From NCBI GenBank assembly GCA_028707175.1, contig JAQTUV010000002.1, positions 62,001-126,000 of the forward strand: DNA of 64,000 nt, written 5' to 3'. Below, in pieces: positions 1 through 64,000 of the stretch. The stretch comes from Sideroxydans sp. Lineage in GTDB: Bacteria; Pseudomonadota; Gammaproteobacteria; Burkholderiales; Gallionellaceae. Numbering within the stretch: position 1 is the first letter of the stretch; the number at the start of each line of letters is the position of its first letter. Made by a program: the position numbers and the translations under genes. The notes beneath the pieces were generated by a model. That model worked only from the letters and a program-made list of their open reading frames with translations, was not told the DNA's origin and did not search any database.

Positions 1-168
1 CTCACCTTTTTTGACGCGCGAACGCGGAGCGGCATCCTTGATGCTAACTTTAATAACATCACCAACGCTCGCATAGCGACGCTTAGAGCCACCCAAGACC
101 TTAATGCACATAACTGAGCGCGCACCGGTATTGTCAGCAACATTCAAAACAGACTGCATTTGTATCAT
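1..168 (-). CDS. rplN: 50S ribosomal protein L14, partial (C-terminus beyond window)
   Basis: Only the first 56 codons are present; the gene runs off the left edge. The N-terminus [17 protein letters not shown] is the standard L14 start. The upstream ATG at 168 is preferred over the in-frame ATG at 159 because L14 normally begins MIQMQ and because GGAG lies 8 bases upstream of it. L14 binds 23S rRNA and forms inter-subunit bridge contacts at the 30S interface. It is the first gene of the spc operon, separated from rpsQ by a 142-base gap that holds its own promoter. Confidence 0.97.
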
Positions 169-260
169 TTATCAATCTCCAACTTTTTCCGCCTGCAGCG
201 GCTAGTTTTGGAACCCGTTCGGGTTAGGCCGCCGCAAGCGACGGTGAAACGAAGCCGCGC

Positions 261-289
261 ATTCTACTCAAACTTGCCACAACGCGCAA
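261..289 (-). promoter_or_regulatory. Predicted spc operon promoter upstream of rplN
   Basis: On the minus strand TTGCGC (284-289) and TAGAAT (261-266) are separated by exactly 17 bases. They are followed by a GC-rich discriminator (GCGCGG), the type that responds to ppGpp. The site lies between rpsQ and rplN, where enterobacteria also have the spc promoter. The boxes are read directly; activity is inferred. Confidence 0.6.
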
Positions 290-310
290 GCACTAAATGA
301 AAACCTACTA

Positions 311-565
311 TTAAGCTTTTTCGATCAACTTCGATACGCGCCAAGATTTGGTCTTTGACAGTGGGCGAGTTTCCTCGATTGTCACAACGTCACCTTCTGC
401 ATATTCATTGTTTTCAGAATGAGCGTGATATTTTTTAGATACCCGCACAATCTTACCCAAAACTGGGTGCTTAACTTTTCGCTCTACCAATACAGTGACA
501 GTCTTATCCATCTTGTCGCTGACGACAGTACCAGTCAACTCTCGCTTCAGATTAGTTGCAGTCAT
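311..565 (-). CDS. rpsQ: 30S ribosomal protein S17
   Basis: This 84-residue protein matches the usual S17 length and carries the conserved stretch [18 protein letters not shown] near its N-terminus. S17 is an OB-fold primary binder of the 5' domain of 16S rRNA. Its ATG overlaps the rpmC stop codon (ATGA), indicating translational coupling. It is the last gene of the S10 operon before the spc promoter. Confidence 0.97.
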
Positions 566-756
566 TGCTGGACACCCTTCTCAGTCAATACAGTTTTAAC
601 GCGTGCGATATCACGACGCACTTTGCTCAGTTGACTATTATTGCTCAACTGTTGAGTTGCCAATTGCATGCGCAATCCGAATTGCGCCTTGTTCAAGGAC
701 AGCAATTCTTGCTGCAAATCGGCAACAGATTTTTGTTTAAGTTCACTTGCCTTCAT
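562..756 (-). CDS. rpmC: 50S ribosomal protein L29
   Basis: This 64-residue protein begins [18 protein letters not shown], typical of L29, a small helical-hairpin protein near the polypeptide exit tunnel that forms part of the docking site for trigger factor and SRP. An in-frame TTG two codons upstream exists, but the ATG at 756 fits the family start and has AGGAG about 9 bases before it. The upstream rplP stop lies 3 bases away, and the rpsQ start overlaps its stop. Confidence 0.96.
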
Positions 757-758
757 GA

Positions 759-1175
759 TCAAGCTCCTACCTGTCTAACAACGAAAGTGGTTGCGATAGG
801 CAATTTCGCAGACGCCAACGAAAATGCTTCGCGAGCCAACTTCTCATCTACACCGTCCATTTCATACAACATTTTGCCAGGACGAATCTCGGCAACGTAG
901 TACTCCGGATTACCTTTACCGTTACCCATACGAACTTCGGCAGGTTTCTGCGAAATTGGCTTGTCAGGGAAAATACGGATCCAGATACGACCGCCACGCT
1001 TAATGTGACGAGTCATAGCACGACGCGCAGCTTCAATCTGACGCGCAGTCAATCGACCACGCGCAATGGCCTTAAGACCGAACTCACCGAAGCTGACTTT
1101 ATTGCCGCGAGTAGCAACGCCGTTATTACGACCTTTTTGCTCTTTGCGGTACTTTCTTCTAGCTGGCTGTAGCAT
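759..1175 (-). CDS. rplP: 50S ribosomal protein L16
   Basis: The 138-residue product begins [17 protein letters not shown], the signature L16 start, and contains the conserved [14 protein letters not shown] segment. L16 binds 23S rRNA near the A site and the peptidyl-transferase centre. The start lies inside the end of rpsC (17-base overlap), which points to coupled translation within the S10 operon. Confidence 0.97.
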
Positions 1176-1872
1176 GTTTAGCTCCCGACTTTCTTACTTT
1201 TTTTTCTGGCTCAGCCGCAACTGGTGCAGCGACTTCTTGCTGTGAATTTGCATCGCCCTTATAGACCCACACCTTTACACCGATGATGCCGTATGTTGTC
1301 TTTGCTTCAGAGAAGCCGTAATCGATGTCAGCGCGCAGTGTATGCAATGGCACACGACCTTCGCGATACCACTCAGTACGTGCAATCTCAATACCGTTCA
1401 GACGACCGCCGCTCATAATCTTGATACCTTGAGCACCTAAACGCATTGCATTTTGCATCGCACGCTTCATTGCACGACGGAACATGATGCGTTTTTCCAA
1501 CTGCTGAGTAATAGACTCAGAGATCAGTTGAGCATCGATCTCAGGCTTGCGCACTTCCTCGATGTTTAGGCCGACGTCTGGCAACCCCATACGCTTCTTC
1601 AACTCATTGCGCAGATGTTCGATGTCTTCACCTTTTTTGCCAATCACCACACCTGGACGTGCTGTGTAGATAGTGATCTTTGCATTTTTGGCAGGACGCT
1701 CGATGACGATCTTAGAAACACCAGCACCTGCCAGCTTCTTCTTCAGATAGTCACGAACCTCGATGTCTTTGAGCAACAACTCAGAGAAGTTCTTGCTGCT
1801 GGAATACCACTTGGAAGTCCAATTTTTTTGGACACTCAGGCGAAATCCGATTGGATGAATTTTCTGACCCAT
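1159..1872 (-). CDS. rpsC: 30S ribosomal protein S3
   Basis: This 237-residue protein begins [12 protein letters not shown]. It has the KH-type RNA-binding loop [10 protein letters not shown] around residues 75-85 and the C-terminal S3 domain with GVKVWVYKG near residue 205. The tail after about residue 210 is an Ala/Lys-rich extension, which varies across the family. S3 lines the mRNA entry channel and has helicase activity. It follows rplV after 3 bases. Confidence 0.97.
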
Positions 1873-1875
1873 GGC

Positions 1876-2205
1876 TTAGCTCCCGACGATGATCGTGATA
1901 TGACAAGATTGCTTCTCGATACCTGTACCGCGGCCTTTAGCCCTAGGAATCATGCGCTTCAGAGAAGTGCCCTTATCAACATAGATTGTTGTAACTTTCA
2001 GTTCGTCGATGTCCGCACCGTCATTGTGCTCAGCATTAGCAATTGCCGACTCAAGAGCTTTTTTGACGATACCACCAGCTTTTTTAGGACTGAAAGCAAG
2101 AATGTTCAGCGCTTGTGCAACGGGCAAGCCACGAATCTGGTCAGCGACCAAACGCGTTTTTTGTGCCGAGATACGAACGCCACGGATGACTGCTTTTGTA
2201 CTCAT
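1876..2205 (-). CDS. rplV: 50S ribosomal protein L22
   Basis: This 109-residue protein has the L22 core ([11 protein letters not shown], later [15 protein letters not shown]). L22 has a beta-hairpin that lines the peptide exit tunnel and is a known site of macrolide-resistance changes. Two consecutive ATGs are present; the second (2205) is chosen because AGGAG lies 5 bases upstream of it, whereas spacing to the first is only about 2 bases. Confidence 0.95.
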
Positions 2206-2214
2206 CATGTCTCC

Positions 2215-2496
2215 TTATTTCTTGGCGGCTGCTTTTTTATCAGCAGCATGACCTTTGAAGGTGCGAGTCAATGAAAACTCACCCAGTTTGTGGCCAACCA
2301 TGTTCTCGGAAACATATACCGGCACATGTTGCTTGCCGTTATGCACAGCGATTGTCAAACCGACGAAGTCTGGCAACACAGTAGAGCGACGCGACCAGGT
2401 TTTCACCGGACGCTTGTCGTTGGTTGCACGAACTGTTTCTACTTTCTTAAGCAGATGCAGGTCGACGAACGGGCCTTTTTTGATTGAACGTGCCAT
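2215..2496 (-). CDS. rpsS: 30S ribosomal protein S19
   Basis: This 93-residue protein begins [19 protein letters not shown] and contains [20 protein letters not shown], both diagnostic of S19. S19 forms a complex with S13 in the 30S head and contacts A-site tRNA. It sits between rplB and rplV, as in most bacteria. The Ala/Lys-rich C-terminus ([10 protein letters not shown]) is a common basic tail. Confidence 0.97.
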
Positions 2497-2509
2497 ATCT
2501 AATTACCCC

Positions 2510-3337
2510 TTAAGCCTGAAAGCGACGACGAACAATCATGCCAGTCGTACGTTTGTTGCGACGTGTACGGAAGCCCTTGGCTGGAACACCCCACGGACTA
2601 ACTGGATGGCGACCTGCTGCGGTTTTACCTTCACCACCACCGTGCGGGTGATCCACTGGGTTCATGACCACACCACGTACCGTTGGGCGGATACCGCGCC
2701 AACGATTCGCACCGGCCTTACCGATGGAGCGTAGCGAGTGTTCACCGTTACCGACCTCACCCAATGTTGCGCGGCAATCAATATGAACCTTGCGGATTTC
2801 ACCTGAACGCAAACGCAATTGAGCATAACTACCTTCACGCGCCAACAACTGCACGGATGCACCTGCTGAACGAGCCAACTGAGCACCCTTGCCAGGCAAC
2901 ATCTCAATAGCATGAATGGTCGAACCAACTGGAATGTTGCGCAATGGCAAAGCATTACCCGCTTTAATTGGAGCCTCAGAGCCGCTGACTAGTTGCGCAC
3001 CAGCAGATACACCCTTAGGAGCAATAATGTAGCGACGCTCACCGTCAGCGTACACAAGTAAAGCCAAGTGTGCTGTGCGATTCGGGTCATATTCCAAACG
3101 TTCAACAGTTGCCGGAATACCATCTTTATTGCGCTTGAAGTCTACAAGACGATAGTGCTTCTTATGCCCACCACCCATATGACGAGTAGTGATATGGCCG
3201 TTATTATTACGACCCGCTGTACGTGTCTTCTTCTCCAACAGAGATGCCTCGGGCTTGCCCTTGTGCAACTCTTTATTTACAACGCGAACTACAGCACGCG
3301 TGCCAGGAGAAGTTGGTTTTAGTTTAATGAGTGCCAT
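2510..3337 (-). CDS. rplB: 50S ribosomal protein L2
   Basis: This 275-residue protein has the L2 hallmark [17 protein letters not shown] near residues 216-232, whose histidine is implicated in peptidyl transfer, and a C-terminus rich in Arg/Lys. L2 is a primary 23S rRNA binder needed for subunit association. It lies between rplW (3-base gap) and rpsS in the S10 operon. Confidence 0.97.
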
Positions 3338-3340
3338 GTT

Positions 3341-3658
3341 TTACCCCTGCTCACTTGCAGCAAAGTTGATCTCTTGACCAGCCGCCAAACATACGTAAGC
3401 CTTCTTCCAATCTTGACGACGACCGATAGAACGACCAAAACGCTTTTGCTTGCCTTTAACATTTGCCATGTTGACGCTGTCAACAGTAACGTTGAATAAC
3501 TTCTCAACAGCAGCCTTAACTTCAGGCTTGGTCGCATCAGTTACAACACGGAAAATGACTTGCTCGTTTTTCTCAGCGACATATGTTGCTTTCTCAGAAA
3601 TCTGAGGAGCCAACAGAATGTTCAGCAAACGCTCTTCATTGAATTTTGGTGTGCTCAT
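3341..3658 (-). CDS. rplW: 50S ribosomal protein L23
   Basis: This 105-residue protein has the L23 motifs [23 protein letters not shown] (given here only as position 14-36) and [16 protein letters not shown]23 sits at the exit tunnel and is the main docking protein for trigger factor and SRP. Its ATG overlaps the rplD stop codon. Confidence 0.96.
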
Positions 3659-4281
3659 GCCAGCAACTCCTCAATTTTCGCAATCGCGCCGCGAGTCACC
3701 AAAACATTGGTAAAACGAACCAAACTTACTGGGTCAGCTTGATGAGCTTCAACCACCAATACGTTCGGAAGATTGCGCGAAGACAGGTACAGGTTTTCAT
3801 CAATTGCGTCAGTGATGATCAGCAGGCGAGAGTCTTGCAACCCCATTCCCTTGATCTTGTCTGCCAACAACTTTGTTTTTGGCGCAGATACTGACAACGC
3901 ATCAATTACGCTCAGACGACCATCGCTAACCAGCTTTGAGAAGATCGAAGCCAATCCAGCGCGATACATTTTGCGATTGATTTTTTGTGTGTAATTTTGA
4001 TCCGGGCTGTTCGGGAAAATCTTACCACCACCACGCCACAATGGACTGGATGCCATACCTGCACGAGCACGACCTGTACCCTTTTGCGCGAACGGTTTGC
4101 GTGTGGACTTAGCGATTTCGCTACGACCCTTTTGCTTACTATTAGCAGAGCGAGCATTCGCATGATAGGCCACCACCAACTGATGAACCAGCGCTTCGTT
4201 ATACTCACGACCAAACAGATCGTCAGACGCATTCATGCTTGCGCCAGCCTTACCATTTTCGTTAATGACTTTTAATTCCAT
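3655..4281 (-). CDS. rplD: 50S ribosomal protein L4
   Basis: This 208-residue protein contains [15 protein letters not shown] around residues 60-75, the extended loop of L4 that reaches the exit tunnel. In enterobacteria L4 also represses its own operon by binding the S10 leader. Here rpsJ is preceded closely by tuf and only 86 bases of leader, so I cannot show that this control exists. The start overlaps the rplC stop by one base (TAATG). Confidence 0.97.
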
Positions 4282-4925
4282 TATGCCCCCGCTTTCACTG
4301 CCGGACGCACGACTACGTCGCCACCTGGAGCACCAGGTACAGCGCCACGCACCAACAACAATTGGCGCTCAGCATCGATACGTACGATTTGGAGATTTTG
4401 CACAGTACGCTGCACGTCACCTAAGTGACCAGTCATACGCTTACCAGGAAATACTCGACCTGGATCTTGGTTCATACCAATTGAACCTGGAACTCGGTGA
4501 GACTTGGAGTTACCGTGCGTTTCGCGACCTGATTTGAAATGGTGACGCTTGATAGTACCGGCATAGCCTTTACCAATCGTCACACCAGTCACGTCTACTT
4601 TTTGGCCAACCTGGAACAGATCCACGCCGACACTTCCGCCCAAGGTCAGCGCAGACAACTGCTCTGGAGAGGCGGAAAATTCTTTCAAAACGCTACCAGC
4701 CTCAACACCCGCCTTAGCGTAATGCCCAGCTGCCGCTTTAGTTACACGACTAGCACGGCGCGTACCATACGCAACCTGCACAGCACTGTAACCATCAACG
4801 GAATTCGTTTTGATTTGGGTGACACGATTGTTGGACACGTCCAATACCGTTACTGGCAACGATACACCGTCGTCAGTAAAGATACGGGTCATGCCAATCT
4901 TGCGACCGACAAGTCCTAAACTCAT
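4281..4925 (-). CDS. rplC: 50S ribosomal protein L3
   Basis: This 214-residue protein starts [16 protein letters not shown] and has the central loop [25 protein letters not shown] (about 136-160), whose glutamine is methylated by PrmB in many proteobacteria. L3 nucleates early 50S assembly, and its loop nears the peptidyl-transferase centre. It follows rpsJ after a 78-base gap. Confidence 0.97.
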
Positions 4926-5003
4926 TTTAATTTCCTTTATTAAGGGGCCAACTTCAATTGGTTAGCCGATTCATACTGCAAATACTACAAACCACATAAA
5001 AAA

Positions 5004-5315
5004 TTACTGCAACTTGATTTCCACATCAACGCCAGCTGGCAGATCCAACTTCATCAATGCATCAACTGTTTTGTCAGTAGGATCGATGATGTCCATTAAA
5101 CGCAAGTGCGTACGGATCTCAAATTGATCACGAGAAGTTTTATTGACGTGAGGTGAACGCAACACATCGAAACGCTCAATCTTTGTAGGCAAAGGAACCG
5201 GACCTTTAACAACCGCGCCAGTGCGCTTAGCTGTATCAACAATCTGCATTGCAGATTGATCGATCAAACGATAGTCGAACGCCTTTAGGCGAATGCGAAT
5301 TTTTTGACTTTGCAT
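5004..5315 (-). CDS. rpsJ: 30S ribosomal protein S10 (NusE)
   Basis: This 103-residue protein begins [19 protein letters not shown] and has the [12 protein letters not shown] segment. S10 is a 30S head protein and also acts as NusE, binding NusB in antitermination and NusG in transcription-translation coupling. It is the first gene of the S10 operon and lies downstream of tuf copy 1, from which it is separated by a hairpin with a T-rich tail. Confidence 0.97.
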
Positions 5316-5363
5316 AATATTCTCTTACTTCAATGCGGAAAACCGCGGTTTAAAGAACGAAAA

Positions 5364-5383
5364 CGCGAGGCCGCAGCCTCGCG
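5364..5383 (-). terminator. Hairpin between tuf (copy 1) and rpsJ
   Basis: An 8-bp perfect stem (CGCGAGGC / GCCTCGCG) with a 4-base loop is followed on the minus strand by TTTTCGTTCTTT. It may be a partial terminator ending the str operon before S10. The T run is interrupted, so read-through into rpsJ is likely. Confidence 0.6.
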
Positions 5384-5401
5384 AGGGCGCGCATTGTATC
5401 T

Positions 5402-6592
5402 TTACTCGATGATCTTAGCAACCACACCCGCACCGACGGTACGACCGCCTTCGCGAATCGCGAAACGAAGACCTTCTTCCATCGCGATTGGGTTGATCAG
5501 GCTAACTGTGATCGATACGTTGTCGCCTGGCATTACCATTTCTGTACCTTCTGGCAACTCTACTGCGCCAGTTACGTCAGTTGTACGGAAATAGAATTGT
5601 GGACGGTAACCTTGGAAGAATGGTGTGTGGCGACCACCTTCATCTTTACCCAACACGTAGATCTCTGCTGTGAACTTTGTGTGTGGCTTGATGGAACCTG
5701 GTTTGCACAACACTTGACCGCGCTCAACTTCTTCACGCTTTGTACCACGCAACAGAACACCTACGTTGTCTCCTGCTTGACCTTGGTCGAGCAACTTGCG
5801 GAACATTTCAACGCCTGTGCAGGTTGTCTTCAATGTTGGCTTGATACCAACGATTTCCAACTCTTCGCCGACCTTAACGATTCCGCGCTCGATACGACCA
5901 GTCACAACTGTACCGCGACCAGAGATTGAGAATACGTCTTCGACTGGCATCAAGAATGTGCCATCCAGCGCGCGCTCTGGTTGTGGGATGTATGCGTCAA
6001 GCGCATCTGCCAATCGGAAGATCGCTGGTTCGCCGTATTCGCTTTGGTCGCCTTCAACTGCCAACTTCGCGCTACCGTGCACGATTGGCGTGTCGTCGCC
6101 AGGGAAGTCGTATTTGCTGAGCAATTCACGGATTTCCATTTCAACGAGTTCGAGCAATTCTGCGTCGTCAACCATGTCGCATTTGTTCATGAATACGATG
6201 ATGTATGGAACGCCAACTTGGCGAGCCAACAGGATGTGCTCACGCGTCTGAGGCATTGGGCCGTCAGCTGCAGATACAACCAAGATTGCGCCGTCCATTT
6301 GCGCTGCGCCGGTGATCATGTTCTTAACGTAGTCGGCGTGACCTGGGCAGTCAACGTGCGCATAGTGACGACCTGCTGTTTCGTATTCTACGTGCGCTGT
6401 GTTGATGGTGATACCACGCGCTTTTTCTTCTGGCGCTGCGTCGATCTGGTCATACGCCTTGGCTTCGCCGCCGAACTTCTTCGCCAACACCATGGTGATC
6501 GCCGCTGTCAATGTGGTCTTGCCGTGGTCAACGTGACCAATCGTGCCTACGTTTACGTGCGGTTTGCTACGTTCAAATTTGCTCTTTGCCAT
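5402..6592 (-). CDS. tuf: Translation elongation factor Tu, copy 1
   Basis: This 396-residue GTPase delivers aminoacyl-tRNA to the ribosome. The G1 motif GHVDHGKT is at about 18-25, DCPGHADY at about 81, and NKCDMVDD at about 136. It is the last gene of the str operon (rpsL-rpsG-fusA-tuf). Its protein sequence is identical to the second copy at 21771-22961. The DNA also appears identical across the whole reading frame, while the flanks differ immediately outside it. This is the usual picture of gene conversion keeping the two copies alike. Confidence 0.98.
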
Positions 6593-6622
6593 TTTATAAT
6601 CTCCAACTAGTCTTAAATTTAA

Positions 6623-8719
6623 TTACTTCTTAGTGTTCATAATCGCTTCAGCGACACTCTTGGGTGCTTCTGTGTAGTGCTTAAATTCCATTGTGTATGT
6701 CGCACGACCTTGGGTTGCTGAACGCAACGATGTCGAGTAACCAAACATTTCAGACAAAGGAACTTCCGCCTTCACTGTCTTGCCACCACCGATCATGTCG
6801 TCCATACCTTGAACCATACCGCGACGAGATGACAAGTCACCCATTACCGTACCTGTATAGTCTTCTGGTGTTTCAACTTCAACCGACATCATTGGCTCCA
6901 GCAATACTGGACTTGCCTTACGCATACCATCCTTGAACGCCATCGAAGCCGCCATTTTGAAGGCATTTTCGTTCGAGTCGACATCGTGGTATGAACCATC
7001 AAACAAAGTCACTTTTACGTCAACGACGGGGAATCCTGCCAGAACACCACTTGGCAATGATTCTCTCAAGCCTTTTTCCACGGCAGGAATATATTCACGC
7101 GGAACAGTACCACCCTTAACCGCATCAACGAACTCAAAGCCCTTGCCTTGTTCGTTTGGCTCCATCTTGATCCACACGTGACCATACTGACCACGACCAC
7201 CTGTTTGTTTGGCGTACTTACCTTCAACTTCAACAGACTTGCGAATTGCCTCACGGTAAGCAACTTGAGGAGCACCAACGTTCGCCTCAACACCAAATTC
7301 GCGCTTCATACGATCAACCAGAATCTCAAGGTGCAACTCACCCATACCAGACATGATGGTTTGACCAGACTCTTCGTCCGTACGAATACGGAACGATGGA
7401 TCTTCTGCTGCCAAGCGACCAAGGGCAATACCCATCTTTTCTTGGTCAACCTTAGTTTTTGGCTCTACCGCAACGTGAATAACAGGCTCAGGGAAAATCA
7501 TGCGTTCAAGAATAATTGGATTATTCACATCACACAAAGACTCACCTGTAGTAACTTCCTTCAAGCCAATACACGCAGCAATGTCGCCCGCCAAAATCTC
7601 ATCAACTTCCAATCGATCGTTCGCGTGCATTTGAACAATACGACCGATACGCTCTTTCTTACCGCGCACCGAGTTGTAAACTGTGTCGCCCTTTTTCAAT
7701 ACACCGGAGTAAACGCGCACGAATGTCAATTGACCAACAAACGGGTCAGTCATCAGCTTGAAAGCCAGCGCAGAGAAACTCTCACTGTCATCAGCCTTAC
7801 GTGTGATTGGCTCATCAGCCTCGGTCATACCCGTTACGTCAGGAATGTCCACAGGAGATGGCAGGAACATGATCACCGCATCCAACATGCGTTGCACACC
7901 CTTATTCTTAAAGGCGGATCCACACAACATTGGCTGAATCTCGCACGCAATAGTGCGGGTGCGAATACCCAAAATAATTTGCTCTTCTGTTAGCTCACCA
8001 TTTTCAAGGTACTGATTCATCAAATCTTCAGAAGCTTCAGCTGCCGACTCAACCATCTTGCCGCGCCATTCATTTGCAGTCGCGACCAAGTCAGCAGGGA
8101 TTTCTCTGTAATCAAACTTCATCCCCTGAGATGCCTCATCCCAGTAAATTGCTTTCATCTTGATCAAGTCAACAACACCAACAAAACCCTCTTCCGCACC
8201 AATGGGAATGACCAATGGAATTGGCGTTGCCTTCAGACGAGTTTCCATCTGAGTTACAACCTTGAAGAAGTTCGCACCAGTACGGTCCATCTTATTGACG
8301 AACGCCAAACGAGGAACTTTATATTTGTTAGCCTGACGCCATACAGTCTCTGACTGAGGCTGAACACCACCAACCGCACAGTAGACCATGCAAGCGCCAT
8401 CCAACACGCGCATTGAGCGCTCAACTTCAATCGTGAAGTCAACGTGCCCTGGCGTGTCGATGATGTTAAAACGGTGCTCAGGGTACGAATTATCCATCCC
8501 CTTCCAGAAACATGTTGTCGCCGCAGAGGTAATGGTGATGCCGCGCTCTTGCTCTTGCTCCATCCAGTCCATCGTGGCCGCGCCATCATGCACTTCACCA
8601 ATCTTATGACTTACACCTGTATAAAATAGGATGCGCTCTGTAGTCGTTGTCTTACCTGCATCAATATGCGCACTGATGCCGATGTTGCGATAGCGTTCGA
8701 TTGGTGTTTTGCGTGCCAC
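6623..8719 (-). CDS. fusA: Translation elongation factor G
   Basis: This 698-residue translocase GTPase starts [32 protein letters not shown]1 is at about 17-24, DTPGHVDF at about 88, NKMDRTGA at about 142. The C-terminal domains IV and V are complete, ending [11 protein letters not shown] moves tRNA and mRNA after peptide-bond formation and, with RRF, recycles ribosomes. It lies between rpsG and tuf in the standard str operon order. Length is normal for a canonical EF-G. Confidence 0.98.
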
Positions 8720-8746
8720 GATAAATTACCTAAATAAATAAACTTA

Positions 8747-9217
8747 TTAGAAACGGAAGTGCGAGAACGCCTTGTTAGCGTCAGCCATGCGGTGAACTTC
8801 TTCACGCTTCTTGACTGCGCCACCACGACCTTCAGATGCATCGATCAACTCACCTGCCAAACGCAAGCCCATTGATTTCTCACCACGCTTGCGCGCAAAG
8901 TCTTTCAACCAACGCATCGCCAATGCCATACGACGTGACGGACGCACTTCAACAGGCACCTGATAGTTAGCACCACCCACACGGCGACTCTTAACTTCCA
9001 CCTGAGGCTTTGCATTGTTCAAGGCTTGATTGAAAACCTCAATCGGATCCTTACCACTCTTCTTTGCAACTTGCTCTAAAGCGCCGTACAAGATGCGTTC
9101 TGCAACTGATTTTTTACCAGCAGTCATCAGAACATTTACAAACTTGGACAAATCCTGATTGCCGAATTTTGGATCAGGCAGGACTTCGCGCTTGGGGACT
9201 TCTCTACGTCTTGGCAT
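8747..9217 (-). CDS. rpsG: 30S ribosomal protein S7
   Basis: This 156-residue protein begins [23 protein letters not shown] and contains [21 protein letters not shown]7 starts assembly of the 30S head and contacts E-site tRNA and mRNA. In enterobacteria it also represses the str operon by binding the rpsL-rpsG spacer. Here that spacer is 32 bases, so I do not claim the same control. Confidence 0.97.
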
Positions 9218-9249
9218 ATCTATACCTCAGTTATATCTGTGATTCGGAA

Positions 9250-9627
9250 TTACGCTTTTTTCGGGCGCTTCGCACCGTACTTGGAGCGAGATTGCTTACG
9301 ATCTTTCACACCAGCCGTATCCAAGCTGCCGCGCACCATGTGGTAACGCACACCTGGCAAGTCCTTCACACGACCACCGCGCAACAACACAACGCTATGC
9401 TCTTGCAAGTTGTGGCCTTCACCACCGATGTAAGAGATGACCTCGAAACCGTTAGTTAGGCGCACTTTAGCCACCTTACGCAACGCCGAGTTCGGCTTTT
9501 TAGGTGTCGTTGTATAGACACGAGTACAAACACCACGCTTTTGCGGACTTCCGGCGAGCGCAGGCACTTTGCTCTTGATGATTTCCGTCGTACGAGACTT
9601 GCGCACTAACTGGTTAATGGTTGGCAT
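9250..9627 (-). CDS. rpsL: 30S ribosomal protein S12
   Basis: This 125-residue protein has the decoding-site loops [11 protein letters not shown] and [13 protein letters not shown], with the lysines whose changes give streptomycin resistance still wild type, so the strain should be sensitive at this locus. The Asp after GGRVK is the usual site of methylthiolation by RimO. It is the first gene of the str operon, transcribed from the promoter at 9748-9776. Confidence 0.97.
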
Positions 9628-9722
9628 TATTTATCTTCGCTTCCTGAAAACTTAGTTATTAAATCCTACTTATCAAACAACATTTCTGCTCTTTAAACTG
9701 GCACCCGCACGCACCGAACAGA

Positions 9723-9750
9723 AATGCGCGGACTAAAAAGACCGCGCATT
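9723..9750 (-). terminator. Hairpin downstream of rpoC / start of rpsL leader
   Basis: A 9-bp perfect stem (AATGCGCGG / CCGCGCATT) with a 10-base loop lies between rpoC and rpsL. It overlaps the -10 box of the str promoter, so on rpoC transcripts it could slow or end transcription, and on str transcripts it would form near the 5' end. The T tail is poor (TCTGTTC), so strong termination is doubtful. Confidence 0.4.
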
Positions 9751-9776
9751 CTATTGGCGTACTTACTGCCTGTCAA
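9748..9776 (-). promoter_or_regulatory. Predicted str operon promoter upstream of rpsL
   Basis: On the minus strand a consensus TTGACA (9771-9776) and TAGAAT (9748-9753) are spaced by exactly 17 bases, followed by a GC-rich discriminator (GCGCGG). This is a strong sigma-70 promoter of the stringently controlled type, placed 120 bases before rpsL. Confidence 0.8.
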
Positions 9777-9781
9777 GAAAA

Positions 9782-12700
9782 CTACACACCTTCTTGCGTC
9801 TCCACGACTGTTTCGACACTGGTAACACTACTTCTTGCCGCCACATCAACACCCAATCGTTGCTTGCGACGCAATACGTGATAGGCCAAACCCGTACCTG
9901 CGGGAATCAAGCGACCCACAATGACGTTTTCTTTCAGACCACGCAATTCGTCCTTTTTGCCCATAATCGCCGCTTCCGTCAACACACGTGTTGTCTCTTG
10001 GAAGGAAGCTGCAGAGATGAATGAGTCTGTTGATAGCGACGCCTTAGTAATACCGAGCAACATGTATTGGAATGTCGCAGGCTGCTTACCAAGGGCGATA
10101 ACGCGCTCGTTCTCTGCCAACAATTCTGCTCGTTCAACTTGCTCCTTCGGAATGAAAGTTGTATCACCTTCATCCAGAATCGCTACACGGCGCAACATCT
10201 GACGCACGATGACTTCGATGTGCTTGTCATTAATCTTCACACCTTGCAAACGATAGACGTCTTGCACTTCATCAGTCACGTAGCGCGCCAAAGCTTCGAT
10301 TCCCAACAGACGCAAGATATCGTGAGGATCTGCGGGGCCGTCAACAATCATTTCACCTTGGTTTACAACTTGACCGTCATGCACCAACACATGCTTATCT
10401 TTAGTGATCAAGAACTCATGTGCTTCACCATAAGTGTCGGTAATGACCAGACGTTGCTTACCTTTGGTTTCTTTACCAAATGATGCAGTACCGGTGACTT
10501 CCGCCAACATACCCGCATCTTTAGGCGAGCGCGCTTCGAACAATTCTGCAACACGTGGCAAACCACCGGTAATATCGCGCGTCTTGGAGCTTTCCTGAGG
10601 AATACGCGCCAATACATCACCCACACCAACTGTTTGACCATCTTCCACCGTAATAATGGAGCCCACTTGGAAGGTCACAGAGATAGCGGTCTCAGTACCT
10701 GCGATCTTGATTTCCTGGCCCTTATCATCCAACAAACGAACGAGTGGGCGCACGCCTTTACCTGCAGTCGCACGTTTTGGATCGATAACCACCAAGGTGG
10801 ATAGACCTGTGACTTCGTCGATCTGTTTAGCGACAGTAGAGCCTTCTTCGATGTTCTCGAAACGCACCTTACCGGCATATTCAGTGACGATCGGACGTGT
10901 ATGCGGATCCCAAGTAGCCAATACCACGCCAGCCTTGACGGTTGCGCCTTCACGCTCAGTCAAATTCGCGCCGTACGGCACCTTGTGACGCTCACGCTCA
11001 CGACCATGATCATCCGTAACCATGATTTCACCTGAACGAGCGACAACAACCAACTCCCCACGTGCCGTCGTAACGGTACGCATGTTCGGGCTATATTTGA
11101 TAAGACCGTTCGATTTACTTTCCACCTGACTCGCCACAACAGTACGCGATGCCGCACCACCGATGTGGAAAGTACGCATGGTCAACTGAGTACCTGGCTC
11201 ACCGATAGATTGCGCAGCGATCACACCCACTGCCTCACCCACGTTGATCAGACCACCACGACCCAAGTCACGTCCATAGCACTTAGCGCACAGACCGTAA
11301 CGTGTATCGCAAGTCAGCGGTGTGCGTACGCGCACTTCATCGATACCCAAAGATTCGATGAGTTCTACCTTATCTTCATCCAGCAAGGTGTTCGCTTCAT
11401 ACACAGTCTCGCCCGTCTCAGGATTGACCACGTCAGCCGCGATCACACGACCCAAGATACGCTCACGCAAGGCTTCGATGACCTCACCGCCTTCAACGAG
11501 TGCCTTCATTGAACGGCCCTTGTCAGTGCCGCAGTCGTCTTCAATGACCACCAAATCTTGCGTCACATCAACCAGACGACGAGTCAAATAACCCGAGTTA
11601 GCTGTCTTCAATGCCGTATCCGCCAAGCCTTTACGAGCACCGTGGGTCGAGATGAAGTATTGCAACATGTTCAGACCCTCGCGGAAGTTCGCGGTGATCG
11701 GCGTTTCAATAATGGAACCATCTGGTTTCGCCATCAAACCGCGCATACCCGACAACTGACGAATCTGTGCCGCAGAACCACGCGCGCCAGAGTCCGCCAT
11801 CATGTAGATGGAGTTGAATGACTCTTGAGTGACTTCCTTGCCTTTTTTGTCAAGCTTGATTTCGCCGGTTACACGATCAATCACTGGCTCAACGCCCAAT
11901 TGATCCATCATGGCCTTAGCAACTTGATCTCCGGTACGACCCCAGATGTCCACAACCTTGTTGTAACGTTCCCCTTGTGTCACAAGACCAGAAGTGTACT
12001 GATTGTGAATCTCATGCACTTCTTTTTCAGCGGCACCGATCAATGCATTCTTCTGTTGAGGAACCAGCATGTCGTCCACACAGATGGAGATACCCGCACG
12101 TGTCGCGTAAGCGAAACCTGTGTACATCAGCTGATCGGCCATGATGACCGTGTCGCGCAGACCGCAACGACGGAAGCTTGCGTTGATGAGGCGCGAGATC
12201 TCTTTCTTCTTGAGTGACTTGTTGACGAAGCTGAAAGGCAGATTCGCAGGCAACAGTTCGGACAAAATAGAGCGTCCCACGGTAGTCTCGTAACGCGTGA
12301 ACTTGTCTTCTTTTTCACCCGCTTCGTTGGTCACCACTTCCTTGATACGCACCAGCACCTTCGCTTGTAGATCGACGTGACCAGAACGATAAGCACGCAA
12401 CACTTCAGATACGTCAGCGAACATGGAGCCTTCGCCCAATGCCGCTTCTTTCGCACGTGTCATGTAGTACAGCCCCAACACGATATCTTGTGAAGGAACG
12501 ATGATCGGCTCACCGTTAGCAGGCGATAACACGTTGTTTGATGCGAGCATCAAAGTGCGAGCTTCCATCTGTGCTTCCAGCGACAACGGGACGTGAACAG
12601 CCATTTGGTCACCGTCGAAGTCGGCGTTAAATGCCGAGCAGACCAGCGGGTGCAATTGGATCGCCTTACCTTCGATAAGGATTGGCTCGAACGCTTGGAT

Positions 12701-13999
12701 ACCCAAACGGTGCAACGTTGGTGCGCGGTTCAACATCACAGGATGTTCGCGGATGACTTCTTCCAAGATATCCCAAACGATTGGCTCTTCTGCCTCGACC
12801 ATGCGCTTACCCGCCTTGATCGTCGTTGCCAGCCCCATCTTTTCCAAACGCTCAAAGATGAACGGCTTGAACAACTCCAGCGCCATCTTCTTAGGCAGAC
12901 CGCATTGATGCAGTTTCAGTTGTGGACCGACCACAATCACTGAACGACCAGAGTAGTCGACGCGCTTACCCAGCAAGTTCTGACGGAAACGACCGCCCTT
13001 ACCCTTGATCATGTCCGCCAATGACTTCAGTGGACGCTTGTTTGCGCCAGTCATCGCTTTGCCGCGACGACCATTGTCCAGCAACGCATCTACAGATTCC
13101 TGCAACATACGTTTTTCGTTGCGCACGATGATGTCAGGCGCCTTCAATTCCAATAGGCGACGTAGACGATTGTTACGGTTAATGACGCGGCGATACAGAT
13201 CGTTCAAATCAGAGGTCGCGAATCGGCCGCCATCCAAGGGCACCAATGGGCGCAACTCTGGTGGCAATACTGGTAATACTTCCATCACCATCCAGTCAGG
13301 TTTGATGCCAGACTGCAGGAATGCTTCCAATACTTTTAGACGCTTAGCGTATTTCTTAATCTTGGTTTCAGAGCTGGTTGCTTCCAGTTCAGCGCGAATC
13401 TTTTCAACTTCTGCAGGAACGTCCAACGCACGCAACAATGCGCGTACGCCCTCAGCACCCATTACAGCAGTAAATTCATCACCGTACTCTTCGACCTTGG
13501 CCATATAGTCGTCCTCAGACAATAGCTGAGCACGATTCAATGGCGTCATGCCTGGTTCAGTCACTACGTATGCTTCGAAATACAGCACGCGTTCGATGTC
13601 ACGCAGCGTCATATCCAGCACCATACCCAGACGGGACGGCAGAGACTTCAAGAACCATATGTGAGCGACTGGAGAGGCCAGCTCGATATGACCCATGCGC
13701 TCACGACGCACTTTAGACAGCGTAACTTCAACGCCGCACTTCTCGCAGATCACACCGCGATGTTTCAGGCGCTTGTACTTACCGCACAAGCATTCGTAGT
13801 CTTTTACTGGGCCGAAGATTTTGGCGCAGAACAAGCCATCACGCTCTGGTTTAAAAGTGCGGTAGTTAATGGTTTCTGGCTTCTTTACTTCACCATATGA
13901 CCATGAACGAATTTTTTCAGGTGAGGCCAGACCGATCTTGATCGCGTCGAACTCTTCCTTTTGCGTGACTTGCTTGAACAAATCCAATATTGATTTCAT
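9782..13999 (-). CDS. rpoC: DNA-directed RNA polymerase subunit beta'
   Basis: This 1405-residue catalytic subunit has the N-terminal zinc site at Cys70, Cys72, Cys85 and Cys88, the catalytic Mg-binding NADFDGDQ motif at about 460, and the second zinc site [13 protein letters not shown] near 815-900. The trigger loop and C-terminal regions appear complete and the length matches proteobacterial beta'. It follows rpoB after 36 bases. No insertion or break is visible. Confidence 0.99.
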
Positions 14000-14035
14000 G
14001 TACTAGCTCCTTGTTTAGCTTTGTGCGCAGCAGTC

Positions 14036-17000
14036 TTAGTGACGCTCCAGATCGATGTCGATACCCAGAGAACGGATTTCCTTGGTCAACACGTTGAAGG
14101 ACTCAGGCATACCTGCGTCAATCTTGTGATCGCCCTTGACGATGTTCTCGTACACCTTGGTACGACCATTCACGTCATCGGACTTCACAGTCAACATCTC
14201 TTGCAAGATGTAAGCGGCACCGTAAGCCTCCAATGCCCAAACTTCCATCTCACCGAAGCGCTGACCACCGAACTGAGCCTTACCACCCAACGGTTGTTGT
14301 GTGACCAAGCTGTATGGACCTGTCGAACGTGCGTGCATCTTGTCATCAACCAAGTGGTGCAGTTTCAGCACGTGCATGTAGCCGATGGTGACCTTACGAT
14401 CAAAGGCGTCGCCTGTGCGTCCGTCATACAGCTGGATCTGACCAGAAGTTGGCAAGTCAGCCAATTCCAACAACTCCTTGATCTCTTCTTCGCTTGCGCC
14501 GTCGAATACCGGTGTCGCGAATGGAACACCTGCACGCAGGTTACGGCTCATCTCGATCACTTCTTCATCCGTGAATGTGGCGATCTCTTCAGCTTGCTCG
14601 CCCTTGTAGATCTTGCCCAAGAACTTGCGTACGTCAGCGACCTTAGCTTGGTCTTCCAACATTTTAGCGATCTTCTTGCCCAGACCTTTGGCTGCCCAAC
14701 CCAAGTGTACTTCCAACACCTGACCGATGTTCATACGTGACGGAACGCCCAATGGGTTCAGCACGATGTCCACGGGTGAGCCATCCGCCATGTGCGGCAT
14801 GTCTTCCACTGGAACGATGCGTGAGACCACACCTTTGTTACCGTGACGACCAGCCATCTTGTCACCAGGTTGTAGACGACGTTTCACCGCCACATATACT
14901 TTGACCATCTTCTGCACGCCGGCTTGCAACTCGTCGCCTTGTGTCAGCTTCTTCTTCTTCAGCTCGAATGCCGCGTCGAAATCGACTCGTTTTTGTGCCA
15001 AACCTTCTTTGATCTGCTCCATCTGTGCCGCGACTTCGTCGTCAGCCACACGGATGTCAAACCATTGATGATGTTCAACACTATGCAGATATTCCTTGTT
15101 CAACTTGGTGCCTTTGGCCAGCTTCTTAGGACCACCGTTAGCGACCTTGTTGTGCAACATCTTTTCCAAACGAGAGAATGCATCCAATTCGACGATACGC
15201 ATCTGGTCTGCCAAGTCCTTCTTGTAGCGGGCCAATTCGTCATCAATAATTTGCTGCGCACGCTTGTCGCGTTGCAGACCCTCGCGAGTGAATACTTGCA
15301 CATCAATGACCGTACCTGAGATACCAGCCTTCACGCGCAAAGAGGTGTCCTTAACATCGGAAGCCTTTTCGCCGAAAATCGCACGCAACAATTTCTCTTC
15401 TGGTGTCAGTTGAGTCTCGCCCTTAGGCGTGACCTTACCAACCAACACGTCGCCCACACCAACTTCCGCGCCGATGTGTACGATGCCGCACTCGTCCAGA
15501 CGTGCCATTTGGCCTTCGGACAAATTAGGGATGTCGCGTGTAATTTCTTCAGTACCCAACTTGGTGTCACGTGCCATCACGGTCAACTCTTCGATATGAA
15601 TCGAAGTGAAACGGTCTTCTGCAACGACGCGTTCGGAGATCATGATCGAGTCTTCGAAGTTGTAACCATTCCATGGCATGAACGCGATCATCATGTTCTG
15701 CCCCAGCGCCAATTCGCCCATGTCAGTCGACGCGCCGTCAGCCACTACGTCACCGCGAGCGATCACGTCACCGATACGCACCAACGGACGTTGGTTGATA
15801 TTGGTGTTCTGGTTGGAACGTGTGTATTTGGTCAGATTGTAGATGTCTACACCGACTTCACCTGCCACTGTCTCGTCGTCGTTCACACGCACCACAATAC
15901 GGGCGGAATCGACGTAATCAACACGCCCACCGCGCCATGCTTGCACTGCAGTACCTGAGTCGACCGCAACAGTACGCTCGATGCCAGTACCTACTAGCGG
16001 CTTTTCAGCACGCAATACAGGCACTGCTTGACGTGACATGTTGGCACCCATCAACGCACGGTTCGCGTCATCGTGTTCCAAGAATGGGATCAATGAAGCA
16101 GCGACAGACACAACCTGCGCAGGCGCCACGTCCATGTACTCAATGTTTTCTGGCTCAGCTAACACGAACTCGTTGTGTTGACGTGCAGAAACGATATCGT
16201 TCGTAAAGTGGCCCTTTTTATCCAATTCAGCATTCGCCTGAGCAATCGTGAATTTACCTTCCTCAATTGCAGACAGGTAGCTCACGTCGTCAGTCGCACG
16301 GCTCTTAGCCACTTTACGGTACGGAGTCTCAATGAAACCGTATTCGTTTGTACGTGCGTATAGCGCCAAGGAGTTGATCAGACCGATGTTCGGACCTTCA
16401 GGTGTTTCAATAGGACAAACACGACCGTAGTGAGTCGGATGAACGTCGCGCACCTCGAAGCCCGCGCGTTCGCGAGTCAGACCGCCTGGGCCCAGTGCGG
16501 AGATACGACGCTTGTGCGTCACTTCTGCCAACGGATTGGTTTGGTCCATAAATTGCGACAGTTGAGAAGAACCGAAGAACTCCTTCACTGCAGCTGAGAT
16601 AGGCTTGGCATTGATTAGATCGTGCGGCATCAAATTGTCTGCTTCGGCTTGACCCAAGCGCTCTTTAACTGCGCGCTCTACACGTGCCAGACCTACGCGA
16701 AATTGGTTCTCTGCCAACTCGCCCACCGCACGCACACGGCGGTTACCCAAGTGGTCGATGTCGTCGATCTCGCCACGACCATTGCGCAGCTCGACCAAAA
16801 TCTTGACAACCTCAACGATGTCTTCATAAGACAGCGTTACTGCACCGGTCAGCTCTGGACGACCGATACGACGGTTGAACTTCATACGACCAACGCTAGA
16901 CAAGTCATAACGCTCTTCATTGAAGAACAAACCACCAAACAAGGCTTCTACTGCATCTTCAGTTGGAGGCTCACCAGGACGCATCATGCGATAAATAGCC

Positions 17001-18103
17001 ACGCGTGCTGTCCATTGATCCGTAGTCTCATCAGTACGCAATGTTTGTGAGATAAACGCGCCTTGATCCAACTCATTTGTGTACAACGTATTAATTTTTG
17101 TGACGCCCGCGACTTGTAATTGAGCCAACAGAGTCTCTGTAAGCTCATCATTCGCATTGGCAATAACTTCGCCACTGTCTTTATCCACGATATTCTGTGC
17201 TAAAACGCGACCTACCAAGAAATCTTCGGCAACAGTCAACTTATCCAAACCCGCTTCTTGCATTTCACGGATGTGGCGCACTGTGATGCGCTTGTCTTTA
17301 GCAACGATGAGCTTGCCCTTCGCTTCGATATCGAAGCGTGCGATCTCGCCGCGCAGGCGCTCTGCGACCACTTCGAATTGGATACCTTTTTTACCAAAAT
17401 GGAAGGTGTCGAATTGGAAGAACATCGCCAAGATCTGCTCAGGCGTGTAACCCAAAGACTTCAACAGGATGGTAACTGGCAACTTACGGCGACGGTCGAT
17501 ACGGAAATAGACGAAGTCTTTCGCGTCGAACTCGAAATCCAACCAAGAGCCACGGTAAGGAATGACTCGAGCGGAGAACAACAACTTACCGGAAGCATGA
17601 GTCTTGCCGCGGTCATGCTCAAAGAACACACCAGGAGAACGGTGCAGCTGTGACACGATGACACGCTCAGTACCGTTAATCACAAAAGAACCTGTGTTGG
17701 TCATCAATGGGATTTCGCCCATATAGACTTCTTGCTCTTTCACTTCCTTAACTGTTGGCTTGGAAGCTTCTTTATCCAAAATAGTCAAACGTACGCGAGC
17801 ACGCAAAGGAGAAGCGTAGGTTAGGCCACGTTGCTGACATTCACGAACATCAAACGCTGGCAGACCAAGTTGATAGCTGACAAAATCTAGACGCGCGAAT
17901 TTGTTATGACTCTCAATCGGAAAAATAGAATTAAAGGCAGCCTGCAATCCCTCATTCTTACGTTGCTCAGGCGCATTCCAAGCTTGCAAAAATGCGCTAT
18001 ATGATTCCAACTGCGTAGACAGCAAGAATGGTACGGGTAGCGCACCTTTACGTTTTGCAAAACTTTTGCGAATACGTTTTTTTTCGGTGAAAGAATAACT
18101 CAT
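14036..18103 (-). CDS. rpoB: DNA-directed RNA polymerase subunit beta
   Basis: This 1355-residue subunit has the rifampicin-region stretch [20 protein letters not shown] with wild-type Gln, Asp, His and Ser, so it should be rifampicin sensitive. The conserved [11 protein letters not shown] segment follows. The reading frame extends 12 codons further upstream. The start at 18103 is chosen because it gives the family N-terminus [15 protein letters not shown] and is preceded by GGAG. It follows rplL after a 249-base gap that contains an attenuator-like hairpin. Confidence 0.98.
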
Positions 18104-18308
18104 AAAATCTCCACGACAGTTGGAAAACAAACTTTGCACACCTCATCTTTGACAATGAGATCCTGCATATATCTTTAAACAAAGTGAGCGAAACTACATC
18201 TCGCCACAATCAAACGACAAGGGGTAATGAACAGGCAAAATACTCACTAACCTTTGATTTCTGATTCAATCTAATGCTTCAAATCCAGATTCAATTCCAG
18301 AAGCGGCA

Positions 18309-18337
18309 AAAGGCTGACGGGTAACCCGTCAGCCTTT
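18309..18337 (-). terminator. rplL-rpoB intergenic hairpin (attenuator)
   Basis: A perfect 13-bp stem (AAAGGCTGACGGG and its complement) with a 3-base loop lies 16 bases after the rplL stop. On the minus strand it is followed by only a short T run (CCTTTTGCC). Its position matches the enterobacterial rplL-rpoB attenuator, which lets only part of the transcripts continue into rpoBC, giving more L7/L12 than polymerase. The stem is seen; the attenuation is inferred. Confidence 0.75.
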
Positions 18338-18352
18338 CACACAACGAACTGC

Positions 18353-18730
18353 TTACTTAACTTCAGCAGTTGCGCCAGCTTCGATCAGTTGCTTAGCGAT
18401 TGCATCAGCATCAGCCTTGCTTACGCCTTCCTTAACATTCTTCGGTGCGCCATCTACCAAGTCCTTAGCTTCTTTCAAGCCCAGACCTGTGATTGCACGA
18501 ACAACCTTAATTACGTTAACTTTAGACTCACCAGCAGACTTCAGAATAACTGTGAATTCAGATTGCTCAGCGGCGGCAGCAGCACCACCAGCAGCGCCAC
18601 CAGCAGCAGGCGCAGACATTGCGGCTGCAGATACGCCGAATTTTTCTTCGATTGCTTTTACCAGTTCGTTAAGTTCCAACACAGACATGCTGTCCACTGC
18701 GGCCAAAAATGCGTCTTTATCAAATGCCAT
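18353..18730 (-). CDS. rplL: 50S ribosomal protein L7/L12
   Basis: This 125-residue protein has the N-terminal dimerisation helices, a flexible Ala/Gly hinge (about 38-55), and the C-terminal factor-binding domain with [20 protein letters not shown]7/L12 forms the multi-copy stalk that recruits EF-Tu, EF-G, IF2 and RF3. It follows rplJ after 33 bases, as in the standard rplJL operon. Confidence 0.98.
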
Positions 18731-18763
18731 TTTATTTTTCCTGAATTAAATGTTCGTAATAGA

Positions 18764-19264
18764 TTAAGCAGCGGTTGCAGCGGCTTGTTTTTCAGACACA
18801 GCTGCGAGTACGCGAGCCAAGCCAGAAACAGGCGATTGCAACAGACCACACAATTGAGCGAGCAATACTTCCTTAGAAGGTACAGTCGCCAGAGCAGAAA
18901 CACCCGCAACATCCAATACCTTACCGTTGTAAGCACCCGCTTTAATCACCAGCTTATCGTTCGTTTTAGCGAAGTCATAAACCACTTTCGCTGCAGCGAC
19001 AGCATCAACACTGATTCCGTATACCAACGGACCCACCATCTTATCTGCCAATCCTTCGAACGGAGTACCTTGCACCGCACGACGTGCCAGTGTGTTTTTC
19101 AACACACGAACATAAACACCAGATTTACGCGCATTCGCACGCAAAGTAGTGATATCGGCAACGGCGATGCCGCGATACTCAGCCAATACGATAGTCTGAG
19201 CCTGTGCGACTTGCGCACTGACTTCAGCGACGACCGCTTGCTTTTCTTGCAGATTTAGACCCAA
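18764..19264 (-). CDS. rplJ: 50S ribosomal protein L10 (TTG start)
   Basis: This 166-residue protein has the family N-terminus [15 protein letters not shown] and the L7/L12-binding C-terminal helix ending in an Ala-rich tail. The only start that fits the family is a TTG at 19262-19264, preceded by GGAG at about 7 bases; a nearby ATG is in another frame. L10 anchors the L7/L12 stalk to 23S rRNA. In E. coli the L10-L12 complex represses translation through the rplJ leader, so a weak start codon would suit a tightly controlled gene. Confidence 0.95.
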
Positions 19265-19477
19265 AGTCTTTCTCCATTTTGATTAAGAAGTATCAAACCG
19301 TAGTTGAATACCTCAATTAACGACCGCGTCCTCAAGACAGGAATACAAACCTGCTCGCGGGCACACCATCTACGTGGGCCGACTAAACTACCGTCAATTA
19401 AATCTTTGGCTAACTACACCATCGACACCTACGGTCTTTGATAATCTGCCAATACCGCCAGCAGTCAAAGAACAAAT
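19265..19477 (-). promoter_or_regulatory. rplJ leader region
   Basis: This is a 213-base untranslated stretch between the rplA terminator hairpin and rplJ. The position and size fit the structured rplJ leader that L10-(L12)4 binds in E. coli. I did not fold it or identify the kink-turn, so this is a positional inference only. Confidence 0.4.
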
Positions 19478-19502
19478 GGCGACGAAGATAATCTTCGTCG
19501 CC
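19478..19502 (-). terminator. Hairpin after rplA
   Basis: A perfect inverted repeat, GGCGACGAAGAT facing ATCTTCGTCGCC with one central base, begins 13 bases after the rplA stop. There is no clean T run on the minus strand after it, so it may act as an mRNA end stabiliser or a leaky terminator between the L11 and L10 operons. Confidence 0.55.
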
Positions 19503-19514
19503 AAATTCAAAAAA

Positions 19515-20207
19515 TTACGCTACCAAACTAGACTGTTCGACGCGAATACCAACACCCATCGTGCTAGAAATCGCCACTTTCTTAAGGTAAACACCTTTAG
19601 AAGTAGCTGGCTTTGCTTTTTGCAATGCATCGATCAGAGCCAATAAGTTTTCACGCAATGCTTCAGGCGCGAAGGATGCGCGACCGATTGTGCACTGAAT
19701 GATACCGTTCTTGTCTGTACGGTATTGAACTTGACCTGCCTTAGCATTTTTCACTGCACCAGCCACATCAGCAGTGACCGTGCCAACCTTCGGGTTAGGC
19801 ATCAAACCGCGTGGACCGAGGATCTGACCCAATTGACCAACGATACGCATTGCGTCAGGAGATGCAATCACAACGTCGAAATCCATCTTGCCCGCTTTGA
19901 TTGTTTCAGCCAGATCGTCAAAACCAACGATGTCTGCACCAGCTGCTTTAGCCTCTTCAGCCTTAGCACCCTGCGCAAAAACCGCTACGCGCATTGTTTT
20001 GCCAGTACCTTTAGGCAAAACCACTGCACCACGAACCAATTGGTCAGACTTCTTAGCATCAATGCCCAGATTGACAGCGACATCAATGGATTCATCGAAC
20101 TTTGCTTTAGCTGTTTCTTTAACCAGCTTCAATGCCTCATCAACTGCATAGAGCTTGTTACGATCAACCTTAGCAGCCAGTGCCTTATAACGCTTTGAGA
20201 GTGCCAT
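19515..20207 (-). CDS. rplA: 50S ribosomal protein L1
   Basis: This 230-residue protein starts [20 protein letters not shown]; the frame is open 17 codons further but the family start and the position just after the rplK stop support 20207. It contains [15 protein letters not shown] near residue 125, the L1 signature. L1 forms the mobile stalk that handles E-site tRNA. In E. coli it represses the L11 operon by binding the rplK leader. Confidence 0.96.
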
Positions 20208-20208
20208 A

Positions 20209-20643
20209 TTATTTAACCCCTTCAACTGTGATGCCCATGCTGCGCGCGCTACCAGCAATGGTGCGTACAGCCGCGTCCAAATCAGCCGCTGTCAGGTCAG
20301 GTTGTTTTGCTTTAGCGATATCTTCAGCTTGCTGACGTGTCAACTTACCAACTTTGTCAGTATGTGGCGTCTTGCTACCCTTTTGAATGCCCGCAGCCTT
20401 CTTGATCAGAATCGTCGCTGGAGGAGTCTTCATCACAAATGTGAAGCTCTTATCAGCAAATGCTGTGATTACCACTGGAATTGGCAGACCTGGCTCAACG
20501 CCTTGTGTCTGGGCGTTAAACGCCTTACAGAATTCCATGATATTCAAACCGCGTTGACCCAGTGCTGGGCCGATAGGAGGACTTGGATTTGCTTTGCCCG
20601 CAGGCACTTGCAGCTTAATAAAGCCGATGATTTTCTTTGCCAC
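20209..20643 (-). CDS. rplK: 50S ribosomal protein L11 (GTG start)
   Basis: This 144-residue protein starts at a GTG preceded by AAGGAG and reads [32 protein letters not shown] by position 32 (shown here as the L11 signature; the proline-rich loop binds thiostrepton-type drugs). The C-terminal domain binds the GTPase-associated 23S rRNA. L11 is also needed for RelA activation. It is coupled to rplA with one base between stop and start. Confidence 0.97.
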
Positions 20644-20731
20644 TTTGCTACTCCTTGTTGTGGGTTAAACACATATCGCAAATAGCGATACGCTCCCCGT
20701 TACTTAATGCCGGAAAATCCGGCGCTCAACA

Positions 20732-21265
20732 TCAGGCTTTTTCAACTTGCCCGAAATTCAGTTCCACAGGTGTGGATCGACCAAAGATGGTGACCGACAC
20801 GCGCAGCTTGCTCTTATCGTAATTGACATCTTCCACCATACCATTGAAGTCAGTGAACGGACCTTCTTTGACACGAACAGCCTCACCCACTTCGAATAGG
20901 ATTTTAGGACGGGGCTTCTCAACTCCCGCTTGCATTTGCTGCATGATGGTATCAACTTCTTTTTGACTGATTGGAGACGGCTTCATAGCAGAACCGCCCA
21001 AGAAACCAGTAACTTTTGGTGTATTTTTCACCAAATGCCAAGTTTCATCGGTCATCTCCATCTCAACCAACAAATATCCAGGAAAGAACTTCCGCTCACT
21101 GATAGTCTTTTGACCACTTTTGAGCTCAACCACTTCTTCCACAGGCACAAGAATCTGACCAAACAGATCCTGCACCCCGGTACGCTCTATACGCTCCAGC
21201 AAAGCGCGCTGTACGCTCTTTTCGAACTGCGAGTACGTATGCACCACATACCAACGCTTGGCCAT
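20732..21265 (-). CDS. nusG: Transcription termination/antitermination factor NusG
   Basis: This 177-residue protein begins [18 protein letters not shown] and has the NGN domain (about 1-120) and a C-terminal KOW domain with [17 protein letters not shown] at about 125-141. NusG couples RNA polymerase to Rho or to S10 of the leading ribosome. The ATG at 21265 overlaps the secE stop (TGATG). A small hairpin (GCCGG / CCGGC, 20710-20724) lies after the gene and before rplK. Confidence 0.98.
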
Positions 21266-21612
21266 CAATCCCCCCGCCCCATCAATAGATTCACTACCGC
21301 CATCAGACTCGCGTCAACAGCCCACAAGAAAAGGGACATTACAACAGCAAACAAAATCACTACACCAGTAGTTTGAACCGTCTCCCTACGAGTTGGCCAC
21401 ACCACACGCTTAGATTCAGCCACAGAGTCTTTGGCAAAGCTAAAAAACTGCTTCCCAAGTGCACTAGTCCAAAACACACCAGCAGCCGCCAACACACCGA
21501 GCAAGACAGCTAGCACGCGCAATACAGCGGCGCTATCACCCAATGCGTAATATCCAATCACTCCTGCCACAACAAGGAGCAGCGCAACCAGTATTTTGAT
21601 TTTGTCAGCCAT
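21265..21612 (-). CDS. secE: Preprotein translocase subunit SecE
   Basis: This 115-residue membrane protein has two hydrophobic segments near the N-terminus (about 5-25 and 30-50), a SecE domain with [23 protein letters not shown], and a third hydrophobic segment at about 80-105. This three-segment form is the long proteobacterial type. SecE clamps SecY in the translocon. It overlaps nusG and lies just downstream of tRNA-Trp. Confidence 0.96.
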
Positions 21613-21635
21613 TTACATCCGTTCTACTTTTTAAC

Positions 21636-21711
21636 TGGCAGGCCAGGAGGGTTTCGAACCCCCAACCCTCGGTTTTGGAGACCGATACTCTACCAATTGA
21701 GCTACTGGCCT
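21636..21711 (-). tRNA. tRNA-Trp (anticodon CCA)
   Basis: A full cloverleaf is readable: acceptor AGGCCAG pairs with CTGGCCT, the anticodon loop is CTCCAAA, the T arm has GGTTCGAAACC, and a 3' CCA is encoded after discriminator G. It lies between tuf copy 2 and secE, the standard place for trpT in this group. Confidence 0.97.
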
Positions 21712-21770
21712 ATTAACTTCTATAAACAACAACGGCGGGGCGAATTTCGCCCCGCCAGAATCGCTACTAC

Positions 21771-22961
21771 TTACTCGATGATCTTAGCAACCACACCCGC
21801 ACCGACGGTACGACCGCCTTCGCGAATCGCGAAACGAAGACCTTCTTCCATCGCGATTGGGTTGATCAGGCTAACTGTGATCGATACGTTGTCGCCTGGC
21901 ATTACCATTTCTGTACCTTCTGGCAACTCTACTGCGCCAGTTACGTCAGTTGTACGGAAATAGAATTGTGGACGGTAACCTTGGAAGAATGGTGTGTGGC
22001 GACCACCTTCATCTTTACCCAACACGTAGATCTCTGCTGTGAACTTTGTGTGTGGCTTGATGGAACCTGGTTTGCACAACACTTGACCGCGCTCAACTTC
22101 TTCACGCTTTGTACCACGCAACAGAACACCTACGTTGTCTCCTGCTTGACCTTGGTCGAGCAACTTGCGGAACATTTCAACGCCTGTGCAGGTTGTCTTC
22201 AATGTTGGCTTGATACCAACGATTTCCAACTCTTCGCCGACCTTAACGATTCCGCGCTCGATACGACCAGTCACAACTGTACCGCGACCAGAGATTGAGA
22301 ATACGTCTTCGACTGGCATCAAGAATGTGCCATCCAGCGCGCGCTCTGGTTGTGGGATGTATGCGTCAAGCGCATCTGCCAATCGGAAGATCGCTGGTTC
22401 GCCGTATTCGCTTTGGTCGCCTTCAACTGCCAACTTCGCGCTACCGTGCACGATTGGCGTGTCGTCGCCAGGGAAGTCGTATTTGCTGAGCAATTCACGG
22501 ATTTCCATTTCAACGAGTTCGAGCAATTCTGCGTCGTCAACCATGTCGCATTTGTTCATGAATACGATGATGTATGGAACGCCAACTTGGCGAGCCAACA
22601 GGATGTGCTCACGCGTCTGAGGCATTGGGCCGTCAGCTGCAGATACAACCAAGATTGCGCCGTCCATTTGCGCTGCGCCGGTGATCATGTTCTTAACGTA
22701 GTCGGCGTGACCTGGGCAGTCAACGTGCGCATAGTGACGACCTGCTGTTTCGTATTCTACGTGCGCTGTGTTGATGGTGATACCACGCGCTTTTTCTTCT
22801 GGCGCTGCGTCGATCTGGTCATACGCCTTGGCTTCGCCGCCGAACTTCTTCGCCAACACCATGGTGATCGCCGCTGTCAATGTGGTCTTGCCGTGGTCAA
22901 CGTGACCAATCGTGCCTACGTTTACGTGCGGTTTGCTACGTTCAAATTTGCTCTTTGCCAT
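21771..22961 (-). CDS. tuf: Translation elongation factor Tu, copy 2
   Basis: This 396-residue protein is identical to copy 1 at 5402-6592, and the gene sequence appears identical throughout. It follows tRNA-Thr, as tufB follows thrT in E. coli, and precedes tRNA-Trp. The 5' flank has its own Shine-Dalgarno (GGAGATAAATC) that differs from that of copy 1. Both copies are in the same orientation, about 15.2 kb apart, so recombination between them would delete the whole rpo-ribosomal block; selection should forbid that. Confidence 0.98.
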
Positions 22962-23013
22962 GATTTATCTCCATCAACCCGAATTAACGAAAGAACTTCG
23001 AAACTTTAAAACT

Positions 23014-23088
<75 letters not shown>

Positions 23089-23096
23089 CTAACTTA

Positions 23097-23170
23097 TGGA
23101 GCGGGTGAAGGGAATCGAACCCTCGTCATAAGCTTGGAAGGCTTCAGCTCTACCATTGAGCTACACCCGC
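23097..23170 (-). tRNA. tRNA-Gly (anticodon TCC)
   Basis: The acceptor GCGGGTG pairs with CACCCGC, the anticodon loop contains TTCCAAG with anticodon TCC, and TCCA is encoded at the 3' end. It lies 8 bases upstream of tRNA-Thr in the same transcript. Confidence 0.97.
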
Positions 23171-23261
23171 ACAACTACCAACACCAGCCCACTTTCTCAA
23201 AAGCACCAAAAATGAAATTTTTAAGATGCCTTTAAAAACAACAGCAAACTGCTAAAAATTC

Positions 23262-23346
23262 TGGTGGAGGGGGAAGGATTCGAACCTTCGTACTCTAAGA
23301 GGTCAGATTTACAGTCTGATGCCTTTAACCACTCGGCCACCCCTCC
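23262..23346 (-). tRNA. tRNA-Tyr (anticodon GTA)
   Basis: This 85-base class II tRNA has acceptor GGAGGGG, an anticodon loop CTGTAAA, a long variable arm and an encoded ACCA end. It is the first gene of the Tyr-Gly-Thr-tuf transcript. Confidence 0.97.
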
Positions 23347-23360
23347 AAAAAGAGCGCGCG

Positions 23361-23389
23361 ATTATCCACAAAACTATTTAGACTGTCAA
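23361..23389 (-). promoter_or_regulatory. Predicted promoter of the tRNA-tuf operon
   Basis: On the minus strand TTGACA (23384-23389) and GATAAT (23361-23366) are 17 bases apart and are followed by the GC-rich discriminator CGCGCGC just before tRNA-Tyr. This is a textbook stringent stable-RNA promoter. Confidence 0.8.
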
Positions 23390-23437
23390 AGGGAATTTAA
23401 CTAGGGATGAGAAATAGTTGCTTATTAGCTTATTTTT

Positions 23438-23463
23438 TACAGCAGAGCGGTACAGCAGAGCGG
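23438..23463. repeat. Tandem 13-base repeat
   Basis: The unit TACAGCAGAGCGG occurs twice head to tail between the tRNA promoter and the radC stop. It could arise by slippage; no function is evident. Confidence 0.8.
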
Positions 23464-23481
23464 CGCCAGCACACCGTCAGC

Positions 23482-24156
23482 TCATAACAACCCACTCTCG
23501 GCAAACGAGAGTGCCGCTGCCCCAGCAATAATGAAGTGATCAAGAACCTTTACATCGACGAGCGACAAAGCCTGCTTAAGCGCCTCCGTAAGCAATTGAT
23601 CTGCATGGCTCGGCTCAGCCAGTCCTGACGGGTGGTTATGCGCGAATATTACTGCCGCCGCATTAAAAAACAGCGCGCGCTTCACCACTTCTCTCGGATA
23701 CACGCTGGTTTGTGTCAGCGTCCCATGAAACAACTCCTCGCTCGCCACAACCCGATGTTGCGCATCTAAGAATAAGACAACGAACACCTCCTGCCCTCGC
23801 CCTCTTAACATCATCTGCAAAAACTCTCGCACGGCGCGAGGAGAGTTAATTGCATCCCCCACCATCAATTCTTCACGCAAGGCACGCCTTGCCATTTCTT
23901 GAACTGCCTGCAACTGCACGAACTTAGCACGCCCCATGCCGTGTATCTCGCAAAATTCGTTTTCATTTGCCGCAAATAGTTGCGTCAGACTTCCAAAACG
24001 CGCCAACAATTGCCGAGCCAAATCAACCGCACTCACCCCCACCACGCCTGTGCGTATAAATATTGCCAAGAGCTCTGCATCAGAAAGCGCTGACGCGCCT
24101 CGTTCTAACAGCCTTTCTCTCGGGCGCTCACTTGCTGGCCAATCGGTGATACTCAT
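23482..24156 (-). CDS. radC: RadC family protein (JAB/MPN domain)
   Basis: This 224-residue protein has an N-terminal helix-hairpin-helix region (about 1-95) and a C-terminal JAB1/MPN metalloprotease-like domain with the zinc motif HxH (His173, His175) plus Asp186 in [15 protein letters not shown]. Despite its name, RadC is not a proven repair protein; its biochemical role is unknown. It is usually next to coaBC, and here coaBC lies on the other strand after the DUF4126 gene. Length is normal. Confidence 0.93.
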
Positions 24157-24304
24157 TGCCCGCTCCTATTGAATGAAAGTTTTTGTCTCCATATATATAG
24201 CAACATGAAAACCACAACATGTATCAACAGACTCACAGCCACTTTACCCTCATGAACACCTTCATGCTAGCCTTCCCAATACCGAACCGCTAAGCTCACG
24301 CCTT

Positions 24305-24886
24305 ATGGACACACTTTCCAGCATCGCACTCGCAGCAGGGCTAGGTTGGGCCAGCGGACTGCGCCTATATGCGACAGTATTCAGCGTCGGCTTGCTCTCG
24401 AAATACAACTACATACACCTACCCGCCTCACTCGACATCCTATCGCACCCGTATCTCATTGCACTCTCGGGCATTTTGTTGGTCGTCGAATTCCTCGCCG
24501 ACAAAATCCCCCTCGTTGACAGCACATGGGACAGCATCCACACCTTCATCCGCATCCCTGCCGGCGCGCTCCTCGCCATGGGCGCAATTGACAGTAGCGA
24601 CCCACTCACCTCCACTGCTATTGCCCTCCTCGGCGGCACACTCGCAGGCGGCACACACCTCGCAAAATCTGGCAGTCGCGCCCTCATTAACACCTCTCCC
24701 GAACCCGTTAGCAACTGGACAGCATCTTTCGGCGAAGAAGGACTAGTTGCTACAGGTCTTTGGCTCACCTTCGCTCACCCCGCAACATTCCTCATATTCA
24801 TCATCGTTTTCATCGCATTACTAATCTGGCTACTGCCTAAATTGTGGCGCGGCATTCAACTGGCCTTAGGACGCAACAACGCCTAA
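24305..24886 (+). CDS. DUF4126 domain-containing membrane protein
   Basis: This 193-residue protein has several hydrophobic segments (about 5-30, 50-70, 95-125 and 155-180) and the DUF4126 features GLGWASGLRLYATVFSVGLL and EFLADKIPLVDSTWDSIHTF (positions 13-32 and 62-81). The family is found in many bacteria, but its function is not known. The gene stands alone between radC and coaBC, with a 34-base gap to coaBC. Confidence 0.8.
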   Translation: MDTLSSIALAAGLGWASGLRLYATVFSVGLLSKYNYIHLPASLDILSHPYLIALSGILLVVEFLADKIPLVDSTWDSIHTFIRIPAGALLAMGAIDSSDPLTSTAIALLGGTLAGGTHLAKSGSRALINTSPEPVSNWTASFGEEGLVATGLWLTFAHPATFLIFIIVFIALLIWLLPKLWRGIQLALGRNNA

Positions 24887-24920
24887 CCCACCACGCCATC
24901 TAAGCCGCTTTCTTGTTAAG

Positions 24921-26138
24921 ATGCGCGCCACTATGGAACAAGCTAAATCAAAACGCATTGTGCTGGGCATTACGGGTGGTATCGCGGCTTATAAGGCTGC
25001 GGAGTTGGCGCGTCTACTGGTGAAGCAAGGCATTGAGGTTCAAGTGGCGATGACGGAAGCGGCAACGCACTTCATCACGCCCGCGACGATGCAGGCACTC
25101 ACCGGACATCCTGTGCTGATTGACCAATGGCAAGACGACAAAGGCATGTCGCACATTCACGCGAGCCGCGCGGCCGATGCAATTGTGATTGCACCCGCCA
25201 CGGCGGATTTCATGGCGAAGTTAGCGACAGGTTTGGCGGACGACTTGCTTTCCACTTTATGTTTAGCGCGTGATTGCCCGCTGCTCGTTGCCCCTGCAAT
25301 GAATAAGCAGATGTGGTCTAACGCAGCAACACAACGCAATATGCAACGTTTGCAGGCGGACGGCGTGACTTTGCTGGGCCCTGCAAGTGGTATGCAGGCT
25401 TGTGGCGAAGAGGGCATGGGACGCATGCTAGAAGCTGAAACACTCGCCCAAGAAATTTTGACTACTTTACAAGCTGATGTAACGACCACTTCAAAACGAT
25501 TATCTGGAAAAAGAATCCTCATTACCGCCGGCCCCACCTATGAGGCGATTGATGCGGTGCGCGGCATCACCAATCGCAGCAGTGGCAAAATGGGCTATGC
25601 GATTGCGCAAGCAGCTGTAGAGATAGGAGCGCAAGTAATACTCATTTCTGGCCCTGTGTCATTACGGCCTCCAGTGGGGGCGCAGGTAGTGAAGGTAACG
25701 AGTGCTGCTGAGATGTTTGAAGCAGTGAAATCTGAAATTGTGCAGGCCGATATTTTTATCAGTGTGGCTGCTGTGGCGGATTACCGCGTGGCACAAGCTA
25801 GCGAACAAAAAATCAAAAAATCAGATGCCGCGCTCACGCTAGAGCTTGTCCCCAATCCCGACATTCTCGCTTATGTAGGTGCGTTACCGAATGCACCATT
25901 CTGCGTAGGATTTGCTGCGGAAAGCGAAAAACTACGCGAACACGCCACCGAAAAGCGCAAAAATAAAAACATTCCGCTACTCGCCGCGAATCTGGCGCAG
26001 AACGCCATTGGCAGTGATGACAATGAATTGGTGTTATTTGACGATGCAGGTGAGCATCTATTACCACGCGCGAACAAGCTCACTTTGGCGCGCGCTTTGT
26101 TGCAACACACCGCAGCACTCTATCTGAAGGAGAAATAA
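24921..26138 (+). CDS. coaBC: Bifunctional phosphopantothenoylcysteine decarboxylase / phosphopantothenate-cysteine ligase
   Basis: This protein of about 405 residues catalyses two steps of coenzyme A synthesis: CTP-dependent joining of cysteine to 4'-phosphopantothenate, then FMN-dependent decarboxylation. The CoaC half (about 12-185) has [10 protein letters not shown], the active-site His in [16 protein letters not shown] and [10 protein letters not shown]. The CoaB half (about 195-400) has [24 protein letters not shown] and the KIKKSD lysine segment. The start could be ATG 24921 or the in-frame ATG 24933; neither has a clear ribosome site. Its stop lies two bases before dut. Confidence 0.97.
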
Positions 26139-26139
26139 T

Positions 26140-26589
26140 ATGAAGAAAGTCGATGTCAAAATTCTTGATCCACGCCTTCACGATCAGCCGCCCGCCTATG
26201 CCACTCCAGGTTCTGCGGGCATTGATTTACGTGCCTGCATCGAAACCAGCATGATGATTCAGCCAGGCCAATGCGAGCTCATTCCTAGCGGTATCGCACT
26301 ACATCTAAACGACCCTCACTACGCAGCAATGATTCTGCCCCGCTCTGGCCTCGGACATAAGCACGGTATCGTACTGGGAAATTTGGTGGGGCTGATCGAC
26401 TCAGACTACCAAGGGCAAATATTTATTTCCATCTGGAATCGCGGCCACCACCCCTTCGCTTTAATGCCAATGGAGCGTATCGCACAGCTTGTTATCGTGC
26501 CCGTGGCACAAGTGCAGTTCAATATCGTTGAAGATTTTCCAACCAGCCAACGCGGTAGCAGTGGATTCGGCAGCACTGGCAAACATTAG
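26140..26589 (+). CDS. dut: dUTP diphosphatase
   Basis: This 149-residue trimeric dUTPase hydrolyses dUTP to dUMP and pyrophosphate, preventing uracil incorporation and supplying thymidylate synthesis. All five motifs are visible: [26 protein letters not shown] with the catalytic Asp, RIAQLVI, and the C-terminal arm [10 protein letters not shown]. It follows coaBC directly, the common coaBC-dut order, and ends before a clear terminator. Confidence 0.98.
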
Positions 26590-26594
26590 CCCAT

Positions 26595-26628
26595 AAAAAA
26601 GCCGAGTCAAATTTGAACTCGGCTTTTT
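26595..26628. terminator. Bidirectional terminator between dut and the PEGA lipoprotein
   Basis: An inverted repeat (GCCGAGT / ACTCGGC) is flanked by AAAAAA on one side and TTTTT on the other, between two convergent genes. It can serve as a rho-independent terminator for both. Confidence 0.85.
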
Positions 26629-26645
26629 CAACCACATGACACGAA

Positions 26646-27596
26646 TCAGTGTTGAAGATTAACTTCCAACTCCGTGTTATCTCCCTTTCGAACGGATAGC
26701 CTCTCATTAGAGTCTTTATATCCGTCCATTTTGACACCCACATCATGTATGCCTGCCGCATATTCCGCACGTAGCGGTGTAAGGCCAAAGTAGATGCCAT
26801 CCACATAAACCTTTGCACGGGATGGATTTGATTTGATTGAAATCGTACCGTTTGAGTGCGCGGTTTCAGTTTGAGAAACTGCCTGAATCGCACTCCCGCC
26901 CCCAGAAGAATTCGAGAATACCGTCACGCCTTGAACCGGCTTTAGACCTACTGCCATGTTGAATATTTCAGGTTGAGTCGCCATCAATACCGCAAGGATA
27001 GATTCCGTTGTCTTCCCGGAAACCACGCCCAACTTTACCCTAAGGTAATCGGCAACATCTTTTTTACTATTTCCAGACGAACCTGCAAAACGGTCCGCCT
27101 TTTCAGCCACCATACCAGACCAAATCACTTTTCCACTTGTCACTTCAGTTAGGGTGGACTCAATGGCTATATTGACATAGTCTCGCCCCTTTACGTCGAT
27201 ACGCAGCTCCCGTACCGCACCATTAAGTTGAAACTGGGCCGCCTCTCCATCGCCTGAAGTGACTTGAAAGCCCGCATCACTTAAATATTTCTTCATTGAT
27301 TCAGCTGCCAATACCGCCGCATCTCGATCAGACATAATTTTTTTGCCTGTCATTCCAGAAATACGGGCATCCGACATCCCAACCAAGCGTGGATTCTCGA
27401 TTTGTCGGGCGTCCGTATAATCAGCCACTCGCACCTTGATTTGATATTTCTCAGGTCTTGCATTCGGCCCCGGCTTCGCATCCTCGCGAATGATTAGCTC
27501 ATTCCCTTGCTCCACCACACTAGCCAAGTGGCTGGCACAGCCAACCACCGTCACAGAAAGCATCACAATCAAAATCAGTGAACGAAATTTAAGCAT
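26646..27596 (-). CDS. Lipoprotein with C-terminal PEGA domain
   Basis: The 316-residue protein has a lipoprotein signal with lipobox VVGC (Cys20). A middle domain (about 25-210) resembles the DUF4410-like outer-membrane lipoproteins that assemble with secretion or curli-type systems, but I cannot assign it firmly. The C-terminus (about 245-316) is a PEGA domain with NPSRAKVYVDGIYFGLTPLR, a beta-rich module found on envelope proteins. The start at 27596 is chosen over a codon 21 bases upstream because it gives a compact signal peptide and has AAGGA upstream. No operon partner is evident. Confidence 0.7.
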   Translation of the reverse strand: MLKFRSLILIVMLSVTVVGCASHLASVVEQGNELIIREDAKPGPNARPEKYQIKVRVADYTDARQIENPRLVGMSDARISGMTGKKIMSDRDAAVLAAESMKKYLSDAGFQVTSGDGEAAQFQLNGAVRELRIDVKGRDYVNIAIESTLTEVTSGKVIWSGMVAEKADRFAGSSGNSKKDVADYLRVKLGVVSGKTTESILAVLMATQPEIFNMAVGLKPVQGVTVFSNSSGGGSAIQAVSQTETAHSNGTISIKSNPSRAKVYVDGIYFGLTPLRAEYAAGIHDVGVKMDGYKDSNERLSVRKGDNTELEVNLQH

Positions 27597-27676
27597 GGGA
27601 TTCCTTGTCATTAACAAAACTAAAAGAGCGAATGGACGCTAAGCGCACATTCGCTCCTCTATACGAACCAAAAAAA

Positions 27677-28273
27677 TCAACCGCGCGCGATGACTGCTTC
27701 AATTTCATCAAATGTACGGGCTAATTCAAAGCTCTGCACCTGCGCACCTAACTGACGTGCAATTTGAGTGATTGAGAAAAGTCCACACACGGTCTGACGT
27801 CCATCAACCGCTTCCGAAACGACCAATGAGTGTTGGCGATTGGCTTGCTTCAGACTCAAGACGACATCCCCAACCTTGGCATTTCTTACAGCATCAATAT
27901 TCAAGACTTCCAATTCGCGCTGCGTGGTCATCACATCTCGAACCATGATATCTGCATGTGTGCCGCCCATATTTTGCAGGAAGCGCATAGGTTTTTCTCC
28001 CAAAACGTCTGTCGCTGTAATCAATCCTGCAACCTGCTCGCTATCATCCAAAACCAACAGCATGCGAACGCCATACTTGATCATCTTAGCGTTAGCCTTA
28101 TCCATAGAAGTCTTCGCCCGCACACTCACCACGGAAATCTTGGTCAAATCTGTCATCACATCTAATGCTGGATTGCTCAGCTTTACACGCTCTGGCAAAG
28201 CTTGAAAGGGACGAACAAATGATGTGCCAGTCTTTAGTGGGGCTGCTGACAAAGCGGTGTACTGGGTATTCAT
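27677..28273 (-). CDS. CBS-domain protein
   Basis: This 198-residue soluble protein has two CBS motifs (about 45-105 and 108-175), including GVRMLLVLDDSEQVAGLITATDVL and the MVRDVMT segment. Such stand-alone CBS pairs usually bind adenine nucleotides and sense energy state, but the partner is unknown. It lies just downstream of rppH, on the same strand, with a 42-base gap. The gene may be co-transcribed with rppH. Confidence 0.8.
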   Translation of the reverse strand: MNTQYTALSAAPLKTGTSFVRPFQALPERVKLSNPALDVMTDLTKISVVSVRAKTSMDKANAKMIKYGVRMLLVLDDSEQVAGLITATDVLGEKPMRFLQNMGGTHADIMVRDVMTTQRELEVLNIDAVRNAKVGDVVLSLKQANRQHSLVVSEAVDGRQTVCGLFSITQIARQLGAQVQSFELARTFDEIEAVIARG

Positions 28274-28315
28274 GTTTTCTCCTATTGAAATTCTTTAGTT
28301 AATCACTGCCCGAGA

Positions 28316-28819
28316 CTATCGCTGCTCCGGTGCCAAGTTTGGCTTAATGGCAGGTAAATATCTCACCAACTCATTTAATGCTAAACGATAAACGTCACGC
28401 TTAAACTCAATGACGCTCTCTAACTCAACCCAATACTCATTCCAGCGCCAAGCATCAAACTCAGGATGTTCAGTAGCACGTAATGACACATCCGCGTCTT
28501 TACCCACCAATCTCAACAAGAACCAAATCTGTTTTTGGCCTTTGTAATGCGATCGTGATTCTTTTTTCCCCCAACTCTGCGGCACATCGTAACGCATCCA
28601 ATCTCGAGTACGTCCTAATATCTGGACATGGCCGGCTAGTAAGCCTGTTTCCTCATGCAACTCTCGATACATCGCCTGCTCCGGCGTTTCACCGTGCTGA
28701 ATACCGCCCTGCGGAAATTGCCATGCATCCTGACGGATGCGCTTACCCCAAAACACCTGATTCTTTGCGTTCGTCAGAATAATGCCGACATTTGGGCGAT
28801 AACCTTCTCGGTCTATCAT
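28316..28819 (-). CDS. rppH: RNA pyrophosphohydrolase (Nudix)
   Basis: This 167-residue Nudix hydrolase removes pyrophosphate from 5'-triphosphate mRNA ends and so starts RNase E-dependent decay. The Nudix box is complete ([20 protein letters not shown], then TGL), and the N-terminus [15 protein letters not shown] matches the family. An upstream in-frame ATG at 28831 would add four residues. It is divergent from proS, a common arrangement in betaproteobacteria. Confidence 0.95.
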
Positions 28820-28942
28820 GATTCGCCCCATACAGTTTTTTCAATAGTGTGGATTGTTCCACATTTCGCCCTGACTGGAAAGACGGACGAGCCTCCTTAC
28901 AGTAGAATCGCGACCTTCTTTTAGCCTTAATGAGTAATAAAC

Positions 28943-30652
28943 ATGCGCGTTTCACAATTTTTTCTTTCTACTGTCAAAGAAGCTCCTTCCGAAGCCGAAC
29001 TCCCCAGCCACCGCCTCATGCTACGTGCCGGCTATATCCGCAAACTCGCGAGCGGGTTATACACGTGGATGCCTATGGGATTACGTGTTCTGCGCAAAGT
29101 AGAAGCCGTCGTCAGAGAAGAAATGAACAAAAGTGGTGGTATTGAACTATTAATGCCAGCAGTACAACCCGCCGAACTATGGCAAGAGACTGGGCGCTGG
29201 GAAGTGTTCGGCCCACAGATGTTGAAGATCAAAGACCGCCACAACGTCCAGTTCTGCTTCGGCCCTACCCATGAAGAGGTCATCACCGACATCGCACGCC
29301 GCGAAGTGAAGAGCTATCGCCAGTTGCCGCTGAACTTCTATCAGATCCAGACCAAGTTCCGCGATGAAGTCCGCCCGCGTTTCGGCGTGATGCGCGCGCG
29401 CGAATTCATGATGAAGGATGCCTACTCTTTCCATAGCAGCTTCGAAAGCCTAGAGCAGACCTACAAGGTGATGTACGAGACCTACAGCCGCATCTTCACG
29501 CGCCTAGGACTTCAGTTCCGTGCCGTGGCTGCCGACACTGGCGCCATCGGTGGTAGCGGTTCGCACGAGTTCCATGTGCTCGCCGATTCCGGCGAAGATG
29601 CCTTGGCCTACTGCCCCACCTCCGACTTCGCCGCCAACGTGGAATTGGCTGAAGCACTCGCACCGACCACACCTCGTGCCGCACCGACCGAAACGATGCG
29701 CAACGTCGACACGCCCAAACAGACCACATGCGAAGACGTAGCCGCCCTACTCGGACTGCCGCTGCAACGCACCGTCAAACTCATCGCACTCATGGCGAAC
29801 GACAAACTACACATCGTTCTGTTGCGCGGCGACCACTCACTCAATGAAGTCAAAGTCGGAAAATTGGAAGGATTGGCAGATTTCCGCTTCGCACGCGAAG
29901 ACGAGATTCGTGCTTTCTTCAACTGCCCACCTGGCTTCCTAGGTGCAGTCGGCATCGCCCGAGATCAAGTGCGCGTCATCGCCGACCGCACCGTGGCCGC
30001 TATGAGTGACTTCGTGATGGGCGCAAACATCGCCAAATTCCACACCGCCGGGATCAACTGGGGGCGCGACCTGCCTGAGCCCGATGTCATCGCTGATGTA
30101 CGCAATGTCGTCACTGGCGACACATCGCCGGATGGCAAAGGAACACTAGAGATCTGTCGCGGCATCGAAGTCGGCCACATCTTCCAATTGCGCACCAAAT
30201 ATTCGGAAGCACTGAAAGCCACCTACTTAGATGAGAACGGCAAAGCACAAGTGATGGAGATGGGCTGCTACGGCATCGGTGTCTCACGCATCGTTGCTGC
30301 CGCCATCGAGCAGAACTTCGACGAACGCGGCATCGCCGTTCCCGCAGGTATGGCTCCCTTCCAAGTCGCTATCGCACCTATCGGTATCAAGAAGAGCGAA
30401 GTAGTGCGCAACGCGGCAGAGCAACTCTATGCCGAACTCACCGCTGCCGGTATCGAAGTACTTATGGATGATCGCGACGAACGTCCTGGCGTGATGTTCG
30501 CCGACCTCGAACTGATTGGCATCCCACATCGCATCGTCATCGGTGACCGTGGGTTGAAAGAAGGGAACGTGGAATACCAAGGTCGCAAGGATGCCCAAGC
30601 CCAATCTGTCGCATTGCAAGATGTGAGCAAGCTCGTACAATCGAAGCTATGA
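28943..30652 (+). CDS. proS: Prolyl-tRNA synthetase
   Basis: This 569-residue class II synthetase is of the bacterial type, with the catalytic core (about 1-225 and 400-460), the YbaK-like editing insertion (about 230-385) that removes mischarged Ala, and the C-terminal anticodon-binding domain (about 475-569). Motifs [20 protein letters not shown]-like class II motif 1 and [21 protein letters not shown] motif 2 are readable (positions 30-50 and 134-156). The downstream transglycosylase start overlaps its stop (ATGA). Confidence 0.98.
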
Positions 30653-31272
30653 AACTAAACCGCACACTTCACAGACCATTGCTCACGCTTTCCATAGCGG
30701 CGCTAGGGATGTGTTGTGTGGTTTCCGCACACGCAGGAGCGCAAAGAGAAGAAGCGCTATCCGCCAGCGTTCGCTCTATGTTGCAACGCGCAGTCTCAGA
30801 CCAAGCAGCCCCCAAACTAGCCTTTTCCTCACAACAAGAAGCACAGATCTGGCTTGATGAAATGTCTGCCCGATTAGCTAAAAAGATTCCCGATGCCGAG
30901 TATCGCTTCGACTTGCTCAGCACAGTTCACTACGAGGCAACACGTGCCGGCCTTGACCCGCACATGGTGCTTGGCCTTATCGAAGTGGAAAGCGGCTTCA
31001 GGAAATATGCCGTATCCAATGTAGGCGCTCGCGGCTACATGCAAATCATGCCTTTTTGGAAACGATCAATCGGATCAAATGATCATAACCTATTCCACAT
31101 GCGTACCAACCTGCGCTATGGCTGCACGATTTTGCGCCACTACATAGATATTGAAAAAGGGGATTTATATAGAGCGTTGGGCAGATACAACGGCAGCCTT
31201 GGAAAGCCCGAGTATCCCAACTTAGTGCGCGCTGCGTGGCATAAGCACTGGGCTCCACCACGACACGGCTAA
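30649..31272 (+). CDS. Lytic transglycosylase (SLT domain)
   Basis: This 207-residue secreted protein has a signal peptide ending around AHA-G (residue 29) and an SLT-type domain from about 85. The catalytic Glu lies in [20 protein letters not shown] and is followed by the GYMQIMP motif. Such enzymes cut peptidoglycan between MurNAc and GlcNAc, leaving anhydro ends. It is translationally coupled to proS, an arrangement seen in several betaproteobacteria. Its tail converges on the TlpA gene. Confidence 0.9.
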
Positions 31273-31278
31273 TTGCTA

Positions 31279-31743
31279 TTACTTACTTTTGCTCTTGATG
31301 TAGGACTCCACGCTCTCGCGTGACAAAATCCCCGTTTGATAACTCACCAACTTGCCCGCCGGATTGTATAGATACGAAGTAGGCAACGCTTCAACATCAC
31401 CCACCTGAGCCGCCAAATCGTAATCTCCCAACACAACCGGGTAAGTGATTTTTTTCTTAGCTACGAACTGGCGTACTGACTTCTCCGTCGAGTCCAAGGC
31501 GACACCAATCACAACAACATCTGTGTTTTTATGCGCCTCATGGAGGTCAATCAAATCAGGGATTTCTTCTAAGCAGGGTGGGCACCAAGTTGCCCAAAAA
31601 TTCACCAAGACCCACTTACCCTTGTAATCTTGTAGTTGCTGTACGTTTCCCTGAATATCTTTAAACACGAAGCCCTGTGCGGAGGCGGCTGACGTCAAAA
31701 ACATCAGCACAGCAACAACCCCCAGATTAAATAATCGTGTCAT
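31279..31743 (-). CDS. TlpA-like thiol-disulfide oxidoreductase
   Basis: This 154-residue periplasmic thioredoxin-fold protein has a signal peptide (cleavage near SAASA-Q, residue 22) and the redox motif CPPC (Cys54, Cys57) in FWATWCPPCLEEIPDL. TlpA/ResA proteins reduce periplasmic disulfides, often during cytochrome c or copper-oxidase assembly. The ATG overlaps the stop of the upstream YqhA gene (TGATG), so the two are coupled. Confidence 0.9.
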   Translation of the reverse strand: MTRLFNLGVVAVLMFLTSAASAQGFVFKDIQGNVQQLQDYKGKWVLVNFWATWCPPCLEEIPDLIDLHEAHKNTDVVVIGVALDSTEKSVRQFVAKKKITYPVVLGDYDLAAQVGDVEALPTSYLYNPAGKLVSYQTGILSRESVESYIKSKSK

Positions 31744-32327
31744 CAATGGCCGTGTTTATTTGAAGATTCAATATCAGTCACATCTGCGTCTTCTGTCGCA
31801 TGCCCACCATCAGCGGCGTGCGTCAAATACAGTGCCAATGCGATTAAAGCAATTGCAGCCCCAAAATAGACCAAGTCCAGCGGGCTGGACATATGCATCG
31901 TAATGGCTTCTTCAAACAGTGTAACGATCATAATCATCAGAATCACTTTAGCCAGTTTTGATTTCAGATCATCCAAGCTATTGATCACCAAAATTTTGCT
32001 GGCAGCCTTACTACCGTGCGCTTGATCAATGTCGCTGATAAATAATTCATACAAACCAAGCGAGAAAATCAGCATCACCGTTGCCAATAAATATCCATCG
32101 ACCACCTCAACGATATGCGACACGGTACTGTCGTGCAAAGCTTTGCGAGCTTCTTCAGTTAAAGAGGCGTCTGCATAATGAAGGGAGTGCTGAAACAGGA
32201 AGACCACATCCACCGTCGCCATATAAAAAATGGCAATCCCAGCTAACAAACTACCCACAACTGCTGTCAGCACTACAAAGCGGCTATTCCACAAAGTGCC
32301 TTCAAATAGTTTTTCCAAAAAGTTCAT
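31743..32327 (-). CDS. YqhA (UPF0114) family membrane protein
   Basis: This 194-residue inner-membrane protein has four predicted membrane segments (about 17-40, 72-98, 122-146 and 148-168) and a His/Asp-rich cytosolic tail ending KHGH. The YqhA family is widespread and its function is unknown. It starts the two-gene transcript with the TlpA-like protein. AGTAATG with an upstream AAGGAGTAA-like site supports the start. Confidence 0.8.
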   Translation of the reverse strand: MNFLEKLFEGTLWNSRFVVLTAVVGSLLAGIAIFYMATVDVVFLFQHSLHYADASLTEEARKALHDSTVSHIVEVVDGYLLATVMLIFSLGLYELFISDIDQAHGSKAASKILVINSLDDLKSKLAKVILMIMIVTLFEEAITMHMSSPLDLVYFGAAIALIALALYLTHAADGGHATEDADVTDIESSNKHGH

Positions 32328-32416
32328 TCCATTACTCCTTAATTAATCTTTCAACACCCTATTTATGTCGACGCGCATTAGAGCCGAAAAGCTCTCAAGC
32401 GGCAACTAATCAAAAT

Positions 32417-33628
32417 CTACTTTGCCCAAACACTGAGCAACGTAGGATTATTCATTTCCTCTTGGGTCTTTTTCAGACTAGCGAACCAAGCATGTATTTC
32501 TTTATCGCCTGTCTGTTGCGGCAATAAATTCACATCAAACAAAAATAACTTGATCAGTTCTGCCAATTGAATATGTTCTGGCGCACGCACCATACTCCAC
32601 CCATGCCCTGCCAGCTTGCTCACAATCTTTGCTTCGTCCAGCCTGCTTAAGATAAGTTCCACATCATCAAAACCAATATACAGCTGTTTAGATAAACTAC
32701 GCACATCTTGCACTTCTCCGCTCTGCCACCCCTTGTGCATCAGCTTCAACATTGCCAGCGCAAAATATAGCTGCGCAGCCTGATCGAGCTTTAGTGCATG
32801 TGTGCTACGCCAATGCGAAATAGATGCAGTAATAATGGCGCCGAATAGCAAAGTCAGCCAAGACAAATATATCCACATCAAAAAAATTGGCAAACTCGCA
32901 AACGCTCCGTACACCAGCTTATACGTTGGAAAGTGCGATAAATAATATGCGAATCCTCGGTTCATTGATTCAAATGCGACAGCCGCGATCACACCACCAA
33001 TCAATGCGTGTTTAATCGGCACGTAACGATTGGGAACCACGCGAAATATCAACGTAAAAGCGACCGTTGTCAGAATCACTGGTAAAAATTTCAACATCTG
33101 CAACCCAAAGGTGGGAATCTGCTGCCGATACCCGCCTGTCAAACCGACCAACCAGGATGTTAACGACAAGCTACCGCCAACCAGAATTGGGGCAAGCGTG
33201 ATCACCGCCCAATACACCAACACACGTTGCAACATATTTCGCTGACGAGACACACGAAAAATCTTTTGAAATGCATTGTCGATGGTCAACATCATCCACA
33301 TTGCAGCAAAAGCTAACGAAGCGATACCCACCGCAGTCAATCGTGATGCACTTTCTGCGAACTGCTCCATGTAGCGCGAGATCATCTTCCCTCCCGTTTC
33401 TGGCAACATGTTCGACAAAATAAAATTCTTGAGCCCCTCAGCCAGCTCAATGAAGACCGGAAAAGCGGAGAACACCGTCAACATAATGGTGAGTAAGGGC
33501 ACGAGAGAAAGTAGCGTGGTAAACGTCAAGCTTGCTGCCATATCTGCGCAACGGTCCTGCTGTAAGCGCACGCCGACAACACGCAAAAACCGCAACGAGT
33601 CCATCACGCCCAGATTCGGAAGTTTCAT
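32417..33628 (-). CDS. YihY/BrkB family inner-membrane protein
   Basis: The protein of about 403 residues starts MKLPNLGVMDSLRFLRVV and has six hydrophobic segments between about residues 40 and 285, typical of the YihY/BrkB family (once called ribonuclease BN by error). The C-terminal part (about 300-400) is a soluble winged-helix-like extension. An alternative ATG at 33646 would overlap the divergent gene start even more. The function is unproven. It faces the HugZ-like gene with almost no intergenic space. Confidence 0.85.
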   Translation of the reverse strand: MKLPNLGVMDSLRFLRVVGVRLQQDRCADMAASLTFTTLLSLVPLLTIMLTVFSAFPVFIELAEGLKNFILSNMLPETGGKMISRYMEQFAESASRLTAVGIASLAFAAMWMMLTIDNAFQKIFRVSRQRNMLQRVLVYWAVITLAPILVGGSLSLTSWLVGLTGGYRQQIPTFGLQMLKFLPVILTTVAFTLIFRVVPNRYVPIKHALIGGVIAAVAFESMNRGFAYYLSHFPTYKLVYGAFASLPIFLMWIYLSWLTLLFGAIITASISHWRSTHALKLDQAAQLYFALAMLKLMHKGWQSGEVQDVRSLSKQLYIGFDDVELILSRLDEAKIVSKLAGHGWSMVRAPEHIQLAELIKLFLFDVNLLPQQTGDKEIHAWFASLKKTQEEMNNPTLLSVWAK

Positions 33629-33649
33629 AACACTCAATATCCCCATACA

Positions 33650-34366
33650 ATGCCCAGCATGATAACCGACAACCTCCAACCAAAAAGCAACGCCCGCATT
33701 GCACGTCAAATGCTACGTGCACACCGCTATGGCGTACTTTCCACCCTCTCCAAAAAGTTCGACGGCCACCCTTTCGGTTCTATCACACCGTACTTGGTGG
33801 ATCACGATGGCAGCCTGCTCATCCTCATCAGTGGATTGGCCGAACATACCAAGAACATCTTGAGCGATTCTCGTGTCAGTCTCATCACACACGACCAAAA
33901 CGACCCTCACATCCAAACTCAAGGCCGCGTCACGCTGGTTGGCAATGCCACGCTAGATCCTGACCGCGAACGTTGCGGCAAGCGTTATCTGCGCTACTTC
34001 CCTGAAGCACACACTTACTTCGATATGGCGGACTTCAACTTTTTCCGCATCGTCCCTTTTGCCATCCGTTATATCGGTGGATTCGGCGACATCCATTGGG
34101 TCAAGACAGATAACTACCGCATGTCAACTTACCCACTGATATCGGAAGAAGATTCACTTATAACTGAGCTAGATGCCGAACAACGCAACACGTTGGCTCA
34201 AGCGCTAGGGATAGCTGATTGCAAAAATATCGACTTAATGGGGATTGATTGCGATGGATTCGACTTGCGCATCGATAACAAAATATTTCGTAGTGACTTT
34301 GCCGAAGTAGTACTGGACGCCACTCAGGCGCGCGCGGCTATGACAACGCAAGCAAACAAGAATTAA
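33650..34366 (+). CDS. HugZ-like pyridoxamine 5'-phosphate oxidase-fold protein
   Basis: This 238-residue protein has a split-barrel flavin-binding domain (about 15-150; PFGSITPYLVDHDGSLLILISGLAEHTKN region) and a C-terminal DUF2470-like domain (about 160-235). Relatives such as HugZ bind haem and are linked to haem iron use; others are general flavoproteins. ATG 33650 or ATG 33659 could start it. It is divergent from the YihY gene and converges with overlapping stops on a small secreted protein. Confidence 0.8.
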   Translation: MPSMITDNLQPKSNARIARQMLRAHRYGVLSTLSKKFDGHPFGSITPYLVDHDGSLLILISGLAEHTKNILSDSRVSLITHDQNDPHIQTQGRVTLVGNATLDPDRERCGKRYLRYFPEAHTYFDMADFNFFRIVPFAIRYIGGFGDIHWVKTDNYRMSTYPLISEEDSLITELDAEQRNTLAQALGIADCKNIDLMGIDCDGFDLRIDNKIFRSDFAEVVLDATQARAAMTTQANKN

Positions 34367-34644
34367 CCGCGAACACCTTTCAATTCAAAAGGCGGCGCCA
34401 TCATCTTTTCCGGCGGGCTCTCTTGTTTGAGGATCGGCTCACTCGCCACACTAGGTTCTAGCACTTTCGACTTCTCCGCCACACATTCGGAAGCAGCCTT
34501 AGGCTTCGCGGGCACTCGTTTGAGCTGATGCCGTTGTGACTTCCCTATTTCACTCACGCCCCGAGTTTCAGCCGCCCATACAAGGTTGGATACCAACGTC
34601 ATTACGCACAACACGACGATTTTCAATCTCGTATCCAACCTCAT
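34363..34644 (-). CDS. Small secreted hypothetical protein
   Basis: This 93-residue protein starts with a signal peptide (hydrophobic IVVLCVMTLVSNLVWA, cleavage near WAA-E at about 25). The mature part is a short Pro/Lys-rich region with no fold I recognise. AAAGG precedes the ATG. It lies 27 bases downstream of leuA on the same strand, so it may be read through from leuA, and its stop overlaps that of the HugZ-like gene. Confidence 0.6.
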   Translation of the reverse strand: MRLDTRLKIVVLCVMTLVSNLVWAAETRGVSEIGKSQRHQLKRVPAKPKAASECVAEKSKVLEPSVASEPILKQESPPEKMMAPPFELKGVRG

Positions 34645-34671
34645 ACCGACCTTTCGGAATTGCTAATTAGA

Positions 34672-36207
34672 TCACACCTGCGGATGCGCCCTATCCATCC
34701 CAGTATCCAACTTATTCAAAGCATTCAGATAAGCCTTAGCAGATGCCACCACGATGTCGGTATCCGCGCCCTGCCCATTGACCACTCGTCCGCCCTTGGC
34801 CAAACGCACCGTCACTTCGCCCTGCGCATCCGTACCGCTGGTGATGTTGTTCACTGAGTACAGCAACAACTCGGTCTCACTCTTCACGATTTGTTCGATA
34901 GCCTTAAACGTTGCATCAACTGGACCACCACCTTGCGCATCAGCTTGATGTTCTTTGTTACCAACACTCAATATCACCCGCGCCACGGGCATTGCACCGG
35001 TTTCCGAATGCGCCCCCATGGAGACCAGACGATAATGCTCGCTTACCTGAGTGGCTTCTTCATCACTCACCAACGCCTGCAAATCCTCGTCGAATATTTC
35101 GTGCTTCTTGTCAGCCAAATCTTTAAAGCGTGCGAAAGCAGCATTCACCGCCTCCTCGCTATCCAGCACGATGCCCAATTCTTGCAAACGTGAACGGAAC
35201 GCAGCGCGCCCAGAGTGCTTGCCCATCACCATCTTATTCGCGCCCCAACCCACATCTTCGGCGCGCATGATTTCGTAAGTCTCACGATGCTTCAGCACAC
35301 CGTCTTGATGAATGCCCGATTCATGCGCAAAAGCATTTGCACCCACGATAGATTTATTGGGCTGCACCGGGTAACCCGTGATGCTGGACACCAATTTCGA
35401 TGTCGGTACGATTTGCGTGGTATCGATGCTGGTATCGAAAGTAAAAATGTCGCGACGCGTCTTAATCGCCATCACTACCTCTTCCAATGCTGCATTACCC
35501 GCACGTTCGCCCAAACCGTTGATCGTACATTCGACTTGGCGCGCGCCGTTCATCACCGCAGCCAGCGAATTAGCCGAAGCCATACCTAAATCGTTATGGC
35601 AATGGGTAGACCAAATCACCTTGTCCGAATTCGGCACACTCGCAATCAACTGCTTAAAGCGCTCGCCCCACAACAAGGGGATGCTGTAACCCACCGTATC
35701 AGGCACGTTCAGCGTCTTCGCACCGGCCTTGATCACTTCGTCAAAAATGCGTACCAAGAAAGGCATTTCAGAGCGCACTGCGTCTTCCGCAGAAAACTCC
35801 ACGTCATCGGTATATTCCAGCGCCCACTTCACCGCTTGTACCGCACGCGCCACCACCTCATCCGGCTCCATGCGCAACTTGTGCTGCATGTGAATCGGCG
35901 AGGTTGCGATAAAGGTATGGATACGTCCGTGTTTCGCCGGCTTGATCGCCTCACCCGCCGCGCGAACATCCTTCTCGCTAGCGCGTGCCAAAGAACATAC
36001 GGCAGAACGCTCGATCACCTTTGCGATGCTATTGATGGCATCCGCATCACCGGGGCTAGCGGCGGCAAAACCGGCCTCGATCACATCCACGCCCAATTTC
36101 TCTAACTGGCGTGCAATGCGCAACTTCTCTTCTTTGGTCATAGATGCGCCGGGGCTTTGCTCGCCATCGCGCAAGGTTGTGTCGAATATGATTATTTTGT
36201 CAGTCAT
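34672..36207 (-). CDS. leuA: 2-isopropylmalate synthase
   Basis: This 511-residue enzyme condenses acetyl-CoA with 2-oxoisovalerate, the first committed step of leucine synthesis. The N-terminal TIM barrel has [16 protein letters not shown] (positions 7-22) and the metal-binding [11 protein letters not shown] segment; the C-terminal regulatory domain (about 390-511) binds leucine for feedback inhibition. The gene is preceded by about 200 bases containing a possible leader peptide and hairpins. Other leu genes are not in the window. Confidence 0.98.
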
Positions 36208-36284
36208 TTTTTACTCCAAATTCGATTGTTTTCCACAGCTCACACCAACCGAGCCGCCTGCTTTGAAACTAATAGGGAGGGGGT

Positions 36285-36368
36285 TTAGTTTGCGCGCGAG
36301 CGCAGCTTCAGCGCGGCCAGCAGGCTGAAGGTGGAGTGCGACTGCGAGATGTGTCTAGAGAAGTGCAT
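36285..36368 (-). CDS. Putative leucine-rich leader peptide upstream of leuA
   Basis: A 27-codon open frame begins 161 bases before leuA. Its second half reads TFSLLAALKLRSRAN and contains four leucines in seven residues. A hairpin (CTTCAGC / GCTGAAG) lies inside it, and a second inverted repeat (AAACTAA / TTAGTTT) begins at its stop codon. The layout is what a transcription-attenuation leader would show. It has no Shine-Dalgarno, but a promoter-like pair places the start of the RNA at or near the ATG. This is an inference. Confidence 0.4.
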   Translation of the reverse strand: MHFSRHISQSHSTFSLLAALKLRSRAN

Positions 36369-36375
36369 GGACAAG

Positions 36376-36404
36376 AATATAGCGGCTTTTATTTGGGGGC
36401 GCAA
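36376..36404 (-). promoter_or_regulatory. Possible leuA promoter
   Basis: TTGCGC (36399-36404) and TATATT (36376-36381) are 17 bases apart on the minus strand. The -10 box ends 7 bases before the ATG of the leader frame, so that frame would be leaderless. No other promoter was seen between slmA and leuA. Confidence 0.45.
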
Positions 36405-36413
36405 CCAAAGCCC

Positions 36414-36998
36414 TTAATTGAACTGACTTCTAAACAGCGCCCACTGCTGCGGCCATTGTGCCATTGGGTCTTTACTGTAACCGCTCTTGCCGAACTGGTT
36501 CCAACGTCCGACGACATAGCACAACAACAGATTAGCGTGAGCGCCGAAATCGGCATCCGCTGCCAGCTTGCCTTGGGTAGCTGCAATACGTAGAGATTGT
36601 TTGAGGGTAGCTTCAACACGATCAAGCAATTGATTGATACGTTGTTGCAAACGTTCGTCTTCGTTTACCAAGGCATCCCCAATGAGCACGCGCGTCATAC
36701 CGCGATTCTTTTTGGCGAAACCCAACAAAAGCGCAACGATACCTTCGATTTGCTTCACGCCATCTTGCTCCTCAGTGCTGATTTTATTGATGAGACCGAA
36801 AACCGTTTGTTCGATGAAGTCGATCAAACCTTGGTACATCATATATTTACTAGGAAAGTGGCGATACAGCGCAGCCTCGGATAGATCTAGACGCGCAGCA
36901 AGTGCCGCAGTGGTGATTTTTTCACCTTTAGGTTGCTCCAGCATCTCAACGATGGTTTGCAAAATCTGTAGTTTTCTTTCACCGGGTTTCGCTGCCAT
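36414..36998 (-). CDS. slmA: Nucleoid occlusion factor SlmA (TetR family)
   Basis: This 194-residue regulator has the N-terminal TetR helix-turn-helix (about 10-60, with LDLSEAALYRHFPSKYMMY) and a C-terminal domain whose sequence (LLLGFAKKNRGMTRVLIGDAL and LQQRINQLLDRVEA) matches SlmA rather than a drug-efflux repressor. SlmA binds DNA sites over the nucleoid and blocks FtsZ polymerisation there. It follows the HAD nucleotidase gene at 11 bases, the usual slmA neighbourhood with argB. Confidence 0.93.
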   Translation of the reverse strand: MAAKPGERKLQILQTIVEMLEQPKGEKITTAALAARLDLSEAALYRHFPSKYMMYQGLIDFIEQTVFGLINKISTEEQDGVKQIEGIVALLLGFAKKNRGMTRVLIGDALVNEDERLQQRINQLLDRVEATLKQSLRIAATQGKLAADADFGAHANLLLCYVVGRWNQFGKSGYSKDPMAQWPQQWALFRSQFN

Positions 36999-37009
36999 TT
37001 TCTTTCCCT

Positions 37010-37654
37010 TTATAGTTTGGATGCTGCACGCGGCAGCTCCAGCACTTCACGTATCTTCACATCCACAAAGCTCGGTGCGCGCAACGCATCGCTCACCCAC
37101 ACTGTGCGCATACCGAGACGTTTGGCCGTCTTCAGATTCTCCACACTATCTTCCACCATCACACACTGCGACGCTTTGATGCGATGCTTGCGTAACAAGC
37201 GCCTGAATCCTGCCGTCTGCGGCTTGGGCATGTAACGCGAATGTTCGATGGAAAATACGTCGTCGAACAGGTCATCCACACGCAACAATTCCAACACTGC
37301 CTGCGCATAATGGATGGGCGCATTCGAGAACACGATCTTGCTTCCCGCCAGATTTCTCAGCGCATAGCGCAATCTTGGCTCACGCACCACCATCTTTCCC
37401 AATTCCGGAAACTGGTGTGTGTGCCACAAGAAATGATCGGGATCGGTGCCGTGATGCTTCATCAAACCCGTGAGCGTCGCCCCATAGCGTTGCCAGTAAT
37501 CCACACGCAAGGCGTTCGCCGCAGCCTCATCTAACTGCAGATGCTCTTGCAGGTACGCAGTCATACTACGATTGATGTGCGGAAAGATGTGCGGCGTCGC
37601 GTTATGCAGCGTGTTATCTAGATCAAAGAGCCAGACGCGCTCGTTCACTTGCAA
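37010..37654 (-). CDS. Pyrimidine 5'-nucleotidase (HAD superfamily)
   Basis: This 214-residue protein has HAD motif I (WLFDLDNTLHNA, nucleophile Asp at about 11), motif II (VFSNAP) and motif IV (VMVEDSVENL). It matches the SDT1/YjjG-like family that dephosphorylates UMP, CMP or modified nucleotides. It lies between argB and slmA in the conserved argB-HAD-slmA order of betaproteobacteria. An extragenic palindrome separates it from argB. Confidence 0.88.
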   Translation of the reverse strand: MQVNERVWLFDLDNTLHNATPHIFPHINRSMTAYLQEHLQLDEAAANALRVDYWQRYGATLTGLMKHHGTDPDHFLWHTHQFPELGKMVVREPRLRYALRNLAGSKIVFSNAPIHYAQAVLELLRVDDLFDDVFSIEHSRYMPKPQTAGFRRLLRKHRIKASQCVMVEDSVENLKTAKRLGMRTVWVSDALRAPSFVDVKIREVLELPRAASKL

Positions 37655-37662
37655 ACCTCAAA

Positions 37663-37721
37663 CCGTTCGTGGCGAGCTTGTCGAACCACAAAAAACCCTT
37701 CGACAAGCTCAGGGCGAACGG
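37663..37721. repeat. REP-like extragenic palindrome
   Basis: The half CCGTTCGTGGCGAGCTTGTC (continuing to 37689) faces the half starting CCTTCGACAAGCTCAGGGCG (37697-37721) as an imperfect inverted repeat. The words GAGCTTGTCGAA and TTCGACAAGCTC are those of a repeat family dispersed in many beta- and gammaproteobacterial genomes. It may stabilise mRNA ends or mark past REP transposition. Confidence 0.8.
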
Positions 37722-37736
37722 CGTGTTTTTCCTTCA

Positions 37737-38714
<978 letters not shown>

Positions 38715-38743
38715 TCATTGTTTTTGAGCGTCGCAAAGAGAAC

Positions 38744-39220
38744 TCAACGATGATCTTTCACTGTTGGGTCATTGTAGTGCTGGTAACTTAAATCTAGGGC
38801 TTTCACTTCAGCGGATACTTCGAGAGATTGCTGCTTCCCGCCAATTTCCATCAGCAATTTAACCGGCACTTTTTCACCTACATTTAATGGCACCTTCAGC
38901 CCAACCAATGTCAGATAGACGCCCCGCTCACCAAAGATGATCGTAGTGTGTGCTTTCAGATTCATACTATCGACTGCGCTCGTTTGCATCTTGCCACGAC
39001 GCATGACCACCCCCTGTATTTCCCCAGAGGTGGCCACTGGACTGCTGACCGACAACAAACGGGTTGCTTTAGTCACGCTAAGATTCATTTGAACCGTAGC
39101 CGATGTTTGACCGGGTACGCTCTCGCGCATCCATACCTTGTCCACCATCACATCATTTGCCCCCGCCCATGCCTGTTGCGCAAACAGCAAAGCCAGTAAG
39201 ACACACACTCGTTTAAACAT
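38744..39220 (-). CDS. PCu(A)C-like periplasmic protein lacking the copper ligands
   Basis: This 158-residue protein has a signal peptide (cleavage near AWA-G, about 20) and a PCu(A)C fold. The canonical copper ligands are not there: the usual ELH is EIQ, and the usual GYHLMLMGL is GVYLTLVGL, so both His and the key Met residues are replaced. It still has MRRGKM in the first loop. It lies 22 bases downstream of the intact paralogue and probably shares its transcript. It might act as a partner, a weak Cu(II) binder or a decayed copy. Confidence 0.8.
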   Translation of the reverse strand: MFKRVCVLLALLFAQQAWAGANDVMVDKVWMRESVPGQTSATVQMNLSVTKATRLLSVSSPVATSGEIQGVVMRRGKMQTSAVDSMNLKAHTTIIFGERGVYLTLVGLKVPLNVGEKVPVKLLMEIGGKQQSLEVSAEVKALDLSYQHYNDPTVKDHR

Positions 39221-39242
39221 AGGTGAGAGCTCCATAAAGGTA

Positions 39243-39707
39243 TTAATGATGGTGATGATGCTCGGCCTGAGCAGATTCTGCCAAAGGCTTAATTTTGGCG
39301 ATTACTTGCACCTTACTATCTTTGCCATCCGCACCACGCACAATCATTTCGCAATTCGTCTTTTTGCCCGCCTCTAGCGGCTTTTTCAGTCCCATCAACA
39401 TCAGGTGATAACCTGCTTCGCCCAAGTCCACCGCCTTGCCCGCAGGCAGTTCGATAGCATCCACTTGACGCATCTTCATCAAATCACCTTCCATCACCAT
39501 GCTATGCAACTCAGATGTGGCCGCATCCTTACAAGCGACACTCACCAATTTCGCAGCCTTCTTGCTAGTGATGACAGCTTGTACCATCGCACTGTCTTGA
39601 CCAGGTGCAGTGGCGCGCGACCAAGCGTCTTTCACGTTCACATCACTGGCATAGGCAGATGTCACCGCAGTCATGGCCAACACACTCGTCATCAGAATTC
39701 TTTTCAT
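39243..39707 (-). CDS. PCu(A)C copper chaperone with His5 tail
   Basis: This 154-residue periplasmic protein has a signal peptide (cleavage near AYA-S, about 19). It carries the full PCu(A)C Cu(I) site: His and Met residues in SELHSMVMEGDLMKM and in GYHLMLMGLKKPL. PCu(A)C proteins deliver copper to the CuA and CuB centres of haem-copper oxidases, often with a Sco protein. The natural C-terminus is a run of five histidines, a likely extra Cu(II) or Cu(I) binding tail. It heads a two-gene operon divergent from the copper receptor. Confidence 0.92.
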   Translation of the reverse strand: MKRILMTSVLAMTAVTSAYASDVNVKDAWSRATAPGQDSAMVQAVITSKKAAKLVSVACKDAATSELHSMVMEGDLMKMRQVDAIELPAGKAVDLGEAGYHLMLMGLKKPLEAGKKTNCEMIVRGADGKDSKVQVIAKIKPLAESAQAEHHHHH

Positions 39708-39799
39708 TACTTTCTCCTCAATTGAAACGCGCCACAATCAGCGACGCGGCATTCTAGCTCGAATCATCTCCTCACATGAACGCCAAAGAGCACTCCGCA

Positions 39800-39820
39800 G
39801 GTGCGGCAAATTGTCGCACC
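39800..39820. promoter_or_regulatory. RegA/RegR-type palindrome between PCu(A)C and the copper receptor
   Basis: The core GCGGCAAATTGTCGC (39803-39817) sits in an inverted repeat with 8-bp arms (one G-T pair) and a 5-base spacer. The half-sites GCGRC and GTCGC and their spacing match the box at 46655-46671. Two positions differ from the RegR consensus. It lies about 57 bases upstream of a TAGAAT -10 candidate (39751-39756) for the PCu(A)C operon, and upstream of the receptor start on the other side. Confidence 0.6.
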
Positions 39821-39891
39821 TTCATTCAAGCTTGGCCTGTAGCAACGCATAGTAAAATGCCTCCTAAATTCGCCACCTAAAAGTTAACGTG

Positions 39892-42111
39892 ATGCCCTTT
39901 CTCCACTCCGACCCCAAACGATTTTCACTTCAATTGAAACTGGTCGCCACCTTATTTGCCTTAGCGCCTTGGATAGCGACCGCAGAAGAAGTTGCGTTGG
40001 ACACAGTTGTGGTCTCAGCTCCCAAAGTCACCGATTCATCACAGAATGCCCCGAACACGAGTAAAGAAGGCTTAACAAGCCAACGTGCGACAACCAGCGA
40101 TAGCGCACGCTTACTACAAGACGTTCCTGGCGTGAGTCTTTATGGCGCCGGAGGCGTATCAAGCTTACCCGCAATCCACGGCCTAGCTGATGATCGTATC
40201 CGCATCCAAGTAGATGGCATGGATCTGGTAGCCGCTTGCCCCAACCATATGAATTCAGCACTCTCCTACATCGACCCAACCAACGTTGCTAGCGTAAGCG
40301 TATTTGCTGGCATCACACCGGTCAGCGTTGGTGGCGACAGCATCGGCGGCACGATACAAGTGAGATCAGCCGCACCCGAATTTTCCGAATCCGATGAGGA
40401 GACGTTGCGCAAAGCGCAAGCTAGCGTGTTCTACCGCAGCAATGGAAACGGTTATGGCGGCAATCTCTCCGCATCCATCGCCACTGAAACTGTGCGCCTG
40501 TCTTACAGCGGCGCCACCGCGCGTACCGAAAATTATTCCGCCGGAAGTAACTTCAAGGCGGCAGGCTCTGGCACACCGGGCAGCCCTTGGCTGTCTGGCA
40601 AAGAAGTTGCCTCCACCGCTTATCAATCTTTGAATCAAGATTTCGGCATCGCACTTAAACACGACGATCACGTATTACAACTGAATGTCGGCATGCAACA
40701 TCTCGCCTTCGAAGGATTTCCAAATCAGCGCATGGATATGACGGGCAACGACAGCACACAGATCAACTTGCGATATACCGGGCAGTATGACTGGGGCGAA
40801 CTGGAAGCGCGTATTTACGACCAAAGTACCGACCATGCCATGAACATGGGGCCGGACCGCTTCACCTATGGCGCACTGGGCATGCCCATGCTCACCAAAG
40901 CAAAGACACTGGGCGCGATGACTCAAGGCAACATCATCCTGTCCGAACAAGACATTCTGCGTATCGGCGCCGAGTATCAGCAATACACCCTCAACGATTG
41001 GTGGCCACAAGCGGGCGGGGCAATGGGGCCGAATACTTTTTGGAACGTAGACTTCGGAACACGCGACCGCTTGGACACGTTCGGCGAATGGGAAAGATTC
41101 TGGAATGCTGAATTGATGAGCCAGATCGGCATACGCAGCGATATCGTTAAAGCCAATGCAGGTGCTGTACAAGGCTACAACGCCACGGCCTTGTGGGCGG
41201 TGGATGCCGCCGCCTTCAATGCACTTGAACACCAGCGCACCGATGAGAATTGGGATGCCACCGCCCTGACCCGCTACACACCCGATGACACTCACATCTT
41301 CGAGTTCGGATATGCGCGCAAATCCCACTCGCCGAACCTATATCAACGCTACCCCTGGTCGACGCAACCCATGGCTTCCTTGATGAACAACTTCGTCGGC
41401 GACGGCAATGGTTACATCGGCAATGTGGATCTGCGCCCCGAAATAGCACACACCCTGAGCATCATGGGCGATTGGCATGATGCCGAACAAGAACAGTGGA
41501 CGCTGAAGGCAACCACCTACTACACCCACGTACAAGACTTCATCGATGCACGTCGTTGTGATTTTGGGCAATGTGGCGGCGCGACCAATCTGAGCGCGAC
41601 CACCGGCTTCGTTAATCTGCAATACGTCAACCAAGATGCGCGCCTGTACGGACTCGATCTGTCCGGAAGCACCCAATTAGTGAACAATGACTATGGCGAT
41701 TTCAGCGCAACAGGTTTGTTGAATTACGTACGTGGCGAGAATAAAACCACGGGCAACGATCTCTACAACATCATGCCACTGAACATGAAGCTCGCTTTGA
41801 TACGGCAAAAAAACGAATGGACGAACACCGCCGAGATTCGGCTGATCGATGCAAAAAACCATGTCTCCCAAGTCAGGAATGAAATGAAGACGGCAGGCTA
41901 CGGCTTGGTGAACCTACGCAGCAGCTACGAATGGGAACATGCTCGACTGGATATCAGCATCGAAAACCTATTCAATCACTTTTATTCACAACCCCTCGGC
42001 GGCGCCTATCTTGGGCAGGGTGCATCCATGTCGAGCAACAGCATCCCTTGGGGGGTCGTCGTTCCGGGCATGGGCAGATCAATCAACACAGCACTGAATG
42101 TGAGTTTTTAA
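39892..42111 (+). CDS. oprC: TonB-dependent copper receptor (OprC/NosA-like)
   Basis: This outer-membrane protein of about 739 residues has a signal peptide (cleavage near ATA-E, about 31), a plug domain (about 55-165) and a 22-strand barrel ending in Phe. The plug has AACPNHM, so Cys116 and Met120 form the CxxxM half of the copper site known from OprC. The barrel has HAMNM at about 315, supplying the HxM half. The receptor therefore probably imports Cu ions. The ATG at 39892 follows an in-frame GTG. It is co-directional with the lipoprotein gene two bases after its stop and shares a palindrome with the PCu(A)C genes. Confidence 0.88.
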   Translation: MPFLHSDPKRFSLQLKLVATLFALAPWIATAEEVALDTVVVSAPKVTDSSQNAPNTSKEGLTSQRATTSDSARLLQDVPGVSLYGAGGVSSLPAIHGLADDRIRIQVDGMDLVAACPNHMNSALSYIDPTNVASVSVFAGITPVSVGGDSIGGTIQVRSAAPEFSESDEETLRKAQASVFYRSNGNGYGGNLSASIATETVRLSYSGATARTENYSAGSNFKAAGSGTPGSPWLSGKEVASTAYQSLNQDFGIALKHDDHVLQLNVGMQHLAFEGFPNQRMDMTGNDSTQINLRYTGQYDWGELEARIYDQSTDHAMNMGPDRFTYGALGMPMLTKAKTLGAMTQGNIILSEQDILRIGAEYQQYTLNDWWPQAGGAMGPNTFWNVDFGTRDRLDTFGEWERFWNAELMSQIGIRSDIVKANAGAVQGYNATALWAVDAAAFNALEHQRTDENWDATALTRYTPDDTHIFEFGYARKSHSPNLYQRYPWSTQPMASLMNNFVGDGNGYIGNVDLRPEIAHTLSIMGDWHDAEQEQWTLKATTYYTHVQDFIDARRCDFGQCGGATNLSATTGFVNLQYVNQDARLYGLDLSGSTQLVNNDYGDFSATGLLNYVRGENKTTGNDLYNIMPLNMKLALIRQKNEWTNTAEIRLIDAKNHVSQVRNEMKTAGYGLVNLRSSYEWEHARLDISIENLFNHFYSQPLGGAYLGQGASMSSNSIPWGVVVPGMGRSINTALNVSF

Positions 42112-42112
42112 A

Positions 42113-43591
42113 ATGATGAATCACAGCTTACTTGGCCTCAAAAAACTGACCCTTGGGGGAAGCGCGCTAATCACCGCCTCAGCCCTTTTGTTAGGCGGCT
42201 GCGGCGGCCGTGGCAGCCCCACTATCAAAGCAACCCCACAAACGATTCAATTTTCAGCCGCGCCTACGTTGCCCTTAAGCGGCAGCGCAACTGCTTCCGC
42301 GACAGCCAGTTCTGGCTTGCCTATCACCTACAGTAGCAATACAACCACCATCTGTTCCGTGAACAGTAGCAGCGGTTTAGTTACCAGCCTCGCGGTCGGC
42401 ACCTGCATCATCGCTGCCGACCAAGCGGGCAACGACACGTTCGCACCCGCACCGCAAGCCACACAAAACATCGCAGCAGCATTCGACCCCAATCAGACAA
42501 TCAGCTTTGGTGCCGCACCCGCATTGGCCATATATGGCACTGCCGCCGTATCGGCAAACGCCAGCTCCAATCTGCCCGTCAGTTTCAGCAGCACCACACC
42601 GGCCATCTGTAGCGTCAATGCGACCACCGGGCTGGTCACCGATCTAACGCCAGGCAATTGCATCATCGCCGCTAACCAAGCTGGCGATGCCAATTACAAC
42701 GCCGCACCACAAACCACACAGACGCTCACCGTCCCAGTGTGGGGCGCCGCGATCACGGCCCCCAGCGCGCCCAGCAACGTCAGTACCACAGTGGGTAATG
42801 CGTCAAACATCGTGGTCGTCAGCTTCAATGGCCCCAGCTCAAGTGGTGGCAGCCCGATCACGGGATACACCGTCACGTCCGTGCCAAGTGCTTATAGCGC
42901 GAACGGCACGAGCTCACCCATCAGCGTGACCTGCACCACCACGTGCACTGGAGAAGCCTTTACAGTAGCGGCAACCAATAACATCGGCACAGGCACCCCC
43001 TCGCCCGCAGCTGAAGTGCTCACGAACTACAACGTGACCACCACCTTCTTCGAGCCGGATACACAACCCAACGATACGATCTTCACGGGTTCGTTCACGT
43101 TCAACTCCAGCACCCGCACGGTGACCAATCTCAAAGGTCTGTTGACTGAATCTATGACGCATATCAATGACGGCATACCCATGAATACCGTGTCACTGAG
43201 CCATCAACTTTCAGCCATCAACGATGGAATGGGAGGGCTGCTAGTCACTGTGTTTGCAATGAACACCACCAACACACTCACAAATAATCCATTATTAGGT
43301 GGAAGTAACGGATGGGCTCCCACATCCGGCGGCGGACTTTATTTCGGCTTCCCATCTGCCACCAATCCAGCGTCCGGAGGATCTGGCAATGCCTACGCTA
43401 TGATTTACGTAAATCTCGCCAATCCGACAACCGCACTGTCACAGGCTCAAATTGACCAATTAAGCTATGCGGACTGTACTGCCCTAGGAATGATGGGAGA
43501 CGTGTGCATGACTGCCACATCATTTTCTGTTTATGGAACGGTAGGAACCATGAGCGGCTTTCCTATTGCGCAAATCATCACAAAGCAATAG
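42113..43591 (+). CDS. Lipoprotein with two Ig-like repeats and an FN3 domain
   Basis: The 492-residue protein has a lipobox LGGC (Cys30). Two tandem repeats of about 85 residues follow (about 45-125 and 130-210, each with a form of SFSSTTPAICSVN...TGLVT...GTCIIAA and two cysteines), then a fibronectin type III domain (about 218-310). The C-terminal part (about 315-492) has no fold I know; it has scattered Met/His such as MTHINDGIPM. It begins one base after the receptor stop, so it belongs to the same operon. It may be a surface partner of the copper receptor; this is inferred from position. Confidence 0.75.
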   Translation: MMNHSLLGLKKLTLGGSALITASALLLGGCGGRGSPTIKATPQTIQFSAAPTLPLSGSATASATASSGLPITYSSNTTTICSVNSSSGLVTSLAVGTCIIAADQAGNDTFAPAPQATQNIAAAFDPNQTISFGAAPALAIYGTAAVSANASSNLPVSFSSTTPAICSVNATTGLVTDLTPGNCIIAANQAGDANYNAAPQTTQTLTVPVWGAAITAPSAPSNVSTTVGNASNIVVVSFNGPSSSGGSPITGYTVTSVPSAYSANGTSSPISVTCTTTCTGEAFTVAATNNIGTGTPSPAAEVLTNYNVTTTFFEPDTQPNDTIFTGSFTFNSSTRTVTNLKGLLTESMTHINDGIPMNTVSLSHQLSAINDGMGGLLVTVFAMNTTNTLTNNPLLGGSNGWAPTSGGGLYFGFPSATNPASGGSGNAYAMIYVNLANPTTALSQAQIDQLSYADCTALGMMGDVCMTATSFSVYGTVGTMSGFPIAQIITKQ

Positions 43592-43604
43592 TTCAAAGAC
43601 CGAT

Positions 43605-43634
43605 CTCGCCCCCCTTCCAGAAAAGAGGGGCGAG
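43605..43634. terminator. Hairpin between the lipoprotein and mbnH
   Basis: An 8-bp stem (CTCGCCCC / GGGGCGAG) lies between two convergent genes. Neither side has a T run, so it may be a weak or rho-assisted end signal. Confidence 0.4.
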
Positions 43635-43656
43635 TAAATCTAAGCTACTGGTTCGA

Positions 43657-44823
43657 TTATTGCGTCTTGAAAGGGTCAGAAAAACGCGGATTGGTCAAAA
43701 ACTCTTCGTCTGTTAGCGTCTTCAGAAATGAGATCACATCCGCCTTGTCTTGAGCTGTGAGTTTAATGTTGTCGACACGTTTATCTTTCAGAGGACTCTG
43801 GCGACCGTCTCCCTTATTCTCACCCGCAGAAATCACACGTCCGTGCCCCGCATAGAAATCTAAGACTTGCTCCAAGGTGTCGATACTACCGTCATGCATG
43901 TAAGGTGCCGTCACCGCCACATTACGCAAACTCGGCGTGCGGAACATTCCCATATCTTCCAGTCGATTCGATAATTCGGCGATACCACGATTTTTATCTG
44001 GGAACGCGCCTTTACCATCAAGGTTATATAGTCCCGTGTTATGGAACTCTGTTTTTACATCCACATCATTCGCAGAAATAACTTGGTCATTGAAGTTGAA
44101 ACTACCGTGACACTGTGAACACTGAGCTTTCTCAGAAAAGAACAAACCCCTTCCGCGCTCCTCTTGTTCCGTCAACGCAACCTTGTGCTGTAGATGCTGA
44201 TCATATTTGCTGTTGGCGGATATCAGTCCACGCTGAAAAGCTGAGATTGCCTTGATGACATTGCTCAAGCTAATCGGCTCTTTTTCTTCTGGAAATACCT
44301 GCCTGAATTGTTCGGCGTATTTTTCATCGGCACGCAAACGCTGCAAAATAACAGGCTGCGTCTGATCGTTTACCCCCATTTCGACAGGATTCTCACCCAA
44401 CAATGGATTAAGCATTTGACGCTCCATCGAAGCCAGTGAATAGTTCGCCCAAGTGAAGTACGGGTGATAGACCGAGTTTGCTAAATGCTGTGCACTGCGC
44501 AAAGTATGTTCACCGGTAGACCCCGTCGCCACGGCCTTGCCATCGGTAAAGGCTAAATTTTGAAAGTGGCAGGATGCACAAGCAAAAGTAGCATTTCCAG
44601 ATACTCGTTTGTCGTAAAACAAACTGCGCCCTAACTGAAACTTCTCTTCCGACATCAGATTATCAGCAGGAATTCGAGGTTGCGGGAAATGTGCCGGTAG
44701 TTCCCACTTCCATTCAGTCAATGGCTTGGGTGTGCGCTGATGCAGCATAAAATATCCAAGCGCCACCGCTCCCCCTACCAAGGCCAGAAAAAGAACCCAT
44801 TTTTTGCTTGTGAAATTCAACAT
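43657..44823 (-). CDS. mbnH: Di-haem enzyme MbnH (MauG/cytochrome c peroxidase family)
   Basis: This protein of about 388 residues has one N-terminal membrane anchor or uncleaved signal (about 10-28) and two CxxCH haem motifs, CASCH (about 82-86) and CSQCH (about 235-239). The segments FHNTGLYNLDGKGAFP and FRTPSLRNVAVTAPYMHDGS are typical of the MXAN_0977-type di-haem family that includes MbnH. In methanotrophs MbnH oxidises a tryptophan of its partner MbnP to kynurenine, creating a copper site. Here the partner is the gene directly upstream. The ATG at 44823 follows an in-frame GTG. Confidence 0.88.
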   Translation of the reverse strand: MLNFTSKKWVLFLALVGGAVALGYFMLHQRTPKPLTEWKWELPAHFPQPRIPADNLMSEEKFQLGRSLFYDKRVSGNATFACASCHFQNLAFTDGKAVATGSTGEHTLRSAQHLANSVYHPYFTWANYSLASMERQMLNPLLGENPVEMGVNDQTQPVILQRLRADEKYAEQFRQVFPEEKEPISLSNVIKAISAFQRGLISANSKYDQHLQHKVALTEQEERGRGLFFSEKAQCSQCHGSFNFNDQVISANDVDVKTEFHNTGLYNLDGKGAFPDKNRGIAELSNRLEDMGMFRTPSLRNVAVTAPYMHDGSIDTLEQVLDFYAGHGRVISAGENKGDGRQSPLKDKRVDNIKLTAQDKADVISFLKTLTDEEFLTNPRFSDPFKTQ

Positions 44824-44858
44824 CACCGTCGCCTCTGAATTGAGCTGTTAAATGAAAA

Positions 44859-44897
44859 CCGCCGCATCACACTAGTAAACACTAGCAGATGCGGCGG
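44859..44897 (-). terminator. Hairpin between mbnP and mbnH
   Basis: A 10-bp perfect outer stem (CCGCCGCATC / GATGCGGCGG) with an inner CTAG/CTAG pairing is followed on the minus strand by TTTTCATTT. It lies in the 104-base mbnP-mbnH gap. It can act as an attenuator, giving more MbnP than MbnH. Confidence 0.7.
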
Positions 44898-44927
44898 ATA
44901 GTCCCCGTTCATTAACGGGAATCTTAC

Positions 44928-46553
44928 TTACCGGACTACGAACAATGTCTGAGCAGCGCCATCATTAATCGGCAAACCAGTCACTGAGTCAATTTGGAGC
45001 TTATTGAAGAAGTAAGCTGCACTACCGGCCATCATCATGCCACCTGGTTTAGCTGACATCCATGTCTTCGAAGTAGTCAGATCAAGGCCATTGAACAATG
45101 CGCCCAAATCTAAAGCGATCTTCTGTGTCGTTGAATTGAAGTTGGCGAAAGACAATTGCATACGGTTTGGGCTACCGCAACCATTGATTACTTCACCGTT
45201 CAAAGGATTTGCCTTGCAACCAGTTGCCCCCAAGTGAACCATCGTCGTCACACCCGCTGCTGGCGCTACAGGGTTCGCTGTAAATTCAATTTTAGTGAAC
45301 TTACGGCCTGACTGCCACGACCAATTAAGCGCTGAATTTTGGAGCGGCAAAGGCGTCGCCGCATCAGCAATATTGCTGTGATTCAACTTTCCAGGAACAC
45401 CCACTGTAAATGCGATACCCACATAACTACCTGGCGCCACTTTACCTGTCACAGCAGTGTAAGTTCCCGCAGTTCCACCAACACAAGTATTCGTACCGTC
45501 TTCAAAATCGAGCATGGCAACATTGCTACCTTGGTTGGCGTTCTCAGTCATCACCACTGGAGCGTAATTACCCGCAGCATCGATCAGTGCAACACCAGAA
45601 ACGTAGAAACGTAAATCTTTCAATGACCCCACAGTTGAAGCGGTTCCCAACGTCAGCGCACTGGCAGCGCAACCGCCAACACCAATATTCGTAGCACCAT
45701 TGATCACATCAAAATTGATAGTCACGTTCTGCGTTGCGGCTGCAGCCAAAGACGCCGCATTATTTGCAGCAATTTGTGCTTTCAGAGAGCCCGCGCCAAC
45801 TACACTGCTAGAGTTGACAGCTGTAGAAGAGAACATCGTTGCAACCGCAGCGACATTGCTCGTCGCTTGGAATTGCAAGACTGATTCAGCTTGGCCCAAC
45901 AATGCACTTTGAGTTGCTTTGTCAGTACTTGCTGTTGAAGACCCAAGAGATGCTTTACCTGCCTTCAACACAGCCACAATGGTCTTAGCTGCCTCATGCG
46001 CACGGAAATATCCGTTTGTTTGATCAGTTGCAGAACCTTTGAGAGATACATAGTTACCTGAAACGCTCACGCCGCTAGCTGCGGGGATACCCAAAGCCTG
46101 ACCAACTGAAGCAACGGCAGAAGCCGCAGTCGCTCCCGCCAACACTTTTTCATTGACCAAGGTAGAAAGGGGACTCACAAATGATGCCCCTGCTGGCGCT
46201 GCTAAAGTGAATGCTTGTCCTACTGCAACGCCTGTATCTTTATCCACAGCCGTAGAAGGAACTTCAGCCACAACGGGATACAACGATTGCTGACCCGATG
46301 TAATACCCGAGATGGTGTAATCGCCATTTGTACCAGTCGTTGAAGATGGTTCGCCAGAATCACACACACCATTGCTGTTTGTATCTAAGCAGACTTTAGC
46401 GCCGCTCAAATAACCGTCAGCGACGATTCCAGACAAGGTAACGGTTGAAGAGCCGCTGCTTGAGCTGCTACCACCACACCCTACGACCAATGCAGCAACA
46501 GCGGTCATTACAATGCCCAGCTCTGCCATGCGTTTCAAATTACGTTTGTTCAT
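44928..46553 (-). CDS. mbnP: MbnP copper-binding lipoprotein with long N-terminal extension
   Basis: The 541-residue protein starts at ATG 46553 (AGGAG 6 bases upstream) and has lipobox VVGC (Cys26), then a Ser linker. An N-terminal module (about 38-95) reads LSGIVADGYLSGAKVCLDTN, a carboxypeptidase-regulatory-like or Cna-B-like fold with Cys55 and Cys64. An Ala/Ser-rich helical stretch follows (about 125-275). The MbnP domain fills about 276-541, with the family's four cysteines (295, 357, 446, 459), the NWSWQSG tryptophans (411, 413), His392, His440 and GGMMM (504-508). MbnP normally has no such extension. It is the substrate of MbnH and a Cu(I) binder in methanotrophs. Confidence 0.85.
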   Translation of the reverse strand: MNKRNLKRMAELGIVMTAVAALVVGCGGSSSSSGSSTVTLSGIVADGYLSGAKVCLDTNSNGVCDSGEPSSTTGTNGDYTISGITSGQQSLYPVVAEVPSTAVDKDTGVAVGQAFTLAAPAGASFVSPLSTLVNEKVLAGATAASAVASVGQALGIPAASGVSVSGNYVSLKGSATDQTNGYFRAHEAAKTIVAVLKAGKASLGSSTASTDKATQSALLGQAESVLQFQATSNVAAVATMFSSTAVNSSSVVGAGSLKAQIAANNAASLAAAATQNVTINFDVINGATNIGVGGCAASALTLGTASTVGSLKDLRFYVSGVALIDAAGNYAPVVMTENANQGSNVAMLDFEDGTNTCVGGTAGTYTAVTGKVAPGSYVGIAFTVGVPGKLNHSNIADAATPLPLQNSALNWSWQSGRKFTKIEFTANPVAPAAGVTTMVHLGATGCKANPLNGEVINGCGSPNRMQLSFANFNSTTQKIALDLGALFNGLDLTTSKTWMSAKPGGMMMAGSAAYFFNKLQIDSVTGLPINDGAAQTLFVVR

Positions 46554-46626
46554 CAACAATCTCCTGATTGAGTTAACTGAGGAATCTTTCGATCCCAAAT
46601 CGACTGCCTGCAAATTCCAGCGACGC

Positions 46627-46654
46627 ATATTACTCACTCCCATACGAATGTCAC
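46627..46654 (-). promoter_or_regulatory. Possible mbnP promoter
   Basis: GTGACA (46649-46654) and TAATAT (46627-46632) are 16 bases apart on the minus strand. The -35 box touches the palindrome at 46655-46671, so an activator bound there would be centred about 42-45 bases before the start. Confidence 0.45.
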
Positions 46655-46671
46655 TGCGACATTTTGTCGCA
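46655..46671. promoter_or_regulatory. RegR-box palindrome between mbnP and the two-component system
   Basis: The sequence TGCGACATTTTGTCGCA is a perfect 6-bp inverted repeat with a 5-base spacer. Its 15-base core GCGACATTTTGTCGC fits the published RegR box, GNGRCRTTNNGNCGC, at every position. On the plus side a TAGAAT -10 box (46695-46700) is 9 bases before the kinase ATG, with no good -35, which suits an activator site at about -44. The match is seen; binding by the adjacent regulator is inferred. Confidence 0.75.
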
Positions 46672-46708
46672 CCCCAATAACGACGGGCTTCCAGTAGAAT
46701 CCGCCGCC

Positions 46709-48157
46709 ATGAATACATCCCTCCTTTCCACCCAAACAGGTCACTCGCATCTGCGCCGCTTGTTCATGCTGCGCAACTGGGCGATCTTGGCCCAGTTCGC
46801 CACTTTGATCTTGGTGCACCGTTTCCTGAGCACGGATTTCGCATGGACACCGATGATCGGCACGGTGGTGTTCTTGGTGTTGGTCAACTTGCTCACCTGG
46901 TGGCGCTTGTCACTTGACTACCCCGTCGGCAACCTCGAACTGTTTTTGCAGTTGTGCCTAGACGTGAATGCACTGACGGTGTTGCTGTACTTCGGCGGTG
47001 GCTCGACCAATCCTTTCGTCTCACTTTATCTACTGCCGCTGGTGCTGGCGGCAGCCACTTTGCCGCGCCGCTACACATGGGGCATGGCAGCCTTGACCGT
47101 GGCTTGCTACAGCTTGTTGATGGTGTGGTACGTGCCGCTACCCACTGGGGATGCGCATGCAGGACACGCAGGACATACAGCGACAGCCGTCGTCGCTGCC
47201 GCCTCCTCAGTCACGGCAGCCCCCGTGCACGACCATGCCGCGATGACAATGGATCACAGCCAGCATCAGATGCATCAGCCCGACAAAACAGCTTCAGATT
47301 ACTGCCGCACCGAGCCCGAATCCGCGCCTGTTATCGCAACTGCCGACACCTCTCCGCTAGGAGATGCATTCAACGCTCACGTGCTTGGCATGTGGCTAGG
47401 CTTCGTCATCAGCGCGACGGTAATCGCCTATTTCGCAGTAGAGATGGCGGCGGCAGTTAGATTGCGCGAGGCGCAGCTCACCCAAGTGCGCGAAGAGACC
47501 TTGCGCAACGAACGTATCGTATCGTTGGGTACTTTGGCCGCCAGTGCAGCTCACGAATTGGGCACGCCGCTATCCACCATGTCCGTAGTGATCGGTGAGA
47601 TGCAAAACGACTGCAAATTACCCGACCAAAAAGAAAGCCTGACTCTGCTCGACGACCAAGTGCGTAACTGCAAACGCATCCTCAGCACCTTGGTGAGTCA
47701 TGCACAAGCGACACCGGAAGTGATGAACATTGACGGTTTCTTGTTGGCTGTATTGGACGAATGGCAATTGTTACGCCCCACCGTGCATTACAACTATCAA
47801 GTCGGTGGCACTCAACCCGCACCACGCCTACGGCCTGACCCAGCCTTGCGTGCCGCCTTACTCAATCTATTGAATAACGCTGCCGATGCATCCTCGGAAG
47901 GGATGGAGATCATGTTGCATTGGAACGACAAACATATCGTGCTGGAGATCCAAGACCAAGGGCCTGGGCTCACCGCCGAGGCTGCCTCACGTGCGGGCTC
48001 CGCATTCTTCACCACCAAAGAGGAGGGGCGCGGATTGGGCTTATTCCTCGCCAATGCCACCCTAGAAAGGCTGGGCGGTAGTGTGCGTCTATTCAACCGC
48101 GACAGCGGCGGCGCGACCACCGAAGTGAAATTGCCACTGCAAGGACTTCCCGCATGA
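46709..48157 (+). CDS. regB: RegB/PrrB-type sensor histidine kinase with His/Met-rich periplasmic loop
   Basis: This 482-residue kinase has six membrane segments (between about 20 and 245). It carries the RegB quinone motif FGGGSTNPF (about 95-103), the H-box AHELGTPLST with His282, and a cysteine 39 residues later (Cys321), matching the RegB redox Cys that lies 40 residues after its His. Between segments 5 and 6 there is an insert (about 146-195) with eight His and three Met, such as HAGHAGH and HDHAAMTMDHSQHQMH. Topology puts it in the periplasm. The catalytic domain with NLLNNAADAS and GRGLGLFLAN is complete. ATG 46709 is preferred to an upstream TTG. It overlaps regA (ATGA) and is divergent from mbnP. 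Confidence 0.85.
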   Translation: MNTSLLSTQTGHSHLRRLFMLRNWAILAQFATLILVHRFLSTDFAWTPMIGTVVFLVLVNLLTWWRLSLDYPVGNLELFLQLCLDVNALTVLLYFGGGSTNPFVSLYLLPLVLAAATLPRRYTWGMAALTVACYSLLMVWYVPLPTGDAHAGHAGHTATAVVAAASSVTAAPVHDHAAMTMDHSQHQMHQPDKTASDYCRTEPESAPVIATADTSPLGDAFNAHVLGMWLGFVISATVIAYFAVEMAAAVRLREAQLTQVREETLRNERIVSLGTLAASAAHELGTPLSTMSVVIGEMQNDCKLPDQKESLTLLDDQVRNCKRILSTLVSHAQATPEVMNIDGFLLAVLDEWQLLRPTVHYNYQVGGTQPAPRLRPDPALRAALLNLLNNAADASSEGMEIMLHWNDKHIVLEIQDQGPGLTAEAASRAGSAFFTTKEEGRGLGLFLANATLERLGGSVRLFNRDSGGATTEVKLPLQGLPA

Positions 48158-48693
48158 ATCAAATCAGCAACGACACACCAACCTTGTTGTTAGTAGATGA
48201 CGACGACACGTTTCGTAGCGTGCTTGGACGAGCCTTGGAGAAACGTGGTTTCAGTGTAACCACGGCCGCCAGCGTCGAGAGCGCCTTACCGCTGGCACAA
48301 GCTAACCCACCCGAATTCGCCGTCATCGACCTTAAGATGCACGGTGCTTCGGGGTTGGTGTTAGTACAAACCCTACACGAACTCGACCCCGCCACGCGTA
48401 TCGTCATGCTCACGGGTTACGCCAGCATCGCCACAGCGGTGGAAGCCATCAAGCTCGGAGCCACGCAATATCTATCCAAACCCGCCAACGCAGACGAGAT
48501 TGTTGCCGCCTTCGGTCATAACGCCAACGCCGATGTGCCCGTAGAAGCCCAACCTTCCACGGTAGATAAACTAGAGTGGGAGCACATCAACCGCGTCCTA
48601 CATGAACAGCAAGGCAACATCTCTTCCACCGCGCGGGTACTCAATATGCACCGCCGCACCTTGCAGCGAAAATTGGCCAAACGGCCGAACTAA
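48154..48693 (+). CDS. regA: RegA/PrrA-type response regulator
   Basis: This 179-residue regulator has a receiver domain (about 10-125; phospho-acceptor Asp59 in FAVIDLKM, conserved Lys near 109) and the very conserved RegA Fis-type helix-turn-helix at the C-terminus (LEWEHINRVLHEQQGNISST, then ARVLNMHRRTLQRKLAKRPN). The helix-turn-helix is almost invariant in this family and binds GCGRC-type palindromes. Two such palindromes lie at 39800-39820 and 46655-46671. It is coupled to the kinase by an ATGA overlap. Confidence 0.92.
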   Translation: MNQISNDTPTLLLVDDDDTFRSVLGRALEKRGFSVTTAASVESALPLAQANPPEFAVIDLKMHGASGLVLVQTLHELDPATRIVMLTGYASIATAVEAIKLGATQYLSKPANADEIVAAFGHNANADVPVEAQPSTVDKLEWEHINRVLHEQQGNISSTARVLNMHRRTLQRKLAKRPN

Positions 48694-48778
48694 AAAATTG
48701 AAAATAGGTTAAAGATTTGGCTCTCAATGCCGAAGACACTTCCAAGATATTAAAACAATCACTAGAGGGGAGACATTG

Positions 48779-49645
48779 ATGAGCACGCAACCTATTGACT
48801 TAAAAAAGGCAATTAAAAATCTGGATAGCTTGCCCGCCATGCCGGTCATCGCTCAGAAGATCCTTGCACTTTCATTGGATACGGATGCCGGAGAACTACA
48901 ACTATTGCGGCTCATTGAAAAAGACCCGCAAATCTCTGCGCGTATCATCGGACTTGCCAACAGCCCCCTATTTGGCGCCTCAAAACGTGTCAACTCCATA
49001 CAGGATGCGGCCATGTTACTTGGCCTCACCCGTGTAAAGTCAGTGGCCGTAGGCATCGCAGTGATGTCCACCCTTCAACGCTCCCCTTCGGGCACCCTTG
49101 ATCTTCAGCAACTGTGGATGCATAGCCTAGGCGTAGCCTTAGGGATGCGCACCTTATCTCGCGCCATGCCACCCCGTACCCGCCCACTTGAAGATGAAAT
49201 CTTTTTAGCTGGCTTGTTACACGATATTGGCTACATGGTGCTCAATTATCTAGATACTTCGTTGAGTGATCGACTGCATAACCAACTCATCGCTCAGCCG
49301 GAACGCACCATCAGCGATATCGAGCCTGAGATAATTGAGATCAGCCATGCAGAACTTGGCGCGGAACTCGCACGCCACTGGGATCTGCCAGAAAGAATCA
49401 TCGCAGTCCTTCGCTACCACCACACCCCAAACGATGAGGCCGCTGCAGCAGGACAGCCTCTTGTTTCATTACTCAACCTATCTGAACGACTCCTACCTTC
49501 TTTCGGCATTACAGAAACAGTTGACCTAACTATCAATGAGGCCGACTGGACCGAACTTGGGATCGACCCATCACGTGCTGAAGAACTGACAGCCAGCGTT
49601 CACGAACAAGCAGAACTCGCTAAACAACTTGCAAACTCATTCTAA
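48779..49645 (+). CDS. HDOD domain protein, copy 1
   Basis: This 288-residue protein consists of one HDOD domain (about 15-215) with LLHDIGYMVL (about 128) and a C-terminal helical part. HDOD proteins are degenerate HD-type signalling modules that often act with c-di-GMP or stress pathways. The start at 48779 has GGGGAG upstream; an in-frame TTG lies one codon before. It is followed by a paralogue whose start overlaps its stop (TAATG). It comes 85 bases after regA, so it may or may not share that transcript. Confidence 0.88.
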   Translation: MSTQPIDLKKAIKNLDSLPAMPVIAQKILALSLDTDAGELQLLRLIEKDPQISARIIGLANSPLFGASKRVNSIQDAAMLLGLTRVKSVAVGIAVMSTLQRSPSGTLDLQQLWMHSLGVALGMRTLSRAMPPRTRPLEDEIFLAGLLHDIGYMVLNYLDTSLSDRLHNQLIAQPERTISDIEPEIIEISHAELGAELARHWDLPERIIAVLRYHHTPNDEAAAAGQPLVSLLNLSERLLPSFGITETVDLTINEADWTELGIDPSRAEELTASVHEQAELAKQLANSF

Positions 49646-50505
49646 TGAACGCACCCAACGGACTTCTTATCGCGGTACAACAATTCGACATCCTGCCGAC
49701 GCTGCCATTGATTGCGCAGAAACTGTTGGCACTCGACTTGGAGTCGGATACTGGCGAGCAACAGTTAATGCAGCTCATTTCACAGGACCCGCTTATCTCG
49801 GCGAAAATTATCGGATTAGCCAATTCCCCGCTGTTTGGCAGTTCACGTCAAATCAATTCCGTGAAGGAAGCTGCTGTACTGTTAGGACTCACTCGCATCA
49901 AATCATTAGTCACCAGCATCGCCATCACATCACTGGCTAACACCCCCATCGGCAAATTCGATCCGCACGAACTTTGGTCACACACAATGAGTGTCGCCTT
50001 TGCCATGCTGCCTGTTGTACGAGCCATGCCCGCAAAGCAACGCCCTACAGAGGATCAGATTTTTTTGGCGGGCATGCTACATGACATCGGCTATCTCGCA
50101 CTGGCGCACTTGGATTCCAAACGGAGTGACGCCTTGCACACCCTCTTACTCATCGAAAAGAATCGCGCGCTCATCGAGATTGAACAAAAGCTGCTAGATG
50201 TAACCCATGCGGAATTAGGGGCGGCACTCGCCTCACATTGGAGCCTGCCAGCAGACATGATCGATGTCATCCGTTACCACCACTCGCCCGCAAAAGATGC
50301 CGCAGCGCCTCTCCCCGTGTTGGCATTAGTGATTCAACTCACAGAACGTCTCATGCCCACACCAGGGCTGAATGAATATCACGGGGAAACTGTCTCCGCA
50401 GATGAGTGGCTTGCATTGGGAATCGATCCAAACCAAGCCGACGAGATTACCGCGCTCATTGCAGAACAAACCGAACAAGCCATACAGTTCGTCGCATCGT
50501 TCTAA
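49645..50505 (+). CDS. HDOD domain protein, copy 2
   Basis: This 286-residue protein is a paralogue of the preceding gene over its full length (compare KIIGLANSPLFGSSRQINSVKEAAVLLGLTRIKS with the matching part of copy 1), with LHDIGYLALAH at about 148. Coupled translation with copy 1 suggests a hetero-oligomer or a fresh tandem duplication. The function is unknown. The next gene, a DD-carboxypeptidase-like protein, starts 70 bases later. Confidence 0.88.
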   Translation: MNAPNGLLIAVQQFDILPTLPLIAQKLLALDLESDTGEQQLMQLISQDPLISAKIIGLANSPLFGSSRQINSVKEAAVLLGLTRIKSLVTSIAITSLANTPIGKFDPHELWSHTMSVAFAMLPVVRAMPAKQRPTEDQIFLAGMLHDIGYLALAHLDSKRSDALHTLLLIEKNRALIEIEQKLLDVTHAELGAALASHWSLPADMIDVIRYHHSPAKDAAAPLPVLALVIQLTERLMPTPGLNEYHGETVSADEWLALGIDPNQADEITALIAEQTEQAIQFVASF

Positions 50506-50575
50506 CAGGCTTGCTGTTCGCCCGTTGCAGGGCGACTGTATAATCGCGGCACAGCTTTATCTCACTTTGTCGATT

Positions 50576-51706
50576 ATGAAAATCCTGCGCCTGCTTTCAC
50601 TCGTACTCTGCTGCTTGCCTGCTTTGGCACAAGCACTTCCAGACAATCCTAAATTAGCCGCTAAACACTACGCGCTATATGATTTGACCAGCCGACAGAT
50701 GTTGCTGGAACAGCGCGCTAATGAACGTATTGCACCTGCCTCGCTCACCAAATTGATGACCGCTTACGTCGTTTTCGGCGCGCTAGAACAAGGGAAGATC
50801 AGCTTAGGCCAAGACATGATGCCCACCTCATACGCCTTGCGTTTGCAAAATGAAGAACCGCGAATGTTCTTAGAGGTTGGCAGAGAAGTGACCGTCGAAG
50901 ACTTAATACAAGGGCTGATCGTCCAATCCGCAAATGATGCGGCTCGGGTATTAGCTGAAGCCGTTGCAAACCATGAAATTGCTTTTGCCGATCTGATGAA
51001 TGCCCAAGCCAAACGCCTTGGGATGAACAACACTAACTTCAAGAATGCGACCGGAGTACCCGAAGACCAGCATTACAGCACCGCACACGATCTCGCGATA
51101 TTGGCCGCTGCACTGATCAACGATTTCCCAAAACAATACGCAATGTATGCCGTACGCGAATTCAAATACAACGGCATCAATCAATTCAATCGTAACCGCC
51201 TACTCTGGCAAGACCCTTATGTGGATGGCATGCAAACCAGCTACACCGAGGGGGAGGGATTCTCCCTGATTGCTTCCGCAAAACGAGATGAGCGGCGTCT
51301 GGTATCAGTATTGCTGGGCGCAGATAAAGAGAATCTGCGTAGCACCGAAAGTCAGCGACTTTTGAATCTAGGCTTCAAAGATTTTGAATCGAAGATGCTT
51401 TATCGTAAAGATCAGGCTATCAGCAGCATACGGATTTGGAAGGGCACCGAGCGCGAGATCAAAGTGGGATTCCGTGCTGACACGTTCATCTCAACGCCTT
51501 TTTCAGAGCACAACAAGTTGACCGCCCAATTAGAAACGAAACAGCCGCTGATCGCCCCCGTGAACGCAGGGCAACGCGTTGGCACCTTACACCTATCGCT
51601 CAATGGCCAAAAGTATCTCGATCTCCCCGTCTTTGCGACAGAGACCGTGTCTTTAACCAACGTGTTCTCGCGTGGCGTGGATGCGATACGCCTACTCTTT
51701 GAATAA
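50576..51706 (+). CDS. D-alanyl-D-alanine carboxypeptidase-like protein (PBP5/6 type) with altered KTG motif
   Basis: The 376-residue protein has a signal peptide (cleavage near AQA-L, about 20), a transpeptidase domain (about 30-270) and the PBP5-type C-terminal domain (about 285-376), including a final amphipathic helix. The SxxK motif is SLTK (Ser56-Lys59) and the SxN motif is SAN (118-120). The third motif reads QTS (220-222) where KTG is expected. The enzyme normally trims the last D-Ala of the stem peptide. It lies in the order dac-dat-ybeD-lipB. A TATAAT at 50538-50543 is a possible -10. Confidence 0.88.
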   Translation: MKILRLLSLVLCCLPALAQALPDNPKLAAKHYALYDLTSRQMLLEQRANERIAPASLTKLMTAYVVFGALEQGKISLGQDMMPTSYALRLQNEEPRMFLEVGREVTVEDLIQGLIVQSANDAARVLAEAVANHEIAFADLMNAQAKRLGMNNTNFKNATGVPEDQHYSTAHDLAILAAALINDFPKQYAMYAVREFKYNGINQFNRNRLLWQDPYVDGMQTSYTEGEGFSLIASAKRDERRLVSVLLGADKENLRSTESQRLLNLGFKDFESKMLYRKDQAISSIRIWKGTEREIKVGFRADTFISTPFSEHNKLTAQLETKQPLIAPVNAGQRVGTLHLSLNGQKYLDLPVFATETVSLTNVFSRGVDAIRLLFE

Positions 51707-51712
51707 TAAATC

Positions 51713-52567
51713 ATGAGCATTTTTCTCAATGGCGAGTTCATGCCGATCGAAGAAGCCAAGGTGCCCGTATTGGATCGCGGCTTCATCTTCGGTGACGGCG
51801 TATACGAAGTTATCCCCGTCTATTCGCGCCGCGCCTTTCGCCTAGCGGAACATCTGCAACGCCTGCAACACAGCCTCGATGGCATCCAACTGAAGAACCC
51901 TCATAGTGATGATGAGTGGACGACCATTCTCAACGAACTCATCCGCCGTAACACACCCGAAGACCAATACCTCTACCTACATGTGACACGCGGTGCGGCC
52001 AAGCGCGATCACGCTTTTCCCGTTCCCGCGCCAACTCCAACCGTGTTCGTGATGAGCAACCCGCTCACCACACCGAGCGCAGAACTATTGAAGAGTGGTA
52101 TCTCATGCATCACCGTGGTGGACAACCGCTGGTTGCGTTGCGACATCAAAGCTATCGCGCTATTGCCCAATGTGTTGCTACGCCAAGCGGCAGTAGCGGC
52201 CGGATGTGCCGAGGCCATCCTCATCCGCAATGACGAGTTCATGACCGAAGGTGCAGCGAGTAATATCTTCGTGGTGAAGAACGGCACACTACTCGCCCCA
52301 CCGAAAGACAACCTCATGTTGCCCGGCATCACCTACGACGTCATCCTTGAGATCGCCGCTGCGAACAACATTCCGTGCGAGGTGCGCAAAGTGCTAAAGG
52401 AAGAAGTGTTCAATGCGGACGAATTACTACTGACCTCCTCTACCAAAGAGGTGATGGTCATCACCACGCTGGATGGCAAACCCGTGGGGGATGGCAAACC
52501 CGGTGCGATGTTCGCCAAACTCCATACCCTCTACCAAACATTCAAACAAGAAGTGATGCGCAAATGA
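51713..52567 (+). CDS. dat: D-amino acid aminotransferase (class IV, PLP)
   Basis: The 284-residue fold-type IV aminotransferase has the PLP lysine at about 146 (DIKAIALLPN) and FGDGVYEVI near residue 26. D-AAT enzymes convert D-alanine and 2-oxoglutarate to pyruvate and D-glutamate. A branched-chain or 4-amino-4-deoxychorismate lyase relative cannot be excluded. Placement after a DD-carboxypeptidase gene fits D-Ala handling. Its stop overlaps the ybeD start (ATGA). Confidence 0.85.
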   Translation: MSIFLNGEFMPIEEAKVPVLDRGFIFGDGVYEVIPVYSRRAFRLAEHLQRLQHSLDGIQLKNPHSDDEWTTILNELIRRNTPEDQYLYLHVTRGAAKRDHAFPVPAPTPTVFVMSNPLTTPSAELLKSGISCITVVDNRWLRCDIKAIALLPNVLLRQAAVAAGCAEAILIRNDEFMTEGAASNIFVVKNGTLLAPPKDNLMLPGITYDVILEIAAANNIPCEVRKVLKEEVFNADELLLTSSTKEVMVITTLDGKPVGDGKPGAMFAKLHTLYQTFKQEVMRK

Positions 52568-52833
52568 CCGTTACCGAAGACTCCCTCATCGAATACCCCT
52601 GCGACTTCCCCATCAAGGTGTTCGGTTTCGCACACCCTGATTTTGCAAGCGCCATCACTCAGGTCGTACAAGCGCATTCACCCAACTTCACGAGCGACAA
52701 GATCGAATCACGTAGCAGCAGCACGGCGAAATACACCAGCCTCACCTGCACCGTGCACATCACCTCGCGAGAACAACTGGACAACTTGTATCGCGATCTG
52801 ACGTCGCACCCGATGGTGAAGATGGCACTGTAA
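52564..52833 (+). CDS. ybeD: DUF493/YbeD family protein
   Basis: The 89-residue protein begins MTVTEDSLIEYPCDFPIKVFG and has the DUF493 fold with an ACT-like shape. It is normally encoded beside lipB and dacA, as here. No clear biochemical role is known. The start overlaps the dat stop. Confidence 0.9.
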   Translation: MTVTEDSLIEYPCDFPIKVFGFAHPDFASAITQVVQAHSPNFTSDKIESRSSSTAKYTSLTCTVHITSREQLDNLYRDLTSHPMVKMAL

Positions 52834-52854
52834 TTGACATTGCCTTCCTCGTTC

Positions 52855-52895
52855 GCCCCCTCTCCTGCAACGCGGGGGAAGGTTAGTGAGGGGGC
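52855..52895. repeat. Short extragenic inverted repeat between ybeD and lipB
   Basis: Arms GCCCCCTC and GAGGGGGC flank 25 bases; the flanking words (CGTTCGCCCCCTCTCC and GGTTAGTGAGGGGGC) are typical of a dispersed repeat. Its right end is 19 bases before the lipB start, so it would lie in the mRNA leader and could affect lipB expression. Confidence 0.65.
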
Positions 52896-52914
52896 TTCAG
52901 AAGAGGTGCACCCT

Positions 52915-53550
52915 ATGCAACATCCCTCCATCCACATCCGCGCACTCGGCATGGTCGAATACGAACCGACTTGGCACGCCATGCAGCGTTTCACGATTGA
53001 ACGAGATCGCGATACGGCCGATGAAATCTGGTTGGTGCAACATCCTCCCACCTTCACACAGGGGCAAGCAGGCAGCCCAGAACATCTCATCAATCCAACC
53101 TCCATTCCCGTTGTCCAGATTGATCGGGGAGGGCAAATCACTTACCACGGCCCCGGACAGATCGTGGCTTATTTGTTAGTTGATTTGCGCCGCTGGAAAT
53201 TAAATGTACGCGAATTAGTGCGTCTGATGGAGCAGTCGGTCATTGATGTTCTAGCGGGATACGGCGTGATGGCACGAGGAAGAGAAGACGCGCCAGGGGT
53301 ATATGTAAACGAAGCAAAGATCGCCGCACTGGGACTTAAAATTAAGAATGGGTGTTGCTATCACGGCCTTTCATTCAACGTATGCATGGACCTTACGCCG
53401 TTCAGCAACATCAACCCTTGCGGCTATCAAGGATTGCGCGTCACGCAATGTGTGGAACTCGGCATCACAACAGATTGGGAAGAGCTGCAAGCACAGCTCA
53501 CTCAAAACCTCGTACAGGGCCTGCATCAGCATTTGGACAAACACCGCTAG
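52915..53550 (+). CDS. lipB: Octanoyl-ACP:protein N-octanoyltransferase
   Basis: This 211-residue enzyme moves octanoate from ACP to the lipoyl domains of 2-oxoacid dehydrogenases and GcvH. It has [16 protein letters not shown] (about 71-86), catalytic Lys135 in NEAKIAALG and Cys169 in NPCGYQG. The start at 52915 has GAGGTG upstream and gives the family N-terminus; the longer frame begins at a TTG just after ybeD. lipA is not in the window. Confidence 0.96.
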
Positions 53551-53561
53551 GCCCAGCAACC

Positions 53562-53975
53562 TCATTGGATGATGATGGACTCGAAGAGCACCTCAGCCAC
53601 GCCTTCTTTTGAATTCAACTCCAGCGCTTTATTAACCGCACGCCGCGTCTCCACCAACAAACGCTCTTTACCCTCGGGCGTTCCCAATTGCTCAGGCGTT
53701 TTGCTACTCAACAGATAAATGATGTCGTTGCGAATCGCCGGCATATACAACTTCGCTTTTTCAGCGGCCTCAGGCTTTGCCATCTTCAGTGTGATAGCAA
53801 CTTGGATGACTTGCTTCAACCCCTGCAAATTCACCGTAAATGGATCTAAACGTGTATAGGCCGAAGCACCTGCCTCCCCGCCCCCTCCGCCGCCACTGGC
53901 AAAACTCGACGGCGCCACCAAACATAATGCCCCCAACAATCCAACACGCATCAACAATCGAATCAACTTTTCCAT
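53562..53975 (-). CDS. FliL-like periplasmic protein
   Basis: The 137-residue protein has a signal peptide (cleavage near SFA-S, about 27) and a Gly-rich linker, then a FliL domain (about 40-137) with YTRLDPFTVNLQG and IRNDIIYLLSSKTPEQL. True FliL is a membrane-anchored flagellar stator partner; this form looks cleaved and is not beside flagellar genes. It may act with a motor elsewhere in the genome. It converges on lipB with an 11-base gap. Confidence 0.8.
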   Translation of the reverse strand: MEKLIRLLMRVGLLGALCLVAPSSFASGGGGGGEAGASAYTRLDPFTVNLQGLKQVIQVAITLKMAKPEAAEKAKLYMPAIRNDIIYLLSSKTPEQLGTPEGKERLLVETRRAVNKALELNSKEGVAEVLFESIIIQ

Positions 53976-54087
53976 GACCTCATTCCCCTCTTAAACAAAC
54001 ATTCCGTGTCTGTTTATTCATATCGGATGATTAATCGAGAAGTTTAGTGCTTGGTGAAATATTTATCAGGCCACTCTAGTTAATGGC

Positions 54088-54124
54088 AAAAAAAACAGGA
54101 CACCCAATGGATGTCCTGTTTTAT
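54088..54124 (-). terminator. Terminator after tRNA-Ser
   Basis: An 11-bp perfect stem (AAAACAGGACA and its complement) is followed by eight T on the minus strand directly after tRNA-Ser. It is a strong rho-independent terminator. Confidence 0.92.
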
Positions 54125-54125
54125 T

Positions 54126-54213
54126 TGGCGGAGAGGGAGGGATTCGAACCCTCGATACCTTGCGGTATGCCTGATTTCGAGTCAGGTACATTCGACCACT
54201 CTGCCACCTCTCC
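54126..54213 (-). tRNA. tRNA-Ser (anticodon CGA)
   Basis: This 88-base class II tRNA has acceptor GGAGAGG, anticodon loop CTCGAAA, a long variable arm and an encoded GCCA end. It stands alone, upstream of a strong terminator. Confidence 0.96.
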
Positions 54214-54312
54214 GAAACTCGATTCGCTTTAAACACCGTACATTACATACGAGCTACCGCGAAGGGTGCGCATTTTACCAGCAAACATTCAAATTTCGGG
54301 CAGAATGATTAC

Positions 54313-55713
54313 ATGATGAGTCTATTACCTCTGCGTTTGGCTGTTGTGATCGGGCTATTAGCTTGGTTAAGCTTTAAGCTGAATACAACAACACCGCTTC
54401 CTGATTGGCGGCAAGGCGAACTCGTCGTCATCGTGCCCAACAGTGAAATGGATGTTGAGGCGGCCTTTGAAACAGACCTCATCGAACTATTCGCAAAGCA
54501 ACTCAATGTGAAGCCCCGATTTCTGCAACTCACCTCGGATGAAGCCATTGCCGCGATGAATGCTGGACGCGCTCATTTAATGACGAGCTTACGCGTCGAT
54601 TCAAATCGTACGCTTCGCTTCAGCCACCCGTATCAAACATTGGAAGAGCGAGTTATCTGCAATGACAATACGCCAAGAAAAATAGAAGGCTTATTCAGCC
54701 GACAGCTCATTGTTTCGAGTGATTCTGCCCAAGTTGCCGCCCTTCATTTACTGCACGATGAATACGAAAACCTCGCTTGGGAGGTGCGAAAGAAATCATC
54801 TCCCATTCAACTACTACAAGAAATGGCGGATGGAAAATTAGACTGCACTGTCGCGAATGAAGAACAAATTGCCACCATGCGCAATTTTTATCCCTCACTC
54901 GGAGCGGGACTCAGCTTACAGCCCGCATCCAAGATGAGTTGGGCTATTGATATAGAGGGAGATGATGCATTGTTAGAAGCCGCCAATCGATTCCTCGATG
55001 GTGTCAATGCAGACAATTCACTTCGCCAATTAATTGATCGTCACTACGGCCACAATGATCGCTTAGGCTCGACGGACACCACCTCTTTTCTAAATCACAC
55101 CCGCCAACTGCTCCCCCATTATCGACAATGGTTTAATGAGGCAGCCGAAATTACTGGCTTAGATTGGCGACTCATTGCCGCATTGGCCTATCGTGAATCA
55201 AGATGGGACCCCAATGCCACCTCGTTCACCAAGGTGCGGGGCATGATGATGTTGACAGAGGATACGGCGGATCGAATGGGCGTAAAGAACCGACTAGACC
55301 CGCAGGAAAGCATCATGGCAGGTGCCCGATATTTACAAATGATCAAAGAACAATTACCACTGCGCATCGCCGAACAAGATCGAATATGGTTGGCACTTGC
55401 GGCGTACAACCAAGGACTGGGACATTTGGAGGATGCTCGCGTGTTGGCCGTTCGATCTGGCCTGAATCCGGATGTCTGGTCAGATGTAAAACGCGTGATG
55501 CCATTGCTATCAAAGGCTGAATATTTCGACACAGTGAAACATGGACAAGCGCGTGGGGGGGAAGCGGTGATCCACGTTGAAACGGTGCGCCTGTATCACG
55601 ACATGCTCATCAAATTAGATGAGCAGAACGAATTGGGCAGCCCCCAACCTGCCACACAATATGGCTTGCTCGGATTAGTAAAAAACACGCTCGGATTACA
55701 TCTCCCTCGTTAG
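54313..55713 (+). CDS. mltF: Membrane-bound lytic transglycosylase F
   Basis: This 466-residue protein has an N-terminal membrane anchor (about 5-22), a substrate-binding-protein-like regulatory domain (about 38-250) and a C-terminal SLT domain (about 285-430), with the catalytic Glu in AYRESRWDPNATS. MltF cleaves glycan strands in the periplasm and its N-terminal domain senses muropeptides. The stop overlaps the convergent epimerase stop. Two ATGs (54313, 54316) are possible starts. Confidence 0.93.
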   Translation: MMSLLPLRLAVVIGLLAWLSFKLNTTTPLPDWRQGELVVIVPNSEMDVEAAFETDLIELFAKQLNVKPRFLQLTSDEAIAAMNAGRAHLMTSLRVDSNRTLRFSHPYQTLEERVICNDNTPRKIEGLFSRQLIVSSDSAQVAALHLLHDEYENLAWEVRKKSSPIQLLQEMADGKLDCTVANEEQIATMRNFYPSLGAGLSLQPASKMSWAIDIEGDDALLEAANRFLDGVNADNSLRQLIDRHYGHNDRLGSTDTTSFLNHTRQLLPHYRQWFNEAAEITGLDWRLIAALAYRESRWDPNATSFTKVRGMMMLTEDTADRMGVKNRLDPQESIMAGARYLQMIKEQLPLRIAEQDRIWLALAAYNQGLGHLEDARVLAVRSGLNPDVWSDVKRVMPLLSKAEYFDTVKHGQARGGEAVIHVETVRLYHDMLIKLDEQNELGSPQPATQYGLLGLVKNTLGLHLPR

Positions 55714-56666
55714 TTCTTACCGTAAATCTGGCGCGCCCACTCTACTGTCGCACGTGCCGCTTCATCTTCCCGTATAGGCTTCATCACAAAACGCGCGCGG
55801 AAGCGACTGTCATCCACAATGAAGGCTTCGTCCCACTGGTAGGCCATTTCTTTGATCTCACGCACCATCGGTACGAACAGTCCAAGAAAATTCATCATGA
55901 AACGCGGCATCACGTTGAGGGGGATGGTGTGTCCCACGGCCGGCTCGAAACGACGCACCATCTCGCGCGTGGTTACGGCAGGTTGGCAGGGCAACATCCA
56001 CAGTGCTTGCCCACCGAGTTGCTCATCTGTCGCACATCCCAAAGTCGCCAGCCCTTGCGCCACATCGGGAATGTAGTGATAGGTATGCACTGTGTCTGCA
56101 TTACCTAAGGACATGCCCGCCTTGCGTGCCAACACGGGTTTCCAGAAATATTCGCCAAACATGGTGAGCGCTCCACGTGGGCCGTAGAAATCTGCCGCAC
56201 GACCACACACTGCGCGCACTTCTCCGCTACGTTGCGCATCGAATAATCGTTCGGCAACACGTGCACGTATCGCACCTTTTTTGCTGCACGGGTTCACGGG
56301 CGTGTCTTCGTTCATGGGCTTGCCGCCGGTGCGCCCCAGCATATAGAGGTTGTCTAACACGACGAGTCGCGCCCCGACCTTGCTGGCTGCCGCGATGAGG
56401 TTATCCATATAACGCGGCAAGGTCGTCGCCCATAACTTAGTGTCATACGCTGGGTTCATGCAGTGATACACCACGCTCGCACCAACACATGCCTCATGGC
56501 AGAACGATTCTATGGTCGCGTCACCCAACATCGTCTCCGCACCCTCAGGCACATCGCCTTGGCTACGTTTCACCACACGCACACGCTTGCCTGCTTCTAA
56601 TAATTTCTGCGCCAGCGGAAAACCGACCTGACCAGAACCGAATACCACATGTAATTCTGTAACCAT
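55710..56666 (-). CDS. NAD-dependent epimerase/dehydratase family protein
   Basis: The 318-residue protein has an N-terminal Rossmann fold with VFGSGQVGFPLAQKLL (about 8-23), an extended SDR layout. The catalytic YxxxK is not obvious, so it may be an atypical SDR with a role in nucleotide-sugar or quinone metabolism. No pathway partner is next to it. It is 37 bases downstream of the zinc-ribbon membrane protein gene on the same strand. Confidence 0.8.
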   Translation of the reverse strand: MVTELHVVFGSGQVGFPLAQKLLEAGKRVRVVKRSQGDVPEGAETMLGDATIESFCHEACVGASVVYHCMNPAYDTKLWATTLPRYMDNLIAAASKVGARLVVLDNLYMLGRTGGKPMNEDTPVNPCSKKGAIRARVAERLFDAQRSGEVRAVCGRAADFYGPRGALTMFGEYFWKPVLARKAGMSLGNADTVHTYHYIPDVAQGLATLGCATDEQLGGQALWMLPCQPAVTTREMVRRFEPAVGHTIPLNVMPRFMMNFLGLFVPMVREIKEMAYQWDEAFIVDDSRFRARFVMKPIREDEAARATVEWARQIYGKN

Positions 56667-56703
56667 TCAATCCTCTCCAATCTAGATACATTGTCAGCTG
56701 CAA

Positions 56704-57459
56704 TTACAGCTCCAATGAGCTCTTCAATCGCCTGTGTTGTTGTAACAAAATGAGCAAAGCCCATATCAAGGCAAACACCGTCAAAACACTCCCCAGCCCA
56801 TGAGTTATTGCACCCCATTGCTGGGAATTCTGCGTCTGACCAATCGTGTTCAGTAGATAGATCCAATCGTGTGGCCCATCTTCGCCCGTATGTCCGCCCA
56901 ATAAGATTAGCTGAGGATAGCGTGCGTCGTAGATATACGGGGCAAGATCCAACAGGCTGATGCTTGTCCACCACAATCCTAGGGCTGCAGAAAAGTTATC
57001 TCGATTTTTCACCACGAAAGCGCCCGCGATAACGAACGGCAGGGCGAGCTGAAATAGACTCCCGCCGAGGATGGTTAAAAATTCGCCGAAAGGCATGAAC
57101 AACACATGCCCCGCCTCATGGATCGGCAGAAGAATATTGTGCATGAACGAGCCGAATATCTCGCCATCCCGATAATCTGCGCCAATCAAAGTAAAACTCC
57201 AGTAACTTAACAATGCCCATGCAAAGCCACGCCCCCAAAAGTTCATTGGACTCATTTCAGACATAGGGCGGAGTAAACGCTGAATCCCGCCAACATCCAC
57301 GCCACGCTCATCCTCCCAACTGTGCGCATTCGATACCCGCTTGAAAGCCTTCCCCCATTTGAACGGATAGATCCCGCAAACAGGACAGGGCGCGTCATGT
57401 GCGAGCGGTTGTGCAGGCTTATGTCCGCACTTGGGGCATTGTGGATAGGTATCTGACAT
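56704..57459 (-). CDS. Zinc-ribbon membrane protein with HEAGH motif (possible M50-like peptidase)
   Basis: The 251-residue protein has an N-terminal zinc ribbon (CPKC at 8-11, CPVC at 25-28) and about four to five hydrophobic segments from residue 78 on. Two features resemble site-2 proteases: the motif HEAGH (114-118) inside a membrane segment and LLDLAPY with Asp171 at the edge of another. The start at 57459 is chosen because it places the zinc ribbon at the N-terminus; the frame is open 26 codons further up. I do not recognise the family. It is next to an epimerase gene. Confidence 0.65.
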   Translation of the reverse strand: MSDTYPQCPKCGHKPAQPLAHDAPCPVCGIYPFKWGKAFKRVSNAHSWEDERGVDVGGIQRLLRPMSEMSPMNFWGRGFAWALLSYWSFTLIGADYRDGEIFGSFMHNILLPIHEAGHVLFMPFGEFLTILGGSLFQLALPFVIAGAFVVKNRDNFSAALGLWWTSISLLDLAPYIYDARYPQLILLGGHTGEDGPHDWIYLLNTIGQTQNSQQWGAITHGLGSVLTVFALIWALLILLQQHRRLKSSLEL

Positions 57460-57838
57460 TAGCGTAAAGGCGTCACTTAATCTCGTCGAGCGCACAACGC
57501 TCGCTCGCTTGGTTTGTAGCGAATGGCGGGACGGCATGCAACGAGGGCCACTGCCCGCAATTTACCCCCGCCATTCTGTCACGACTCCTCCCTAACCGCA
57601 TGCGTACCACAATACCCACTTGCGCCACGGGAACAACTCCGCCTTGGGTATACCCGTCATTTACCCGAATTCATCCACCGATTTATTCTTCATATCAGCG
57701 CACCTTTTACGTTGCATCGTACACACTTGGTGTTGGAGATATTTGGTCTTATTTTTAGTAGGGATTTACCTACATTTTGTCCTACATACGAAAGTTCGTC
57801 AGAGGTGTAATCTGTACAAAGAATTTTAGGAAAAGCAC
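57460..57838. other. Long intergenic region between divergent genes
   Basis: This 379-base stretch separates the zinc-ribbon membrane gene and the TonB receptor. It holds a 12-base palindrome ACGAAAGTTCGT (57788-57799), a possible operator 39 bases before the receptor start, and an inverted repeat ATACCCA / TGGGTAT (57612-57618 and 57645-57651). No riboswitch or clear promoter boxes were recognised. The small frames in it lack a Shine-Dalgarno and look like chance. Confidence 0.6.
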
Positions 57839-59932
57839 ATGAAACCTATCACATTGATACTGCTGGTCAGCCTCACAGCCACTTCCGACTTTGCCCTTGC
57901 TTTAAATGAAGCAAGCGAGCTTGATTACTACCAAGAAATTCCCATCGTTTTGAGCGCATCAAGATTGTCTCAACCCCTTTCTGACGCCCCCAATGCGATG
58001 ACTGTAATTGACCGAAAAATGATTGTGGCTTCAGGCTTTAGAGCAATTCCCGACATATTTAAACTCGTACCAGGTATGTATGTCAGCTATTACAAAGGCA
58101 GCCAAGCGTTTGTTTCTTACCACGGCTCTACTGACCAATACGCACGACGTATGCAAGTGATGATCGACGGGCGCAGTGTCTACCTAGCACCTGTCAGCGC
58201 CGTGGACTGGGCCAACTTGCCGATCATGCTCGACGATATCGAACGCATCGAAGTGATACGTGGACCTGCGGCGGCCTCGCATGGAGCCAATTCGACCCAA
58301 GGCGTGATCAGCATCACCACACGGGATTCTGGTTCACTCAATGGAAAAAGTGTTTCATTTACGCGTGGCAGCAAAGGGGTCAACGATGTTGTTGCGCGGT
58401 TTGGCAAAGCTGGTGAACGATTCGATTACCGCATGACCATCGGTTATAGCGCTGATAACGGCTATGACGATTTGAACACATCGCCCAATGGCCTGCCTCA
58501 AGCCAGCTTATTGTTGAACAATGGCTACGACAGCAATCAAGCTCGTTTAATGAATTTCCGCGCTGACTACCACCCCAACGAAGTCGATAGTTTCGATATA
58601 CAGTTCGGGTTAAATCGTGACGTGCAAGGCGTTGGTTTTACCGATAAGAATCCAACCGTACTCAATCCCAATAGCACCAACTGGAATGTCACACACGACC
58701 TTCATTCCGAGTCTGGATTCTTACAATTTGGCTGGCTGAGGGCATTAGAAGACGGCGCAGAATTGAAGATGCATTACTACCATATTCGCCAAAATCAACA
58801 TGAGGCATTCCCGTATTACTACAATGGTACGCTATCGAACTCTTTGATCACTCAATCAGTATTGACCAGCAGGGATGAACTTGAGATTCAGCATCTTCTC
58901 CAAACAAATGATAACAATCGTTTGGTGTACGGTGCGGCGTGGAGAGGTGACCGCACCGATGCGCAGCAATATGTTGATCTACGCACCGCATATGGTGTTG
59001 AACCGTCTTATTCGTCCACGTCCAACTCTGCCGAATACCGCGTGTTCGCACACGACGAATGGCACATCGCCCCCACATGGATACTCAATGTAGGCGCGAT
59101 GTTTGAAAAAGATGGTTGGAACAATTCGAACGCTTCACCCCGCGTGGCATTGAACTATCATCTGGCGCCACAACATACGATCCGTTTAGACTCTTCTGTC
59201 GCCTATCGAACGCCCGCATTGGTCGAAAAACAATACCCAGAAGTCAAACCTGGAATTGTGTATCAGCCTGGCGCATTGTTCGTCCCCAGTTCAAGGATCA
59301 ACTCACCAAGTCTACAGCCCGAGCGAATGGATTCCAAAGCAATCGGCTACGTTGCAGAGTTGTCTGACTGGCATAGCACCTTAGATGTTCGTGTCTTCAA
59401 CGACCGCGTGACTAATGGGATCTATATCGCACAGTCAGAGATATTTGCGAATGGCTTGAATTCGAACCTGAAGGGCGTAGAGATAACGCTCAAACACAAC
59501 TTTGATTCGGACACTGATTTGACTGTCAACTTCGCGCATTCACAAGGCGAAAGCAATGCACCAGCCTTAGTGGCTGCCGGCAATTCAAAGTTAAACCCTG
59601 CGGACAGCTCAATCAGCGATGTGTTCACAGGCAGTATCCCGATCAATAGTGGAAGCTTGCTGTATTCCCATCGACAGGCCAACGGATTTTCTTATAGCGC
59701 AGCTTATTACCATCAAGATGCGATGCAGCCTTTCGACCGTGGCTCCATCGATCGTCAACCGGTACAGCGCAGGATGGATGCACGTATTGCCCAACCATTC
59801 CGAGGGGTGGCTGGCATGAAGGGGGAAGTGGCACTGGTAATACAAAATCTCTTCGACCAAAGATACACAGAATACATTGCCAACAATGTTTTTGATCGGC
59901 GCGCTCACATCACGATCAGAGTCGACTGGTAA
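57839..59932 (+). CDS. TonB-dependent receptor
   Basis: This 697-residue protein has a signal peptide (cleavage near ALA-L, about 21), a TonB-box-like EIPIVLSASRL, a plug domain (about 45-165) and a barrel ending in VDW (final aromatic residue). The ligand is not obvious from sequence. It has a clear TAGGAA ribosome site and is followed by a periplasmic binding protein and a diguanylate cyclase on the same strand at spacings of 18 bases and a 4-base overlap. That suggests an envelope-to-c-di-GMP signal path rather than uptake alone. Confidence 0.9.
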   Translation: MKPITLILLVSLTATSDFALALNEASELDYYQEIPIVLSASRLSQPLSDAPNAMTVIDRKMIVASGFRAIPDIFKLVPGMYVSYYKGSQAFVSYHGSTDQYARRMQVMIDGRSVYLAPVSAVDWANLPIMLDDIERIEVIRGPAAASHGANSTQGVISITTRDSGSLNGKSVSFTRGSKGVNDVVARFGKAGERFDYRMTIGYSADNGYDDLNTSPNGLPQASLLLNNGYDSNQARLMNFRADYHPNEVDSFDIQFGLNRDVQGVGFTDKNPTVLNPNSTNWNVTHDLHSESGFLQFGWLRALEDGAELKMHYYHIRQNQHEAFPYYYNGTLSNSLITQSVLTSRDELEIQHLLQTNDNNRLVYGAAWRGDRTDAQQYVDLRTAYGVEPSYSSTSNSAEYRVFAHDEWHIAPTWILNVGAMFEKDGWNNSNASPRVALNYHLAPQHTIRLDSSVAYRTPALVEKQYPEVKPGIVYQPGALFVPSSRINSPSLQPERMDSKAIGYVAELSDWHSTLDVRVFNDRVTNGIYIAQSEIFANGLNSNLKGVEITLKHNFDSDTDLTVNFAHSQGESNAPALVAAGNSKLNPADSSISDVFTGSIPINSGSLLYSHRQANGFSYSAAYYHQDAMQPFDRGSIDRQPVQRRMDARIAQPFRGVAGMKGEVALVIQNLFDQRYTEYIANNVFDRRAHITIRVDW

Positions 59933-59950
59933 TCCGGAAAGGTTTTATTG

Positions 59951-60865
59951 ATGATCTGCCGCTCAATTTTTCTGACACTCTTTAGTTTCGTTTGCCTTTG
60001 TGCAACGGCGAGTGCGACGAATGAGCTTCGCATCACATTGGTCCTTAGTGAGGACACGCCGTTATATAAAAGTTTTTCGGAGAGCCTCTCTCAAAATCTA
60101 AGTAACCAATTTAAAATTGAAGTCCTAACTCGATCAGAAGACTTTCGCATCGACGCCCACGCCCCCGACTTGATCATCACGGTTGGTAGCAAAGCGGCCA
60201 ATTCAATTGTCGAAAAATCAAACATCCCAGTATTGGCAACACTCATTTCGTTAGACCAATACACAGAACTATCTCGACAACGCCCGCACGATTCAAACCT
60301 AGCCGCCATATACCTTAATCAACCGCTAGGCCGACAGATCCATCTATTCCGAGCTGCACTCCCTAAGCACACCAAGATAGGGCTGCTTTATTCGTCTGAT
60401 TCTCGACTAGATATCCGCAACATGCAAATTGCATTTGCGCAGCAGGGCATAGAACTAGTTGCGAAACGTTCATCAATGGACTCTCTTTATGAAGATTTGA
60501 GTAGCATCATTAATAGCAGCGAGGTCGTTCTCGCCATTCCAGACAACAAGATTTATAACAGCAACACACTGCGCAACATCTTGCTGCAAAGTTACCAACA
60601 TGCCATTCCACTAGTAGGCTATTCACAGTCCTTGGTCAAAGCGGGTGCGTTATGCGCAGCCTATTCAAGCCCAGAACAGATTGCAGCCCAAGCTAATGAG
60701 ATAGTGTCGCAGTTTGCAAAGACTAGAAAATTACCTGCCCCCCAATACCCACAATTTTTCAGCATTGCAGTCAATCAAGATGTCGCGAAGTCCCTAGGTA
60801 TCACATTGCCCTCTGCTGAGCTGCTAAAGGTCCGAATCGACAAGATGCAGGGAGGCCGCCCATGA
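59951..60865 (+). CDS. Periplasmic ABC-type substrate-binding protein
   Basis: This protein of about 304 residues has a signal peptide (cleavage near ASA-T, about 21) and the two-lobe fold of the ABC_sub_bind family (KIGLLYSSDSRLDIRNMQIA; VPLVGYSQ-like segment). Such proteins are often linked to unknown or amino-acid-like ligands. No permease or ATPase follows, so it probably passes its ligand state to the sensor next door. An in-frame TTG precedes the ATG; GGAAAGG supports 59951. Confidence 0.85.
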   Translation: MICRSIFLTLFSFVCLCATASATNELRITLVLSEDTPLYKSFSESLSQNLSNQFKIEVLTRSEDFRIDAHAPDLIITVGSKAANSIVEKSNIPVLATLISLDQYTELSRQRPHDSNLAAIYLNQPLGRQIHLFRAALPKHTKIGLLYSSDSRLDIRNMQIAFAQQGIELVAKRSSMDSLYEDLSSIINSSEVVLAIPDNKIYNSNTLRNILLQSYQHAIPLVGYSQSLVKAGALCAAYSSPEQIAAQANEIVSQFAKTRKLPAPQYPQFFSIAVNQDVAKSLGITLPSAELLKVRIDKMQGGRP

Positions 60866-62178
60866 GCTCACTCGCGTTTGACATTCGCAGATACTTTGCA
60901 CTGCTCACATTGATTCCGCTACTAGGAATCTCAGCGTGCTTAGAAGCTTATTTCCTAATTGATCGCAATAGAGACTTGAACCAAGACCTGCTATTGCGCG
61001 GACAATTACTCGCTCGCCAACTCGCGGCCAGTAGCGAATTCGGTGTATTCTCAAACAACACCAATAATCTAAACGAACTGGCAACCAGCACATTGCGCGA
61101 GTCGGATGTAATAGCAGTTTTCATACTTAAGAATACCGAGCTAATTGTCTCAGCAGGCGATATTACAAAGAAGGCTGGGGAAACGTCGTGGGCTAACTCG
61201 ATTGGTGGCATCCATGATGATGGGAAATCAATTTGGATATACATGCCTATATTATCGACGCAGCTTCCGTTAGATGATGTCGTGGCAGTCGCTCCTGTAC
61301 AAAGCGGTGCGGTGATCATTGAGATGAGCTGGTCTCGCACAAACAAACTGAAACTAAAAATAGTTGTCACCACCATTCTCGGCACATTGCTGTTTTTACT
61401 GATCACGATCATTGCGATCAATCGAGCAAGCCGACACATCATCGATCCCATCCAAAAGCTAAACGAAGCCGTCGATGCGATTGGCGGAGGAAATCTTCAC
61501 ATCCGAGTAAACAAGCCCACACTCATCAACGAGCTCAGTACATTGACAGATGGGGTCAACCATATGGCAAATGAGTTGCTAAAAGATAGGCTCGAATTGC
61601 AACGAAAAATTGATGAGGCGACTGAACAGTTACGCAATCTTGCCTTCTATGACACTTTGACCCAATTACCTAATCGGCGACTATTGCAGGACAGGCTGGT
61701 GAGTACCTTCGCGACTTCAAAACGTAACAACTATTTTGGCGCGGTAATGTTCTTGGATTTGGATAATTTCAAGCCCTTGAATGACCAGTATGGCCATGCA
61801 GTAGGTGATCTCTTATTGATCGAAGCGGCTCATCGAATCACTCATTGCTTGCGCGAGATCGACACTGTTGCACGTTTTGGCGGTGACGAGTTTGTCATCA
61901 TATTAAGCGAACTGGATGTCGACCTATCAAGATCAATTGACCTAGCAAAACACGTCGCAGAAAAAATACGTTCGGCGCTATCCGCCCACTACCACCTCAC
62001 CCTTCATTCAGAAGGCCAACCCACTACGATCATCACGCACACATGTACCGCCAGCATCGGCGTGAACGTTTTTCATGGCAGTGCAACAATCACAACTGAG
62101 GAGGTGTTGTCCAATGCTGATGCAGCGATGTACATCGCTAAACAACAAGGCCGCAATTCCATCCACTTCATTACATGA
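60862..62178 (+). CDS. Membrane diguanylate cyclase (periplasmic sensor, HAMP, GGDEF)
   Basis: This 438-residue protein has two membrane segments (about 12-34 and 165-190) that flank a periplasmic sensor domain of the CHASE8 type, a HAMP domain (about 190-243), a coiled linker and a GGDEF domain (about 265-438). The active-site GGDEF is at 340-344. The inhibitory I-site RxxD (REID, 331-334) is intact, so product feedback should work. It makes c-di-GMP. Its ATG overlaps the stop of the binding-protein gene (ATGA), so the two are coupled. Confidence 0.95.
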   Translation: MSSLAFDIRRYFALLTLIPLLGISACLEAYFLIDRNRDLNQDLLLRGQLLARQLAASSEFGVFSNNTNNLNELATSTLRESDVIAVFILKNTELIVSAGDITKKAGETSWANSIGGIHDDGKSIWIYMPILSTQLPLDDVVAVAPVQSGAVIIEMSWSRTNKLKLKIVVTTILGTLLFLLITIIAINRASRHIIDPIQKLNEAVDAIGGGNLHIRVNKPTLINELSTLTDGVNHMANELLKDRLELQRKIDEATEQLRNLAFYDTLTQLPNRRLLQDRLVSTFATSKRNNYFGAVMFLDLDNFKPLNDQYGHAVGDLLLIEAAHRITHCLREIDTVARFGGDEFVIILSELDVDLSRSIDLAKHVAEKIRSALSAHYHLTLHSEGQPTTIITHTCTASIGVNVFHGSATITTEEVLSNADAAMYIAKQQGRNSIHFIT

Positions 62179-62203
62179 AATAGTCAGACATCTTCCAATC
62201 CCC

Positions 62204-62944
62204 TCACATCTGCCTAAAAAGATGCGCATAGCTGCGGCTCACCGCGACCTTCTCCACCCTGTCTTTCAACGAGAGCGACACCTTGCCCAATAGGTCGTGA
62301 TGTGCAGAAACGATCTGCTTCGCATTCACGAGTGTTCCACGATGCACTTGCCAGAATTGTTCTGCATCAAGTTGCTCGATGAGGTCTTTGAGCGGGGTGC
62401 GCAACAACAGCTCGGCATCGCGAGTAAGGACGGTGGTGTATTTGTCGGCTGATTGGAAGTAACACACCTCATCCACCGCCACCATGCGTACCGTCTGCCC
62501 AACTTGGATGCGCAACCAGCGTAGTGGCTCTGGCTTAGCAGGCGTGGCGAGTAACTTCTGTAAACGCGACATCATCGCGTCGGGAACAAACATGCTGCCT
62601 TGTTGCAAGCGCTCCACGCAGCGCTCCAAACGTTCATCCGAAACAGGCTTTAATAAATAATCCACGGCAGCTTGTTCGAATGCTTGCACGGCATGGTCAT
62701 CGAACGCTGTGACGAAAACTAATCGCGTGGCTGATGTTGCACTCCGCGCGGCATCTAAACCACTCTGCCCCGGCATACGAATATCGAGAAAGGCGATGTC
62801 GGGTTTAAGCTCGGTCAATGCGCGCTCCGCAGCAATACCATCATGCACGACTGCGATGATCTTGAGCTCTGGCCATAACTGAACGAGGCGACGGCGCAAG
62901 TCCTCGGCAAGATGCTGTTCGTCATCGGCGATGAGGGCTCTCAT
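62204..62944 (-). CDS. LytTR-type response regulator (AlgR-like)
   Basis: The 246-residue regulator has a receiver domain (about 1-120; Asp54 in IAFLDIRMPG, conserved Lys near 98) and a C-terminal LytTR DNA-binding domain (about 140-240, FQSADKYTTVL and FWQVHRGTLVN). Relatives include AlgR and LytR. It is coupled to the kinase gene (4-base overlap). Targets are unknown. Confidence 0.92.
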   Translation of the reverse strand: MRALIADDEQHLAEDLRRRLVQLWPELKIIAVVHDGIAAERALTELKPDIAFLDIRMPGQSGLDAARSATSATRLVFVTAFDDHAVQAFEQAAVDYLLKPVSDERLERCVERLQQGSMFVPDAMMSRLQKLLATPAKPEPLRWLRIQVGQTVRMVAVDEVCYFQSADKYTTVLTRDAELLLRTPLKDLIEQLDAEQFWQVHRGTLVNAKQIVSAHHDLLGKVSLSLKDRVEKVAVSRSYAHLFRQM

Positions 62945-63933
62945 CGTGGCAACTCCAAGATAGCAGCGACACCGCCGTTGTGACCGTTTTGAATCGTCAG
63001 GCGACCACGCTCGCCATACAAAGTCGCCAGTCGGGCACGGATGTTTGCCAATCCTGTCCCGCCCCCCTCTTTGCTGATCAATCCAACGCCGGTATCACTC
63101 ACCTCGATACGCAACAGAGTGTCGGTCAGAGATGCGCGAATTTGAATCTCGCCGCCGCCGATCTTAGGTTCGATTCCGTGACGCACCGCATTCTCTACCA
63201 GCGGTTGCAACAACATCGGCGGAAACACTTTGCTGCGCGCCTCCTCATCTACATCTGTCGTCCAACGCAATCGATCCCCGAAGCGTATTTTCAGAATCTG
63301 TAAATAATTCTCCAGCATCTCCAACTCATCACCCAAGGTGGCGTTGTCGCTCCGTGCGCGCACCAGTGCGATACGTAACCAATCATTTAATCGCTCAAGC
63401 AACTTCTTCGATAGTGCTGGGTCACTGTCGATGAGACTGCTGACGTTCGCCAAGGTGTTGAACAGAAAATGCGGCTCGATCTGCGCTTGCAACATTTTGA
63501 GTTGTGCTTCCATCTGGCGCTTCTCGCTCTCCATCTCGTTCAACCGGCGTTGCTTCACCTCCGCGCCAAGTTGTTCGATACGTTGATTAAGGAGGTAGGC
63601 AATACTGCCGATGCCACCGAAAAACAGCCCGATAATCACTGCCACCCATGCTTGTGGATTGCTCCAATCTCCTGCCCCAGTGATCCAAGCACCTAAGGTG
63701 ACACCGAAGACGATGCTGCCAGGAAACGTGAAGGCTAGCATTCCCCAACGCCAACGCTTGTCGGTGATATGGCATATCACCGATGCATTCGCCGCATAAA
63801 TAGAAAGTCCGATGCACTGCGAAAACACCATGTTGTCCCAGAAGCCTCCGCCAAATCCCACTGCCGTCAACAATCCCGCTATGGCGGTGTTGAACAAGAT
63901 GTTAGCGAAGGTAGTAAAAATAATATTGAGCAT
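62941..63933 (-). CDS. LytS-type sensor histidine kinase (AlgZ-like)
   Basis: This 330-residue kinase has four hydrophobic segments (about 5-25, 35-55, 65-85 and 95-115), a coiled linker and a His_kinase domain with PHFLFN (His155), then an ATPase domain with ENAVRHG and GGTGLANIRARL. It forms a two-gene operon with the LytTR regulator. The stimulus is unknown. Its stop overlaps the start of the regulator. Confidence 0.92.
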   Translation of the reverse strand: MLNIIFTTFANILFNTAIAGLLTAVGFGGGFWDNMVFSQCIGLSIYAANASVICHITDKRWRWGMLAFTFPGSIVFGVTLGAWITGAGDWSNPQAWVAVIIGLFFGGIGSIAYLLNQRIEQLGAEVKQRRLNEMESEKRQMEAQLKMLQAQIEPHFLFNTLANVSSLIDSDPALSKKLLERLNDWLRIALVRARSDNATLGDELEMLENYLQILKIRFGDRLRWTTDVDEEARSKVFPPMLLQPLVENAVRHGIEPKIGGGEIQIRASLTDTLLRIEVSDTGVGLISKEGGGTGLANIRARLATLYGERGRLTIQNGHNGGVAAILELPR

Positions 63934-63954
63934 GATTCGATTATGTTCGCGTCA

Positions 63955-64000
63955 TCAATGCAACGCCACCTTCACCCCCAGCGTAACGCTGCGGGTGAAT
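63955..64000 (-). CDS. C-terminal end of a probable outer-membrane beta-barrel protein (partial)
   Basis: The last 46 bases, read on the minus strand, give FTRSVTLGVKVALH followed by a stop, 21 bases before the LytS-type kinase start. The alternating hydrophobic pattern is that of a closing beta strand of a TonB-receptor or porin. The call rests on 14 residues only. Confidence 0.4.
   Translation of the reverse strand, partial: FTRSVTLGVKVALH

Follow-up and report, generated by a model that had tools for sequence, protein, structure and literature searches.

The analysed window is a stretch of 64 kb (G000:C9:62001-126000) from a genome of 2.89 Mb in 19 contigs. It contains a gene pair for a sensor kinase and a response regulator, upstream of which lie, in this order, mbnP, mbnH, a gene for a protein with a weak fn3 match (below the cut-off), a gene for an OprC-like TonB-dependent receptor, and two PCu(A)C genes. 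The features are, in positions of the window:

38744..39235, minus strand: PCu(A)C protein, second copy (PF04314, 68 bits)
39243..39737, minus strand: PCu(A)C copper chaperone, likely start 39707 (PF04314, 99 bits)
39802..39818, unstranded: RegA-type palindrome TGCGGCAAATTGTCGCA, between the PCu(A)C and TonB receptor genes
39889..42111, plus strand: TonB-dependent receptor, nearest solved relative OprC (E 3.6e-22)
43657..44826, minus strand: MbnH-family di-haem enzyme (TIGR04039, 468 bits, above cut-off)
44928..46718, minus strand: MbnP-family copper-binding protein, likely start 46553 (TIGR04052, 202 bits, above cut-off)
46655..46671, unstranded: RegA-type palindrome TGCGACATTTTGTCGCA, ahead of both regB and the likely start of mbnP
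46709..48157, plus strand: RegB-type sensor histidine kinase, 482 aa, six membrane segments (HisKA, HATPase_c)
46994..47017, plus strand: quinone motif GGGSTNPF, residues 96-103
47144..47386, plus strand: His/Met-rich expanded loop, residues 146-226, in the TM5-TM6 interval
47378..47380, plus strand: codon of His224, three residues ahead of GMW, close to where the TM6 helix starts
47552..47554, plus strand: codon of the phospho-acceptor His282, in the H-box HELGTPL
47669..47671, plus strand: codon of Cys321, at the RegB redox Cys position, 39 residues past His282
48154..48693, plus strand: RegA-type response regulator, 179 aa, without Cys (receiver and Fis-type helix-turn-helix)

Relatives were compared at the levels of family, class, and phylum. 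The nearest named relatives were MAGs of Gallionellaceae, Sideroxydans, and Gallionella, on the basis of which the genome was assigned to Gallionellaceae. The family set comprised loci of genomes of the same family together with 37 named loci (L038-L074). The titles of the latter mostly read Gallionella, Sideroxydans or Gallionellaceae, some read only Nitrosomonadales, Gallionellales, Proteobacteria or Gammaproteobacteria, and they were counted as family on similarity. Three genomes (G055, G076, G083) contributed two family rows each. The class neighbourhoods were taken from 40 of 117 other genomes with a RegB match, mostly those with higher scores. The classical RegB set consisted of the 30 best-scoring kinases from a phylum sample of 299 genomes, presumably Alphaproteobacteria, which belong to the same phylum and another class. 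For the comparison of loops and neighbours, 10 duplicate proteins and 5 loci without a measurable loop were subtracted from 151 loci; 20 rows had less than 4 kb of upstream sequence and were scored as unknown where no gene was visible. Second RegB-like kinases under the score threshold (L322-L324, L326) were left out of the loop comparison. In some genomes of the phylum, a RegB above the NF033792 cut-off is accompanied by such a second RegB-like kinase below it (L322-L324).

The kinase ORF and the regulator ORF overlap (48157 versus 48154). The best NCBIfam model was ActS/PrrB/RegB for the kinase (NF033792, 241 bits) and ActR/PrrA/RegA for the regulator (NF033791, 203 bits), but the cut-offs of 350 and 250 bits, respectively, were missed. 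Because neither equivalog cut-off was reached, the two proteins form a RegBA-type pair outside the curated equivalogs; the kinase cut-off was reached in 62 of the 299 phylum-sample genomes. The kinase also matched 6TM_PilS just above its cut-off (28.2 versus 27 bits), and hydropathy predicted six membrane segments, as in RegB/PrrB/ActS. A self-search of the genome returned 14 other matches, all of which start at residue 228 or beyond, and no second full-length copy was found in it. The signatures named in the first-pass annotation, i.e. the quinone motif, the H-box His, and a Cys 39 residues further on, were all recovered. The quinone motif agrees with the RegB consensus GGxxNPF, and GG..NPF occurs in 108 of 111 family rows, duplicate and truncated rows counted, and in 39 of 40 class rows. 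The H-box is likewise that of RegB. A Cys was present 36-43 residues past the H-box His in 30 of the 30 best-scoring classical kinases, and the Cys at the redox position was invariant across an alignment of 28 rows. By analogy with RegB, the kinase would read quinones, and Cys321 would have a redox function. The gene pair very likely encodes a RegBA-type redox system, as had been proposed.

The helix-turn-helix of the regulator matched Pfam HTH_8, and the RegA-type motif is kept in 95 of 97 distinct family regulators, in line with the original description of this domain. Group 1 RegBA systems are characterized by a Cys before the RegA helix-turn-helix and by senC beside regA/regB. The regulator has no Cys at any position, and the only Sco/SenC match of the genome, at C9:141557, is some 31 kb away from regB. 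Of the classical RegA proteins, 27 of 27 had a Cys ahead of or within the helix-turn-helix, as did 5 of 95 family regulators and 22 of 34 regulators of the class sample. For the present regulator, dimerisation through a disulfide formed under copper, which is the R. capsulatus mechanism, was rejected, since there is no Cys. Two tandem genes for HDOD-domain proteins follow regA (48776-50505, plus strand); many relatives do not share this arrangement, with only one or neither gene seen here, or with one in the opposite orientation.

The copper setting that had been assumed for the locus is real, as judged from profile and structure matches to two PCu(A)C proteins, a TonB receptor with OprC as nearest solved structure, MbnH, and MbnP. 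The receptor scored 111.6 bits with the copper receptor model TIGR01778, and two heme-receptor models scored higher, at 133-134 bits, with all three below their cut-offs. The mbnP start was set at 46553 on account of a lipoprotein-like signal. The segments ELHSMVM and YHLML of the first PCu(A)C copy correspond to EIQGVVM and VYLTL in the second, which thus seems to lack the His ligands of the copper site of the family. Even so, many loci of the genus have a second copy beside the first.

The most unusual part of the kinase is the interval between its fifth and sixth membrane segments. Hydropathy revealed a long hydrophilic stretch (145-231), and from PLP (143-145) to GMW (227-229) the loop is 81 residues long and includes 9 His, 3 Met, and 1 Cys. 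His and Met together make up 15% of the loop versus 5% of the remaining kinase. Its placement between the last two membrane segments agreed with the first description. The size had been put at about 50 extra residues with eight His; compared with 12-17 residues in short-loop relatives, the extra part amounts to about 65 residues. The loop probably faces the periplasm, based on the topology of RegB, which we take to have its N-terminus inside. In an AlphaFold model, residues 144-217 had a pLDDT below 50 and no secondary structure was present up to residue 215, while an unbroken helix spanned residues 216-301, from the end of the loop via TM6 past the phospho-acceptor His. The model was weak overall (mean pLDDT 68, pTM 0.41) and too poor in the loop for locating a site, so that the TM6 helix joining the loop end to His282 is only a hint.

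Among 97 distinct family kinases, the loop was short (up to 17 residues) in 30, intermediate (18-31 residues) in 16, and long (at least 32 residues) in 51. Loop lengths in the family rows ranged from 14 to 114 residues. A short form from a relative is HNHQHDGDSAFNAHVV. The short family loops contain on average 3.9 His and 0.5 Met, the 51 long ones 5.3 His and 4.4 Met. The expanded loops vary in length and sequence, yet stay rich in His and Met; the loop of L126, for example, has 12 Met and 5 His in 44 residues and contains MDHSMMGHDM. Long His/Met loops are present in several genera of the Gallionellaceae, and a quick tree required at least five changes between loops of fewer than 20 and at least 20 residues. 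Two close relatives, L041 and L042, have loops of 102 and 114 residues; their Pro/Ser-rich stretches (in L042, PLPSPQSSPASGRGGE) resemble repeats that were inserted in frame and translated. The His at the end of the loop (H-x2-GMW, His224) was found in 97 of 97 distinct family kinases and in 35 of 39 class kinases. Most class-level loops outside the family (37 of 39) were short, with a mean of 2.8 His, and two lacked His. Loops of the 30 best-scoring classical kinases, of which WYEGAPLAMPFIYVA is an example, contain no more than one His, never at the place of His224. A loop of this kind is thus not common to all RegB proteins; its presence in all of them, with no link to copper genes, would have spoken against the original proposal. 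Short loops with His in the class and their absence from classical RegB suggest that the short His loop is the older state in this branch, and the long loop looks like an expansion of it.

The usual gene order in the family is argB, one or two PCu(A)C genes, often a TonB receptor gene, and then regB and regA in the opposite orientation. The first-pass annotation had asked whether the loop goes along with oprC, PCu(A)C or mbnHP genes. Counts of the neighbours did not support this for PCu(A)C. Where family loci could be judged, the gene lay within 4.5 kb in 25 of 26 with short, 8 of 15 with mid, and 41 of 45 with long loops; in the class, this was the case at 1 of 38 loci. It did not hold for mbnHP either: MbnP was found in 9 of 158 family genomes, whereas the loop is mid or long in 67 of 97 distinct family kinases, and MbnPH genes also adjoin short-loop kinases outside the family (L175, L178). 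For the TonB receptor, the raw counts within 4.5 kb showed an association in the family (0 of 21 short-loop, 4 of 14 mid-loop, and 35 of 47 long-loop loci), but in the class 11 of 37 short-loop and 0 of 2 mid-loop loci also had the receptor. On the tree, only 4 independent pairs on supported branches were available, too few for a test, and without significance. On the counts across family and class loci, the idea that the loop marks neighbourhoods with mbnHP or PCu(A)C genes was rejected, and long loops follow copper neighbours no more closely than short ones.

The connection to copper comes by other routes: PCu(A)C is the usual neighbour of regB in the family, and mbnPH genes lie beside regBA in several lineages. 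In the family, mbnP adjoins regB in the genome studied here and in two others (G141, locus L102; G036, locus L306), and fragments of mbnP adjoin regB where the contigs of L041 and L042 end (L042 belongs to G131). In the other six family genomes with MbnP, MbnP and the RegB match are on different contigs. The L306 locus has two MbnH-type genes and one MbnP gene beside regB, and the 150 nt ahead of regB contain three RegA-type boxes. In the class sample, MbnP was present in 14 of 369 genomes, 8 of which also had a RegB-type match at 1e-30. In 4 of these 8 (this genome, G219, G225, and G356), representing three of seven families, MbnP and RegB were separated by no more than 5 kb. With a probability per genome assumed to be 0.003, from 10 kb in about 3.5 Mb, this is far above chance. 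The gene order found here recurs in G225 and G356, with short loops, and in G219 mbnP and mbnH are co-oriented with regB.

Of 94 distinct family regB genes, 75 have a RegA-type box, GCG[AGT]CA-N3-TG[ACT]CGC, in the 250 nt ahead of the gene, and for 73 the box is at -75 to -35 (3 of the 97 family rows had less than 120 nt of upstream sequence). The reversed pattern yielded 0 matches in these upstream regions and shuffled sequences a mean of 0.02. The pattern was drawn from the same upstream regions and the genes are related, so the counts show conservation, not independent events. The box was found both with loops of at least 20 residues (52 of 66) and with shorter loops (23 of 28). In family loci, it usually lies between regB and a diverging TonB receptor or PCu(A)C gene. 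In the class, 11 of 39 relatives had the box, 7 of them at -75 to -35; regB was without the box at 19 of the 94 family loci and 28 of the 39 class loci.

In the own genome, 25 matches to GCGNCANNNTGNCGC were found versus 5 for the reversed pattern; this narrower form was picked after inspection of the family upstream regions. The looser TGCGACNNNNNGTCGCA with one mismatch gave no excess (15 places in the genome versus 17 for the control). Enrichment is thus confined to the form whose spacer is flanked by A and T. GCGRCA-N3-TGYCGC fits 12 of the 25 places. Two of these boxes are clearly between called ORFs, namely those between the PCu(A)C and TonB receptor genes (39803-39817) and at ccoNOP. 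Six further boxes were counted as promoter boxes, which requires start corrections or the dismissal of two ORFs, and the remaining four fall inside genes. The palindrome at 46655..46671 sits within the longest mbnP ORF, yet upstream of its likely start. Two boxes are 272 and 535 nt upstream of cydA, inside two ORFs without a Pfam match that we took as spurious. Three boxes (C15:52444, 52459, and 52634) fall inside the longest ORFs as called, but between a TonB receptor gene and mutL if the likely starts of both are used. This receptor, whose nearest solved structure is a pyrroloquinoline quinone transporter, possibly belongs to a further metal-uptake operon of the predicted regulon; its gene is followed by genes for a His/Met-rich DUF4198-like protein (below the cut-off) and a Fer4_5 protein (L271, G000:C15:48500-57000).

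Conservation was not uniform for the two oxidase operons. The ccoN box was present in 12 and absent in 8 of 20 genus relatives (20 of 28 relatives with a match). The cydA box was found in 1 of 10 relatives within about 600 nt upstream (10 of 15 relatives with a match), and was accordingly rejected as a conserved feature of cydAB. In the available part of a study of R. capsulatus, ChIP peaks of RegA contain GCGACCGTTCGTCGC at ccoN and GTGACAATTTGTCCC at cydA (PMC5359404), so that the box motif and two targets match published RegA binding. The regulator is predicted to bind these boxes, and their position before genes for respiration and for copper supply suggests that the two are under joint control.

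The explanation that we propose is a RegBA-type redox system of Gallionellaceae that jointly governs O2 respiration and copper supply and has a probable periplasmic copper input; to us, the chances for and against it are about balanced. The kinase would read the quinone pool through residues 96-103 and cytoplasmic Cys321, like RegB, and probably also periplasmic copper through the TM5-TM6 loop. Copper bound by the loop and by His224 would exert its effect where the TM6 helix begins; this helix may be continuous to the phospho-acceptor His. The regulator would act at GCGRCA-N3-TGYCGC boxes before ccoNOP, cydAB, the PCu(A)C and TonB receptor genes, mbnP, and regBA. Judged by its composition, copper sensing appears to be the most natural reading of the loop, and we infer that the loop may bind copper and that binding may alter kinase activity. 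The cbb3 oxidase needs copper, and the bd oxidase is copper-free. In the more specific version, which resembles the dual sensor first suggested for this locus, one kinase measures quinone redox state and periplasmic copper, and both set the choice between cbb3 and bd and the uptake and delivery of copper (OprC-like receptor, PCu(A)C, MbnPH). We regard this version as possible, but less likely than not. Of the original copper interpretation, the RegBA pair, the His/Met loop, and the copper connection stood, and the loop as a sign of copper neighbourhoods did not.

The same genes could also be controlled by a plain RegBA redox system, with copper genes in the regulon since cbb3 needs copper, and with the loop as a periplasmic metal buffer or an inert linker that contributes no signal. 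That copper genes and RegA-type boxes accompany short loops as well as long ones fits this simpler arrangement, and redox input alone could suffice, as senC lies beside RegBA elsewhere (PMC9147068, available part) and copCAB is under RegR (PMC4064962, available part). It accounts less well for His224, which is kept throughout the family and in nearly all class kinases and is absent from the 30 classical RegB kinases, and an inert linker would not need the His/Met-rich composition that the long loops retain. We consider the plain redox system possible, if doubtful. It is unlikely, in our view, that the loop senses another metal, e.g. iron, zinc or nickel. His-rich stretches bind several metals, and the host is related to iron-oxidising bacteria. 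However, Met prefers Cu(I), to which the Met enrichment of the long loops is best suited, and the neighbouring genes encode copper proteins. RegBA is also tied to iron elsewhere: according to the available parts of the two sources, it regulates iron uptake in Methylomonas DH-1 (PMC13274454) and iron-oxidation genes in Acidithiobacillus ferrooxidans (PMC5506826). Neutral expansion of low-complexity repeats in a permissive loop would explain the wide range of loop lengths and the repeat-like Pro/Ser stretches of L041 and L042, but His and Met stay high across divergent loops and the terminal His occurs in every distinct family kinase, so that we regard it as very improbable.

To our knowledge, how bacteria fit the choice of oxidase to the supply of copper is an open question. 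If the loop of this kinase senses copper, one switch would join redox and copper inputs. Even without copper sensing, the analysis provides a predicted, testable regulon for Gallionellaceae and links MbnPH genes to RegBA-type systems in several lineages. Neither a RegB-type kinase with a periplasmic loop rich in metal ligands nor RegBA beside PCu(A)C and MbnPH was found in the literature searched, which included few subscription papers.

Several known systems share parts of this arrangement. CusS/CopS-type kinases, which belong to another kinase lineage, are not known to have a quinone motif or a RegA-type partner. These kinases combine periplasmic copper input with the control of copper genes (PMC7763554, available part), whereas a copper input is only proposed here. 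The cruR-bfrG(crtA) operons of Bordetella and other bacteria encode TonB copper transporters that are associated with respiratory oxidases and, in some species, with genes for PCu(A)C, ScoI or MbnPH-like proteins; control is post-transcriptional, by CruR (PMC9426467, PMC12914433). The available text of PMC12914433 gave no match for RegA, and that of PMC9426467 none for RegB. The closest known systems are RegB/RegA of Alphaproteobacteria and their counterparts PrrB/PrrA, ActS/ActR, and RegS/RegR, which share with the present pair the quinone motif, the H-box, the position of the redox Cys, the RegA-type helix-turn-helix, and a similar binding motif with ccoNOP and cydAB among the targets. They differ in the TM5-TM6 loop (at most one His in the 30 classical kinases and none at the place of His224, versus 9 His here), in the Cys of classical RegA, which this regulator lacks, and in the neighbouring gene, which is the copper chaperone gene senC at group 1 regBA loci (PMC9147068, available part) and PCu(A)C here. 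A link between RegBA and copper is already known in other forms, i.e. the senC neighbour, copper-bound RegA, and the control of copCAB by RegR in Bradyrhizobium (PMC4064962, available part). According to the available part of PMC9147068, RegA of R. capsulatus binds copper, which promotes a disulfide at Cys156; as the regulator described here has no Cys, its mechanism would differ from that of R. capsulatus, while the link between RegBA and copper is shared.
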